Assembly (NCBI GenBank): GCA_947301965.1 | Contig: CAMYUM010000012.1 | Location: 1-48,112 of the forward strand | From: an uncultured Azospirillum sp. | GTDB taxonomy: Bacteria; Pseudomonadota; Alphaproteobacteria; RF32; CAG-239 | Length of the DNA: 48,112 nt | Reading direction: 5' to 3' | Part shown: piece by piece, positions 1 through 48,112 of the stretch | How positions within the stretch are numbered: position 1 is the stretch's first letter | How the letters are laid out: each line of letters starts with the position of its first letter | Made by a program: the position numbers and the translations under genes | Notes under the pieces: model-generated | The model's database searches: none | Seen by the model: only the letters and a program-made list of their open reading frames with translations | What the model was told of the DNA's origin: nothing

Positions 1-56
1 TTGGCTCATCATATGATGCTATCGCCCTCGGTGCCGGGTTGAATTATGCTTGGTAG
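1..56 (+). CDS. C-terminal end of an outer-membrane beta-barrel protein (partial)
   Basis: Reading from base 3, the frame gives GSSYDAIALGAGLNYAW and then a TAG stop at 54-56. Alternating hydrophobic residues ending in a terminal aromatic (Trp) are typical of the last strand of an outer-membrane barrel, the signal recognised by the BAM complex. The rest of the gene lies left of the window. A terminator follows at 119-147. The barrel assignment rests on only 17 residues, so the specific protein cannot be named. Confidence 0.55.
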   Translation, partial: GSSYDAIALGAGLNYAW

Positions 57-118
57 ACTACTTGCTTACCTTGGAGGTGAAGCGGTATTTATTTTTTTCA
101 TGGCGCAACAACTTAAAC

Positions 119-147
119 AAAAAAGCCCCCGTAATGGAGGCTTTTTT
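119..147. terminator. Bidirectional intrinsic terminator
   Basis: An A-run and GCCCCC are followed by GGAGGC and a T-run around the loop GTAAT, with one mismatch in the stem. It can end both the barrel gene on + and the small membrane gene on -, because there is an A-run on one side and a T-run on the other. Confidence 0.75.
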
Positions 148-165
148 GCTATGAGAATGTAGAAG

Positions 166-534
166 TTAGATCATGTTGTAGAGTGCTTTAATGCCTTTCC
201 ATAGATTACCGAAGATAATCTTGAAGAGCCATCCAAGAGCAAGTCCGAGCAGCACGAGAACGTATCCCCATACAAAATACAGAGACACAATCATCAGTAG
301 CCGCATGAACTTGTTGTAGAACAACTTAGCCCATCCACTATGATAGCTGTCGCGGTCCAGTCGGACGCAATACTGCCAGAACTCTTTAAATTTTTCGACA
401 CATTTCTCTCCACGCGCTGAGTTGTAGAGCTGAACTGCGAATACGAATACCCCCCACCCGAGAGGAATGAGAGCCAGAGCGACAAGGACCCACATCCAAG
501 GATTGCTGACGACAAAGTTAATCATGTTTCCCAT
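166..534 (-). CDS. Small membrane protein of unknown function
   Basis: About 122 residues. There is one strong hydrophobic segment near the N-terminus (around residues 10-33, rich in W, L, V and A) and a second long one at about 77-108. A charged, Lys/Arg/Asp-rich middle could be a cytoplasmic loop. I do not recognise a family. The start is uncertain: a GTG at 543 extends the frame by three codons, and the ATG at 534 is preferred only because it is an ATG. The nearest purine-rich stretch (AAAGGG) is 11 bases from it. It is a single-gene unit ended by the terminator at 119-147. Confidence 0.5.
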   Translation of the reverse strand: MGNMINFVVSNPWMWVLVALALIPLGWGVFVFAVQLYNSARGEKCVEKFKEFWQYCVRLDRDSYHSGWAKLFYNKFMRLLMIVSLYFVWGYVLVLLGLALGWLFKIIFGNLWKGIKALYNMI

Positions 535-885
535 ACTAACCACGACCCTTTACGCACTTCCGTGCCTCAGAATCGCCTCTTTTAAATAATAACACAAATC
601 CCTGGGGAATACTTAAAATCCAATATATTGCCTTATATTCTGATCCCTAAACCATACCTTGTACGATTATATTATGCAAAAGCAATAATATGGGCGCCGC
701 GTGTCATGCAGTCTTTCAACAATATAAATGAACTCGTGTTCTTCCTTACCTACCTGTGTTAAATTAATAAATGCTAATAATTATTTTGTAATTATATTGT
801 ACCATATTTTTAACCTTTGCTCAATATAAATAAATTATTATATTTCAATGAGTTATTTGAAATAATAGTTTGTTTTTTTTATTTT

Positions 886-914
886 TTGACAAAATTGTCC
901 AATCGTTTTTTATG
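886..914 (+). promoter_or_regulatory. Possible gyrA promoter with an overlapping small palindrome
   Basis: A perfect TTGACA (886-891) is followed 17 bases later by a poor -10 (TTTATG, 909-914). The -35 overlaps a palindrome with arms GACAA and TTGTC around a 2-base centre, which could be an operator. The transcript would have a leader of nearly 190 bases before the gyrA ATG. Weak because of the -10. Confidence 0.3.
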
Positions 915-954
915 GCGCTACAGCGAAATATCGTTAACTTTTTCATTTTAATTT

Positions 955-990
955 TAGCCCAAAATCGATTTTAAGGGCGTTTTTTTGCCC
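955..990 (+). promoter_or_regulatory. Mutually exclusive hairpins in the gyrA leader
   Basis: GCCC (957-960) can pair with GGGC (975-978), closing an AAAATCGATTTT core and followed by a T-run (980-986), which looks like a terminator. The same GGGC can instead pair with GCCC at 987-990 across that T-run. The two pairings exclude each other, an attenuator-like geometry. Whether it works in vivo is inference. Confidence 0.35.
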
Positions 991-1102
991 GTAGAGAGGA
1001 ATTTACTCATTTTACATGGGCATAAGTTGCATAAAAAAATAGTTATTTCCTATGTTTCTGCTATTATTTTCCCCAGTTAGAACAAAATAATAAGGTAAAA
1101 AA

Positions 1103-3937
1103 ATGACAGAAGAAACTATGGAAGAAAATATTATTGCCAATGTCGTCGACAAACCGGCGCAGGATATTACTCCTGTTGATATCTCGGAAGAAATGCGCCG
1201 CTCATATCTTGACTATGCGATGAGTGTTATTGTTTCTCGTGCATTGCCTGATGTCCGCGACGGCTTAAAGCCGGTTCACCGCCGTATCATTTATTCAATG
1301 TTTGAAAACGGCTATGACTACAACCGCCCGTTCCGTAAATCAGCGCGTATCGTCGGTGATGTTTTGGGTAAATATCACCCCCACGGTGACAGCTCGGTTT
1401 ATGATGCAATGGTCCGTATGGCGCAGCCATTTGCCATGCGTGTTCCGATGGTTGACGGACAAGGAAACTTTGGTTCTATGGACGGTGACGGTGCCGCCGC
1501 CATGCGTTATACCGAGGCTCGCCTTGCCAAAGTTGCTCATGCCTTGATTGAGGACATTGATAAAGACACCGTTGACTTTATGCCCAACTATGACGAGAGC
1601 TTGCAAGAGCCTATTGTTTTGCCGGCTCGCTATCCTAACTTGCTCGTCAACGGCACCAACGGTATTGCTGTCGGCATGGCCACCAACATTCCTCCTCACA
1701 ACTTGGGCGAAGTTATTTCTGCCTGCTGTGCTTATATTGACAATCCGGATATTACGATTGACGAGCTTATTAATTATGTTCCCGGACCTGATTTTCCGAC
1801 CGGAGGCTTAATTTTAGGGCAGAGTGGCGCCAAGTCGGCATATTATACCGGACGTGGTTCCGTTGTTATGCGTGCCAAATGCACCATTGAAGAAATCCGC
1901 AAAGATCGTGAAGCAATCATTGTTCACGAAATTCCTTATCAGGTCAACAAAGCGGCTATGGTTCAGCGCATTGCTGAACTGGTTAAAGAAAAGAAGGTTG
2001 AAGGTATTTCTGATATTCGTGATGAATCAGACCGCCAGGGTGTTCGTGTGGTTATTGAGGTCAAAAAAGACGTTCAAGCTGATGTTATCTTAAACCAACT
2101 TTACAAACTCACTCCGTTGCAGACCAGCTTTGGTATGAATATGCTTGCCATCAACGGCGGCCGCCCGATGATGCTGAACTTAAAAGACATCATTGCCGCA
2201 TTTATCGAGTTCCGTGAAGAAGTCATTCGCCGCCGCACCATTTACGAGCTGAACAAAGCCCGTGACCGTGCTCATACATTGGTAGGTTTGGCAATTGCGG
2301 TTGAAAATATTGACCCCGTAATTGAACTTATTCGCACAGCTCCGTCTCCGCAAGAGGCCAAAGATGCCTTGCTGGCGAGAGCATGGCCGGCCGGCGATGT
2401 TGAGCCTTTGGTAATTTTGATTGACGAGCCTGACCGCAAGGTTGAGAACGGACATTATCACTTGTCCGAAGCTCAAGCCAAAGCCATTTTGGACTTGAGA
2501 TTGCAACGCTTGACCGGTTTGGAGCGTGATAAAATCCACCAAGAATTGTATAACTTGGGCGATGAAATCAAAGAATGCCTGTCTATTTTGGGCAGCCGTG
2601 AAAAACTCTATGGCATTATGCGTGATGAATTGATTGCCATCAAAGATGAGTACGCAACTCCACGCTTGACCAAGATTGAAGAATTTGAATTTGAGCAAGA
2701 TGTTGAATCTCTGATTCAGCGTGAAGATATGGTCGTTACCGTAACCGAGGCCGGCTATATCAAACGTGTTCCGCTCAACGCTTATAAGGCGCAAAAACGT
2801 GGTGGCAAAGGCAAATCGGGTATGACTACCAAAGAAGAAGATTTTGTATCTCGCTTGTTTGTAACCTCTACCCACACGCCGGTTTTGTTCTTCTCGTCCA
2901 AAGGTCTGGTTTACAAGCTCAAAGTTTATAAATTGCCGCTTGGTTCTCCGACCTCAAAGGGCAAACCGTTTGTAAATCTGTTGCCGCTTGATGAAGGTGA
3001 AAACATCACCACCATCATGCCGTTGCCGGAAAAAGAGGCTGATTGCAAGAACTTGTCAATTATGTTTGCCACCAAGAGCGGTATGGTACGTCGTAACAGC
3101 CTTATGGACTTTGTAAACATTCAGTCCAACGGTAAAATTGCGATGAAGTTGGATGAAAACGACAAGCTGATTAACGTTCGTATCTGCACTGAAAAAGACG
3201 ATGTAATGTTGGCTACCCGTAGCGGTAAATGCATTCGCTTCCCGGTAACTGAAGTTCGTGTCTTTGTCGGACGTAATTCGGTCGGTGTACGCGGTATCAA
3301 ACTTGCTGACAAGGACGAAGTTATTTCCATGTCGGTATTGAACCACAGCGACGCCACATCAGAAGAACGTGATGAATACGCCAAGATTGTTTCAGCCATC
3401 AAACGTATGGAAGCCGAACACGGTGGTGAAGCCGGAATCAAAGCTGAAGACACCGGTCTGCTCAACTTGTTGACCGCTGAAAAATTTGCCGAAATGCAAG
3501 CCAACGAGCAGTTTATTTTGACTGTAACCTGCACCGGCTATGGTAAACGTTCTTCTTCTTATGAATATCGTGTTACCGGTCGTGGCGGTTCAGGTATTGC
3601 CAACATGGAAATGTCTCCTCGTAATAAAGAGGTTGTAAGTTCGTTCCCGATTGAGAACGACAACCAAATTATGATGGTAACCGACGGTGGCAAACTTATC
3701 CGTATGCCGGTTGAAGACATTCGTATTGCCGGACGTAAGACACAAGGTGTAATCCTGTTCCGCACCGCCGACAAAGAAAAGGTTGTTTCTGTAACCTGGC
3801 TTGATGCTGACTCTGAAGACGAGGAAGAACTGGAAAACGAAACCGGTTCTGAAGTCTTGGGCGAAAGCGTAGCCGATGACAGCGACCTCAATATTGAGGA
3901 TATTACCGAGCCGGAAACTCAAGAAGAAGACGAGTAA
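1103..3937 (+). CDS. gyrA: DNA gyrase subunit A
   Basis: 944 residues, somewhat longer than the roughly 875 of the E. coli protein. Subunit of the type II topoisomerase that introduces negative supercoils, with GyrB. The catalytic tyrosine is Y136 in AMRYTEAR. The quinolone-resistance region reads [10 protein letters not shown] at 92-101, with Ser at the E. coli S83 position (S97) and Asp at the D87 position (D101), so no classical resistance change is present. The GyrA box, needed to wrap DNA, is QKRGGKG at 564-570, in the six-bladed C-terminal domain. The C-terminus is a long acidic tail. The start is supported by AAGG upstream of the ATG. A strong terminator follows, so the gene is monocistronic. 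Confidence 0.98.
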
Positions 3938-3958
3938 TCCGCTCAATATCATCAACCA

Positions 3959-3991
3959 AAAAACTCCGACCATCCGGCCGGAGTTTTTTTG
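3959..3991 (+). terminator. gyrA intrinsic terminator
   Basis: ACTCCG and CGGAGT form the stem, extended by an A-run and a T-run, starting about 20 bases after the gyrA stop. Confidence 0.85.
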
Positions 3992-3993
3992 TT

Positions 3994-4022
3994 TGACAAA
4001 GCAATGATAGTTTTCTAATCTG
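3994..4022 (+). promoter_or_regulatory. Promoter of structured RNA copy 1
   Basis: Perfect -35 TTGACA (3994-3999), 17-base spacer and -10 TAATCT (4017-4022), placed immediately after the gyrA terminator. Initiation is expected near 4029-4030, exactly where the folded RNA begins. Confidence 0.65.
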
Positions 4023-4029
4023 ATTTTCA

Positions 4030-4223
4030 GGTATGGGAGACCATGCCTAGGGCGTCGAAAACCCTTTATCATAGCAGTCGCCGCATAAGCGACTTAAAAA
4101 TTTTATGCCGACTTCTGTCATGGACGGATGTCGGTGAATAAGGCTGTAAGGCTAAATAAGCCGAGCCATTGCTATGATATGGTTTTCGAACATCCGCCCA
4201 CTTCTTTAAGTGGGCTTTTCTTT
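4030..4223 (+). ncRNA. Structured RNA of unrecognised class, copy 1
   Basis: About 195 bases with its own promoter and terminator. Predicted helices: a 7-bp hairpin with a GAGA tetraloop (4030-4047); a closing helix in two parts, TCGAAAACC 4055-4063 with 4181-4189 and TATCATAGCA 4067-4076 with 4170-4179; hairpin GTCGC/GCGAC (4077-4093) whose loop GCATAA can pair with TTATGC 4103-4108 (pseudoknot A); a 12-bp hairpin at 4107-4135 with one T-T mismatch and an ATG loop; a two-tier GGCT/AGCC hairpin at 4142-4167. CGGATGT 4125-4131 can pair with ACATCCG 4190-4196 (pseudoknot B), competing with the 12-bp hairpin. Copy 2 at 12831-13022 shares sequence blocks and the same helices, with compensatory changes. 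I see no tRNA-like domain, RNase P signature or SRP core. Function unknown; a trans-acting RNA or a cis regulator are both possible. Confidence 0.75.
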
Positions 4224-4244
4224 AACTCAAGGACAGGATGTTCG
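4187..4244 (+). promoter_or_regulatory. Outer 9-bp stem reaching the methyltransferase start
   Basis: CGAACATCC (4187-4195) is perfectly complementary to GGATGTTCG (4236-4244), which begins inside the purine-rich SD region (AAGGACAGG) and ends four bases before the ATG at 4248. This arm also belongs to the 3' side of the closing helix and to pseudoknot B of the structured RNA, so pairing with the start region competes with the RNA fold. Control of methyltransferase translation, in cis by read-through or in trans by the terminated RNA, is an inference. Confidence 0.45.
4196..4223 (+). terminator. Terminator of structured RNA copy 1
   Basis: Perfect 8-bp stem GCCCACTT (4196-4203) and AAGTGGGC (4208-4215) with loop CTTT, then a T-rich tail interrupted by one C. 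It lies only 25 bases before the methyltransferase start. Confidence 0.8.
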
Positions 4245-4247
4245 GTA

Positions 4248-5348
4248 ATGGCAAATGCTAACTTAAAACAGGCGAAAAAGAATAAGAAAGATGAGTTCTA
4301 TACCCAGTTGAGTGATATAGAAAATGAAATGAAACATTATAAGGATTTCTTTAAGAATAAAGTTGTTTTATGTAATTGTGATGACCCAAGAGTAAGTAAT
4401 TTTTTCCATTATTTTAGTTATAACTTTGAATATCTGGGGTTAAAGAAGTTGATTACAACTTGTTATAAGAACCAAGATATGAACTTGTTTTCAAAGAATG
4501 AGAGTGATAGAGCAGTTTATTTGGAATATGAAGGGGATAAGAATGGGGATAGGATACCTAACCCTGATGAAATTGGTATCAAGCAATTAAAAGGGGATGG
4601 AGATTTTAGAAGTAAGGAATGTATTGAGTTATTAAAACAAGCAGATGTTGTTGTGACCAACCCACCATTTTCATTATTTAGGGAATATGTGGCACAACTG
4701 ATGGAATACAATAAAAAGTTTATCATTATTGGAAATGTAAATGCCACTACATATAAAGAAATATTTAAGTTGATAAAAGAAAATAAAATGTGGATGGGCA
4801 GAAGTATTCATAGTGGTGATAGAGAGTTTCAAGTTCCAAAGGATTATCCATTATCAGCAGCAGGTTGTAGAGAAGATGAGAATGGCAATAGATTTATAAG
4901 AGTTAAAGGTGTTAGATGGTTTACCAATGTGGAATATAAGGAAAGATATGAGGATTTAGATTTATACAAGAAATATATTCCTGATGAATATCCAAAGTAT
5001 GATAATTATGATGCCATCAATGTGGATAAAACAAGTGATATACCAGTTGATTATGATGGTGTGATGGGTGTTCCAATCACATTCTTGGATAAGTATAACC
5101 CTAACCAATTTGAAATTGTTGGTTTGGGGAATTCAAGGGATAACTTTATGCCTAATAAAGATTATATCTCACCAAAGAAGGTATTAAAAGATGGTAGGAT
5201 TGTAGATGGTGGAGCAATAAATTGTGTTTTAGCAATAGAAACCGATAAGAAACCAGAAGATACAATTTACTATACCAGTGATAATAGCAAGTATTTGATA
5301 GCACCCTATGCTAGGATACTGATTAGAAAGAAAGGAACAGCAGAATGA
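4248..5348 (+). CDS. EcoRI-family adenine-specific DNA methyltransferase
   Basis: 366 residues from the ATG at 4248. The frame stays open back to 4128, but that stretch runs through the structured RNA and its terminator, and the SD AAGGACAGG supports 4248. It resembles M.EcoRI (326 residues): DEFYTQ near residue 15, NCDDPRVSNF near 43, and the N6-adenine motif NPPF near 138 followed by SLF. It should transfer methyl from S-adenosylmethionine to adenine in a short site; GAATTC is only a guess by family. The stop overlaps the start of the next gene (ATGA), so it is co-translated with a DUF262-HNH protein. Arginine is almost always AGA/AGG here, while neighbouring genes prefer CGT/CGC, and AT content is higher, both signs of horizontal transfer. 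Confidence 0.9.
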   Translation: MANANLKQAKKNKKDEFYTQLSDIENEMKHYKDFFKNKVVLCNCDDPRVSNFFHYFSYNFEYLGLKKLITTCYKNQDMNLFSKNESDRAVYLEYEGDKNGDRIPNPDEIGIKQLKGDGDFRSKECIELLKQADVVVTNPPFSLFREYVAQLMEYNKKFIIIGNVNATTYKEIFKLIKENKMWMGRSIHSGDREFQVPKDYPLSAAGCREDENGNRFIRVKGVRWFTNVEYKERYEDLDLYKKYIPDEYPKYDNYDAINVDKTSDIPVDYDGVMGVPITFLDKYNPNQFEIVGLGNSRDNFMPNKDYISPKKVLKDGRIVDGGAINCVLAIETDKKPEDTIYYTSDNSKYLIAPYARILIRKKGTAE

Positions 5349-6433
5349 AGATTGAATTACAACACATCAAAGTGAAAGATGTTGTTAAAAATTATGCCAA
5401 TAATGATGAAGAAGGTGTTGTTGGATATGGTGGTAAGTTAAATATCAGACCAAAATATCAAAGAGAGTTTGTATATGATGTAAAGCATAGGGATGCTGTT
5501 ATAGATACTATAAACAAAGGTTTCCCGTTAAATGTGATGTATTGGTGTAGGAATGAAGATGGTACATTTGAAGTGTTAGATGGGCAACAAAGAACCATCA
5601 GTATCTGTGAATATGTTAAAGGAACTTATTCCATTAAAAACTTATATTTTCATAATTTAACAGATACAGAAAAGAATAAGATTTTAGATTATGAATTGAT
5701 GATTTACATTTGTGAAGGAAATGATAAAGAAAAACTGGATTGGTTTAGAATTATCAACATAGCAGGTGTTCAACTTACAGAACAAGAATTGAGAAATGCT
5801 ATCTATACTGGTGAATGGTTATCAGATGCCAAGCATTATTTTAGTAAGAATAATTGTTTGGCATATAAAATTGCCAGTGATTATATGAGTGGTAACGCCA
5901 TCAGACAGGATTATTTAGAAACAACATTAGATTGGATTAGTGAAGGAAATATTGAAAAATATATGGCAGAGCATCAACACAATCATAATGCTATTGAATT
6001 GTGGAATTACTTTCAATCAGTGATTAGTTGGGTGAAAAACTTGTTCCCAAAATACAGAAAAGAGATGAAAGGATTAGATTGGGGACTGTTCTATAACCAA
6101 TACAAAGATAATGATTACAACCCAAAAGAATTAGAAAAACAAGTATCTACTTTAATGGCAGATGAATATGATGAAATTACTTCCAAAAAAGGAATATATG
6201 AATATGTTTTAAGTGGTAATGAGAGATGTTTAAGCATTAGAGCATTCAAGGATGGAGAAAAGAGAAAAGTATATGAAAGACAAAAAGGAATATGCCCAAA
6301 ATGTAAAAAGCACTTTGAAATAAATGAAATGGAAGCAGACCATATTACTCCTTGGAGCAAGGGCGGACATACAACAATAGACAACTGTCAAATGTTGTGC
6401 CGAGATTGCAATAGAAGAAAAAGTGCAAAGTAA
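5345..6433 (+). CDS. DUF262 (GmrSD/ParB-like) protein with C-terminal HNH nuclease
   Basis: 362 residues. The N-terminus is a DUF262 domain with the signature DGQQRT (D79-T84), found in GmrS-type subunits and other defence proteins, where it is linked to NTP binding or hydrolysis. The C-terminus is a compact HNH domain (about 309-362): CPKC (C317, C320), ADH (H333), GGH, N347 and LCRDCN (C352, C355), a zinc-ribbon-type HNH expected to cut DNA. Overlapping the methyltransferase stop by 4 bases, with AAAGGA before the ATG, suggests coupled synthesis. It may be the restriction partner of the methyltransferase or a modification-dependent nuclease. Arginine codons are nearly all AGA/AGG, as in the methyltransferase. 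The family call is strong; the role is inferred. Confidence 0.85.
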   Translation: MKIELQHIKVKDVVKNYANNDEEGVVGYGGKLNIRPKYQREFVYDVKHRDAVIDTINKGFPLNVMYWCRNEDGTFEVLDGQQRTISICEYVKGTYSIKNLYFHNLTDTEKNKILDYELMIYICEGNDKEKLDWFRIINIAGVQLTEQELRNAIYTGEWLSDAKHYFSKNNCLAYKIASDYMSGNAIRQDYLETTLDWISEGNIEKYMAEHQHNHNAIELWNYFQSVISWVKNLFPKYRKEMKGLDWGLFYNQYKDNDYNPKELEKQVSTLMADEYDEITSKKGIYEYVLSGNERCLSIRAFKDGEKRKVYERQKGICPKCKKHFEINEMEADHITPWSKGGHTTIDNCQMLCRDCNRRKSAK

Positions 6434-6470
6434 TCAGCTAATTCTCACTTCCAAAAACTTTTTTATAACA

Positions 6471-6504
6471 ACAAAGCGACCATCCTGTTGGACAGCCGCT
6501 TTGT
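6471..6504. terminator. Hairpin between convergent genes, possible terminator
   Basis: ACAAAGCG (6471-6478) pairs with CGCTTTGT (6497-6504), with TCC/GGA inside. Neither side has a convincing T-run directly after the stem, so termination is uncertain. Confidence 0.35.
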
Positions 6505-6516
6505 GTAAAGTCAATT

Positions 6517-7044
6517 CTACAAAACGCCCATTAGCTCATTACACTCAGCCGGTGGAAGTTTTGAGATCTCGCTCATCGCACGATCACACAACATGAACTT
6601 GTATTCAGCAATGACCTCTTTGCGGATATCTGCCGGAAGTTTGATCATGAGGACTTCTGCATCGTCACACAGATAATTGCCGGCTTTGAAATATGCCAAC
6701 AAGACCTCTTTGCAAGCATAAAACGGCAGACCGAAGATTTTGACGTCGGCCCGATCACATAGACAGCCGTTATGCCTAAAGTATTCCAGCAGGACTTCTT
6801 TGCAGTCACTTACCGGCAGGTCGAAAATCTTGACATCTGCGTCGTCACACAGACTACCGCCATACCTGATGTATTCCAGCAAGACCAATTTGCATTTTCC
6901 GACCGGAAGGCTAAAGAGCATGAGCTGTACCTTATTGGATAAAGAACAACCCGCTTTAATGTGAGTAAGCAGTTTATATACTGCTACATTTGAAGACAAA
7001 CTGAACCAAGAGATTTGCTCTTGCTCTGATGAAGTGTTTCTCAT
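6517..7044 (-). CDS. Orphan protein of 30-residue tandem repeats
   Basis: 175 residues, mostly four to five copies of a roughly 30-residue unit of the form LP-x3-CKEVLLEYFR-x2-G-x-LCDxADVKIF. The last copies are more degenerate, and cysteine recurs at fixed positions. The pattern of short amphipathic helices suggests a small alpha-solenoid, perhaps a protein-binding scaffold, but I recognise no named family. It has no signal peptide. Base composition resembles the host rather than the adjacent AT-rich island. There is no Shine-Dalgarno sequence in the roughly 40-base leader, although a good promoter is present at 7091-7119. The start is the only ATG at the beginning of the frame. Function unknown. 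Confidence 0.65.
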   Translation of the reverse strand: MRNTSSEQEQISWFSLSSNVAVYKLLTHIKAGCSLSNKVQLMLFSLPVGKCKLVLLEYIRYGGSLCDDADVKIFDLPVSDCKEVLLEYFRHNGCLCDRADVKIFGLPFYACKEVLLAYFKAGNYLCDDAEVLMIKLPADIRKEVIAEYKFMLCDRAMSEISKLPPAECNELMGVL

Positions 7045-7090
7045 GGTAGAATAGCTAAAAATTTAAACAATAATAACATAGATTGTTTGC

Positions 7091-7119
7091 AATCTAAGTC
7101 GAATTAACAATTATGTCAA
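7091..7119 (-). promoter_or_regulatory. Promoter of the tandem-repeat gene
   Basis: On the minus strand, TTGACA (7119-7114) and TAGATT (7096-7091) are separated by 17 bases. A 6-bp hairpin (AGATTG/CAATCT, 7080-7095) overlaps the -10. The predicted leader of about 40 bases has no SD. Confidence 0.5.
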
Positions 7120-7130
7120 ATATATTTTTG

Positions 7131-8081
7131 TCAAAGTTTTGCTAAGAACTCTTTCAAGGCCTTTTCGTCTTTCCATCGTATTTCGATTTCCAGCACCTTA
7201 AAATTCGGCTTCAGATTGTCAGGGATTTTTACAAAATCTTTGGCGGTGGTAACCAAGTCGGCATCAAGCTTTTTTGCCAATGCCATCAAATCTTCCAACT
7301 CTTTGGGCGTATAATAGTGATGATCCGGAAAATCAAAAGTCTGCACCACATTAGCCCCGCACTCTCTCAACGAGTTATAAAATTTCTCCGGTCGCCCGAT
7401 ACCGGCAAAAGCAATAACTTTTGATTCCAAATCCGGCAAGGGCAGGGAGCAAATTTGCCCCTCAAACACCGGTATTTTGCCCAATTTTTCACGCAATCCG
7501 CACTTGTCCTCGCCGATAATAATCGCCGCATCGGCACGTTTCAGCCCGGCGTCAAAAAACTCACGCAACGGACCTGCCGGTACGGGATACCCGTTACCAA
7601 TCCCCACAGCGCCGTCAAATACCAAAAATGACAAATCTTTATGCAGGCTTGGATTTTGGAAACCATCATCCATAACAATAACTTCTGCCCCGTTGGCAAT
7701 AGCGTTTTGTGCGGCTTTTGCTCGGTCAGCATTAATCGAAACGCCGGCTTCTCGTGCCAACAACAAAGGCTCATCTCCGACTTGTTGCGGTGAGTGTTTT
7801 TGCACGTCAACTACCACGCCGGAAAGCTTTCCGCCATATCCTCGCGATACAAAAAACGGCTTTTTTCCTAAAGATTTTATTATTTTTGCAATTGAAACCG
7901 CAGTCGGAGTTTTCCCGGTTCCGCCGGCAGTCAAATTGCCGATGCAAATCACCGGCACATTGACCTTTGTCGGCTTTTTGAGTTTTAAGCGCAAAGCCGT
8001 CATACCGGCATAAACACACCCCAAAGGCAACAAAGCCAATGCACATAAATTTTTATTTTTCCAATGTGAGGGCGTTTTCAT
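7131..8081 (-). CDS. lpxK: Tetraacyldisaccharide 4'-kinase
   Basis: 316 residues. Phosphorylates the 4' position of the lipid A disaccharide precursor at the inner membrane, using ATP. The diagnostic P-loop is GGTGKTP at 53-59, preceded by CIGNLTA, and the N-terminus has a hydrophobic membrane-associating segment (about 12-33). VMDDGFQN near the middle matches the family DDGFQ motif. The start overlaps the waaA stop by 4 bases (ATGA), so this is the last gene of a three-gene lipid A/Kdo operon. Length is normal for the family. Confidence 0.95.
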   Translation of the reverse strand: MKTPSHWKNKNLCALALLPLGCVYAGMTALRLKLKKPTKVNVPVICIGNLTAGGTGKTPTAVSIAKIIKSLGKKPFFVSRGYGGKLSGVVVDVQKHSPQQVGDEPLLLAREAGVSINADRAKAAQNAIANGAEVIVMDDGFQNPSLHKDLSFLVFDGAVGIGNGYPVPAGPLREFFDAGLKRADAAIIIGEDKCGLREKLGKIPVFEGQICSLPLPDLESKVIAFAGIGRPEKFYNSLRECGANVVQTFDFPDHHYYTPKELEDLMALAKKLDADLVTTAKDFVKIPDNLKPNFKVLEIEIRWKDEKALKEFLAKL

Positions 8082-9349
8082 TCCGGCAGATAGCTCCGTA
8101 CCTTGTCCATAATACCGTCCAAAACTTTGGCCTCGGACATTGCCCAGTTATAGGCCAAACTGCGCTTGGCTTCCAACAGTTCCTTATTGCCGAGCAGCTG
8201 TCTGACATTGTCGGTCAAATCCAACACATCATTAACTTGAATAACCGCATCAGCCTTTTTGGCACGGTTGATGGCATCGGTAAAGTTATGCATATGCGGA
8301 CCGACAATCACCGCATCACGGCAACGCGACGGCTCCATAAAGTTTTGCCCTCCGTGCGGAATAAGTGATCCGCCGATAAATACCAACGGGCAAATGCTAT
8401 ACCAAATACCAACTTCACCGATAGTGTCGGCAATATATACATCGGTATCAGGCTTAATCGGCTCACCTTTTGAACGCAAAGCGGTTTTAAGACCGAGTTC
8501 TTTTTCCAAACGTTCCTGAATTTCAACACCGCGATGCGGATGGCGCGGAGCGATAATCAACAACAAATCGGGAAAATCTTTTTTCAACTCATTGTGGAAC
8601 TTGCTGATTTTAAACTCCTCATCATCATGTGTTGAACTTGCCAGCCAAACTGTACGTCCGTTAATTTGCTTTTCAATCTCGGCTTTTTTCTCTTCATCAA
8701 CCGGCAAGGGCAGACCCGCATATTTTACATTGCCCAAACAAATTGCCTCTTTAGCCCCCAATACGCGCAGACGATAGGCATCTTCATCAGATTGCCCCAA
8801 ACAAAACGTAAAGCACGACAGCAACTCTTTGCATATAAAATCAAATTGCTGCCAACGTTTGAATGACTTGTTTGAAATACGCCCGTTGACCAAAATCAAA
8901 GGAATATTTTTGCGCTTGATAGAAGACAGCATTGCCGGCCAAAAATCCGATTCGAACCACAAAATTGCATCAGGATGCCAATGTTTTACAAAACGCGTGG
9001 TAAACACTGGGTTATCAATCGGTATATATTGATGAAAAGCTCTTTCCGGCAGGCGTTTGCCCATCAGCTCGGCTGAGGTCAGCGTGCCGGTTGTTACCAT
9101 AACATGAGCTTCCGGATAAGTATCAAGCACGCGGTTAATCAGCGGTAACATAGAAAGCGATTCGCCGACCGAAGCCCCGTGGAACCAAAACAACTTCCCT
9201 TCCGGTCTTTCCATAATCGGACGACCGGTCCTTTCATTAAAACGCTTCAAATCTTCTTTGCCGCGCTCTTTACGTTTTTTGATATAGCGGCTGATAACAA
9301 TCGGGTACATTACCCGAATGAGAGTGTTATAAACTTTAATAAACATCAT
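8078..9349 (-). CDS. waaA: 3-deoxy-D-manno-octulosonic acid (Kdo) transferase
   Basis: 423 residues, normal length. Transfers Kdo from CMP-Kdo to lipid IVA on the cytoplasmic face of the inner membrane. The N-terminal anchor is followed by HGASVGE with the catalytic-base glutamate E63. The second Rossmann domain carries GGSLIPHGGQNFMEP, the CMP-Kdo-binding region of the family. Overlaps of 4 bases with the acyltransferase before it and lpxK after it indicate translational coupling. The start is the first of two adjacent ATGs. Whether it adds one or two Kdo residues cannot be read from the sequence. Confidence 0.95.
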   Translation of the reverse strand: MMFIKVYNTLIRVMYPIVISRYIKKRKERGKEDLKRFNERTGRPIMERPEGKLFWFHGASVGESLSMLPLINRVLDTYPEAHVMVTTGTLTSAELMGKRLPERAFHQYIPIDNPVFTTRFVKHWHPDAILWFESDFWPAMLSSIKRKNIPLILVNGRISNKSFKRWQQFDFICKELLSCFTFCLGQSDEDAYRLRVLGAKEAICLGNVKYAGLPLPVDEEKKAEIEKQINGRTVWLASSTHDDEEFKISKFHNELKKDFPDLLLIIAPRHPHRGVEIQERLEKELGLKTALRSKGEPIKPDTDVYIADTIGEVGIWYSICPLVFIGGSLIPHGGQNFMEPSRCRDAVIVGPHMHNFTDAINRAKKADAVIQVNDVLDLTDNVRQLLGNKELLEAKRSLAYNWAMSEAKVLDGIMDKVRSYLPE

Positions 9350-10149
9350 TGCTGGGTTTCCTCATGGTGACGTTTTTCTTTTGCAATCACGCCCGGTTCA
9401 ATTTTCTTTAATCCCAAAACCTGATCATCGCGGAGCACAAAACCGTTCAATTCGTCTTCAATCTGCTGACGATATTTTTCCATCTCTTCTCTGGTGGCAT
9501 CTTCAGGAATATAATACGGCTGCGTAACATGCACAATTCCACGGCAGAAGGGTAGCGGAATCAGCATGGCATCCCAACTTTTGGCAACAATGGCATGCTC
9601 AATTGAATAAGTTGCACCAAACAACGGTTTGCCCGATTTTTTAGCAAAATACAACGGGCTCATATTCATTCTCATTCTCGGACCTCTCGGGCCATCGGGA
9701 ATAATTGCTATGGCCTGATTTTTCTCCAAAGAGCGCAAAAGGTTAATTGCGGCGGCATTAGCCCCTTCGTTGGTAGAACCATCAATAATGCCGAAACCGA
9801 CTTTTTTCAAAAACGATGCGGCAATTCTTCCGTCATTATGCGGTGAGACCAGGGCATTGAGCGGTCTTTTTCTGTTCCAAAAATACGGAATCATCAGCAC
9901 ACGTCCGTGCCAAATGGTCAAAATAAGCGATTTATCCTGCTCCCATACCGGATAAAAACGGTTTACACCGAACAACTGCCATCTTGTTGTTTTCCATACC
10001 AGTTGGCAGTAGTAAAACAGCGCTTTTCCCATAAAAGTGGTAAAAGCTTCAGATTTTGTAATTTTGCGAATTGTATGTTTTATAGACTTGCGGATCTTGG
10101 TCATCAATTCGACAGTTTTATCGATAAAATCTTTAATCTTTTGTTGCAT
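9346..10149 (-). CDS. DUF374-type lysophospholipid acyltransferase family protein
   Basis: 267 residues. It carries an H-x4-D-like acyltransferase motif (SPHNDGRIAASFL) and a later PDGPRGPR block, both typical of the DUF374 branch of the LPLAT superfamily. In alphaproteobacteria this gene often precedes waaA and lpxK, as here, so a role in acylating lipid A or a related envelope lipid is likely. It is first in the operon and its stop overlaps the waaA start. The basic, amphipathic N-terminus (about residues 1-30) may sit on the membrane surface. Exact acyl donor and acceptor are unknown. Confidence 0.85.
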   Translation of the reverse strand: MQQKIKDFIDKTVELMTKIRKSIKHTIRKITKSEAFTTFMGKALFYYCQLVWKTTRWQLFGVNRFYPVWEQDKSLILTIWHGRVLMIPYFWNRKRPLNALVSPHNDGRIAASFLKKVGFGIIDGSTNEGANAAAINLLRSLEKNQAIAIIPDGPRGPRMRMNMSPLYFAKKSGKPLFGATYSIEHAIVAKSWDAMLIPLPFCRGIVHVTQPYYIPEDATREEMEKYRQQIEDELNGFVLRDDQVLGLKKIEPGVIAKEKRHHEETQQ

Positions 10150-10296
10150 ATCAAATTCTCTGTAAAAATACCTGTAAATTATATTTCAATGCCTCAAGCT
10201 ATATCATACTTTTTCCAAAAACTAAAGCATTTTAATACTTATTGACAATCATTAATAAACGCCATAGTTTTGATAAAAAATTGATAGGAGAAAACC

Positions 10297-11508
10297 ATGA
10301 GTGACAATGCCTCGTCAACCCCGCGCGCCTTACGCTGTATCATCAGCTTTATCGGGCGTCGTAATGCCGGAAAATCGTCTCTAATCAACGCTTTTACCGG
10401 ACAAGAAGTTGCCATTGTCTCTGAGCAGGCCGGAACCACTACCGATGCCGTTGCCAAGCCCTACGAGCTTTTGCCGTTGGGCCCGGTTACCATTTATGAT
10501 ACTGCCGGTTTGGATGACGAGGGCGCGCTCGGAGATTTACGCATTAAGGCAACACTCAAGGTTTTGGCGCGTTCCGATGTCGCGGTTTTGGTCTGCGGTG
10601 AGGACGGTCTGGGACAGGTTGAAAAAGACATTATCACCCGCCTTCAAGATATGAAAATTCCCTTTATTGTAGCTTTCAACAAACAGGATATTCAAACTAT
10701 TCCGGCAGAAGATGAGGCTTTCTGTACCCAAAATAATCTGCCGTATGTCGCTGTTTCCGGCACGCAAAAACAAAACATTGATGCTCTTAAATCGGCAGTT
10801 ATCGGTATTGTTCCGCCTGCCTTCAAAGATGATCCTCTGCTTGCCGGCGACTTGTTCAATGCCGGAGAGACGGTATTTATGGTTGTTCCTCTTGATTTAT
10901 CAGCTCCAAAAGGCAGATTGATACTTCCTCAAGTTCAAGTTCTGCGTGAAATTTTAGACAACAACGCTACGGCTGTTGTGGTCAAGGAAAGCGATTTGTC
11001 TTCTGCTCTCAACAACCAAAAATCAGCACCATCATTGATTATATCCGATTCTCAAGCAATCAAAAAAGTTGCATCATTGGTGCCTCAAGACATCAGATTG
11101 ACCACTTTTTCGATTCTTTTTGCTCGCAATAAAGGTGATCTGCCGATTATGGTTGACGGCGCTCGTAAAATTGACACTCTTCAAGACGGAGACAAAATTT
11201 TGATTGCCGAGGCTTGTTCTCATCATGCTATGACCGATGACATCGGCAAAGTAAAAATTCCCAATTGGATCAAGCAATATACCGGAAAAAACGTGCAATT
11301 TGATTTTTGCCACGGCTCGGATTTTCCTGATAATTTGGAGGAATATGCTCTCGTAATCCATTGCGGAGCATGTATGCTCAATCGGGCTGAAATGCTACGT
11401 CGTTTGCACGAATGTGTTCGCCGTGGTGTTGCTATCACCAACTATGGTGTTGCCATCTCCAAAACTCAGGGTGTACTTGATCGCGTAGTCAAACCGTTCA
11501 ATCTTTAA
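10297..11508 (+). CDS. hydF: [FeFe]-hydrogenase H-cluster maturation GTPase HydF
   Basis: 403 residues, normal length. It is the scaffold on which the 2Fe subcluster is assembled before transfer to HydA. The N-terminal GTPase has a P-loop GRRNAGKS (20-27), a threonine-rich switch I and DTAGLDD. The C-terminal cluster-binding domain keeps the three cysteines and the histidine: CH at 338-339 and HCGAC at 355-359. GGAGAAAACC precedes the ATG. It converges with hydE and their stop codons overlap. HydG and a hydrogenase are not in the window, so they must be elsewhere if the system is functional. Confidence 0.95.
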   Translation: MSDNASSTPRALRCIISFIGRRNAGKSSLINAFTGQEVAIVSEQAGTTTDAVAKPYELLPLGPVTIYDTAGLDDEGALGDLRIKATLKVLARSDVAVLVCGEDGLGQVEKDIITRLQDMKIPFIVAFNKQDIQTIPAEDEAFCTQNNLPYVAVSGTQKQNIDALKSAVIGIVPPAFKDDPLLAGDLFNAGETVFMVVPLDLSAPKGRLILPQVQVLREILDNNATAVVVKESDLSSALNNQKSAPSLIISDSQAIKKVASLVPQDIRLTTFSILFARNKGDLPIMVDGARKIDTLQDGDKILIAEACSHHAMTDDIGKVKIPNWIKQYTGKNVQFDFCHGSDFPDNLEEYALVIHCGACMLNRAEMLRRLHECVRRGVAITNYGVAISKTQGVLDRVVKPFNL

Positions 11509-12506
11509 TTGTTTGTCGATTTTTTGTGTGCACCATAACCTTTGCCGATGGTGCGACCGATTGCTTCAATTTTCATACCGATACAGCTGCGACAATGCAC
11601 CGGCGTATCATTAACACAAATTTTCCCCGGATAAAGCTCGTAGAGCTTGCGATATTCACCTTCAGTAACATTAGGCATAACCACGTTTGCCCCAGCCTGT
11701 AAGGCCATAATTCGCCCTTTAGGATGCAAACTTTCCATTGCCGTAGTTGCGGGGATATTTATGTCCGGCATCATCAAACGCATAACTGCCATAGTCCTCA
11801 ATGCCAAATCTAATGTGCCACCGGCTTCATTGGCCAACGGTGTTTGCGGGTGAGGGATAAACGGTCCGATACCGGCCATATCAATGCCTATTTCTTGCAA
11901 AAATAACAAATCATCGGCAATAGATTCAACCGTTTGTTCCGGCAGGCCGACCATAATTCCCGAGCCCAGTTCGTACCCGAGTTGTTTAATCATCATCAAA
12001 CAATCATAACGATGTTGCCAACTCATCTCTGGATCAAGTTTGTGATACAAATCTTTATCGGTTGTTTCAATCCTCATCAAATAGCGGTCAGCACCTGCCT
12101 CCCGAAAGGCCTTATACTCATCATAAGTTCTCTCGCCGATACTCAAGGTTATTGCTACATCAAACTTTTTGATCGCTTCAATAATCCGGCACATTTTGTC
12201 TTGAGTATAATACATGTCTTCGCCGGATTGCATAACAATAGTCTTAAAACCGATATTTGCAGCTTTTCTGGCGGTATCAATCAGCTCATTTTCAGTCATA
12301 TGATAGCGTACAACCTTGCTGTTACCACGCCTTATTCCGCAATACAGGCAATTGTTTCTGCAAATGTTGGAAAACTCAATTAAACCGCGCAAATGCACTT
12401 CATCGCCGACATATTGATGTCGGACACTATCCGCTTTTTTGAACAAAGCATCTTGTTGTTCTTTGTCCTGTAGCAGTTGTATAATTTGTTGCTTATCCAA
12501 GTTCAT
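11505..12506 (-). CDS. hydE: [FeFe]-hydrogenase H-cluster radical SAM maturase HydE
   Basis: 333 residues from the ATG at 12506. The frame extends 34 codons upstream, but GAGGTAAAA before this ATG and a promoter at 12522-12549 favour the shorter form. The radical SAM cluster motif CX3CX2C is C49-C53-C56 in ICRNNCLYC, followed by a TIM-barrel core. HydE helps build the dithiolate bridge of the H-cluster, working with HydF and HydG. Several conserved blocks are present (QSGED, GPFIPHPQTP, MPNVT), as in family members. The radical SAM assignment is certain; HydE rather than the related PylB is supported by the adjacent hydF. Confidence 0.93.
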   Translation of the reverse strand: MNLDKQQIIQLLQDKEQQDALFKKADSVRHQYVGDEVHLRGLIEFSNICRNNCLYCGIRRGNSKVVRYHMTENELIDTARKAANIGFKTIVMQSGEDMYYTQDKMCRIIEAIKKFDVAITLSIGERTYDEYKAFREAGADRYLMRIETTDKDLYHKLDPEMSWQHRYDCLMMIKQLGYELGSGIMVGLPEQTVESIADDLLFLQEIGIDMAGIGPFIPHPQTPLANEAGGTLDLALRTMAVMRLMMPDINIPATTAMESLHPKGRIMALQAGANVVMPNVTEGEYRKLYELYPGKICVNDTPVHCRSCIGMKIEAIGRTIGKGYGAHKKSTNN

Positions 12507-12521
12507 TTTTACCTCATAGCT

Positions 12522-12549
12522 AATATATAAAAAATTACGATGTTTACAA
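12522..12549 (-). promoter_or_regulatory. hydE promoter
   Basis: On the minus strand, TTGTAA (12549-12544) and TATATT (12527-12522) are 16 bases apart. The transcript would start roughly 10 bases before the hydE ATG-proximal SD. Confidence 0.45.
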
Positions 12550-12586
12550 TCTATTATTGCAGTTGTTGTAACTATAATTTTTTTGC

Positions 12587-12615
12587 TTGACAGGGGGAGG
12601 GTTGTCATATATAAA
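12587..12615 (+). promoter_or_regulatory. tRNA-Thr promoter
   Basis: Perfect -35 TTGACA (12587-12592), 17-base spacer and -10 TATAAA (12610-12615). This is one of the best promoters in the window, and it defines the host consensus used for other calls. A G-rich run fills the spacer start. Confidence 0.8.
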
Positions 12616-12632
12616 ACCTATCCAGACAGATT

Positions 12633-12708
12633 GCCGACATAGCTCAGTTGGTAGAGCTACTGATTTGTAATCAGTGGGTCCGCGGTTCGAGTCCGTGTGT
12701 CGGCACCA
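12633..12708 (+). tRNA. tRNA-Thr (anticodon TGT)
   Basis: Acceptor GCCGACA pairs with TGTCGGC; the D-arm contains AGCTCAGTTGGTAGAGC; the anticodon stem ACTGA/TCAGT encloses loop TTTGTAA with TGT at 12666-12668; the T-loop is TTCGAGT. Discriminator A and CCA are encoded (12705-12708). 76 bases with CCA. Confidence 0.97.
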
Positions 12709-12710
12709 TT

Positions 12711-12740
12711 AAAAAACCTCCCCATGCGGGAGGTTTTTTA
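12711..12740 (+). terminator. tRNA-Thr terminator
   Basis: AACCTCCC and GGGAGGTT form an 8-bp stem with loop ATGC, flanked by an A-run and a T-run. Confidence 0.85.
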
Positions 12741-12794
12741 ATGGTTATTATATAGAGATTTCCCGAACCGCAGTATTCTATAACTTTTTTCTTC

Positions 12795-12821
12795 TTTACT
12801 TTTTCCTTGTTTATTTATAAA
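12795..12821 (+). promoter_or_regulatory. Possible promoter of structured RNA copy 2
   Basis: -10 TATAAA (12816-12821) lies 9 bases before the GG that opens the RNA. The best -35 (TTTACT, 12795-12800) leaves a short 15-base spacer. Confidence 0.4.
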
Positions 12822-12830
12822 GTCTTAAGT

Positions 12831-13022
12831 GGATGGGGTGTTCCTATCTGGGGTGTGAGAACCTCGTTATCTGCGTCTGGTGTAAGACGTTAAATTTTGC
12901 ACGCCAACTAGTTATTTATACAATGACTGGAAGGCGGTAAAATAAGCCTTGCGGTCAATATATCGCACTATTTCAGATAAGTAGTTCTCAACTTCCAGTC
13001 GCCTCAAAAGGGCGACTTTTTT
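12831..13022 (+). ncRNA. Structured RNA of unrecognised class, copy 2
   Basis: About 190 bases, homologous to the RNA at 4030-4223. Shared blocks: GGGTGTGAGAACC (12851-12863), TTATC (12867-12871), TTAAATTTT (12890-12898), GGTAAAATAAGCC (12936-12948) and GTTCTCAACTTCC (12984-12996). Helices: closing helix TGAGAAC 12856-12862 with 12984-12990 and TTATCTG 12867-12873 with 12974-12980; hairpin CGTCT/AGACG (12874-12889), whose loop GTGTA can pair with TGCAC 12898-12902 (pseudoknot A); hairpin AAGGC/GCCTT (12931-12950). A perfect 9-bp pairing GACTGGAAG 12925-12933 with CTTCCAGTC 12992-13000 (pseudoknot B) overlaps the terminator stem, so the two exclude each other. GGGGTGT is repeated directly at 12835 and 12850. 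Function unknown. Confidence 0.72.
12997..13022 (+). terminator. Terminator of structured RNA copy 2
   Basis: AGTCGCC (12997-13003) pairs with GGCGACT (13011-13017), then a T-run. Its left arm is shared with pseudoknot B, so a fold that keeps B would prevent this hairpin. Confidence 0.8.
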
Positions 13023-13045
13023 ATAACTAAAAAAGGAAGTAAACT

Positions 13046-13105
13046 ATGAGCAAAAATAATACCTTAGACATACAAAAATTATACCATTTTTTCATGTTTT
13101 ACTAA
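13046..13105 (+). CDS. Possible 19-residue peptide
   Basis: ATG at 13046 follows AAAAAAGGAAG with good spacing. The frame reads MSKNNTLDIQKLYHFFMFY and stops with TAA. It sits directly after the terminator of RNA copy 2 and about 90 bases before the sugar transferase gene. It may be a leader peptide or chance; only the ribosome binding site supports it. Confidence 0.25.
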   Translation: MSKNNTLDIQKLYHFFMFY

Positions 13106-13192
13106 ACCTTTACTTGAATTTTAAATTAAAAACAATTTATTGTTGTTTTAAAATTCTGACAGTTTATTATTCATAGTATGGGAGTTAAAAAT

Positions 13193-13996
13193 ATGATACC
13201 GAAAATTATCCATTATTGCTGGTTTGGGGATAAGAAGCCCGGGCCTATAGAACAAAAATGCATTGCCTCATGGTCAAAAATATTACCGGATTACAAAATC
13301 ATGTATTGGGGTAATGAGTGCTTAAAAGATTTTGATAATAAATATTTTCATCAGGCGGTAGAAGCAAAAAAATGGGCTTTTGTTTCCGACTATGTAAGGC
13401 TTGTTGCCTTATGGAATTACGGCGGCATGTATTTTGATACTGATGAGGAAATTGTAAAGCCTTTGGACGAGTTTTTGGATCACGATTTTGTTATCGGTTC
13501 ACAACGCTGCGGTTCATCAAAAGAGATTAGTCCGGCGCTCATCGGAACAGTACCTCACCACGAAATTATCAAACATCTTTTAGACGTGTATGAAAAACTA
13601 GAATTTATAAAACCGGACGGCAGTTATAATCAAACCCCCAATCCGGTTATTTTTGCCAAAGTATTAAAAGATTTTTATGGCGTCAAAAATACCTATATCA
13701 AAAAGGGCAGAGTAAAGATTACCGAAAATTGCTGGCTCTATCCTTATACCTATTTTTGCACCGACAACAAAAAAGCTTACGCTATACACCATTATTCAGG
13801 TAGTTGGCGTCCGGCTTGGCGTTTGAGAGACAAATTTAGTTTTAAGTTCTTTGGTAAAAACTATCTGATTCGCAAGTATAAATATAAAATCAAACACGGC
13901 ATAGGTGAACCGATGCCCCAACATGACAATGAAAAAATACTATTTTCCATACCGACTGGTTTGCATAGTTGGTTTAGGTTAATTAGAATTGGATAA
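13193..13996 (+). CDS. Glycosyltransferase, DXD sugar-binding (GT32-like)
   Basis: 267 residues. It begins MIPKIIHYCWFG, the usual opening of this family, and has the DXD motif D82-T83-D84 in GGMYFDTDEE, which binds a nucleotide sugar through a divalent metal. It is likely a cytosolic or peripheral enzyme adding a sugar to surface polysaccharide or LPS. An ATG five codons upstream (13178) is in frame, but GGGAG just before 13193 fits the later start. It is a single gene between RNA copy 2 and a terminator. Donor and acceptor sugars cannot be predicted. Confidence 0.85.
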   Translation: MIPKIIHYCWFGDKKPGPIEQKCIASWSKILPDYKIMYWGNECLKDFDNKYFHQAVEAKKWAFVSDYVRLVALWNYGGMYFDTDEEIVKPLDEFLDHDFVIGSQRCGSSKEISPALIGTVPHHEIIKHLLDVYEKLEFIKPDGSYNQTPNPVIFAKVLKDFYGVKNTYIKKGRVKITENCWLYPYTYFCTDNKKAYAIHHYSGSWRPAWRLRDKFSFKFFGKNYLIRKYKYKIKHGIGEPMPQHDNEKILFSIPTGLHSWFRLIRIG

Positions 13997-14025
13997 ATGC
14001 AATTAAGTTATGGAAATAAACAATC

Positions 14026-14054
14026 AAAAAGGGTCGCTTGTGGCGACCCTTTTT
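14026..14054. terminator. Bidirectional terminator
   Basis: A perfect 12-bp stem, AAAAAGGGTCGC with GCGACCCTTTTT, serves the glycosyltransferase on + and the orphan gene on -. Confidence 0.85.
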
Positions 14055-14068
14055 GACATAGCTTAAGT

Positions 14069-14575
14069 TTAAGAAATTGCCAGGAGAAATGTGGAGTATC
14101 CCCATCGATCGAAGGCTTCGGCAGTCGTGCGGAGTGCTTTCAAGTACTGCCTGAGGTGTTGAGGGGCTTCGGAAATACCCCGCTTTGCCATTTCGACAAT
14201 GCTCGGATCGAGATTGTTGAAAAGCTTTTCCACCTCATCTTGCCGTTCCATCAACCTTCCGCCCAAACTGCAGACGTACATCCGCATCATCTTGGCTTGG
14301 TCGGAGTAGTCGGCGTCCTTGTCACCGAGAGGGCATCCTTCGGCTTTCGGGTTCTCAAACCAAAAGAGCCAATCGTTCGCCATTTGATAGGCTTGCATCA
14401 GATCTTCTGTTGAGAACGGAATAGTTCTGTGGGCGATAGCAGCGGCAAGACCGAAAGCATCGAGGTAATGCCGACGTGCAATCACCAACATCTCACTGAA
14501 CTTCAAATCGTCAAGCTGATCATCGCAACGATTATGCACATCAGTGAGCATTTTGCGTGTTTTTCTTTTAGACAT
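14069..14575 (-). CDS. Hypothetical helical protein
   Basis: 168 residues, basic N-terminus (MSKRKTRK), no signal peptide or membrane segment. It is predicted mostly helical, with Trp/Phe-rich patches around the middle (NDWLFWFENPKAEG) and an Arg/Lys-rich C-terminal helix. I recognise no family. It has a strong promoter at 14620-14646, a roughly 37-base leader with no Shine-Dalgarno sequence and a shared terminator, so it is a single-gene unit. The leader resembles that of the tandem-repeat gene at 6517-7044. Confidence 0.55.
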   Translation of the reverse strand: MSKRKTRKMLTDVHNRCDDQLDDLKFSEMLVIARRHYLDAFGLAAAIAHRTIPFSTEDLMQAYQMANDWLFWFENPKAEGCPLGDKDADYSDQAKMMRMYVCSLGGRLMERQDEVEKLFNNLDPSIVEMAKRGISEAPQHLRQYLKALRTTAEAFDRWGYSTFLLAIS

Positions 14576-14619
14576 ATAATAGTAAGAGTTTAAGGATTAA
14601 TAATTTTTTGAATAGCCCG

Positions 14620-14646
14620 ATTATATGCAAAATCTGCCAAAAGTCA
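14620..14646 (-). promoter_or_regulatory. Promoter of the 168-residue orphan
   Basis: On the minus strand, TTGACT (14646-14641) and a perfect TATAAT (14625-14620) are 16 bases apart. Confidence 0.65.
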
Positions 14647-14671
14647 ATTAAATCCTCATGTGCCTCAATTA

Positions 14672-15571
14672 TTAATAGCGGGAATTATTTGATTTTTTTA
14701 GAGGCATACCTTTGGCATTTTGTGCCGAATTGCTGGCAGCGATAATTCTTTCAATATATTGATGCGGTATATTAACTTGCCCGCGTCCGATACCCAATTT
14801 TACCTCGGGAAGCTCTCCTTCACCATGGAAATCTGATCCGCCGCTTCGTAACAACCCCAAAGCATCGGCCATTTGGCAATATTCTTCCATTTGTTCTTTT
14901 GTCATGTCGGAATGATGTACCTCAATGCCTTGCAAACCGCATTTTTGCAGTCTTGATACTTCGTTGTATAAATCCTGACCTTTCAGCCTGATCAAACATG
15001 GATGAGCCAAAACTGAAACTGCTCCGGTCTGACGAATAAAATCAATGGTTTCTTCAGGAGAGGGGGCATTCAACTCCACATAAGCCGGACAACCTTTATC
15101 CAACAATTGGTTATAAGCAAAACTCCTATCCTTTATTTGCCCCGATGATAGCAAAAATTCAACAATATGAGGTTTGGCAAAGTTTTTTCTGGGTTGTTTG
15201 TTTTTATCAAAAGCAACATCTTCCCATTTGATGTGATATCCCAGTTTATTCAGCTTTTCCAAACGTTGCATACAGGCCTTTTTACGTGCTTGAATCAAGC
15301 GATTTTGCCGCTCCAGATAAGGTGTCAAATCTTGAATATTAAGGGCAATAATTTCCATTGTGGCAGGGTGGTCGACCTTAAACTCACAACCGTTTATAGC
15401 CAATAAATCCGGATATTTTTTGGCTGCCGATTGCAGTTCAACGCAACCACTGACTACATCATGATCGGTCAGTGCAATAGCGGTCAAACCTATGTTGTGA
15501 GCCATTTCAATCAACTGTGTCGGAGTGTTTTCTCCGTCAGAAAAAGTAGAGTGTGTGTGTAAGTCTATCAT
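14672..15571 (-). CDS. PHP-domain phosphoesterase (TrpH/YciV-like)
   Basis: 299 residues. The metal-binding motifs of the PHP fold are in order: DLHTHSTFSDG at residues 3-13, LTDHD near 34-38, a later AHP, EVHHSD, and SGGSDFHG near the C-terminus. Relatives hydrolyse 3',5'-nucleotide bisphosphates or trim RNA 5' ends. The start codon lies 9 bases after the luxS stop on the same strand, so the two are probably one operon. Removing pAp-type by-products next to a sulfur/methyl-cycle enzyme would make sense, but that link is inference. Confidence 0.85.
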   Translation of the reverse strand: MIDLHTHSTFSDGENTPTQLIEMAHNIGLTAIALTDHDVVSGCVELQSAAKKYPDLLAINGCEFKVDHPATMEIIALNIQDLTPYLERQNRLIQARKKACMQRLEKLNKLGYHIKWEDVAFDKNKQPRKNFAKPHIVEFLLSSGQIKDRSFAYNQLLDKGCPAYVELNAPSPEETIDFIRQTGAVSVLAHPCLIRLKGQDLYNEVSRLQKCGLQGIEVHHSDMTKEQMEEYCQMADALGLLRSGGSDFHGEGELPEVKLGIGRGQVNIPHQYIERIIAASNSAQNAKGMPLKKSNNSRY

Positions 15572-15580
15572 TGCATTCTC

Positions 15581-16054
15581 TTATTTTGGATAAACAAAAT
15601 TTTTTCTCGAAAACTTGAGTAGTTTTTTATAAAAAAGATTGGCTTCAAATTTTGCCATATTGAGGTTTAAATCTAAATAATTACCGCATTCTTTTGCGCT
15701 TGCCCCTGGGACTTTACCCTCAAATTTATTAATCCATTCTAACATCGATTTTACCAGCTCGAACCGTTCTTTTTCACAGAGTTCTTTGGCCGTAATCAAA
15801 TAAAATCCGGTGCGGCAACCCATTGGTCCGAAATAAACCACCGGCACATTTTTTTGCACGGTTCTGAGATATGTTGCTCCCAAATGCTCCAAAGCATGAA
15901 GCGAGCACGTATCCATCACAGGTTCTTTATTAGGAATTTTCATTCTGATATCGTATGTATAAGCAATACTTTTGCCGACGGCATCAGTTCGGCTGAGATA
16001 AATACCATAAGTCAACTTTGTGTGATCAACCTGAAAACTGGCAATTTTTTTCAT
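15581..16054 (-). CDS. luxS: S-ribosylhomocysteine lyase
   Basis: 157 residues, normal length. Splits S-ribosylhomocysteine to homocysteine and DPD, the precursor of autoinducer-2, in the activated methyl cycle. The metal ligands are H53 and H57 in HALEHLG and C123 in KECGNYLD; the catalytic cysteine is C80 in MGCRTGFY and the conserved glutamate is E56. AGAGAA precedes the ATG. LuxS is generally rare in alphaproteobacteria, which mostly use S-adenosylhomocysteine hydrolase, so its presence here is unusual. The Pfs nucleosidase that would supply its substrate is not in the window. Confidence 0.95.
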   Translation of the reverse strand: MKKIASFQVDHTKLTYGIYLSRTDAVGKSIAYTYDIRMKIPNKEPVMDTCSLHALEHLGATYLRTVQKNVPVVYFGPMGCRTGFYLITAKELCEKERFELVKSMLEWINKFEGKVPGASAKECGNYLDLNLNMAKFEANLFYKKLLKFSRKNFVYPK

Positions 16055-16151
16055 CTATTCTCTCCGATATATTAATTGTCCATATTCTACTCGCTAATCC
16101 TTAAATTTCAATATGTTTTCATCTCGAAAAGCGGCTGTTTCTCGATTTTTA

Positions 16152-16180
16152 TTGTGTTTCACCCCAAAATATGGTATAAT
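16152..16180 (+). promoter_or_regulatory. Promoter of the 112-residue membrane protein
   Basis: -35 TTGTGT (16152-16157), 17-base spacer and a perfect -10 TATAAT (16175-16180). It predicts a leader of about 110 bases. Confidence 0.5.
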
Positions 16181-16248
16181 GAAACTCTAATAACAATTAT
16201 TATGGAGGGTATATATATATTATGCTTTGAGGGCTTTTCGTCTTCTTT

Positions 16249-16303
16249 TTCATGATAATTGTTTTTAAATTGAATGTTTAATTTAATCAATATTTATCAT
16301 GAA
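16249..16303 (+). promoter_or_regulatory. Hairpin covering a start codon
   Basis: TTCATGATAA (16249-16258) is the exact reverse complement of TTATCATGAA (16294-16303), which contains the ATG at 16299. The fold would hide the start codon. No Shine-Dalgarno sequence is visible in the 20 bases before that ATG. Confidence 0.45.
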
Positions 16304-16637
16304 GACTTTTGTCATCCTTCTGGTTGCCTATGTGATTTTTGCCATTCTTGGTGAAATCGAGAAGTTACCTAAATGGCTCAGTAGAGTTGCTATACTCGTC
16401 CTTCTGTTAACTATGATCGGTCTTGACATTTGTCTGTGGAAAGACCAAGAGAACATCTTTCTGAGAGCATGGCTTTTGGTTAACACATGTGGCCTGTGGA
16501 GACTGGAAGGAGCCATTACCTTGGTTGCCGAAAAACTGACGACAAAAGAAGAGGAATCTGCGGCGAGATGTGCCAGGCTTATTTTTATGTGCTTGTCCCT
16601 TGTGCAGTTTGTCTTGTGCTGCAAGATCTTGCTCTAA
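16299..16637 (+). CDS. Small membrane protein of unknown function
   Basis: 112 residues with about three to four hydrophobic segments (around 3-17, 30-48, 55-72 and 94-112) and a short charged stretch with EKLTTKEEES before the last. Several cysteines lie in the C-terminal half. I recognise no family. The ATG has no Shine-Dalgarno sequence and lies within an inverted repeat. The leader also holds GGAGGG followed by ATG-CTT-TGA, which may be chance. A single-gene unit. Confidence 0.5.
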   Translation: MKTFVILLVAYVIFAILGEIEKLPKWLSRVAILVLLLTMIGLDICLWKDQENIFLRAWLLVNTCGLWRLEGAITLVAEKLTTKEEESAARCARLIFMCLSLVQFVLCCKILL

Positions 16638-16653
16638 TGATCATTAGCTCTAA

Positions 16654-16722
16654 AAAAACACCCCTTGCAAAAAACTGCTCCTTTCTTTTTAGATTGGGCG
16701 GCTTATTGTGAGGGGTGTTTTT
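16654..16722 (+). terminator. Long-loop terminator-like hairpin
   Basis: AAAAACACCCCT (16654-16665) and AGGGGTGTTTTT (16711-16722) form a 12-bp stem with T-run, but the loop is about 45 bases, unusually long. The loop content shows no clear gene. Confidence 0.55.
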
Positions 16723-16763
16723 TTTGTATAATCTCTATTTTGACTTTAGAATATTTGACAATA

Positions 16764-16794
16764 AAAAAGCCGAAGGCATAGCCCTCGGCTTTTT
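16764..16794 (-). terminator. Terminator of the lipoprotein gene
   Basis: AAAAAGCCGA (16764-16773) pairs with TCGGCTTTTT (16785-16794), extended inside by AGGC/GCCC. It lies just past the stop codon on the minus strand. Confidence 0.8.
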
Positions 16795-16812
16795 GCTAAT
16801 TCAACTCAAGAA

Positions 16813-17316
16813 TTATTCTTGTGCCGGAACAACTACAACCGGTCCGGTATATTTCGGAGCAGCAGGAGCTACAGGAGCAGGTTGAGCAACCTGTTGTACC
16901 GGAACAAACTGTTCACCGGCAGGAACGCTTACAACTTCCGGCTGAGCATAATATCCGCTGCCACTTACATTTTGTCTTTCATAAGCAACATTTTGGAAAT
17001 GTCTCGGTTCATAAACAGTACCATAAGTTGTACGTTTATAAACAACTTCTACAGGCTCGCGAACAGTGCGAATTTCACCTTGGCAACCATTAGCAGGCTG
17101 TTGAACAACAACAGGTTGCGGAACAACAGGTTGAACAACCGGACGATTGCAATCATAGCAAGGCATTGGAGCCGGAACAGGAGCCGGAGCAGGAGCTACA
17201 ACTTCTTCTTCACAAGGGCATGGCTCATCTACAACCGGATTTTCATCGCAATCATAGCCATAAGCGCATGCTGAAACTGACAATACAGTACCAAACAATA
17301 CAAACAATTTATTCAT
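16813..17316 (-). CDS. Pro/Val-rich putative lipoprotein
   Basis: 167 residues from the ATG at 17316, chosen because GGGGAT precedes it; an in-frame ATG lies five codons upstream. The signal peptide ends in VSAC, a good lipobox with the cysteine at residue 17. The mature part is low-complexity: CPCEEE, PAPAPVPAPMP, PVVQPVVPQP and a C-terminal Gln/Pro/Ala stretch around a short ordered core (RTVREPVEVVYKRTTYGTV). It is probably anchored in the outer membrane and unstructured. No family recognised. Single-gene unit with its own terminator. Confidence 0.7.
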   Translation of the reverse strand: MNKLFVLFGTVLSVSACAYGYDCDENPVVDEPCPCEEEVVAPAPAPVPAPMPCYDCNRPVVQPVVPQPVVVQQPANGCQGEIRTVREPVEVVYKRTTYGTVYEPRHFQNVAYERQNVSGSGYYAQPEVVSVPAGEQFVPVQQVAQPAPVAPAAPKYTGPVVVVPAQE

Positions 17317-17451
17317 TTCTATCCCCATCATCGTAGTTAATGTTAATCACAATATAAAGCAGGTTTATTAATTTAAACTTAATATAAACATTTTTTTTGC
17401 AAAACACAATAATCTTTTGCTAAATCAATACATTAATAATGGTAAAACAAA

Positions 17452-18798
17452 TTATTTTAGCTGTGTATTCATTTTTCGAATCGAGCTGAAATATCCGCCG
17501 GCAACAATGGCCGCGCCACCTATCCAAGCCAACGGACTCGCTGTACATAAACCGACGAATCCGAAAATTGATGCCAAATAGATAGCCGCAAATGCTCTCA
17601 TCAAAAGTTCAACGATGCTCGAAACCATCGGAATAACAGCATTTCCCATGCCTTGGCACGAGTTGCGGAAAATAAATATCTGCCCTAAGAAAAAGTAAAA
17701 AACAATACTGATGTTTAAATATGTGCAAGCCATACTAATAACACGACCTGTCATCTCTGGATCGTCATCAGGCACAAAAATCCCGACCATATATTTGCCG
17801 AATCCGAGTACCAATAATGCTAGTATAATACTCATGCTTAAAGACACCATTGAGCATTGAAATACGCCGCGACGGATTCGGGCAATTTTGCGTGCCCCGT
17901 AGTTTTGAGCCACATATGTTGACATTGCGATTCCAAAAGACAGCATCGGTTGTGCGCCCAATTGTTCAACACGCATTGCTGCCGTCATTGCCGCAATTGT
18001 TTCAAATCCGAATTTGTTGCATATAGATTGGGTGATTGCGGCACTGAGTGCAATAATCGAAAACTGTATAGCCATCGGTATGGCGATGATCAAATGTTGT
18101 TTGCAAAAATCAAGATCAAGTTTCCAATCATTGTGGCGAGGGCGAAGGATAGGGAACTTTTTGCTCATATAAAAAAGGCAAGATATTACCGAAATGGTCA
18201 TTGCCACGATTGTTCCCAAAGCCGAGCCTTTCACACCCATTTTGCAATAATAAATAAAAACAATGTTCAGCAAAATGTTGATTATGGTCGTAAATATCAA
18301 AAAATACAGCGGCGTTTTGCTGTCGCCTAAAGCCCGCATCAGTCCCGACAGCAGATTAAACGCCACAATCATAAGCACACCGCTGCAAATTACGGTTAAA
18401 AAGATTTTTGTGTCGTCATAAATGTCTTGCGGCACGTTCATTATTGCCAAAAGCCGGTCTAAAACACAAAAGATGATTATGCTGAACAGCAGGGTAAAAC
18501 TTGTGCTTAATATTGTCGCAGTGGCAACGGATTTACGCATTTTTTTATAATTTTTTGCTCCGAAACTTTGTGCCGTAATAACCGTCAAACCATTGGTAAA
18601 ACCAATGCTGACTACCACCAAAAAGAAAAACAACGGTGCTGCCGCTCCAACTGCGGCCAAGGCTTTAACACCAATCAAATTGCCGACCAGCATAATGTCA
18701 GAAATGCTGTAAAGTTGCTGAAAACAGTTGCTTATCAGCAGCGGAATTGCAAATTTTACTATCAAGCCCAGCGGTTTGCCGGTTGTCATATCCTGCAT
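17452..18798 (-). CDS. MATE-family multidrug/toxin exporter
   Basis: 448 residues, about 12 transmembrane helices in two homologous halves, as usual for MATE transporters, which export organic cations in exchange for Na+ or H+. Opening segments read LGLIVKFAIPLLISNCFQQLY and later RALGDSKTPL, typical of the NorM/DinF-like branch. GAGGT four bases before the ATG supports the start. Substrate unknown. It is alone on its strand between a lipoprotein gene and a divergent secretion-type ATPase. Confidence 0.9.
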   Translation of the reverse strand: MQDMTTGKPLGLIVKFAIPLLISNCFQQLYSISDIMLVGNLIGVKALAAVGAAAPLFFFLVVVSIGFTNGLTVITAQSFGAKNYKKMRKSVATATILSTSFTLLFSIIIFCVLDRLLAIMNVPQDIYDDTKIFLTVICSGVLMIVAFNLLSGLMRALGDSKTPLYFLIFTTIINILLNIVFIYYCKMGVKGSALGTIVAMTISVISCLFYMSKKFPILRPRHNDWKLDLDFCKQHLIIAIPMAIQFSIIALSAAITQSICNKFGFETIAAMTAAMRVEQLGAQPMLSFGIAMSTYVAQNYGARKIARIRRGVFQCSMVSLSMSIILALLVLGFGKYMVGIFVPDDDPEMTGRVISMACTYLNISIVFYFFLGQIFIFRNSCQGMGNAVIPMVSSIVELLMRAFAAIYLASIFGFVGLCTASPLAWIGGAAIVAGGYFSSIRKMNTQLK

Positions 18799-18925
18799 TT
18801 TTACCTCAAATCAAAAGGTATAAAATATATTTTAAGATTGTCAAACAAAATTAACTTTTAGGAAACATAAAGGTATTATTATCTAATAAAATTGCATTAA
18901 TAGCGTTTAAAAAAGGAATTTAAAT

Positions 18926-19885
18926 ATGGCAAAGATTAATGATGTAGAGTTTTCAGACCTTTATATTACCCCGGGCAAACACGCATATATGTGGAGCGGC
19001 AAAAGCCAATATGGTCTTAAAGAGGCAGCTTTTGATGATTATGCCACTTTTCTCAAAGCTGTAGAAGCCGGTTTTAAAACCAACCCCAGCTACTCGGTTA
19101 TGTACGAAAAACACAGCTATCGTGTTGAACGCACAATTGCCCTCAACGGAGCACAATATTGTGTTCGTAAAATGCCGACCTTAATCCCTTTTGTTAAAGA
19201 TCTGGGCATGCCTGATCCCGTTGCCAGACACTTACAGTCTTTAGGCAAATCTTCGGGGCTTATTCTTATTGCCGGTGCTACCGGTTCCGGTAAATCTACT
19301 ACTCTTGCCGCATTACTCAAAGATTATTTGCTGAATGAGGGCGGCTATGCCTTTACGATTGAAGACCCAATCGAGTTACCGCTTGACGGTGTATATCGCG
19401 GTCCGACCGGAGAACTTGGTTTGTGCAAACAAACTACGCCTATCAATGATAACTGGAAAGAGTCATTAAAGTCAGCTTTGCGCAGTTGCCCGCGTTATAT
19501 CATGTTGGGTGAAATTCGTTCCCCTGACGTTGCGGCCGAAGCTTTACAAGCTGCTACATCAGGTCACTTGGTGTTGTCAACCATTCACGCCAACTCGGTT
19601 CCTGATGCGGTTAACGCTTTGGTAAAATACGCCGCCGCCTCAACCATTTCTGAAGACATGGCATATGACTTGGTTTCAACCAGTATTTTGGCTTGTTTAC
19701 ACCAAAAATTGACCGGTATTCCTAAACGTCTTATGCTTAACTTTTTGTTTGCTAACCCGGTTGTTGAAGAGGCCTGCCAGGTTCGTGGAGCTATTAAACT
19801 CGGTAAACTTAACTTTGCAACCATGATGGAACAACAGCAAATCAAATTGTTGAATGGTCAAAAACTGTTTGGTTCCAAACGCTAA
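18926..19885 (+). CDS. PilT/DotB-like secretion ATPase
   Basis: 319 residues. A hexameric ATPase of the type II/IV secretion superfamily. Walker A is GATGSGKS (117-124), the Asp box TIEDPIELP follows, Walker B is YIMLGEIRSPD, and the His box is SGHLVLSTIHANS. The N-terminal PAS-like part is short. It resembles PilT, the retraction motor, or the DotB/TraJ group more than the long GspE/PilB assembly ATPases. No pilin, platform or secretin gene lies nearby, so the partner machine must be encoded elsewhere. AAAAAAGGAA precedes the ATG. Confidence 0.85.
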   Translation: MAKINDVEFSDLYITPGKHAYMWSGKSQYGLKEAAFDDYATFLKAVEAGFKTNPSYSVMYEKHSYRVERTIALNGAQYCVRKMPTLIPFVKDLGMPDPVARHLQSLGKSSGLILIAGATGSGKSTTLAALLKDYLLNEGGYAFTIEDPIELPLDGVYRGPTGELGLCKQTTPINDNWKESLKSALRSCPRYIMLGEIRSPDVAAEALQAATSGHLVLSTIHANSVPDAVNALVKYAAASTISEDMAYDLVSTSILACLHQKLTGIPKRLMLNFLFANPVVEEACQVRGAIKLGKLNFATMMEQQQIKLLNGQKLFGSKR

Positions 19886-19901
19886 ACATTATCTCAAAAA
19901 T

Positions 19902-19940
19902 AAAAAAAAGAGTTATGGTCATCCCATAGCTCTTTTTTTT
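19902..19940. terminator. Bidirectional terminator
   Basis: GAGTTATGG (19910-19918) pairs with CCATAGCTC (19924-19932), with one G-T wobble, and A- and T-runs on both flanks. It is shared by the ATPase and the aminopeptidase gene. Confidence 0.8.
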
Positions 19941-19954
19941 ATTCTACAATATGA

Positions 19955-21643
19955 TTACAGCGGAGCACAGGCTTTTTGCAACCAATCACGCTCGTTCTGC
20001 TCCAAATGTGGAGCAATAGTTTTATATACGATACTATGATATGCGTTGAGCCAACTTATCTCCCTTTCATTGAGGAGATATTTATCAATCATCCTAAAAT
20101 CAATAGGCACAAGGGTTAACGGCACAAAATTCAAAAATCCCGGTAGCGACGACTTGGTAATATACACTAAATTTTCGATTCGAATGCCAAAAGCTTTTTC
20201 TTTATAATATCCCGGTTCAATAGAAAGTACCATATTCGGCTTCAACGGATAAGAATTTCCCGTTGCCCCCATGCTCTGCGGTCCTTCGTGTACATTCAAA
20301 AAACTTCCGACACCATGACCGGTTCCATGCTTATAATCAAGCCCAAATCTCCACATCATACTGCGACATATGGCATCCAGTCTGTTGCCGCTTGTACCTT
20401 CGGGAAACTTTTGTGCAATTAACGCAATGTGAGACTTCAAGACAAGGGTAAACTTTTCGACCATTTCTTTGGGGGGCTTTCCGACTGCAATCGTACGTGT
20501 AACGTCGGTCGTTCCGTCTTGATATTGTGCACCGCTGTCTATCAACAGTACTGAATTGTTTTTTATTTTCGAATGCTGTTTTTCTGTCGGCTGATAATGA
20601 ATGATTGCTGCATTTTCAGCACTTCCGGCAATAGTGGCAAAACTTACCGAATGAAAAAGTTTTTGCTGCTTACGAAAATCAAGCAATCTATCTACGACAT
20701 CAATTTCAGTTTTGTTTTGACAATTATTTTCAAACCACGCTAAAAACTTGCACATTGCTACACCATCTCTGATATGTGCATTAACCATTCCTTTGATTTC
20801 AGTTTTATTTTTTTCCGCCTTTAAAACTGCACACAAATCAGGTTTGTTAATTATCTTTATGTTTGCATCGCGGCATATTTCGGCAACCGCCGCCGGAGTG
20901 CTTGCAAAATCGAGTATAATTTTTGTTATTGCCGATTCCTGCAAAGCTGAAGCTATTTTTTCCATGGATTTTTTTTCAATTTTACAATCTTCCGGCAGCA
21001 CCAGGTTGTCGGCAAACATAACTACTTTTCCCTTTTTATCCACCAATGCCATAGCTCTTACTATCGGGGTTTCAGGCAGGGCGTTTGAGCGCAGATTTAA
21101 CAACCACGAAACACTGTCAGCAGCACATATCAATTCGGCATCACAGGCATTTTCTTTAATTTGTGTTTTTAGAGCTTTTATTTTGTCGGCAGTTTTCTGT
21201 CCCGCATATTTTAGTGGCTGTTCAAATGCAGTTGCTCTCGGCGTTGCACAAAATTGGGGTTGAGATACCCATTTGGCATCAGGCATCATTCTTTTGAGTT
21301 TTTGAATTCGCGATTCGGAAATTTGCCATGGGTTATAAACTATTGATGACGATGCCAAATTATCTTTAATCCAGGTATTAAAATTCTGTTCGGCGCTTTC
21401 AACAATTACGGTTACAAGCTTAGTATCAACTTGCTTTTTTGCCTGAATTTCGTACCTTCCGTCCACGAACAAAAATGCTTTTTTTCGGGTAATTATCAAA
21501 GTTCCCGCCGACCCGCTGAAACCGATTAATGACAAGATTTGGTTTTCTTCATCAAGAATATCTTGTCCCAAAAACTGATTGTTGCGAAAAACAATCAGCG
21601 CATCATTATTCATTTGTTTTTGAAGTTCACGTATTGTCATCAT
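19955..21643 (-). CDS. pepP: Xaa-Pro aminopeptidase (M24B family)
   Basis: 562 residues, the long form with two N-terminal creatinase-like domains and a C-terminal pita-bread domain. It removes an N-terminal residue before proline. The dimetal ligands are visible: DSGAQYQDGTTD (two Asp), GTGHGVG (His), SIEPGYY (Glu) and IRIENLV (Glu). The ATG at 21643 overlaps the prmA stop (ATGA); a second ATG directly follows at 21640, and GGAG lies before both, so the exact start is ambiguous by one codon. Co-transcribed with prmA. The symbol is by family. Confidence 0.9.
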   Translation of the reverse strand: MMTIRELQKQMNNDALIVFRNNQFLGQDILDEENQILSLIGFSGSAGTLIITRKKAFLFVDGRYEIQAKKQVDTKLVTVIVESAEQNFNTWIKDNLASSSIVYNPWQISESRIQKLKRMMPDAKWVSQPQFCATPRATAFEQPLKYAGQKTADKIKALKTQIKENACDAELICAADSVSWLLNLRSNALPETPIVRAMALVDKKGKVVMFADNLVLPEDCKIEKKSMEKIASALQESAITKIILDFASTPAAVAEICRDANIKIINKPDLCAVLKAEKNKTEIKGMVNAHIRDGVAMCKFLAWFENNCQNKTEIDVVDRLLDFRKQQKLFHSVSFATIAGSAENAAIIHYQPTEKQHSKIKNNSVLLIDSGAQYQDGTTDVTRTIAVGKPPKEMVEKFTLVLKSHIALIAQKFPEGTSGNRLDAICRSMMWRFGLDYKHGTGHGVGSFLNVHEGPQSMGATGNSYPLKPNMVLSIEPGYYKEKAFGIRIENLVYITKSSLPGFLNFVPLTLVPIDFRMIDKYLLNEREISWLNAYHSIVYKTIAPHLEQNERDWLQKACAPL

Positions 21644-22515
21644 AGCTTCTCCATCAAAATTGCTTGCCAATTTTCATCATTAAGTATCTTAATTGTCTTC
21701 ATTCCGTGCTTTTCGTATTCAGGTTTAATCCAATCTACCTGTTCGTCAATAAAACCGGATAAAACAACCCAACCTCCGGTTTGTAAATTTTTATATATAT
21801 CATCAGCCATTTCAATCAAAGGTCGTGCCAAAATGTTGGCAAAAATGAGCTGATAAGGTGCTCTGCCGACAATTTGCCGATTATTAAATCCGTTACTTTC
21901 CACGGCATGCACCTGGCCGTCCAGTTTGTTATCAGCGGCATTTTTGAGAGTGACCGCCACCGCCTCTCCGTCAATATCCGCTCCCAAAGCTTGAGCATTT
22001 TTCCACAATTTGCATGCACTCAAAGCCAAAATTCCCGATCCGCAACCCATATCCAAAATATTGCTTGCCGATTTGCCCTGAGCATTAAGCATGCTTAGCA
22101 GTTTCAAGCACAGCCTCGTAGTTTGATGCTGTCCTGAGCCGAAAGCAGTTGCCGCATAAATTCTGATTGCCAGCTTATCGGTATTCGGGGCTTTGTCTTC
22201 GTGGGCGCCATAAATTAGAAAATCTTCAGTTTCAAGCGGTGGAAACTTAATGACATTTTTAGTCAACCAGTTTTGCGCCGGCACAAACACGCATTTATAT
22301 TCGGGCAACGCAACACCGGCTGATTTTGCCGATTCGTTTAATGCTTTTTCATTTGGTTTATGCGACAAACAGCCGGAGTATTGCATAAGCCCTTGTTCGG
22401 TGTAATCAATACTTACCACTTCAAAAAAGCTTTCAACAAACTCGTCAAATGCCGCGTTTGCTTCTTTTATCGGCTCAAAAACAATCTGCCAACTGTCACC
22501 GATCGATTCACTCAT
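21640..22515 (-). CDS. prmA: Ribosomal protein L11 methyltransferase
   Basis: 291 residues. Trimethylates L11 using S-adenosylmethionine. The SAM-binding motif is LDMGCGSGILALSA, preceded by GTAFGSGQHQTT-type sequence (here AFGSGQHQTTRL), and the later NILA motif is FANILARPL. The N-terminal domain, which recognises L11, is shorter and more divergent, as is common outside enterics. AGGAT precedes the ATG. It is the first gene of a two-gene unit with aminopeptidase P. Confidence 0.92.
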   Translation of the reverse strand: MSESIGDSWQIVFEPIKEANAAFDEFVESFFEVVSIDYTEQGLMQYSGCLSHKPNEKALNESAKSAGVALPEYKCVFVPAQNWLTKNVIKFPPLETEDFLIYGAHEDKAPNTDKLAIRIYAATAFGSGQHQTTRLCLKLLSMLNAQGKSASNILDMGCGSGILALSACKLWKNAQALGADIDGEAVAVTLKNAADNKLDGQVHAVESNGFNNRQIVGRAPYQLIFANILARPLIEMADDIYKNLQTGGWVVLSGFIDEQVDWIKPEYEKHGMKTIKILNDENWQAILMEKL

Positions 22516-22611
22516 AAAATCATCCTATAAGTTACAATCTGTTATTTACTAAATAAAGTTTATAGTATATAAAAGTTAAAAATTATAAAAACTTTTTGAA
22601 GAGATTGTAAT

Positions 22612-23394
22612 ATGAGAGCTTTGAAAATATTGGGTATTGTTTTGTGCCTCGGTGGTTGTATCCATGCAGGAGAGTTAAACTTTTGGCCCGCACGCGGCAG
22701 TTGGATATCCGGTCTTTCCAGTTACCCGATTGAATATTTGGGCACGTCTCATGAGCGCCTTTTGGGCAGCGAGACCATGCACGAGTCCAACTTCAAGGCC
22801 AACAAACTTTTGACCGCGTATAAAGGTTTTACAATGGTAGACACCAAGAGCTACGACAAAAACTATTATGTTCAGGAGTCGATTATAGCTCCCGGCAATG
22901 CCATGCTCAGCTCCGGTGTTAGCCCGTCCTTTATTGAAGGTGGCAAGAAATACGATGTATTTGCTCGCACCCGTATTGATGGACAAACATATTACCTGAT
23001 TTCTTCAGACAGCCCAACAACAGTCTTTTTGGTTGACGAAAACTACACCCTGCAAAAACACATCGGCACTATTCGTGATGACAAACTGGTTTTGTTGAGC
23101 GAGACTTTTACCGTTACACCTGAGGACTTTCAGTTTGAGCCGATTACCAAGAGTCGTGTATTGCAAAGCGATATGGTCGACGGATTTGAGATCAAATTCG
23201 GCGGTGTCAAAAACGACATAATGACGTTTACATTAATGCAATACGACATTGGCGGTTCTGCGGGCGAGTTTCACAATTATAATTTTGAAAACAAACCGGG
23301 AATTATTGAAATTGCTGGTGTAGAAATAAAAATCTTTAGTGCAGACGATTCGCGCGTTGAATATATGATTCTTGCCGATACTGCAAAAAAATAA
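22612..23394 (+). CDS. Putative lipoprotein of unknown function
   Basis: 260 residues. The N-terminus (RALKILGIVLCLGGC) is a signal peptide with lipobox LGGC, acylated at C16. The mature protein is beta-rich with many Tyr, Asp and Gly residues and no motif I recognise. GAAGAGATTG precedes the ATG. It lies 30 bases upstream of the YebC-family gene on the same strand without a clear terminator between, so they may share a transcript. Likely periplasmic face of the outer membrane. Confidence 0.65.
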   Translation: MRALKILGIVLCLGGCIHAGELNFWPARGSWISGLSSYPIEYLGTSHERLLGSETMHESNFKANKLLTAYKGFTMVDTKSYDKNYYVQESIIAPGNAMLSSGVSPSFIEGGKKYDVFARTRIDGQTYYLISSDSPTTVFLVDENYTLQKHIGTIRDDKLVLLSETFTVTPEDFQFEPITKSRVLQSDMVDGFEIKFGGVKNDIMTFTLMQYDIGGSAGEFHNYNFENKPGIIEIAGVEIKIFSADDSRVEYMILADTAKK

Positions 23395-23424
23395 AAAAAC
23401 AAAAAAATTGTAGGAGATTTTACA

Positions 23425-24180
23425 ATGTCTGGACATTCCCAGTTTAAGAATATTATGTACCGCAAAGGTGCTCAGGATGCCAAAAAAGCCAAAGTCTTTG
23501 CCAAGTTGGCTCGTGATATTACTCTTGCTGCCAAAACAGGTCTTCCCGATCCTGATAAAAACCCGCGCTTACGTTTAGCTATTCAGGCCGCTCGTGCTGA
23601 AAGTATGCCCAAAGACAATATTGAGCGCGCTATTGCCAAAGCAACCCAAGTTGCCGGCGGTGATGATTATGTTTCAATGCGTTATGAAGGCTTTGGTCCG
23701 GGAAAAGTTGCCGTTATTGTTGAGGCATTGACTGACAACAAAAACCGCACCGTCGGTAATATTCGCACTATCTTTGGCAAGCGTGGCGGCATTCTTGGTG
23801 ACAGCGGTTCGGTTGTGTTTAACTTTGAGCATATCGGTTACATCAAATATCCGCTCGCAGCCGCTGATGCCGACAAAATGTTTGAAAGTGCTTTGGAAGC
23901 CGGAGCTAATGATGTTGCCAGTGATGATGAATGCCACGAAATTGAGACTTTGCCCGATGATTTGAATGCGGTTACCGAAAATCTTGAAAAAATCTTTGGC
24001 ACTCCGTCAGCATCACGTCTTGATTGGAAACCAACGGTAAAAGTAGATATCAACGACGTTGAGATGGCTCGCAAGTTTCTGGAGTTTATTGAAGCTTTGG
24101 AAGATGATGACGATGTTCAGCACGTTTATCACAATGCCGAATTTTCGGAAGAAGTGCTTAAAGCCCTGGAAAGTGAATAA
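23425..24180 (+). CDS. yebC: YebC/PmpR-family transcription or translation factor
   Basis: 251 residues, normal length. It begins SGHSQFKNIMYRKGAQDAKK, the characteristic opening of the family (GHS...RK..QDA). The family acts as a DNA-binding regulator and, in recent work, as a translation factor helping ribosomes at proline-rich stretches. Conserved segments include YEGFGPG, DNKNRTVGNIR and a C-terminal DDDVQHVYHN. TAGGAGA precedes the ATG and a strong terminator follows. In many proteobacteria it lies upstream of ruvC; here the ruv genes lie about 7 kb away. Confidence 0.95.
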   Translation: MSGHSQFKNIMYRKGAQDAKKAKVFAKLARDITLAAKTGLPDPDKNPRLRLAIQAARAESMPKDNIERAIAKATQVAGGDDYVSMRYEGFGPGKVAVIVEALTDNKNRTVGNIRTIFGKRGGILGDSGSVVFNFEHIGYIKYPLAAADADKMFESALEAGANDVASDDECHEIETLPDDLNAVTENLEKIFGTPSASRLDWKPTVKVDINDVEMARKFLEFIEALEDDDDVQHVYHNAEFSEEVLKALESE

Positions 24181-24194
24181 ATCTGTAATGTCTG

Positions 24195-24225
24195 AAAAAA
24201 AAGCTCCCATTTGGGAGCTTTTTTA
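24195..24225. terminator. Bidirectional terminator
   Basis: AAGCTCCC (24201-24208) pairs with GGGAGCTT (24213-24220), loop ATTT, with A- and T-runs. It overlaps the rnd stop codon on the minus strand. Confidence 0.85.
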
Positions 24226-25368
24226 TTGCTCTAAAAACTCAATTCGTTTGTTTTTGGGATTATAGCGAATAGAGAGCTGGCCTTGCCGCAATTTCAACGC
24301 TTTTTGCCCGAACACTTTTTTTCGCCACCCCTCAAGCACCGGATTTCCTTTATCCTGAAAAGCACCGAGTCGGTGCAAGTCCAAATCAGAAGCAATTAAT
24401 CTCGGTACAACATTTTGCTGCTGACTTACAATTTTGAGCAACAACTTAAACAACTCAACCAGCGAGGGGATAAAATTAATATCTTCAACAGACTGTTTTT
24501 TTGCAATTTTGTTATCTACCTTAACTTTTTTTAATACCTCAACCATTTCTTCGCCGAGTTTGCCCGAAGCTACATCTTTGCGCATTCCTCTGATTTTTTC
24601 CAACTCTTCCTTGTTTTTGGGTGCGGCGGTTGCAATCATGGTTAAGATATCGTCTTTAATAATGCTTTGCCGCGGAGTATTTTTCTCCTGGGCTCTATGT
24701 TCTCTCCAAGCGGCCAAATCTCTCAAATTAGAAAGAACCTTGCTGTTGTGAGAGCGAAACTTTATCTTTTGCCAAATTTCCTGAGGATCGACCTGATAGG
24801 TTTTAACATCTGTGGCAGTTGCCAATTCTTCTTTTATCCAGTCTGCACGGTTTTCTTCTTCAAGTTTTTGCTTAAAATATTGATACAGATTGACCAAATG
24901 CGTAACATCACCGCAGGCATATTCCAGCTGATGCTCATTTAAAGGGCGCAATTGCCAGTTTGACAAGCAATCGGTTTTATCAAGTTCAATGTTCAGCACG
25001 GCTTTGACCAACCGTTCATATCCGACACTTTCACCAAAACCGCAGACCATTGCCGCAATTTGGGTATCAAACAACGGAGTCGGAACTTTACCGGACATAT
25101 TGTACAATATCTCCACATCTTGCCGACAAGAGTGAAAAACTTTTACAACCTTTTGATTTTGCATTAATTCAAAGAACTTACCAAAATCCAAGTCCGGTGC
25201 CAGCGGATCGATGATAGCCGCTTCATCGGTTGAAGCAATTTGGATTAGGCACAAAATCGGATAATACGTTTTTTCGCGGATAAATTCTAAATCGACTGCC
25301 ACAAAATCCTTTTTGGACAGGCGCAGACACAGCTCGTTCAGCTCTTTGGTTTGATAGATAAGTTGCAT
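24223..25368 (-). CDS. rnd: Ribonuclease D
   Basis: 381 residues, close to E. coli RNase D (375). 3'-to-5' exonuclease that trims tRNA and other small RNAs. The DEDDy motifs are visible: VDLEFIRE (Asp, Glu), FHSCRQDVEIL (Asp), and YACGDVTHL (Tyr, Asp). The C-terminal half carries HRDC-type RNA-binding regions. AAGGAACA precedes the ATG. The two genomic neighbours are divergent (aspS) and convergent (yebC), so it is transcribed alone. Confidence 0.94.
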   Translation of the reverse strand: MQLIYQTKELNELCLRLSKKDFVAVDLEFIREKTYYPILCLIQIASTDEAAIIDPLAPDLDFGKFFELMQNQKVVKVFHSCRQDVEILYNMSGKVPTPLFDTQIAAMVCGFGESVGYERLVKAVLNIELDKTDCLSNWQLRPLNEHQLEYACGDVTHLVNLYQYFKQKLEEENRADWIKEELATATDVKTYQVDPQEIWQKIKFRSHNSKVLSNLRDLAAWREHRAQEKNTPRQSIIKDDILTMIATAAPKNKEELEKIRGMRKDVASGKLGEEMVEVLKKVKVDNKIAKKQSVEDINFIPSLVELFKLLLKIVSQQQNVVPRLIASDLDLHRLGAFQDKGNPVLEGWRKKVFGQKALKLRQGQLSIRYNPKNKRIEFLEQ

Positions 25369-25439
25369 AATTTTGTTCCTTAATTTTCTTATAAATTAGC
25401 AAAACATACTTAAGATTGTTTTAAATTTTGTTTTTAATG

Positions 25440-25468
25440 TTGATTTTCGTGTATTTTAGCATAATAAT
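25440..25468 (+). promoter_or_regulatory. aspS promoter
   Basis: -35 TTGATT (25440-25445), 17-base spacer and -10 AATAAT (25463-25468). Confidence 0.5.
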
Positions 25469-25503
25469 AACGCCCAGTTAATAAATTAGGTTAAGGTGTT
25501 ACA

Positions 25504-27273
25504 ATGAACGAATATCGTAATTTTACTTGCGGACAGCTCCGAGCGTCCGATGCCGGAAAGCGGGTTAAACTTGCCGGCTGGATCCATCGCAAACGTAATT
25601 TAGGCAATTTGTGCTTTGTCGATTTGCGAGATCATTACGGTATTACTCAATGTGTTTTTGACAGCGCATCGCCGCTATTCGGTGAAATTCAGGACTTGCG
25701 TGTTGAATCAGTAATCGGTATTGAAGGCGAGGCCGTCATCAGAGAAAGCATAAACAAAAACCTTCCAACCGGAGAGATTGAAATCAAAGTTGATGCTTTG
25801 ACTGTATACTCCAAGGCTGATGTTTTGCCATTCCAGGTCGCAATAGAGGACGATGCCCCGGAAGAGATACGCCTTAAATATCGTTTTTTGGACTTGCGTA
25901 AAGAACGCTTACACAAAAATATGCTTTTGCGTTCGGCGGTTATTGCTGAAATGCGCAAACTTATGATTGAGCAGGGCTTTACCGAATATCAAACTCCGAT
26001 TCTTACTGCGTCATCTCCGGAAGGCGCCCGTGACTTTTTGGTACCTTCACGCTTAAACCCCGGCAAATTTTATGCTCTGCCACAAGCACCACAACAGTTC
26101 AAACAGTTGTTGATGGTTTCCGGCTTTGATAAATATTTCCAGATTGCCCCGTGTTTTCGTGATGAAGACCCCCGTGCTGACCGTTCTCCCGGTGAATTTT
26201 ATCAACTTGATATGGAAATGAGCTTTGCCACGCAGGAAGACGTTTTTGCGGCGATAGAGCATGCTATGGGCGGTGTATTTAACAAGTTTTCTAACGGTAA
26301 ACAGGTTGACCAGGCCCCGTTCATTCACATTCCTTTCCGTGAGGCAATGTTTAAATACGGCTCTGACAAACCTGACTTACGTAACCCGTTAGTGTTGCAA
26401 GATGCAACATCTTTCTTCGGTGAAAGCGGTTTTGGCGTATATGACGGTTTGGTCAAAGAAGGCAAAACCGTAAAAGCTATGGTTGTTACCGGTATAGCTG
26501 ACAAACCGCGTTCTTTCTTTGATAAACTTGATGCCTATGCCAAAGAGGAGGGGATGGGAGGCATTGCTTATGTTGCTCTTGCTTCATCAGGAGCAAAAGG
26601 CATTTCTCGCTTTTTGAGTGAAGATAAAATGAGTGAGCTCAAAAAGACCTTTGGCTTAAACGATGGCGATGTCGTTATCCTTATGGTAGGCTCCGGTCTT
26701 AAGTTTGATAAGTTCAGCGGTCGTTTACGCAACAAAGTTGGTGAAGAACTTGATTTGTTGGATAAGAACTCATTCAAGCTTTGTTGGATTGTCGATTTTC
26801 CGTTTTATGAAGAAAATGAAGAAACCGGTGCAGTTGAGTTTTCACACAATCCGTTTTCTATGCCCCAAGGCGGTATGGATGCATTGCTCAATAAAAAGCC
26901 GCTCGAAATTTTGGCTTATCAATACGACCTTGTTTGTAACGGGGTTGAGTTGGCTTCAGGTGCTGTTCGTAACCATGAACCGGACATTATGTATAAGGCT
27001 TTTGAAATCGCCGGTTATGATAATTCGGTAGTTGATAACAAATTTGGTGGTATGATTAGTGCGTTCAAATACGGCGCTCCTCCGCACGCCGGTTGTGCTC
27101 CCGGAATTGACAGAACCATCATGCTTTTGCTTGATGAGCCGATTATCCGTGATGTAATTTTGTTCCCGCTGAACGGCAAAGCACAAGATTTGATGATGCA
27201 GGCTCCTAACTATGTTACCGAGCAACAGAAAAAGGAACTGCATATCGAAATCGTTGAAGACGAAAAGAAATAA
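25504..27273 (+). CDS. aspS: Aspartyl-tRNA synthetase
   Basis: 589 residues, the bacterial type with anticodon-binding OB domain (about 1-105), class II core and the inserted GAD domain (about 280-400). Class II motif 2 is FRDEDPRADRSPGEF, the flipping-loop and active-site block PQAPQQFKQ comes before it, and motif 3 is PGIDRTIMLL near the end. Whether it is discriminating or also charges tRNA-Asn cannot be settled without checking for AsnRS and GatCAB elsewhere. AAGGTG precedes the ATG. A tRNA-Gln gene with its own promoter follows. Confidence 0.97.
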   Translation: MNEYRNFTCGQLRASDAGKRVKLAGWIHRKRNLGNLCFVDLRDHYGITQCVFDSASPLFGEIQDLRVESVIGIEGEAVIRESINKNLPTGEIEIKVDALTVYSKADVLPFQVAIEDDAPEEIRLKYRFLDLRKERLHKNMLLRSAVIAEMRKLMIEQGFTEYQTPILTASSPEGARDFLVPSRLNPGKFYALPQAPQQFKQLLMVSGFDKYFQIAPCFRDEDPRADRSPGEFYQLDMEMSFATQEDVFAAIEHAMGGVFNKFSNGKQVDQAPFIHIPFREAMFKYGSDKPDLRNPLVLQDATSFFGESGFGVYDGLVKEGKTVKAMVVTGIADKPRSFFDKLDAYAKEEGMGGIAYVALASSGAKGISRFLSEDKMSELKKTFGLNDGDVVILMVGSGLKFDKFSGRLRNKVGEELDLLDKNSFKLCWIVDFPFYEENEETGAVEFSHNPFSMPQGGMDALLNKKPLEILAYQYDLVCNGVELASGAVRNHEPDIMYKAFEIAGYDNSVVDNKFGGMISAFKYGAPPHAGCAPGIDRTIMLLLDEPIIRDVILFPLNGKAQDLMMQAPNYVTEQQKKELHIEIVEDEKK

Positions 27274-27281
27274 AAATATTA

Positions 27282-27310
27282 TTGACATCAAGACCGTTTT
27301 GGCATACAAA
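27282..27310 (+). promoter_or_regulatory. tRNA-Gln promoter
   Basis: Perfect TTGACA (27282-27287), 17-base spacer and TACAAA (27305-27310), right after the aspS stop. Confidence 0.6.
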
Positions 27311-27328
27311 GCTTGCAGTTTTGATAAT

Positions 27329-27402
27329 TGCTTCATCGTCTAATGGTAGGACAGCGGACTCTGACTCCGTTAATCTTGGTTCGAATCCAGGTGAAGCAGC
27401 CA
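27329..27402 (+). tRNA. tRNA-Gln (anticodon CTG)
   Basis: Acceptor TGCTTCA pairs with TGAAGCA; anticodon stem GCGGA/TCCGT with loop CTCTGAC gives CTG at 27361-27363; T-loop TTCGAAT; discriminator G and encoded CCA (27400-27402). 74 bases. A weak T-A first acceptor pair is typical of tRNA-Gln. Confidence 0.96.
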
Positions 27403-27404
27403 AT

Positions 27405-27435
27405 AAAAAACACCACACAACGTGGTGTTTTTTTT
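27405..27435 (+). terminator. tRNA-Gln terminator
   Basis: CACCAC and GTGGTG, extended by A- and T-runs, around loop ACAAC. Confidence 0.85.
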
Positions 27436-27612
27436 ATGGGCTATTTACTTGAGCTGAAGAGCCAAGTGGTTCGAAGCTTATACTGCAATCCTGTAACAAA
27501 TAAAAGATAAAAATGTGCTTTATAAATTACAAAAAACAATATATAATTACTTTCAGATGCTCCAAATTTGTAGTATCGTTCAACTCAACTCAATGCTGAC
27601 GGGAGAAAGATT

Positions 27613-28074
27613 ATGAATATTTCAGATAATATTCTCAGATTAAAGAACAAAATACGGGCAAAAGTACTTTTGGAAGTAAGTACTGAAGGAAATGCCAGTG
27701 AGTGGAAGTATCCGGAAAAGTGTAATATTATTAACAAGAAAACGGGAGAAAAGTGGTCTGTCGAATTTCATTCCAAACCATACAATGATCCTGATGGTAT
27801 ATCACCTACCGAGTGGTATGCAGAATTAAAGGATAATAGAGGTAAATCACTGGAGAAAAAAGATATTTATCGGTACTTTGGTGAAAAGACACTTGACAGG
27901 ATTGACTTTAAAGGTTCAGGCTATGGACCTATTTGGAATTCTGTAAATATTGAATTTAAAAAGTTTCAGATGAAATACCGTCGTATCAGAGACAAAGAGG
28001 CCAAAATGCGTCATGATGCCAATGCCATTCCCGCTATGCAAAAATTGGGAAACTTTCTTAAAAAACAGAAATAA
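27613..28074 (+). CDS. Hypothetical soluble protein
   Basis: 153 residues, basic and hydrophilic, no signal peptide or membrane segment. The N-terminal half is probably beta-rich (KWSVEFHSKPYNDPDG) and the C-terminal third is Lys/Arg-rich and helical (KFQMKYRRIRDKEAKMR). No family recognised; a nucleic-acid- or ribosome-binding role would fit the charge but is only a guess. GGGAG precedes the ATG. It is AT-rich and stands alone before a strong terminator. Confidence 0.6.
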   Translation: MNISDNILRLKNKIRAKVLLEVSTEGNASEWKYPEKCNIINKKTGEKWSVEFHSKPYNDPDGISPTEWYAELKDNRGKSLEKKDIYRYFGEKTLDRIDFKGSGYGPIWNSVNIEFKKFQMKYRRIRDKEAKMRHDANAIPAMQKLGNFLKKQK

Positions 28075-28104
28075 ATTAGATAATACTTTTGCGTTAGTAT
28101 GTTT

Positions 28105-28135
28105 ATTGCCTCACCTTTTGGGTGAGGCAATTTTT
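28105..28135 (+). terminator. Intrinsic terminator
   Basis: ATTGCCTCACC pairs with GGTGAGGCAAT, loop TTTTG, then T-run. Confidence 0.88.
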
Positions 28136-28250
28136 GTAGGTACTTCTTTCATATGCAGTCTACTACTTTGGTGCAACGAGATTTTAAGAGTTCAAAGACT
28201 GTACACGACTAGTAGCAATAAAAAAACTATTGAATATCAAGTTTCAGGGG

Positions 28251-28279
28251 TTGAACAGCACTTCGTAATATGTTATTAT
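28251..28279 (+). promoter_or_regulatory. Promoter of the lysozyme-like gene
   Basis: -35 TTGAAC (28251-28256), 17-base spacer and -10 TATTAT (28274-28279), followed by a short leader with AGGAGAG before the ATG. Confidence 0.6.
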
Positions 28280-28304
28280 TATAACAATGCGATAGGAGAG
28301 AAAA

Positions 28305-29375
28305 ATGAAAAGAAAATTAAAAGATAAAATAATCAATGTTACCACTCGTTTAGGTCTGTTTATCGGTGCATCTGCCGGTTTCCATGGTGTCGCATCAGCA
28401 CAAGAAGCTCCTTTTTCTGATGCGGACAGCTTGAAATCCAATAATACGGAAATAGTTAATACCCCGGCGGAAAAAGAAGACAGCGCAACAATTGATTTTC
28501 CTACCGCTGGGAGAAAAGACAGCCTCGCCCAACAAATTGATGACAGCATCAGCGTTGACCCTGTTAAAAGAAAACTGTGTTTAGACACCTATCGCGCCAG
28601 CGTTCAAAATGACAGTATTATAAACCTGCGCCGTGAAAAACTCGATGCCGCTAAAGAATATATGGTTTATCTGACCGCTCATTTTGAAGATTTTAGATCA
28701 CGTGCATATTGGGATCCGCTCGGCAAATGCTATTCTTATGGTATCGGCAACTGTGAAAAAGCCAACGGAACCAAAGTCGTTAAGGGTGATGTAATTCGTT
28801 CGGAAGAAGAGGGCATCGCTACTGTTATACACCATATTGATAAAAATATGGCTGATGATATGGTAAAATATCTACCGATGGAGCACATGTCGGAGGTCGA
28901 AATTGCCGTTATGGGCAGCCTGCTGTACAACACCGGTAGCGGTAAATTACGCACCAAGACCGGAGCTCCGTCAGAGTTATCCGACCTTGCTACAATCCAT
29001 TTTGTCTTGCGCACCGAAAGGTCCGAGCAAGAATTTAAGAAAAAATTTTTATCTTACAAACGCACCAAATCGGGTTCGAATGTTCTGCTTGATCGCCGCG
29101 AGAATGAATATGCCATTTTATCAGGCGAGGTAGTTCTACCGATAGAAAAATTGAAAGGCACAATGTTAGGCGCTCTCCACGGTTGTCATGGTGATGTCGA
29201 AAAAATTGAGGCGCGTTTTGCACCTGATTCAAAACTTGCCTGTCCGACAGATTCTTTGCGCTATGCAATGAAAAAAGATTTGGCCCGCACCTATGTTCGC
29301 AAAAGTACTCCAACAAAGGGTAAAACCCCAACTCGCGGTCGCGCACAACCTCGTCCACGTTCCAATACACGTTAA
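28305..29375 (+). CDS. Secreted lysozyme-like protein (GH24/phage-lysozyme fold)
   Basis: 356 residues. A signal peptide ends at VASA about residue 32, followed by a polar Ser/Asp-rich linker. Residues 112-280 resemble the T4-lysozyme family: E128 in HFEDFRSRAY, D137 in YWDPLG nine residues later, then SYGIG with Ser (S144) where T4 lysozyme has Thr26, one residue inserted. Position and spacing match the catalytic E-D-T set, so muramidase activity is plausible. The C-terminus is a basic tail rich in Thr, Pro, Arg (KGKTPTRGRAQPRPR). It may be a periplasmic wall-remodelling enzyme rather than a phage endolysin, because no phage genes are near. Homology is inferred by motif only. Confidence 0.65.
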   Translation: MKRKLKDKIINVTTRLGLFIGASAGFHGVASAQEAPFSDADSLKSNNTEIVNTPAEKEDSATIDFPTAGRKDSLAQQIDDSISVDPVKRKLCLDTYRASVQNDSIINLRREKLDAAKEYMVYLTAHFEDFRSRAYWDPLGKCYSYGIGNCEKANGTKVVKGDVIRSEEEGIATVIHHIDKNMADDMVKYLPMEHMSEVEIAVMGSLLYNTGSGKLRTKTGAPSELSDLATIHFVLRTERSEQEFKKKFLSYKRTKSGSNVLLDRRENEYAILSGEVVLPIEKLKGTMLGALHGCHGDVEKIEARFAPDSKLACPTDSLRYAMKKDLARTYVRKSTPTKGKTPTRGRAQPRPRSNTR

Positions 29376-29405
29376 AAAAATCCCCTCGAGTTTGAGGGGA
29401 TTTTT
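29376..29405. terminator. Bidirectional terminator
   Basis: AAAAATCCCCTC (29376-29387) pairs with GAGGGGATTTTT (29394-29405). It abuts the stop of the lysozyme-like gene and precedes the end of the convergent barrel gene. Confidence 0.85.
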
Positions 29406-29425
29406 AATTTTGGCTCTACTATGAA

Positions 29426-30214
29426 CTAGAACAAAACTTTCAGCTGAGCACCGATTGTGTATTCATATTTTGTCTTGCCATAAGTATCATCACCACCGAG
29501 GTAATAATCACCATGAATGCCGAGAGCAACATTGTCTGTTAAGAAGTAGTTAGCTTCCAATTGCCACCAATATTGATCAGTATCCATGTCATGGTCATGT
29601 TCATAACGTACACCTGTGTCAACAGCGAATTTGTCGAATGTTTTGTGAACACCAGCAAAAGCCGTATAATCTATAGGTCTATGATGTTCATCAACAACAG
29701 TATTTGCGGTCAACATAGCATAAGGAACCCAGCCATTGCCCAAATCATATCCGACTTGAACTTCGGCATTAACATTCTTATCCCACTCAGAGCTGTTGCC
29801 CTTATGTCCATACCAACTTGCCCATTGATATGTGCTATAACCCAAACCAACTTGAGTCAAAACTTTACCAAAGTTGTGATTATATTTCACACCAACATCA
29901 TAGCTGAAGTTGTGGTCATTGTTATAATCATCAGAAGATACTTTGCTTCCTTCAAATTTGTTAGCAATAGCACCAAAAATTGACAAGTTGTCAGTGATAC
30001 CATAGGTTAATGTTTCACTGGCAGAAAGTGCTTTTTCAACACCCGAAATTCTAGCAACATATTTATCTTTAAGACGGCTGTGATCAATACTTGTGTTAGA
30101 CAAGAGTTCGCCTTTAGCCGGCAAGAACAAAGAACCGGTAAAATCTTTAGCGTTAGCTACACCGGCAATCATTGTAACGGCAGCTGTTGTTAAAAGCATA
30201 GTTTTAAAGTTCAT
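29426..30214 (-). CDS. Outer-membrane beta-barrel protein
   Basis: 262 residues. The signal peptide is cleaved after VANA (about residue 22). The mature part alternates polar and hydrophobic residues with many Tyr, Trp, Gly and Asp, and ends LKVLF with a terminal Phe, the mark of an outer-membrane barrel. By length it would have about 10-12 strands. No specific porin family can be named. A very strong SD (AAAGGAGATAT) precedes the ATG. The 5' leader holds two competing hairpins (30242-30268), a likely control site. Confidence 0.8.
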   Translation of the reverse strand: MNFKTMLLTTAAVTMIAGVANAKDFTGSLFLPAKGELLSNTSIDHSRLKDKYVARISGVEKALSASETLTYGITDNLSIFGAIANKFEGSKVSSDDYNNDHNFSYDVGVKYNHNFGKVLTQVGLGYSTYQWASWYGHKGNSSEWDKNVNAEVQVGYDLGNGWVPYAMLTANTVVDEHHRPIDYTAFAGVHKTFDKFAVDTGVRYEHDHDMDTDQYWWQLEANYFLTDNVALGIHGDYYLGGDDTYGKTKYEYTIGAQLKVLF

Positions 30215-30241
30215 GAGATATCTCCTTTAATAGTTTACTTA

Positions 30242-30268
30242 CTGGAACCATCTTACGATTCCAGATGG
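30242..30268 (-). promoter_or_regulatory. Competing hairpins in the barrel-gene leader
   Basis: On the minus strand, CCATCT (30268-30263) can pair with AGATGG (30253-30248), or CTGGAA (30264-30259) with TTCCAG (30247-30242). The two stems interleave and cannot both form fully, although a pseudoknot using the inner GGAA/TTCC is possible. It lies about 28-54 bases upstream of the start. Confidence 0.35.
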
Positions 30269-30349
30269 CTCAATCCTAAACCCATATTTCTTAATAAACA
30301 ATTAAAGACAGTTCTTGGCCGGTAACAATATGTTACAGATGAGAAATAT

Positions 30350-31180
30350 TTAATATTTGCAAATATTAATCAAAGCCTTAAGCAAATCTGACTTTGTATT
30401 TTCAACAATATTTTTATCAACATTATACTCAGCTGCAAGATCTTCTATCATCTTTGAAGTCAATTTATTACCTTTTACGTCCTCAAGGTTCAAGTGCTGC
30501 GGAACAATATTAAATACAGAGTAATAGTCGTTATACTTAAACTCATTACCTTTCAGCACCGAAAGTTTCAGCCATTTGTTGGGGATACCGAGTGAGTCGG
30601 CGGCAATCAACCCGTGCATAGCGGTTGAAAGTATAAATTCGCATTGGGCAATTTGTTCCAAAACTTGCAAAGGATCATCACTAAAGTTAATCAATTTTGA
30701 ATTCGGAACGGTATCACATAATTGTTTAAAAATCGGGTTGTCAAAATCGGCACAATGAGGAGTAAAACCTATGGCATATTTTTTCTCCGGTTTTTTATCC
30801 AGCAAACAGCCGAATAACAGCCCGCCGTCTCCAAGAGCAACATCAACACTTTTGCCGACAGATTTTTCAACACATTGTTTGGTCAATTTACCTCGCAAAG
30901 CCGCAAATGAAATATTTTTCCTGAATTTTAGAGGATTGTCTTCTTCTTTTATAAAGCCTGATGACCAGACTACTGCCGGACGAGATAAAAGATTGCGGAT
31001 TTTGCCGCAAAAATAAGGCCTGGTAAAACGGTTGAGAATACTTCCGATACCGATTATGTCAGCACTATATCTGCCGGCATAAACACATTTGTATCCCGTA
31101 AGACGCTCAATCAATATGGGATTGAGTGCATCACCAAAATTTTTGGCTTGGCAATAGTGCAGGCGAATTGTTTTTTTCAT
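30350..31180 (-). CDS. Polysaccharide pyruvyl transferase family protein
   Basis: 276 residues from the ATG at 31180; an in-frame TTG two codons upstream is also possible. It resembles the CsaB/WcaK family: NFGDALNPIL at the N-terminus, GIGSIL, ALGDGGLL, and the C-terminal STAMHGLIAADSLGIP, which is the diagnostic H-G-L block. Members add ketal-linked pyruvate from phosphoenolpyruvate to sugars of exopolysaccharide, LPS or wall polymers. It stands alone, with no clear SD. Together with the DXD transferase at 13.2 kb it suggests surface glycan decoration. Confidence 0.85.
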   Translation of the reverse strand: MKKTIRLHYCQAKNFGDALNPILIERLTGYKCVYAGRYSADIIGIGSILNRFTRPYFCGKIRNLLSRPAVVWSSGFIKEEDNPLKFRKNISFAALRGKLTKQCVEKSVGKSVDVALGDGGLLFGCLLDKKPEKKYAIGFTPHCADFDNPIFKQLCDTVPNSKLINFSDDPLQVLEQIAQCEFILSTAMHGLIAADSLGIPNKWLKLSVLKGNEFKYNDYYSVFNIVPQHLNLEDVKGNKLTSKMIEDLAAEYNVDKNIVENTKSDLLKALINICKY

Positions 31181-31347
31181 TTTCAAATACTTTGTTTTTG
31201 TTGAGGCTATGTTAAGAGGCTATCATAAAATCCGGTTAAATCAATAAAAATATTATGTTCATTTTTTGTTTGTAATAACTTAATTTTTGTTGCCCAAAGC
31301 CGCAAATTTGTTTAGTCTTTATGTAGGTTTATTACAAAGGATTGCAC

Positions 31348-31995
31348 ATGATTGCTAAGTTAAGGGGAATTATCGACAGTTTTGGCGATGACAGCGTGAT
31401 TATTGACGTCAACGGTGTCGGCTATTTGGTTTATGTTTCTACTCGCACCTTGTCACGCTTGGTCAAAGGGGCTGAAGCGGTTTTGTTTGTTGAAACCGTT
31501 GTGCGTGAAGACAGTATCAGTCTTTACGGTTTTGCTTCTGCTCTTGAAAAAGAGTGGTTTTTAACCCTGACCAAAGTGCAGGGTGTTGGCGCAAAAGTTT
31601 GCTTAAGCATTTTGTCGGTTTTAACGCCGATGCAATTGGCGCAAGCTATTTCTGCTCAAGACAAAGCATCTTTTTCACGTGCGAACGGTGTAGGTCCAAA
31701 ACTTGCCGCTCGTATTGTTACTGAGTTGAACGGAAAAATGGTTGGTTTGCCGATTGGTGCAGATACAGCTGATTATGCTGCCGCTCTCGGAGATAAAGAA
31801 AATGTTTCTGCTCCGGCAATGGCTGAAGTGCCGCAAAGTAATGTTGAAGATGCCATTTCAGCACTTACTAATCTTGGTTATCAGCGGATTGAGGCCTATC
31901 GTATGGTCAATATTGCTGCCGGCAAAAATCCCGATGCCGATGTTTCAACCTTAATTAAACTGGCACTCAAAGAATTTGCCTCAAAGGAGTTATAA
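31348..31995 (+). CDS. ruvA: Holliday junction branch-migration protein RuvA
   Basis: 215 residues. Start at the ATG 31348 with AAAGGA before it; an in-frame TTG lies two codons upstream. RuvA tetramers bind the four-way junction and load RuvB. The N-terminal OB domain (about 1-63), helix-hairpin-helix pair (VQGVGAKVCLSIL and ANGVGPKLAARI), and flexible link to the C-terminal RuvB-binding domain are present. ruvB follows after 3 bases. ruvC is not upstream, though it often is in proteobacteria. Confidence 0.95.
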   Translation: MIAKLRGIIDSFGDDSVIIDVNGVGYLVYVSTRTLSRLVKGAEAVLFVETVVREDSISLYGFASALEKEWFLTLTKVQGVGAKVCLSILSVLTPMQLAQAISAQDKASFSRANGVGPKLAARIVTELNGKMVGLPIGADTADYAAALGDKENVSAPAMAEVPQSNVEDAISALTNLGYQRIEAYRMVNIAAGKNPDADVSTLIKLALKEFASKEL

Positions 31996-31998
31996 GCC

Positions 31999-33057
31999 AT
32001 GGAAGAACGAATTGTAACCCCCAAAGCCCTGCCTGAAGATGAAAACATCGTCAACGCTCCGATCAATCTGCGCCCTAACTCGTTGAGCGAATTTGTCGGT
32101 CAACGACAGGTTTGTGAAAACTTAAAGATTTTTATTGAGGCTGCCAAAAAACGCCATGAGGCTCTGGATCACGTCTTGCTTTTCGGCCCTCCGGGATTAG
32201 GTAAAACCACGCTGGCTTCAATCATCGCCAAAGAATTGGGAGTAAACTTTAAAGCCACATCGGCTCCGATGATTTCAAAATCCGGAGATTTGGCGGCGAT
32301 TCTCACCAATCTTGAAGCCAACGATGTCTTGTTTATTGATGAAATCCACCGTCTTAATCCGGCAATTGAAGAAGTACTTTATTCAGCAATGGAAGATTTT
32401 CAGCTTGATTTGATTATCGGTGAAGGTCCTTCTGCCCGTTCGGTAAAAATTGATCTGCAACCATTCACGTTGGTAGGGGCGACCACCCGTTCCGGTCTGC
32501 TTTCTACCCCGTTGCGCGAGCGTTTTGGTATTCCGTTGCGGTTAGACTTCTATTCTCCCGAAGACCTAAAAACAATTGTTTTGCGCGGAGCGCGGTTGCT
32601 TAATGTACCGATGACCGATGACGGTGCTCGTGAAATTGCCAGTCGTTCTCGTGGTACTCCTCGTGTTGCCGGGCGTTTGTTACGCCGCGTCCGTGACTTT
32701 GGCGAGGTCGCTTCCGGCGGTAACATCGGCAGAGATATAGCCGATGAAGCCTTGCAACGACTTAATGTTGACAAACTCGGACTTGATGCCTTTGACAAAC
32801 GCTATCTTACCTGCATTGCCAAAAATTACGGCGGAGGTCCGGTCGGTGCCGATACCTTGGCTGCCGCTTTGTCAGAAGAACGCGATACCATTGAAGAAGT
32901 TATTGAGCCGTTTTTATTAAAACTCGGATTTTTGCAACGCACTCCTCGCGGACGTGTCATTTCTGACTTGGGGTGCGAATATTTAGGCATTCCCAAATTA
33001 CGCAAAAATGCAAAGCAATTCAACGACCAAGACGACTTGTTTGATTCAGGAGATTAA
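31999..33057 (+). CDS. ruvB: Holliday junction branch-migration ATPase RuvB
   Basis: 352 residues, normal length. AAA+ motor that drives branch migration with RuvA. Walker A is GPPGLGKTT, Walker B is LFIDEIHRL, sensor 1 is [15 protein letters not shown], and the arginine finger block follows. The C-terminal winged helix is complete. It lies in one operon with ruvA before it and ybgC after it (1-base gap). Confidence 0.97.
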
Positions 33058-33058
33058 T

Positions 33059-33496
33059 ATGCCGCAGATAATACCTCCGCAAGGCAAGTTTGTTGATGAT
33101 GTCTTTTATTTTCCGGCTCGAGTTTATTATGAGGATACCGATGCTGGTGGCGTGGTTTATTATGCCAATTATCTCCGTTTTGCCGAACGGGCGCGTACCG
33201 AATTTTTGCGTGCTCTCAACTTCAGCCAGCACGAAGGTCTGGAAGCCGATGATCGCAGCGCCTTTGTTGTTCGCCATTGTGAGATAGATTATCGCTCGCC
33301 GGCAGTACTTGATGATTTATTGACTGTTTCGTGTAAAATCACTGAGATGGGCGGAGCATCTTGCACCATACATCAGGAAATTATGCGTGATGATAAAGCA
33401 ATTGTTGTTTTAGATGTCAAAGTCGTTTATGTCAGCCTTAAAAACAAGCGTCCGGTTCGTATTCCGCAGATATTAAAAAATCATTTCTCCGAATAA
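33059..33496 (+). CDS. ybgC: Tol-Pal-associated acyl-CoA thioesterase YbgC
   Basis: 145 residues. Start at 33059, one base after the ruvB stop and preceded by AGGAG; the frame runs back into ruvB. Hotdog-fold thioesterase of the 4-hydroxybenzoyl-CoA family with the signature YYEDTDAGGVVYYANYLRFAE. It hydrolyses short acyl-CoA and associates with phospholipid enzymes in other bacteria. It conventionally heads the tol-pal cluster, but here a terminator lies between it and tolQ. Confidence 0.94.
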   Translation: MPQIIPPQGKFVDDVFYFPARVYYEDTDAGGVVYYANYLRFAERARTEFLRALNFSQHEGLEADDRSAFVVRHCEIDYRSPAVLDDLLTVSCKITEMGGASCTIHQEIMRDDKAIVVLDVKVVYVSLKNKRPVRIPQILKNHFSE

Positions 33497-33517
33497 TTTG
33501 CACCGGGCAAATTTTTT
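33495..33517 (+). terminator. Intrinsic terminator after ybgC
   Basis: AATTTGC (33495-33501) pairs with GCAAATT (33507-33513) and a T-run follows. It overlaps the ybgC stop and separates ruvAB-ybgC from tolQRA. Confidence 0.7.
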
Positions 33518-33608
33518 GTAAAAAAAATGCCATATATTAATTGATTCTTTAGGAATTTAGTGTAGCTTACTCTAAAATATCACTCTTATACAAACTAATG
33601 AGGTAAAA

Positions 33609-34352
33609 ATGGACACACAAACTTTAGCAGATGTTGCCGACGGCAGCTCAATGTCAATGTGGAGCATGGTCTGGAGTTCGGACACTGTTACCAAAGTCGT
33701 AATGATTGGCCTTATTTTGGCATCAATTTGGTCTTGGGCCATCATTATTGATAAACTCGCCACTTTGCGTGAAGTTAAACAACGTTCTCGCAGTTTTGAA
33801 TCAAAGTTTTGGTCAGGCGGTTCTCTTGATAAACTTTTTGAAAGCATCGGCAACCGTCCGGCAGATCCGATGTCGGCAATGTTTATGGCCGCCATGCGCG
33901 AGTGGAAACGTACTGATATTATGAAGTCCAAAACCGATCGCGGACTGCGCGGCGTTTCTCTTCAACAGCGTATTGAAAAAGCTATGGCGGTTTCAATGGA
34001 TAAAGAAATTGACAGCCTGGATACCCGTATGGGCTTTTTGGCTTCAACCGGTTCGGTTGCACCGTTGGTCGGTTTGTTCGGTACGGTTTGGGGCATTATC
34101 AACAGCTTTAACGCTATTGCCGCTACCCAAAGTAACTCTTTGTCGGCAATTGCTCCCGGTATTGCCGAAGCCTTGTTCACAACAGCTTTCGGTTTGATTG
34201 CCGCGATTCCTGCGGTTGTGGCTTACAACAAAATTTCTTCCGATATTGATCGCTATGCCAATCGTTTGGAAAATTTTGCCGCAGAGTTTTCAAGCATTCT
34301 TTCCCGTGAAATTGATAATACAACTATCAGAGCCGATATGGCAGGTGAGTAA
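33609..34352 (+). CDS. tolQ: Tol-Pal system proton channel subunit TolQ
   Basis: 247 residues, three transmembrane helices, MotA/TolQ/ExbB family. The first helix is around 25-50; the second and third, about 140-165 and 180-205, contain VAPLVGLFGTVWGI and the AEALFTTAFGLIAAIPAV channel block. With TolR it uses proton motive force to energise TolA during cell constriction. TolQ rather than ExbB is supported by neighbours ybgC, tolR and tolA. GAGGTAAAA precedes the ATG; tolR starts 2 bases after the stop. Confidence 0.95.
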   Translation: MDTQTLADVADGSSMSMWSMVWSSDTVTKVVMIGLILASIWSWAIIIDKLATLREVKQRSRSFESKFWSGGSLDKLFESIGNRPADPMSAMFMAAMREWKRTDIMKSKTDRGLRGVSLQQRIEKAMAVSMDKEIDSLDTRMGFLASTGSVAPLVGLFGTVWGIINSFNAIAATQSNSLSAIAPGIAEALFTTAFGLIAAIPAVVAYNKISSDIDRYANRLENFAAEFSSILSREIDNTTIRADMAGE

Positions 34353-34354
34353 TA

Positions 34355-34804
34355 ATGGTACAATTACATACAAAAATCCGTTCTTCTCGTCGTTCCAGCC
34401 GCCGCAATGCTGACATTAACATCACAAACCTTATGGACGTTATGATGGTGTTGCTGGTGGTGTTTATGGTTGCGGCACCGCTTATGACTTCGGGTATTGC
34501 TCTCGATTTGCCGAAAGTGGGCGGCAAAAACCTTACCGGCAAAGAAACATCGCTTAATATCAGCGTCGATGAAAACGGTTATTATTACATCGGCAAAGAG
34601 GAAATCCCCGCCGATGAAATTGTTGCCAAAGTACAGGCTGTAAGAGAGGCCAATCCTGAAATCAGCGTCATTATCTCTGGTGATACCGATGCTCAATATG
34701 GTCGTGTTTTAGGGCTTATGGCTCTTTTGAAAAATGCCGGTTTTTCCAAAGTCGGACTAAAAACCGATCCTGCGCCTAACCAGTCAACTAAAGAAAAGAA
34801 GTAA
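34355..34804 (+). CDS. tolR: Tol-Pal system subunit TolR
   Basis: 149 residues with one N-terminal transmembrane helix containing NLMDVMMVLLVVFMV, where the Asp (about residue 28) is the proton-carrying residue of the TolR/ExbD/MotB family. The periplasmic domain follows (about 50-145). Gap of 2 bases to tolQ and 6 bases to tolA. TolR-type assignment comes from the neighbourhood. Confidence 0.94.
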   Translation: MVQLHTKIRSSRRSSRRNADINITNLMDVMMVLLVVFMVAAPLMTSGIALDLPKVGGKNLTGKETSLNISVDENGYYYIGKEEIPADEIVAKVQAVREANPEISVIISGDTDAQYGRVLGLMALLKNAGFSKVGLKTDPAPNQSTKEKK

Positions 34805-34810
34805 TTAACT

Positions 34811-35767
34811 GTGAGAAAGTCGTCTGTATATAAATCTTTAGCCTTGCATGGCATTGCCCTTTTGATGGTGACGATTGATATGTCGTGGCTGTGGCGTAAA
34901 GATATGACGCTTGATCAAGTTCCGATTATTGTTGATTTGAATGATGTAAAAATTTCTGAAATAACCAATCTTCCGACCAAGGCTGAATTTGCCGACAAAG
35001 ACAGTCCCGCAACTCGCGAAAAGATTGAGGAAATCCACGCCAAGGACGAAACTCCTCCTCAAGAGATGAAACCTAACGAAGCCGATGAAACTCAAGAAAC
35101 GGAAGATGTTCCTGAAGATGAAACACCGGTAGAACCGACACAGGACTTTATTGTTCCGCCTCAACCGAGCAAACCGAAATTGCCGGAGAAAAAGCCGGAG
35201 CCCAAACGCCCGACACCTCCGCCACAACCAAGAAAGCCGACCCCGCCCAAGAAAACTCCGGAACCTAAAAAGCCGGCTCCGAAAAACCAACCGGTACTTG
35301 ACAACCCGTTAAAAGACTTGCTGGCATCTGTCGATAATATGGAGAAAAAACTCGGCGAGCAAACCGCCAATGCTACCATCAAAGAAGGTACACAAGTCAA
35401 CAATATGGGTATTGCCGGCGGAGTAGGCGGCTCATACTTCAGCGATTTATCAATATCCGAAGCCGACGCAATAGCCGGTCGTCTTCGTGCTTGTTGGAAC
35501 CTCGACCCCGGCGCAATGGGTATTGAGGATATGATTATTGAAATCAGAGCTCATCTGAATAAAGATGGCACGGTTCGCGATGTTGATATTTTAGATAAAG
35601 GACGTTATAACAGCGACAGACATTTCCACTCGGTCGCAGACAGTGCTCGTCGTGCAGTTTATGTTTGCCAACCATATAATATTTTGGCAGAGAAATATCC
35701 GCACAAATACGATATGTGGAAGACTATGCTGTTACGCTTTAACCCGATGAGCCATACCATCAATTAG
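34811..35767 (+). CDS. tolA: TolA-like envelope-spanning protein
   Basis: 318 residues with a GTG start (6 bases after tolR). An N-terminal membrane anchor (about 10-25) is followed by an acidic stretch and a long Pro/Lys/Glu-rich region (about 110-170) that replaces the usual Ala/Lys helix. The C-terminal globular domain (about 220-318) has the TolA/TonB-C layout, with the conserved cysteine pair in LRACWNL and VYVCQPYN. It should bridge the inner membrane to Pal. Sequence of the middle is low-complexity, so homology rests on domain order and context. No tolB or pal follows. Confidence 0.85.
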   Translation: MRKSSVYKSLALHGIALLMVTIDMSWLWRKDMTLDQVPIIVDLNDVKISEITNLPTKAEFADKDSPATREKIEEIHAKDETPPQEMKPNEADETQETEDVPEDETPVEPTQDFIVPPQPSKPKLPEKKPEPKRPTPPPQPRKPTPPKKTPEPKKPAPKNQPVLDNPLKDLLASVDNMEKKLGEQTANATIKEGTQVNNMGIAGGVGGSYFSDLSISEADAIAGRLRACWNLDPGAMGIEDMIIEIRAHLNKDGTVRDVDILDKGRYNSDRHFHSVADSARRAVYVCQPYNILAEKYPHKYDMWKTMLLRFNPMSHTIN

Positions 35768-35777
35768 TGGGGAAAAA

Positions 35778-36509
35778 ATGGAAGAAGCAAACAATACAAT
35801 CTCACTCAAACGACTTTTTATTAATTCAATCCGTTATTGTGTGCGCAAGTGGCACGAGCTGTCGCTGTTTACAATAGTTCACGTCGTTCTGCTTATCATC
35901 GGTTTTAAGTTTATTAATGGCTGGCACGACAAACTGTTTTTATTATGGATTATTCCTTACTATGCATTCTGGTGTTATTTTTTCCGTTTTTATTTTGATC
36001 GCAAACCCTATTTAATGACCAAAAAGATTTTTGATACCCTGCTACCATCAACCCGTATTTTGGTATTGAGTTTGGTCATCATTATATTACTTGCCTTTGT
36101 TCCGTTGGCTATACCGTTTGTCAGCGGCAACAGTCCCTGGGTTGACAGCTATATTGACCATCTGCAAAAATATATTGATGATACCCAGACGATGAGCGTG
36201 GTTATTGCAGTTATTATGATGATTATATCACCATTCATATTTTATCGTCCGATGATGGCTTGGATAGGTTCGCTTATAGGTCGCAGCGGTCTGTTATCAA
36301 CGGCATTTGCCCGTACAAAAGGTAATTATTGGCAATTTTTATTACAATCAATCATATTTAATGCGATTTTTTGTTTAGTTGAGTTTCTTGACAAAGCTTT
36401 TTTGATGAGCGGTTGGCTGTTCATCTTCGGCGTTTCGGTTGTTACCGTATTTTTCAATATTGTTTTAGCTAAAATGTATGAGTACTTTTTTCTGGAGATT
36501 GATAAATGA
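35778..36509 (+). CDS. Multi-pass membrane protein of unknown function
   Basis: 243 residues with about six hydrophobic segments (around 28-45, 50-68, 92-115, 140-165, 190-210 and 212-235). I recognise no family. AGTGGGG precedes the ATG, 10 bases after tolA, and its stop overlaps the next start (ATGA), so it is part of the tol transcript. In the usual cluster this position is held by tolB. Confidence 0.7.
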   Translation: MEEANNTISLKRLFINSIRYCVRKWHELSLFTIVHVVLLIIGFKFINGWHDKLFLLWIIPYYAFWCYFFRFYFDRKPYLMTKKIFDTLLPSTRILVLSLVIIILLAFVPLAIPFVSGNSPWVDSYIDHLQKYIDDTQTMSVVIAVIMMIISPFIFYRPMMAWIGSLIGRSGLLSTAFARTKGNYWQFLLQSIIFNAIFCLVEFLDKAFLMSGWLFIFGVSVVTVFFNIVLAKMYEYFFLEIDK

Positions 36510-37189
36510 ATACAAAGCTGATTGATAGACTGTTTACAGTTTGTTTTGTATGGAACATTTTTTATATTTTGGTTTTGTTTGAAAGTCTTGTCAGCGAATA
36601 TTTTATGGATCGCTTTTTCTATTGGGGTTATCCGCAATGGGGCAGACTGTACTCATCTCCGCGCTTTTTCCTGTGGTTTAATATCTTTTACATTTTACTT
36701 TTATGCGGTGCAATGTTTTTTGCCTGGATCAGACGCCATTCCAACTTCAAACATGCGATGATTACGGCGGTAGCTGTTGCGATCATCTCAATAGCCAATA
36801 TGCATGTATCCGAATACAATCGCTATCACCAGTTCAGCATTTTTGAATCTGAGCGTGGTGAAGACAGCAGTCGCATTCCCTCGGGAATATGGATGGTCGG
36901 TCCCAGAACTCTGCAAAGCTACGCCGATCAAGGTATAATGAACAAAATTAAAGGCTGGTGGGGCAGAGGTGACTGGCCGGGCGGAAAAAACATTTGGGGC
37001 AATTATCGCATTTGGCTTGTTCCGAAAGCCGGAACCGATATCAAAAATCGCCGCGGATTGGTAATCCACGGAGGTAACAATCATAGCTCGCCTTGGGGAA
37101 TAGACATGGGACCGGAAATAGACGATTTTGCAAAACGTCTGCAGGCAAGCGATGCACCTCTTGAACTAAACATTGATTATAATGACTAA
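36506..37189 (+). CDS. Membrane protein with an L,D-transpeptidase-like segment lacking Cys
   Basis: 227 residues: three hydrophobic segments (about 10-30, 50-75 and 85-100), then a periplasmic-type domain. Near the C-terminus the block VIHGGNNHSSPWGIDMG resembles the YkuD/L,D-transpeptidase core (HG...S-x-G-C-x-R-M), but the catalytic cysteine after Gly is absent. It may be a degenerate, non-catalytic relative that binds peptidoglycan; this is my inference from a short match. Starts inside the stop of the previous gene with GGAGATTG before it. Terminator at 37214. Confidence 0.6.
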   Translation: MNTKLIDRLFTVCFVWNIFYILVLFESLVSEYFMDRFFYWGYPQWGRLYSSPRFFLWFNIFYILLLCGAMFFAWIRRHSNFKHAMITAVAVAIISIANMHVSEYNRYHQFSIFESERGEDSSRIPSGIWMVGPRTLQSYADQGIMNKIKGWWGRGDWPGGKNIWGNYRIWLVPKAGTDIKNRRGLVIHGGNNHSSPWGIDMGPEIDDFAKRLQASDAPLELNIDYND

Positions 37190-37213
37190 AAATTCAATTT
37201 TCCTATCACATTG

Positions 37214-37248
37214 AAAAAAGGCCGGTTTTAAATCAACCGCCTTTTTTT
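37214..37248 (+). terminator. Terminator of the tol transcript
   Basis: GG-CGGTT (one bulged C) pairs with AACCG-CC between an A-run and a T-run. Confidence 0.75.
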
Positions 37249-37258
37249 ATAAAAAATC

Positions 37259-37287
37259 TTGACAATGTTCTACTTTTGTTCTATCCT
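37259..37287 (+). promoter_or_regulatory. Promoter of the 64-residue membrane protein
   Basis: Perfect TTGACA (37259-37264), 17-base spacer and TATCCT (37282-37287). Confidence 0.65.
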
Positions 37288-37317
37288 CCGATTAAACAGA
37301 TAGAGGAGACAAGCAAA

Positions 37318-37512
37318 ATGGCAAAAATAAAATTTTATAACATAATCATGGTTATGTCTGTCATCGCAACATTACTCTGTATAATGGGCATGGTGGCAAT
37401 TATTGATGTATGCAAAACCAAGCATATCGTCTTTATGATATTCAATCTGATTTTTATTGCCGTTTCTTGGATTCTTACTATCAAGGAAAATAAAGAACAA
37501 ATGTTCCTATAA
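37318..37512 (+). CDS. Small two-helix membrane protein
   Basis: 64 residues from the ATG at 37318, preceded by GAGGAGAC; the in-frame ATG at 37276 lies inside the promoter. Two hydrophobic segments (about 7-27 and 36-54) with a short loop containing CKTKH. No family recognised. It has its own promoter and terminator, so it is a deliberate single-gene unit rather than noise. Confidence 0.65.
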   Translation: MAKIKFYNIIMVMSVIATLLCIMGMVAIIDVCKTKHIVFMIFNLIFIAVSWILTIKENKEQMFL

Positions 37513-37538
37513 ATTCCAAATAAAAATACGGTTGTCGC

Positions 37539-37577
37539 AGAGAAGGGTTTTTTATTAAAAACTCTTCTCTTTTTTTA
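37539..37577 (+). terminator. Intrinsic terminator
   Basis: AGAGAAG with CTTCTCT, extended by GGTTTTT/AAAAACT, gives about 14 bp with one wobble, then a T-run. Confidence 0.85.
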
Positions 37578-37658
37578 TATATTATTGCAAAAAATAAATT
37601 TTTATTGATATATTTCATCAAATTGGTACTATAAACCGTATTTGTTGGAGGATATACT

Positions 37659-38333
37659 ATGATTTCTAAAAAAACAGCACCGGCTCCGAAAAAAGCAGCA
37701 CCGCAAACCAAAACGGACAAAAACACAAAAAGCAAACAATCGGCTCCGAAAAACTCGGATCAGAAAACAAACAACGGTTTTTCTGAACATGTCAGAAGAT
37801 TGGTCTTAATTTTTGTCGTTGCCGCAGTTATCTTTTCTATAATTTATTTTCTTAAACCGCAGAAACCTGTTCTTCAAAATCCTGATTATAATATCGGCAT
37901 GGCCGCCGGTATTATTTATCGTCATACGGTTGCCTACAAGCATTTTTGCTCACAAAACGGATATGAACTCAAACAATATCCGGAGAATTTTACCAAATAT
38001 ATGAAAAATGATATTGATAAAATTGAAACCAATGCCAACGCCAACGGCTACAGTCTTAAACAACTCTATAAACATATCGAAGAGCAAGGCGTGGACAAAG
38101 TATCACAATCTGTTGTTGAAGATATGGAAAACTTCCGCAAAAACGCCATAATCTGGTTGGCCGCCAATCATTATAATGTCAGCCCCGACAAGATACAATG
38201 GAGCGACGAGATGAAAGAACTTATGAGTATGCATGATGCTTGTGCTTTGTTTGATGATTTTTCATCGCAATATGATTTTTCCAAAACTAACGGGTACAAG
38301 GTTATAAAAAAGGCCGTAAAAAACTTAAAGTAA
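37659..38333 (+). CDS. Single-pass membrane protein of unknown function
   Basis: 224 residues. A Lys/Ala/Pro-rich cytoplasmic N-terminus (about 1-45), one transmembrane segment (about 48-66, LVLIFVVAAVIFSIIYFL) and an alpha-helical periplasmic domain (about 80-224) with two cysteines (in HFCSQNG and HDACALF) that could form a disulfide. No family recognised. TTGGAGGA precedes the ATG. Single-gene unit with terminators on both sides. Confidence 0.7.
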   Translation: MISKKTAPAPKKAAPQTKTDKNTKSKQSAPKNSDQKTNNGFSEHVRRLVLIFVVAAVIFSIIYFLKPQKPVLQNPDYNIGMAAGIIYRHTVAYKHFCSQNGYELKQYPENFTKYMKNDIDKIETNANANGYSLKQLYKHIEEQGVDKVSQSVVEDMENFRKNAIIWLAANHYNVSPDKIQWSDEMKELMSMHDACALFDDFSSQYDFSKTNGYKVIKKAVKNLK

Positions 38334-38357
38334 TTTAATTATACTGTTTATTGAAAG

Positions 38358-38383
38358 CGGCAGATTTTTATCTGCCGTTTTTT
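38358..38383 (+). terminator. Intrinsic terminator
   Basis: CGGCAGAT pairs with ATCTGCCG, loop TTTT, then T-run. Confidence 0.85.
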
Positions 38384-38467
38384 GTGGAAATAAGTTGATA
38401 AAATAACTTGGCAAATTGCATAAAATCGGCTAACATCCCGACATAATTAACTTTAACGAAGAACAGA

Positions 38468-40228
38468 ATGTTTAAAAAACTTATACAAAAGATTATGTCA
38501 ACTAATTTTGTGGTTAATTATCGCAAAATTTTACCTTACGTAAAACCATATTGGGTAAGGGCTTTAGCTGCAGTTTTAATCTCTATTCCGATCGGATCGA
38601 TGGATGCGGTTATTGCCTGGTCTTTCAAACCTTATATGGATGTGGTTATGGTTGAAAAATCAGCTGCCGCTGCCAACTATATTCCAATGTTAATCATATT
38701 GTTCAGCTGTCTGCAAAGTTTGCTGGGCTATGCCGCCACATACCTAAACACATGGGTCGGACGCAAAATAACCAATGATGTCAAAATGGATTTGTTTGAC
38801 AAACTGATGTTAAACGATGCCAGTTATTTTGACACCACGACTTCGGGCAATATTATGATGCGCTACAATCACGATGTAGATACCGCATGTAATGGTCTGC
38901 TTTCCAATCTCAAATTGTTTACTACCAGGTTTTTTTCATCAATATCGCTTATCGGCGTTTTGTTTTATAATTCGTGGCAGTTGGCGGTAGTTGCAGTAGC
39001 CATCTTGTTAGGTGCGTTCTATCCACTAACCACGGTTCGCCGCCGCATTAAGGCCGTAATGGACAAGACCATTTTTTCGGGTGCCGCAGTTATGAGCCAC
39101 TATAATGAGACATATAGCGGTAACCGCATTATTTCCTCATACAATCTGTATGATTATCAACGCAAACGCTTTCAAGGGACATTAAAGCAAGTTTTCAAAC
39201 TCGGTATCAAAATGGTACAACGCACCGGTATGATGTCACCGTTGATGCATTTTATTGTATCGCTGGGTATTGCTTTGGTTATTTGGATTGGTAGCTACTT
39301 GATTGTTCATCATGAAATAAGCGCTGGTAATTTTGTATCATTTATCAGTGCGTTAATTATGTTATACCATCCCATAAAATCAATTGGTAACAACTTTAAC
39401 AGTGTACAAATGTCATTTTTGGCAATGGAAAGAGTTTTCCAGCAACTGGAACGTGTTCCCAGCATACATAATTGTGAAAATCCGATTATACTGAAAAATG
39501 TTAAAGATAAAATTGAATATAAAAATGTATCTTTTTCATATGTAAAGAATAAACCGGTTTTGAAAAACATCAATCTTTCCATCAAAGTCGGTCAGACTGT
39601 GGCGTTTGTCGGCAATTCCGGCGGCGGTAAAACTACTTTGGTAAATCTTTTGCCGCGTTTTTATGATGTCAAATCCGGCGAAGTACAGATTGACGGTATT
39701 GATGTCCGAAAATACGACTTAAACTCCTTGCGCGATAACATAGCCATTGTTTTCCAAGACAATTTCTTATTTGCCGGTTCAATTCGTGATAATATTTTGT
39801 TAGGTAAAGAAAATGCATCTGACGAAGAGATTAATCATGCGATCAAGTCGGCCTGTCTTGAAGAGTTTATATCAAGCCTTGATAAAGGTTTGGATACCCA
39901 GATCGGGGAACGCGGAGTTTTATTGTCCGGAGGTCAAAAACAACGTATAGCGATTGCGCGTGCTTTTATCAAGAAAGCTCCGATAGTTATTTTGGACGAG
40001 GCAACATCGGCCTTGGATAACAAGTCAGAAGCAGTAGTTCAACAAGCCATTGACAACCTTATGAAAGATCGTACGGTGATGATTATTGCTCACCGCTTGT
40101 CAACTGTCCGCAACGCAGACAGGATTGTTGTTGTCAACTATGGCGAAATTGTTGAAGAAGGCACTCATGATGAGCTTATATCCAAAGATGGTGTATATTC
40201 TTCATTATATCGCAGTCAAATCAGATAG
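38468..40228 (+). CDS. MsbA-like ABC transporter (fused permease and ATPase)
   Basis: 586 residues, the usual size of MsbA/half-size exporters. Six transmembrane helices (about 1-320) precede an ATPase domain: Walker A GNSGGGKTT, Q-loop VFQDNFLF, signature LSGGQKQR, Walker B VILDEATSALD and the H-loop AHRLST. MsbA flips lipid A-core across the inner membrane, and lpxK/waaA in the same window fit that role, but sequence alone cannot separate MsbA from other half-size exporters. GAAGAACAG precedes the ATG. The U32 gene begins 10 bases after the stop, so the two are probably co-transcribed. Confidence 0.85.
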   Translation: MFKKLIQKIMSTNFVVNYRKILPYVKPYWVRALAAVLISIPIGSMDAVIAWSFKPYMDVVMVEKSAAAANYIPMLIILFSCLQSLLGYAATYLNTWVGRKITNDVKMDLFDKLMLNDASYFDTTTSGNIMMRYNHDVDTACNGLLSNLKLFTTRFFSSISLIGVLFYNSWQLAVVAVAILLGAFYPLTTVRRRIKAVMDKTIFSGAAVMSHYNETYSGNRIISSYNLYDYQRKRFQGTLKQVFKLGIKMVQRTGMMSPLMHFIVSLGIALVIWIGSYLIVHHEISAGNFVSFISALIMLYHPIKSIGNNFNSVQMSFLAMERVFQQLERVPSIHNCENPIILKNVKDKIEYKNVSFSYVKNKPVLKNINLSIKVGQTVAFVGNSGGGKTTLVNLLPRFYDVKSGEVQIDGIDVRKYDLNSLRDNIAIVFQDNFLFAGSIRDNILLGKENASDEEINHAIKSACLEEFISSLDKGLDTQIGERGVLLSGGQKQRIAIARAFIKKAPIVILDEATSALDNKSEAVVQQAIDNLMKDRTVMIIAHRLSTVRNADRIVVVNYGEIVEEGTHDELISKDGVYSSLYRSQIR

Positions 40229-40237
40229 GACGCCGCA

Positions 40238-42502
40238 ATGAAACCCGAACTTCTTGCTCCTGCCGGTGATATTGAGGCCGGATATGCGGCTCTATACTAC
40301 GGAGCAGATGCCGTTTATTTGGGACTGAAACATTTCTCCGCCCGTGCCACCGCTACCAATTTTGACGATAATGAACTCAATAATTTTGTCGGCTATGCTC
40401 ATCACCTAAAGCGCAAGGTATATGTTACCATCAACACCCTTGTGCAGGAAACGGAGCTTCCGGCTCTTCTCAACAGTCTTGATGTCTGCTCAAATTGTGG
40501 TGTCGACGGTATAATTTTGCAGGATCTGGGTGTTGCCAGAATTATCAAATCTCAATATCCCGAACTTGAATTGCATGCCAGCACGCAGATGGCCGTTCAT
40601 AACAAACAAGGCGCTTTGGCATTGCAAAAGATGGGTTTTAAGCGCGTTGTTCTGGCCCGAGAACTCTCAGCCGCCGAAATCAAAGATATTGCCTCAATTC
40701 CTGATCTTGAAACCGAGGCATTTATTCACGGAGCGCTTTGTTATTCATACAGCGGTCTTTGTCTTTTTTCTTCATTAGAAAGCGGGCGTAGCGCCAACCG
40801 GGGCAAATGCTTATATCCCTGTCGTTCTGTTTTTAGGGGAGAAAACGGAGAAAAACACTATTTTTCGATGAAAGATATGGCGTTACAGGAAGAAGTTCTC
40901 AAACTGCCGGTAACTTCGCTCAAAATTGAGGGACGCAAGAAAACCGCGTTATATGTTGCTGCAGTTACCGATTATTATCGCAATATTTTGGACGGTAAAG
41001 GAGCTGTTGCTCAAAAGGAAGAAAATATTAAACAGATTTTTTCTCGTCCTTGGTGCAAGTTTATGCTTCGCGGCAAAGATAAGAACGTTGTTGATCATGA
41101 CTTTGTCGGACATCGCGGTCTTCTGATTGGCAAGGTGTCGCAAGTTGCCAACGGACGATTGATTTTTAAACCCAACCATAAAATTGCCCGTCATGACGGT
41201 TTACAAATTGATGTTGCAGGGCAAGAAAAGCCATTCGGGTTTTCCATTCAAAATATGTCTGTCAACGGTCGGCACGTTTTTGAAGCTTCGTCCAAAGATG
41301 AGGTATCAATAACTCTGCCGCCAAAATCACCGCTGATTTCTAAAGGGCAAAATGTTTATTTGGCCTCGTCAAGCGAAGTAAAAGGCACATATGATTATAC
41401 CCGCCCTAAAGACGGAGAATATACTCATCGCCATGATATTAAAGTAGAACTTGATATTTTTGCCGACAAAATTTCGGCACGTTGCGGAGCATTCTGTACG
41501 GAACTTAAGGGCAAATTTGAAGCCGCAAGCAATATTGAGAAAACCACAGAGGCTGCTGATAAAGCATTTAATAAAACCGGTGATACGGAGTTTAAGTTAA
41601 AAGGACTTACAATAAATAATCCGGAAAGTTTATTTGTTCCGGTATCTATGCTGAACGATTTGCGCCGCTCATTGTACGAAAAAATACATTTTGAGGGCAA
41701 GCATGGCAAACTACCATCGGCATTACCGGCTCGTGCGCCCAAATCGGCACAATGGATTATTCGTACCGATAATATAGACAATCTGCGTATGGTTGATTTG
41801 AGCCGATTTGCGGAAATAGAATTTTTATTGACTTGTGACACTAAGATTGATGTTTTTGACAATCTTCCCAAAAACAAGGTCAGGTTGGTTCTTCCGGCGC
41901 TTGCTCGTGATGCGGTTGTATGGAGCAAAAAAATTTCGTCTTTTCTGGGAGCCGGTTACAAAAAATGGACAATAGGCAACTGGTGGGGGCTGAATTTATT
42001 GCCGGAGCAGGGGATAGATTTAGCTTTTGACAACAGTTTATACACTCTAAATACGCAAGCAATATCCATGGCCGGAGAAATCGGCGCTAACCGTGTCTGC
42101 CTGTCATTTGAGGATACTTTGGGCAATATGTGCTCCGTTGCCGAATTATCGCCTCTGCCGGTTGTTATGCCGCTTTACAGCGATGTTCCTCTGTTCAGCA
42201 GTGCGGTTTGTATTCGCAGCAATTCTTGTTCTCAATGCCCGAAAGACACACGCTGGATAAAATTGCGGGGAGAGGACCATAATTATAGTGCATTATCAAT
42301 GAATTGCCAAACCTTTGTGTTTGATAATCGTCCGCTGTGCTTTGCGGCCGAGGCACTCAAAGTAAAGGCCGATTTTTATCGGGTTGATTTTTGTTATAAA
42401 GAATATTCTGCCGAACGGGTTGCTGCAATCTTGACACAAGTTATGAATTATAAAGATATCGATAATTGTGCCAAAGGCAACATTAACAGGTCGGTTATAT
42501 AA
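40238..42502 (+). CDS. rlhA: U32 family protein, RlhA-like (23S rRNA hydroxylation)
   Basis: 754 residues, somewhat longer than E. coli RlhA. The N-terminal U32 region has LAPAGDIEAGYAALYYGADAV, then EAFIHGALCYSYSG with the first conserved Cys, and CLYPCRS with two more; together with later cysteines (for example SNSCSQCP) these match the family's iron-sulfur-type cysteine set. RlhA hydroxylates C2501 of 23S rRNA, and other U32 members (TrhP, UbiU/V) do related chemistry. RlhA is preferred for length and the C-terminal DUF3656-like extension. TAGGACG precedes the ATG. Confidence 0.8.
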   Translation: MKPELLAPAGDIEAGYAALYYGADAVYLGLKHFSARATATNFDDNELNNFVGYAHHLKRKVYVTINTLVQETELPALLNSLDVCSNCGVDGIILQDLGVARIIKSQYPELELHASTQMAVHNKQGALALQKMGFKRVVLARELSAAEIKDIASIPDLETEAFIHGALCYSYSGLCLFSSLESGRSANRGKCLYPCRSVFRGENGEKHYFSMKDMALQEEVLKLPVTSLKIEGRKKTALYVAAVTDYYRNILDGKGAVAQKEENIKQIFSRPWCKFMLRGKDKNVVDHDFVGHRGLLIGKVSQVANGRLIFKPNHKIARHDGLQIDVAGQEKPFGFSIQNMSVNGRHVFEASSKDEVSITLPPKSPLISKGQNVYLASSSEVKGTYDYTRPKDGEYTHRHDIKVELDIFADKISARCGAFCTELKGKFEAASNIEKTTEAADKAFNKTGDTEFKLKGLTINNPESLFVPVSMLNDLRRSLYEKIHFEGKHGKLPSALPARAPKSAQWIIRTDNIDNLRMVDLSRFAEIEFLLTCDTKIDVFDNLPKNKVRLVLPALARDAVVWSKKISSFLGAGYKKWTIGNWWGLNLLPEQGIDLAFDNSLYTLNTQAISMAGEIGANRVCLSFEDTLGNMCSVAELSPLPVVMPLYSDVPLFSSAVCIRSNSCSQCPKDTRWIKLRGEDHNYSALSMNCQTFVFDNRPLCFAAEALKVKADFYRVDFCYKEYSAERVAAILTQVMNYKDIDNCAKGNINRSVI

Positions 42503-42551
42503 ATATATAATTTCGATTCGCAGATGTTTTTACAAAAAGATAAAAAAATTG

Positions 42552-42580
42552 TTGCAAAAAAAAAGTTAGCAGTCTATATT
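42552..42580 (+). promoter_or_regulatory. tRNA-Lys promoter
   Basis: -35 TTGCAA (42552-42557), 17-base spacer and -10 TATATT (42575-42580). Confidence 0.5.
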
Positions 42581-42598
42581 CCTGCACAGATATATTTT

Positions 42599-42675
42599 GG
42601 GTGCGTAGCTCAGTTGGCTAGAGCAACTGACTCTTAATCAGTGGGTCTAGGGTTCGAATCCCTACGCGCCTACCA
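42599..42675 (+). tRNA. tRNA-Lys (anticodon CTT)
   Basis: Acceptor GGGTGCG pairs with CGCGCCT (two G-T wobbles); anticodon stem ACTGA/TCAGT with loop CTCTTAA gives CTT at 42633-42635; T-arm TAGGG/CCCTA with loop TTCGAAT; discriminator A and encoded CCA. 77 bases. Confidence 0.96.
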
Positions 42676-42677
42676 AT

Positions 42678-42706
42678 AAAAAGACCGTCTATATGGCGGT
42701 CTTTTT
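42678..42706 (+). terminator. tRNA-Lys terminator
   Basis: AAAAAGACCG pairs with CGGTCTTTTT around a 9-base loop. Confidence 0.85.
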
Positions 42707-42809
42707 GTTTTTGTCAGCAATATGTGTCTTGTTTGCAATTATACATAGTAAAAAAAATAAAAAGCTTATATATTATATCCATATTACAAATTATTTTTAT
42801 GAGGTTGCC

Positions 42810-43427
42810 ATGATTAAGACAATAATTTCTATTTTATTAATTGTTGCGTTTATTGTTGCAATAGGAGGCGGAATTCACCTCTATAATGTTGCACAAAAAA
42901 ACAAATACGAAATGTCGAAATATACATTAGCAGTCAAACCTAATGTCAAAACCGGTCGTACTCTAGTTATATATTATTCTTTAAGCGGTTACACCAAAGC
43001 CATTGCCGAGAAAATTGCCGCTATCACTAAGGCTGACTTATACGAAATTACTACTGCAGAAGAAATTGAAGTTAATGCCGCTTTCTATGTCAAAGCCAGA
43101 CAGCAGCTGCATTCAAAGCAATATCCAGAACTGGCCGGCAAAATTCCTAGCTTTGCCAAGTACGATACCATATTTGTCGGCGGACCGGTTTGGTGGTATG
43201 CTCCGGCAACTCCGTTGCTTGCTTTTCTTGAAAAAGCTGATTTTAAGGGCAAAAAGGTTGTGCCTTTTTCAACCCAAGGCAGCAATTACGGCAGTTTTTT
43301 TGTTGATTTTGAACGCATGGCTAAAAACGCCAGACTTCGCCCGGCGGCGTCATTCAACAACATTTCTGACAAATATTCGGTTGAGCTAAACAACAAAATT
43401 ATCAGTTGGGTAAATTCAATCCGCTAG
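42810..43427 (+). CDS. Membrane-anchored flavodoxin-family protein
   Basis: 205 residues from the ATG at 42810, chosen because GAGG precedes it; the frame is open further back through the tRNA-Lys terminator. One N-terminal transmembrane segment (about 4-25) then a flavodoxin fold: the FMN phosphate loop YYSLSGYTKAIAE (about 57-69), FVGGPVWWYAPATP for the isoalloxazine side, and FSTQGSNYGS. It likely carries electrons or reduces quinones at the periplasmic or cytoplasmic membrane face; orientation is uncertain. Its stop overlaps that of the convergent gene in the palindrome CTAG. Confidence 0.85.
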   Translation: MIKTIISILLIVAFIVAIGGGIHLYNVAQKNKYEMSKYTLAVKPNVKTGRTLVIYYSLSGYTKAIAEKIAAITKADLYEITTAEEIEVNAAFYVKARQQLHSKQYPELAGKIPSFAKYDTIFVGGPVWWYAPATPLLAFLEKADFKGKKVVPFSTQGSNYGSFFVDFERMAKNARLRPAASFNNISDKYSVELNNKIISWVNSIR

Positions 43428-43891
43428 TCTTCTTTTATTTTGCAATGTTTGGCAATTTCTTTGCAAATTGCTTTTTGGTCTTTTTCCTTCATTGCATACA
43501 ACGGGATCGAAAAAGCTGTAAACCTTGTCGATTTGCAAAATTCCTGCATCCACGTCAGCGGATAGATAACCCGTGGTTTAAGTTCAAACACAATTATATC
43601 TCTACCGCATACAGGGTTACTTGTAGTTTTGCGCGCTGATTTTACATCGCTCCACAACAATGGAACAGCGCGGTCAATTTGGATAGCTCTTTTATCAATT
43701 TTTGCCACTCTCGGCGGACATAAAAACACGTACAAAGACGCCCACACAAACAATATCGGGAAACAGAGTATAACAGTCGCTACTCCGACTCGCATGCTGA
43801 AAAAATATACCGAATACAGAGCCACTCCAAAAACCAACAGGCTCAAAACAAATAATTCAAACAGTTTTTTCCGGCTGTAATAAAAGTTCAT
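43424..43891 (-). CDS. Two-helix membrane protein with a soluble C-terminal domain
   Basis: 155 residues from the ATG at 43891, which follows GGAGGTCAGGT; nine extra in-frame codons lie upstream. Two transmembrane helices (about 11-32 and 37-60) precede a roughly 90-residue domain with alternating strands (AKIDKRAIQIDRAVPLLWSD), a layout seen in bacterial PH-like or STM3941-type proteins. That likeness is weak. No function is known. Convergent with the flavodoxin gene. Confidence 0.65.
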   Translation of the reverse strand: MNFYYSRKKLFELFVLSLLVFGVALYSVYFFSMRVGVATVILCFPILFVWASLYVFLCPPRVAKIDKRAIQIDRAVPLLWSDVKSARKTTSNPVCGRDIIVFELKPRVIYPLTWMQEFCKSTRFTAFSIPLYAMKEKDQKAICKEIAKHCKIKED

Positions 43892-43995
43892 ACCTGACCT
43901 CCGCAACAAGTTGTACACTAGCGATTATAATTATTGCAAAAAAGATTGTTTTCATTAAACTACATATAGTTTTAATTTTTTATTAAGAGGGCATA

Positions 43996-44766
43996 ATGAA
44001 AATCAAGAAAAGATATATTGTTTTAGCGGTTATTGTCGGGGTGATTGCCGGTGGAGTTTATTACATTGTCCATAATTTGGAAACAATCGTAAAAGATGCT
44101 GTTACCAAATATGGCAGCCCAATCACCGGTACCGAAGTCAAGCTTGGCGGTTTTCACATTTCACCGTTTAATGGCGACATCAAGTTGAGCAATCTTACTA
44201 TCGGTAATCCTAAAGAATATGCTCAACCATATGTCATCAGCGTCAAAGAGGTTACGGCAAAAGTTGACGTAAAATCAATCACTAAACCGATTATAGTAAT
44301 CAATCGCATTAGCGTTAGCGAGCCGCAAGTTACTTACGAATTGCGCAATGTCAGTTACAACAATATTTCTGATTTGCTGAAAAATATTATGGGTGGCAGC
44401 AAGCCAAAAGCGGAAGAAACCAAAAAAGATTCCGGCAAAAAAGTTGTTGTTGATTTAGTTAATGTTAACGACGGAAAAGTCAACATAGCCGCTTCAATTG
44501 CTGGGAAGGGTGCCGGAGCCGGTATTCCATTGCCTGATATCAAAATTACCGACATAGGTCGTGAAAAAAACAAAGCTCAAGGTACAAGTTTAGCCGAAAC
44601 CATTTCAATCATCATTAAAAAGATTTTGAGCGCTTCTTACCAGGCAGTGGTTGAAAAAGGTCTTGCCGGAGTTAAAGACGCCGCTGTTGACGGTGTTAAA
44701 GCCGTTGGTGAGGGCGCGGAAGGTATTGCCGAAAGCACCAAAGGCTTTTTCAAAAAAATATTTTAA
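43996..44766 (+). CDS. AsmA-like envelope protein
   Basis: 256 residues. One N-terminal transmembrane helix (about 7-27) followed by VKLGGFHISPFNGDIKLSNLTIGNP, which matches the start of the AsmA/DUF748-type repeat-beta-groove fold (short N-terminal piece only). Large AsmA relatives move phospholipids between the membranes; this short form probably acts in the periplasm near the inner membrane. A Lys-rich linker at about 133-150 precedes a helical, Ala/Gly-rich end. TTAAGAGGG precedes the ATG and a strong terminator follows. Confidence 0.7.
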   Translation: MKIKKRYIVLAVIVGVIAGGVYYIVHNLETIVKDAVTKYGSPITGTEVKLGGFHISPFNGDIKLSNLTIGNPKEYAQPYVISVKEVTAKVDVKSITKPIIVINRISVSEPQVTYELRNVSYNNISDLLKNIMGGSKPKAEETKKDSGKKVVVDLVNVNDGKVNIAASIAGKGAGAGIPLPDIKITDIGREKNKAQGTSLAETISIIIKKILSASYQAVVEKGLAGVKDAAVDGVKAVGEGAEGIAESTKGFFKKIF

Positions 44767-44785
44767 GACATAACATATTATGTTC

Positions 44786-44813
44786 AAAAACCCCGCGATT
44801 TGCGGGGTTTTTT
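44786..44813 (+). terminator. Intrinsic terminator
   Basis: AAAAACCCCGC pairs with GCGGGGTTTTT, loop GATTT, then T-run. Confidence 0.9.
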
Positions 44814-44892
44814 GTTTTAAAATTTACCTCTTTTTAATTACTTTAAAATATGCTATACTACAGTTTATAAACTATGGCTTGGGAGAGATGCC

Positions 44893-47800
44893 ATGAGGCG
44901 GCATTCTTTGGTTATAGCAGTTTTGATGGCGAGCACTTTTTTGAGTGCGCCGGCATGGGCAGATTGGACGCCTGATGAAAAAGAAGGTGCCACCTATAGT
45001 ATTGTTGCCGGAACAGAAGATGACTACAACTTTACGACCACCGATGGTGAAAACACCAGCTACTGGAAAATCAACCTCAACGCCGACAACTTCAGCACTC
45101 AAGACAGCATAACCTGGTCAACCGATAGCACAGATGCTACTGGAAGCATTAACGTTAAACTTCCCAATTCCGATACTCCAACAACTCTCTACTACACCTA
45201 CACCATGCCGGAAGGGTATACGGAGACCAATACACGATTAACCTCATTAACAGAAGAAAACGTTACCTCAAAGGTGTTTAAGGAAATTAATGGATCAAAT
45301 GAGGGAGGGGCTATATATTTAGACGATGACTATGACCATATTAATGTAACTTCTGATTTTATCGCTAACCATGCTGATTCTTCCTCCTATGTCCTAGGTG
45401 GTGCAGTTTTTCTTAATTATAATAGTGGTTTAGGCAACATTACAGGTAATTTTATTGGAAACTATGCTTTTTCTGCTTCTTCTAATGCTAGAGCTGGAGC
45501 TATTCATGCAGATAGTAGTGTATTTGGCAATGTCGTTGGTGATTTCGTAGGTAATTATGCTTATAGTGATTCATACAGCGCTTATGGTGGTGCAATAGAT
45601 GCACGGGATAGCGACTTTGGTGATATTATTGGCAACTTTATTGGTAATCATGTTTCTGGTATTACTAGTTCTAGTGCCGGTGCAATTTATGCATCTAGAA
45701 GCTCGTTTGGTAATATAACTGGTGATTTTATAGGTAATTATGTGCTTGGTGGTGGAGAGGGCGGAGCAATATTTGCACTAGGGGGCAGCTTTGGAGATAT
45801 AAAAGGTAACTTTTTTAGTAACTATGTTCAAAGCTCATCTACCTCTGCTATTGGTGGTGCTATTTATAATCAGAGCACTTTTGGTAATATAACTGGTAAT
45901 TTTGTTAATAATTATGCGCAATCAAGTTCTTCTTATTATGCTCGAGGTGGTGCTATTTATAATGTAGGCACAATAGGGAACATCACAGGTGATTTTATCG
46001 GCAATTATGCTTCTTCTAATTCTTCCACTACTTCTGGTGGTGGTGCTGTTTATAACTACAATTCCACGATTGGCGATATTATCGGAGGTTTTGTCGGCAA
46101 CTATGTTTTAGGCAGCCAACAAGCTAATGGGGGCGCTATTTATAACAACTCTGCTTCCACGATTGGCAACATAACCGGAGACTTTATCAGCAACTATACT
46201 CACTCAACATCTTCCGATGCTCGAGGTGGTGCCATTTATAACTATCAATCTACCATGGGTAACATTACCGGCGACTTTGTCGGCAACTATACTCAAGCTT
46301 ATTCGCACGCTGATGGTGGTGCTATTTATAGTGCCAATAATGCTGCTATTGGAGGTGTCGTAGGCGATTTTATAGGCAATTATGCTCAAGGTTATTACGC
46401 TTCTGGTGGTGCTATTAATAACAATGGAACTCTTAGCAATATTACTAGCAACTTTATTGACAACTATGATCAAGCCTATTTATATGCTCAAGGTGGTGCT
46501 GTTCATAATAGCGGAATGATTGACAGTATCTCTGGCAATTTCCATGACAATTATGCTCACTCCGATACGCATACTGCTAATGGTGGCGCTATTTTAAACA
46601 GCAGAACAATTGGCAACATAAACGGTGAGTTTAACGGCAACTATGCTTCAAGTAAGCATGCTTATGGTGGAGCTATTTATAATAGCGGAACGGTTGGAAA
46701 TATCACTAGCAACTTTACAAGAAACTATGTTCAAGCGACATCACTTGGTGCTCGAGGTGGTGCTATTCATAATGAATTTAACTCAAATATTGATTCTATC
46801 ATCGGCAATTTTATTGGCAATTATGCTACTGCTTCTGATGCTGTTGCCTACGGAGGTGCGATTGATAACTATTATTCCACCATTAGCAATATAACTGGTG
46901 ACTTTATCAACAATTATACTCAATCAACATTTTTCAATGCTTCTGGTGGAGCTATTTATAACTCTAATGGTACAGGTATAAATGGAGAGCTTTATAACCT
47001 ATATGATGATGCAGAGCAAGAAAACCCATCATATACATTTGATCGCACCTGGTGGCGAGGTTATGGTGGTTTTAATGCTTCTCTTACTATTAGAGACAGT
47101 ACTTTTGAAGGTAACTATGCCCAATCTGATGAAGGCGATGCCTTCGGTGGTGCTATTGCCAACAAGGTTAATTTAACCGCATATCTTGATGTTTACAATG
47201 AAATTTCTCCTGATGATTATGATATGAGTGCGGAAGAAAGATATGAAGAACTGTCCCAAGATTACCCTGAAAAAGATTATGCATCTTCTTGGCAAGAAAT
47301 TTTTGACAATATAGAAATGTCTTCGGTATTAAATCTTACCAACACCAGTTTTATTAATAATCATGTTGAAGCTGCAGGTGAAGCCAAAGGCGGTGCAATT
47401 TATTCTAACGGAGATGTCAATATTGTTGCTGATAATGCTGAATCACTGTTTGACGGTAACACCGCAAATGGTAAGTCAAATGCCATATATATGGAGCAAA
47501 TGAAAGTTGAAAACACCGTTTGCGATCCGGATGGTAATGAGACAACCGAAATTGTATATCTTGATTCACTAACTCCCAATCTGAATTTGAGTGCAGTAAA
47601 TAATGGTAAAATCATCATCAACGACGGCATAGACGGTTATAATTATAACATCAATATTTCCGGTGATGGAACAGGCGTGGTTAAGTTTAATAATGAAGTC
47701 AAAAATGTAGTTAATTTTACATTAGGCGCAAACTCAATCACTCACCTAGGTGTTAACTCCAAAGTTTATGCTCAAAATATGAATATTGACAGTCCGGCAA

Positions 47801-48112
47801 TTATCGGCCCGGGAGCAGTTTCCACCTCTTCTCCAATAATCACCGTAGATGTAGAAGTTGATAAAGATAACAATACTGTCCATACCGGACAAATCTTTGT
47901 AGATGACGATATTGATGGTCAGTACCGAGTATTGGTCAACTCTCTTACCCCTGATGTATTGGATAATACCGAAGATGCGGTTGTACCATTCCTGTTTGCA
48001 CCAAATGATGATACAAGTACGGGATCAAGCTTTGCAGTTGCTCGTGTAATCGGTAGCCCGTATATGTGGGACGGATCCATTAATGCCAAAGGTGAAGATG
48101 CTGGTTCAACTT
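44893..48112 (+). CDS. Giant repeat-rich secreted beta-helix protein (3' end beyond window)
   Basis: At least 1073 codons, still open at the right edge. GGGAGAG precedes the ATG and a signal peptide is cleaved after APAWA (about residue 24). Residues about 175-696 contain 17 copies of a motif GNITGDFIGNY, each spaced 25-35 residues apart and alternating with GGAIYN, the pattern of a right-handed beta-helix adhesin with ladders of Asn and Gly. Further GGAI/N..GN motifs follow to about 870, then a smoother beta-rich region. This is the passenger pattern of autotransporters (type V secretion), but the expected C-terminal barrel lies outside the window. I checked the frame line by line and found no stop. 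Function (adhesion, biofilm) is inferred. Confidence 0.85.
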   Translation, partial: MRRHSLVIAVLMASTFLSAPAWADWTPDEKEGATYSIVAGTEDDYNFTTTDGENTSYWKINLNADNFSTQDSITWSTDSTDATGSINVKLPNSDTPTTLYYTYTMPEGYTETNTRLTSLTEENVTSKVFKEINGSNEGGAIYLDDDYDHINVTSDFIANHADSSSYVLGGAVFLNYNSGLGNITGNFIGNYAFSASSNARAGAIHADSSVFGNVVGDFVGNYAYSDSYSAYGGAIDARDSDFGDIIGNFIGNHVSGITSSSAGAIYASRSSFGNITGDFIGNYVLGGGEGGAIFALGGSFGDIKGNFFSNYVQSSSTSAIGGAIYNQSTFGNITGNFVNNYAQSSSSYYARGGAIYNVGTIGNITGDFIGNYASSNSSTTSGGGAVYNYNSTIGDIIGGFVGNYVLGSQQANGGAIYNNSASTIGNITGDFISNYTHSTSSDARGGAIYNYQSTMGNITGDFVGNYTQAYSHADGGAIYSANNAAIGGVVGDFIGNYAQGYYASGGAINNNGTLSNITSNFIDNYDQAYLYAQGGAVHNSGMIDSISGNFHDNYAHSDTHTANGGAILNSRTIGNINGEFNGNYASSKHAYGGAIYNSGTVGNITSNFTRNYVQATSLGARGGAIHNEFNSNIDSIIGNFIGNYATASDAVAYGGAIDNYYSTISNITGDFINNYTQSTFFNASGGAIYNSNGTGINGELYNLYDDAEQENPSYTFDRTWWRGYGGFNASLTIRDSTFEGNYAQSDEGDAFGGAIANKVNLTAYLDVYNEISPDDYDMSAEERYEELSQDYPEKDYASSWQEIFDNIEMSSVLNLTNTSFINNHVEAAGEAKGGAIYSNGDVNIVADNAESLFDGNTANGKSNAIYMEQMKVENTVCDPDGNETTEIVYLDSLTPNLNLSAVNNGKIIINDGIDGYNYNINISGDGTGVVKFNNEVKNVVNFTLGANSITHLGVNSKVYAQNMNIDSPAIIGPGAVSTSSPIITVDVEVDKDNNTVHTGQIFVDDDIDGQYRVLVNSLTPDVLDNTEDAVVPFLFAPNDDTSTGSSFAVARVIGSPYMWDGSINAKGEDAGST
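45410..46980 (+). repeat. 17 degenerate tandem repeats inside the giant surface gene
   Basis: Units average about 90 bases and code for GGAIYN-x-GNITGDFIGNYAQ-like text. Copies differ at many codon third positions (GGT/GGC/GGA, AAT/AAC), so protein repetition is kept while the DNA has drifted, suggesting old duplication rather than recent slippage. Recombination between units could still change repeat number. Confidence 0.8.

Follow-up and report, generated by a model that had tools for sequence, protein, structure and literature searches.

Leader RNAs related to sRNA-Xcc1 in gut Alphaproteobacteria, probably C4-like antisense leaders of phage type

Phage P1 keeps its antirepressor gene silent by means of an antisense RNA, C4. 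This RNA is laid out as two segments, a' and b', directed against its target, and these specificity segments differ between relatives (PMC5320573). A comparable layout can also activate: the short RNA IsrK switches on its own read-through mRNA (PMC4825925). A relative of the RNAs described here, widespread and poorly understood, is sRNA-Xcc1 (Rfam RF02221), an expressed small RNA of about 88-100 nt (88 nt in Xanthomonas; PMC2996969). It is carried on integron cassettes with symE (PMC12444791), and a title cited in that paper presents it as an sRNA acting in trans under HrpG/HrpX. Annotations of it exist in many Proteobacteria, and it has been linked to plant virulence, vesicle cargo and the integron symE cassette; the published accounts that were found offer no antisense mechanism for the adjacent gene, and the literature search returned no paper joining the name sRNA-Xcc1 with "antirepressor".

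The window analysed here, a stretch of 48,112 nt from an uncultured Azospirillum sp., contains two copies of a structured RNA, both on the forward strand. Sequence comparison makes it likely, with a probability of roughly 0.7, that both are leader RNAs of the sRNA-Xcc1 kind working like the C4 and IsrK antisense leaders of phages.

Two homologous RNAs and their fold

A preliminary description had placed two homologous structured RNAs at 4030-4223 (copy 1) and 12831-13022 (copy 2). Both sequences are found at these positions, with a conserved core that is shorter than the span then given (4049-4198 and 12850-12999). Copy 1, presumably a leader RNA up to the end of its T-run, has a predicted fold of -86 kcal/mol (z -8.0) and copy 2 one of -73 kcal/mol (z -6.6); in neither case did any of 200 dinucleotide shuffles equal the value. 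The covariance model R1 comes from 24 sequences related to copy 1, with copy 2 excluded. Searched against the window, it gives 145 bits for copy 1 (E 1e-36) and 39 bits for copy 2 (E 9e-9), and because copy 2 was outside the training set, the homology of the two copies is beyond chance. Minus-strand matches of about 20 bits in the window were discarded as mirror images, the RNA being palindromic.

The homologues expected in related genomes are present in 27 of 33 family genomes searched with R1, whose whole-genome copy numbers are undercounts (the window's own genome yields copy 1 alone, yet copy 2 scores well in the window). BLAST with copy 1 gives matches in 25 of 57 genomes, often several in each, and almost all of these genomes belong to the same family as the window. 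R1 run over 78 sources gives 66 matches, a few of them mirror-strand or weak. Many of the genomes compared are metagenome bins, and the core pattern, where it occurs in a named record, is mostly in a metagenome-assembled genome of a gut alphaproteobacterium, Azospirillum sp. CAG:239 among them. Several candidates were set aside: a weak BLAST place in the window's own genome (L003) is a chance match that resembles coding sequence, pattern matches in Terriglobia and Bradyrhizobium are likewise chance, and all seven core-pattern matches on viral contigs go back to a single region, conserved among related phages, that contains the 19-mer by coincidence and has non-matching flanks. On contig CALXZH010000012.1, two core-pattern matches stand in tandem about 240 nt apart (L167:1799-2058).

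In the 24-sequence alignment, the proportion of cells that pair is 93.5%, and double-sided changes occur at 15 pairs, in agreement with the covariation first read from the two copies. None of 500 shuffles matches the observed pairing values, except for further pair types (8/500), and registers slid by 1-3 columns give only 32-48% pairing. The outer helix, 5-bp hairpin, loop pairing and second long-range pairing reported earlier are all present, with counterparts in copy 2; a GGG/CCC stem and hairpin P3 had been overlooked. The GGG/CCC stem (4050-4064) closes a loop that pairs far downstream, forming a compact pseudoknot: the loop, TCGAAAA at 4055-4061, is the 5' strand of outer helix P1a, and its partner is TTTTCGA at 4183-4189 (b'), with three pairs double-changed. 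Helix P1b, hypervariable and copy-specific within genomes, joins 4068-4076 to the a' loop at 4170-4178, with double-sided changes at eight of nine counted pairs. Hairpin P2 (4077-4081 with 4089-4093) pairs in all 24 sequences, with two double-changed pairs; it continues, up to 4108, into a loop pseudoknot of GCATAA (4083-4088) with TTATGC (4103-4108), read by inspection only. Hairpin P3 (4107-4135; 98.1% of cells paired, two double-changed pairs) sequesters the strand GGATGT at 4126-4131.

That strand has an alternative partner, ACATCC at 4190-4195, just before the terminator, so the alternative and pseudoknotted pairings that had been suggested are borne out, with P3 as competitor. Both GGATGT pairings are retained in nearly all alignment sequences, and for this reason the RNA looks bistable. 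Folded alone, the 3' half adopts the form in which GGATGT pairs with the anti-SD strand; in copy 2, sequence and the fold of the 3' half alone point to GACTGGAAG (12925-12933) as the internal partner of that strand. The alternative outer helix is nearly invariant inside the alignment, its support coming from comparison between subfamilies and not from internal covariation.

A terminator scan places an intrinsic terminator at the end of both copies (4196-4215, or 4196-4223 up to the end of the T-run, and 12997-13017), as the preliminary description had it; the -10 box that it gave for copy 1 is weak. The putative promoter of copy 1 (3993-4021, plus strand) consists of TTGACA, 17 nt and TAATCT, and scores under the threshold of a general promoter scan. 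In relatives, the best promoter-like match clusters upstream of the RNA (15 of 53 at -28/-29); it is position alone that clusters, the general promoter score being in small excess over shuffles (8.51 versus 8.20).

Copy 1 lies in a variable segment: similarity to the congener G002 breaks off at the promoter (about 3994), and in G002 the site is taken up by other genes. Copy 2 is located 3' of a tRNA, with 241 nt identical in G002. The segment after gyrA (3994-7164) has the look of a defence hot spot, with a methyltransferase and a GmrSD/HNH endonuclease in the window and, in G002, a different insert encoding a 592-aa protein with zinc-ribbon-like motifs. Dispersed and multi-copy elements, one of them in a segment replaced in a congener, might also be recombination sites or the ends of mobile cassettes, acting as DNA and not as RNA, and the presence of sRNA-Xcc1 on integron cassettes with symE (PMC12444791) fits such an idea. 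It is nevertheless highly improbable, given the frequent G-U exchanges in the helices of the 24-sequence alignment, the promoter-like and terminator elements, and the constant orientation towards a gene start and covariation with the Shine-Dalgarno (SD) region described below; no recombinase association was seen at the loci examined, in a search that was not systematic.

Kinship with sRNA-Xcc1 and the phage loci

The view that the RNA belongs to no known class is not supported in the form then given. Only tRNAs reach the gathering score in an Rfam scan of the window; with relaxed thresholds, RF02221 matches copy 1 at 4122-4207 over the full model and with the right topology, at 33.3 bits (E 3.8e-4, or 2.8e-4 per genome), which is under the gathering score of 53 bits, and copy 2 has no RF02221 match in the relaxed Rfam search (E 5). 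Several relatives match at 34-39 bits, and one family member exceeds the gathering score, with 56 bits. Searches with RF02221 find matches at comparable places in 60 of 82 family genomes, as against none of 14 controls, and 18 matches in a single genome (G102); phylum-wide, 58 of 399 genomes match, 39 of them above the cut-off. Reciprocally, R1 matches phage-type sRNA-Xcc1 loci and, with its training confined to the gut family, finds a Mannheimia phage leader at E 1.3e-7. We treat the window RNAs as distant relatives of sRNA-Xcc1, through their 3' half, that fail its formal cut-off.

Above-threshold sRNA-Xcc1 loci in other Proteobacteria contain the full-length element, with a similar 5' hairpin. 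In these bacteria and in phages, the RNA lies directly 5' of antirepressor genes (AntA/AntB, Bro-N, KilA-N, Rha, P22_AR) or of symE. The downstream proteins of 25 non-gut loci include Bro-N (five), Rha (three), SymE (two), P22_AR_N (one) and KilA-N (one), and PHROGs labels several of the non-gut proteins anti-repressor. Among named phages, three have the RNA immediately 5' of an antirepressor gene, with RF02221 scores of 62-78 bits: Pmp1 of Pasteurella, Rac-SA53 of Escherichia and 1152AP2 of Mannheimia. The gene that follows it in Moraxella phage Mcat15 is unnamed. A relative occurs in 159 of 5426 E. coli genomes, and in all eight E. coli regions that were read it precedes genes for AntA/AntB, ORF6N or Ant, some of which the annotation marks as incomplete.

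In the E. coli prophages, the 5' half of the RNA recurs in the target region, which offers pairing sites, a for a' (the hairpin loop) and b for b', on either side of the SD or overlapping it; examples of b are TTCGAAA and TTCAGAA, and of a, ACAAACA and CCAAAAGA. Both b' and a' vary together with the target. Over 28 non-gut loci, complementarity to the target reaches z 7.5 and repetition of the 5' half at the target z 6.4. Three single loci or groups deserve mention. At L088, a SymE toxin gene lies 3' of an sRNA-Xcc1 of 83 bits, and its start region contains CTCACAGGAG, which complements CTGTGAG in the RNA, a pairing that suggests a mechanism for the Xanthomonas symE cassette. One prophage-like locus combines an sRNA-Xcc1 antirepressor leader with a sub-threshold c4-2 RNA match (L097:2890-2958), and some E. 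coli prophages have two antirepressor genes in tandem, the first annotated as incomplete (L254-L259).

Complementarity to the adjacent gene in the gut family

Two features of the context escaped the preliminary description: a frame starts about 25-30 nt after the terminator at both copies, and the strand before the terminator complements the SD of that frame. In copy 1, the anti-SD strand CGAACATCC (4187-4195), which includes the alternative partner of 4126-4131, is an exact 9-nt complement of the SD region GGATGTTCG (4236-4244). The presumed target is an EcoRI-type adenine methyltransferase gene (4248-5348; Pfam EcoRI_methylase, E 4e-144), and the gene after it (5345-6433) has Pfam matches to GmrSD_N and an HNH endonuclease and is probably the partner of the methyltransferase. 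In copy 2, the complement is 6 nt, ACTTCC (12991-12996) with GGAAGT (13035-13040), the compensatory change having occurred in all three strands. This SD belongs to an ORF of 19 codons from 13046 (13035-13105 with the SD), followed by a glycosyltransferase, so the original target of copy 2 may have decayed. Relatives with its SD type precede type IV pilin-like genes.

The same arrangement recurs in most family copies, in which a gene starts shortly 3' of the RNA and the pre-terminator strand has its reverse complement in the SD of that gene. The two change together: AACATCC/GGATGTT, AACTTCC/GGAAGTT, AACACCC/GGGTGTT, AGCTCC(AT)/(AT)GGAGCT and GAACTCC/GGAGTTC. The longest exact complement, longer than ribosome binding would require, averages 6.9 nt over 78 loci, and 20,000 permutations of the partners never rise above 6.05 (z 10.4); the duplex energy is -14.7 kcal/mol, against a permuted minimum of -12.6. 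Some family loci are without a matching SD or an obvious gene (for example L056, L073 and L005). It could be argued that the RNA acts solely in trans, on distant targets, and that its match to the next SD is incidental, which would suit the trans-acting role under HrpG/HrpX in the title cited in PMC12444791. Coupling to the adjacent gene far beyond permutation, in two independent sets, leaves this with hardly any probability, the least of the readings weighed here.

How might such a leader work? At most loci, the gap between terminator and SD leaves too little room for a separate promoter, which makes read-through the simplest inference for expression of the downstream gene. Transcription would begin upstream and in most cases halt at the intrinsic terminator, leaving a transcript of about 195 nt; read-through would produce the mRNA of the gene some 25 nt beyond the terminator, to whose translation-initiation region the 3' strand of the RNA is antisense. 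In the window family, this strand would pair with the SD itself (GAACATCC with GGATGTTC; ACTTCC with GGAAGT), so that the gene could stay untranslated. When the full-length RNA is folded in the predicted way, both antisense segments are tied to the 5' half by the long-range "address" helices, and GGATGT is tied up in P3, which would leave the anti-SD free. In the alternative fold, that of sRNA-Xcc1, the anti-SD would be buried against GGATGT and the SD would be open; some trigger would presumably flip the RNA from one fold to the other.

The opposite sign is conceivable. As in an IsrK-like activator, the anti-SD could block the SD in the read-through mRNA until the terminated short RNA, from the same promoter, opened it in trans. 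As in isrK, RNA and gene are separated by an intrinsic terminator; the short RNA of IsrK is known to turn on its own read-through mRNA (PMC4825925); and copy-specific complementarity between 5' and 3' parts would let a short RNA recognise the mRNA from which it came. C4, however, the other close analogue, represses, and the comparisons would fit either sign; activation seems to us unlikely, though well ahead of the remaining alternatives, and repression by an antisense leader is the reading followed below.

Such a leader would not use the full C4 mode in the gut family. Unlike the phage set, the window family does not repeat the 5' half (the a-site) at the target (direct-repeat z 0.6), and with that repeat lost the full mode does not apply; SD pairing would be done instead by the outer-helix strand and the edge of b'. 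Besides the EcoRI-type methyltransferase gene of the window, the downstream genes include those for autotransporters, lipoproteins (some with PEGA domains), type IV pilin-like proteins, outer-membrane proteins, HTH proteins and APH-type phosphotransferases. Their identity suggests that the family controls translation of lipoproteins, autotransporters, pilins and restriction-modification genes. They have no metabolic theme, which counts against a ligand-sensing riboswitch acting through the terminator and SD sequestration. Compact pseudoknots, apparent bistability, and terminator and SD control in one leader would all suit a riboswitch, but besides the target genes, the long-range helices vary among the copies of a single genome, the rest of the RNA being constant, and the phage relatives precede antirepressor genes. 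A riboswitch was rejected on the target genes and hypervariable helices, and is very improbable.

Gut Alphaproteobacteria resembling Azospirillum CAG:239 have up to 18 copies per genome. In G102, the leaders of one group (b) are near-identical except for the two long-range helices, which differ yet remain complementary: pairing with the own partner is predicted at -22.1 kcal/mol versus -12.0 with others, and the own partner is best in 9/9. The own partner is also best in 6/6 of a second G102 group (a), in 6/7 in G005 and, by row, in 5/5 in G019. With the windows chosen, specificity is not significant in G087 (-13.3 versus -13.5, a fixed window taking in shared pairing) and in G028, with too few copies. 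In several genomes, the long-range helices can be read as a self-specific code in which each copy has its own matching address helix.

G102 also encodes 17 or more paralogous secreted proteins, Cys-rich and with a common N-terminus, QCVATQDCETLGYTETSC, nearly all of their genes lying behind an RNA leader of their own (L028-L045); this is possibly a variable surface-protein family. In G005, small secreted proteins with the motif TMTVTATIAHDVSL are expanded, each behind an AACTTCC-type leader (L048-L055). A tentative extension, which we consider doubtful, is that an immunity-type antisense RNA of phages has been domesticated into a genome-wide, copy-addressed switch, in which up to 18 surface-protein paralogues, each behind its own leader with a private complementary code in the two long-range helices and free of cross-talk, would be turned on singly as in antigenic variation, the code deriving from phage heteroimmunity. 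If the gut branch does work in this general manner, bacteria have reused a phage-type decision RNA for surface and restriction genes, with a self-specific code.

Comparison with described antisense leaders

The family is probably a C4-like antisense leader of phage type, domesticated in gut Alphaproteobacteria; the direction of descent, from phage to host, is suggested by distribution and not by a tree. With the C4 RNA of phages P1 and P7 (RF01695; c4-2, RF02944), which is processed by RNase P, the phage-type relatives have in common a place upstream of antirepressor genes and two antisense segments, a' and b', against the initiation region of the target (z 7.5 and 6.4, as above); family, phage and E. 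coli loci all share the position directly 5' of the target gene. The fold differs, and the gut family retains only the SD-side pairing (z 10.4, against z 0.6 for the repeat). The Rfam C4 models give no match in the window (E 5), in its own genome (E 1) or in the phage-type RNAs themselves. Because the C4 layout is present but the C4 models fail to match, these RNAs would work like C4 without being filed as C4.

IsrK of Gifsy-1 (RF01394) is likewise a leader RNA with an intrinsic terminator, a read-through mRNA (that of an antirepressor operon) and alternative folds that control translation. At the sequence level only, the corresponding traits here are the terminator between RNA and gene and the two folds kept in the alignment; the IsrK model matches neither copy at E 5, and IsrK differs in that its short RNA activates in trans. 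The C4-like Group 1 sRNAs of Acinetobacter baumannii (PMC5320573) offer a parallel for the multiplication of a phage-type antisense fold in a bacterial genome, with variable specificity loops; they are true C4 by Rfam, and their targets were undetermined in that work, whereas those of the gut family are adjacent and covary.

The closest kin by sequence remains sRNA-Xcc1. Its whole model is covered by the 3' half of the window RNA (outer helix, AATA-flanked hairpin and a' hairpin), and adjacency to a downstream gene is shared; the window copies differ in a conserved 5' half outside the Rfam model, in their intrinsic terminator and in pairing with the SD through the outer-helix strand. For sRNA-Xcc1 itself, these comparisons supply a concrete mechanism that can be tested, in which the RNA would be a leader antisense to the gene next to it, the antirepressor gene in the case of phages.
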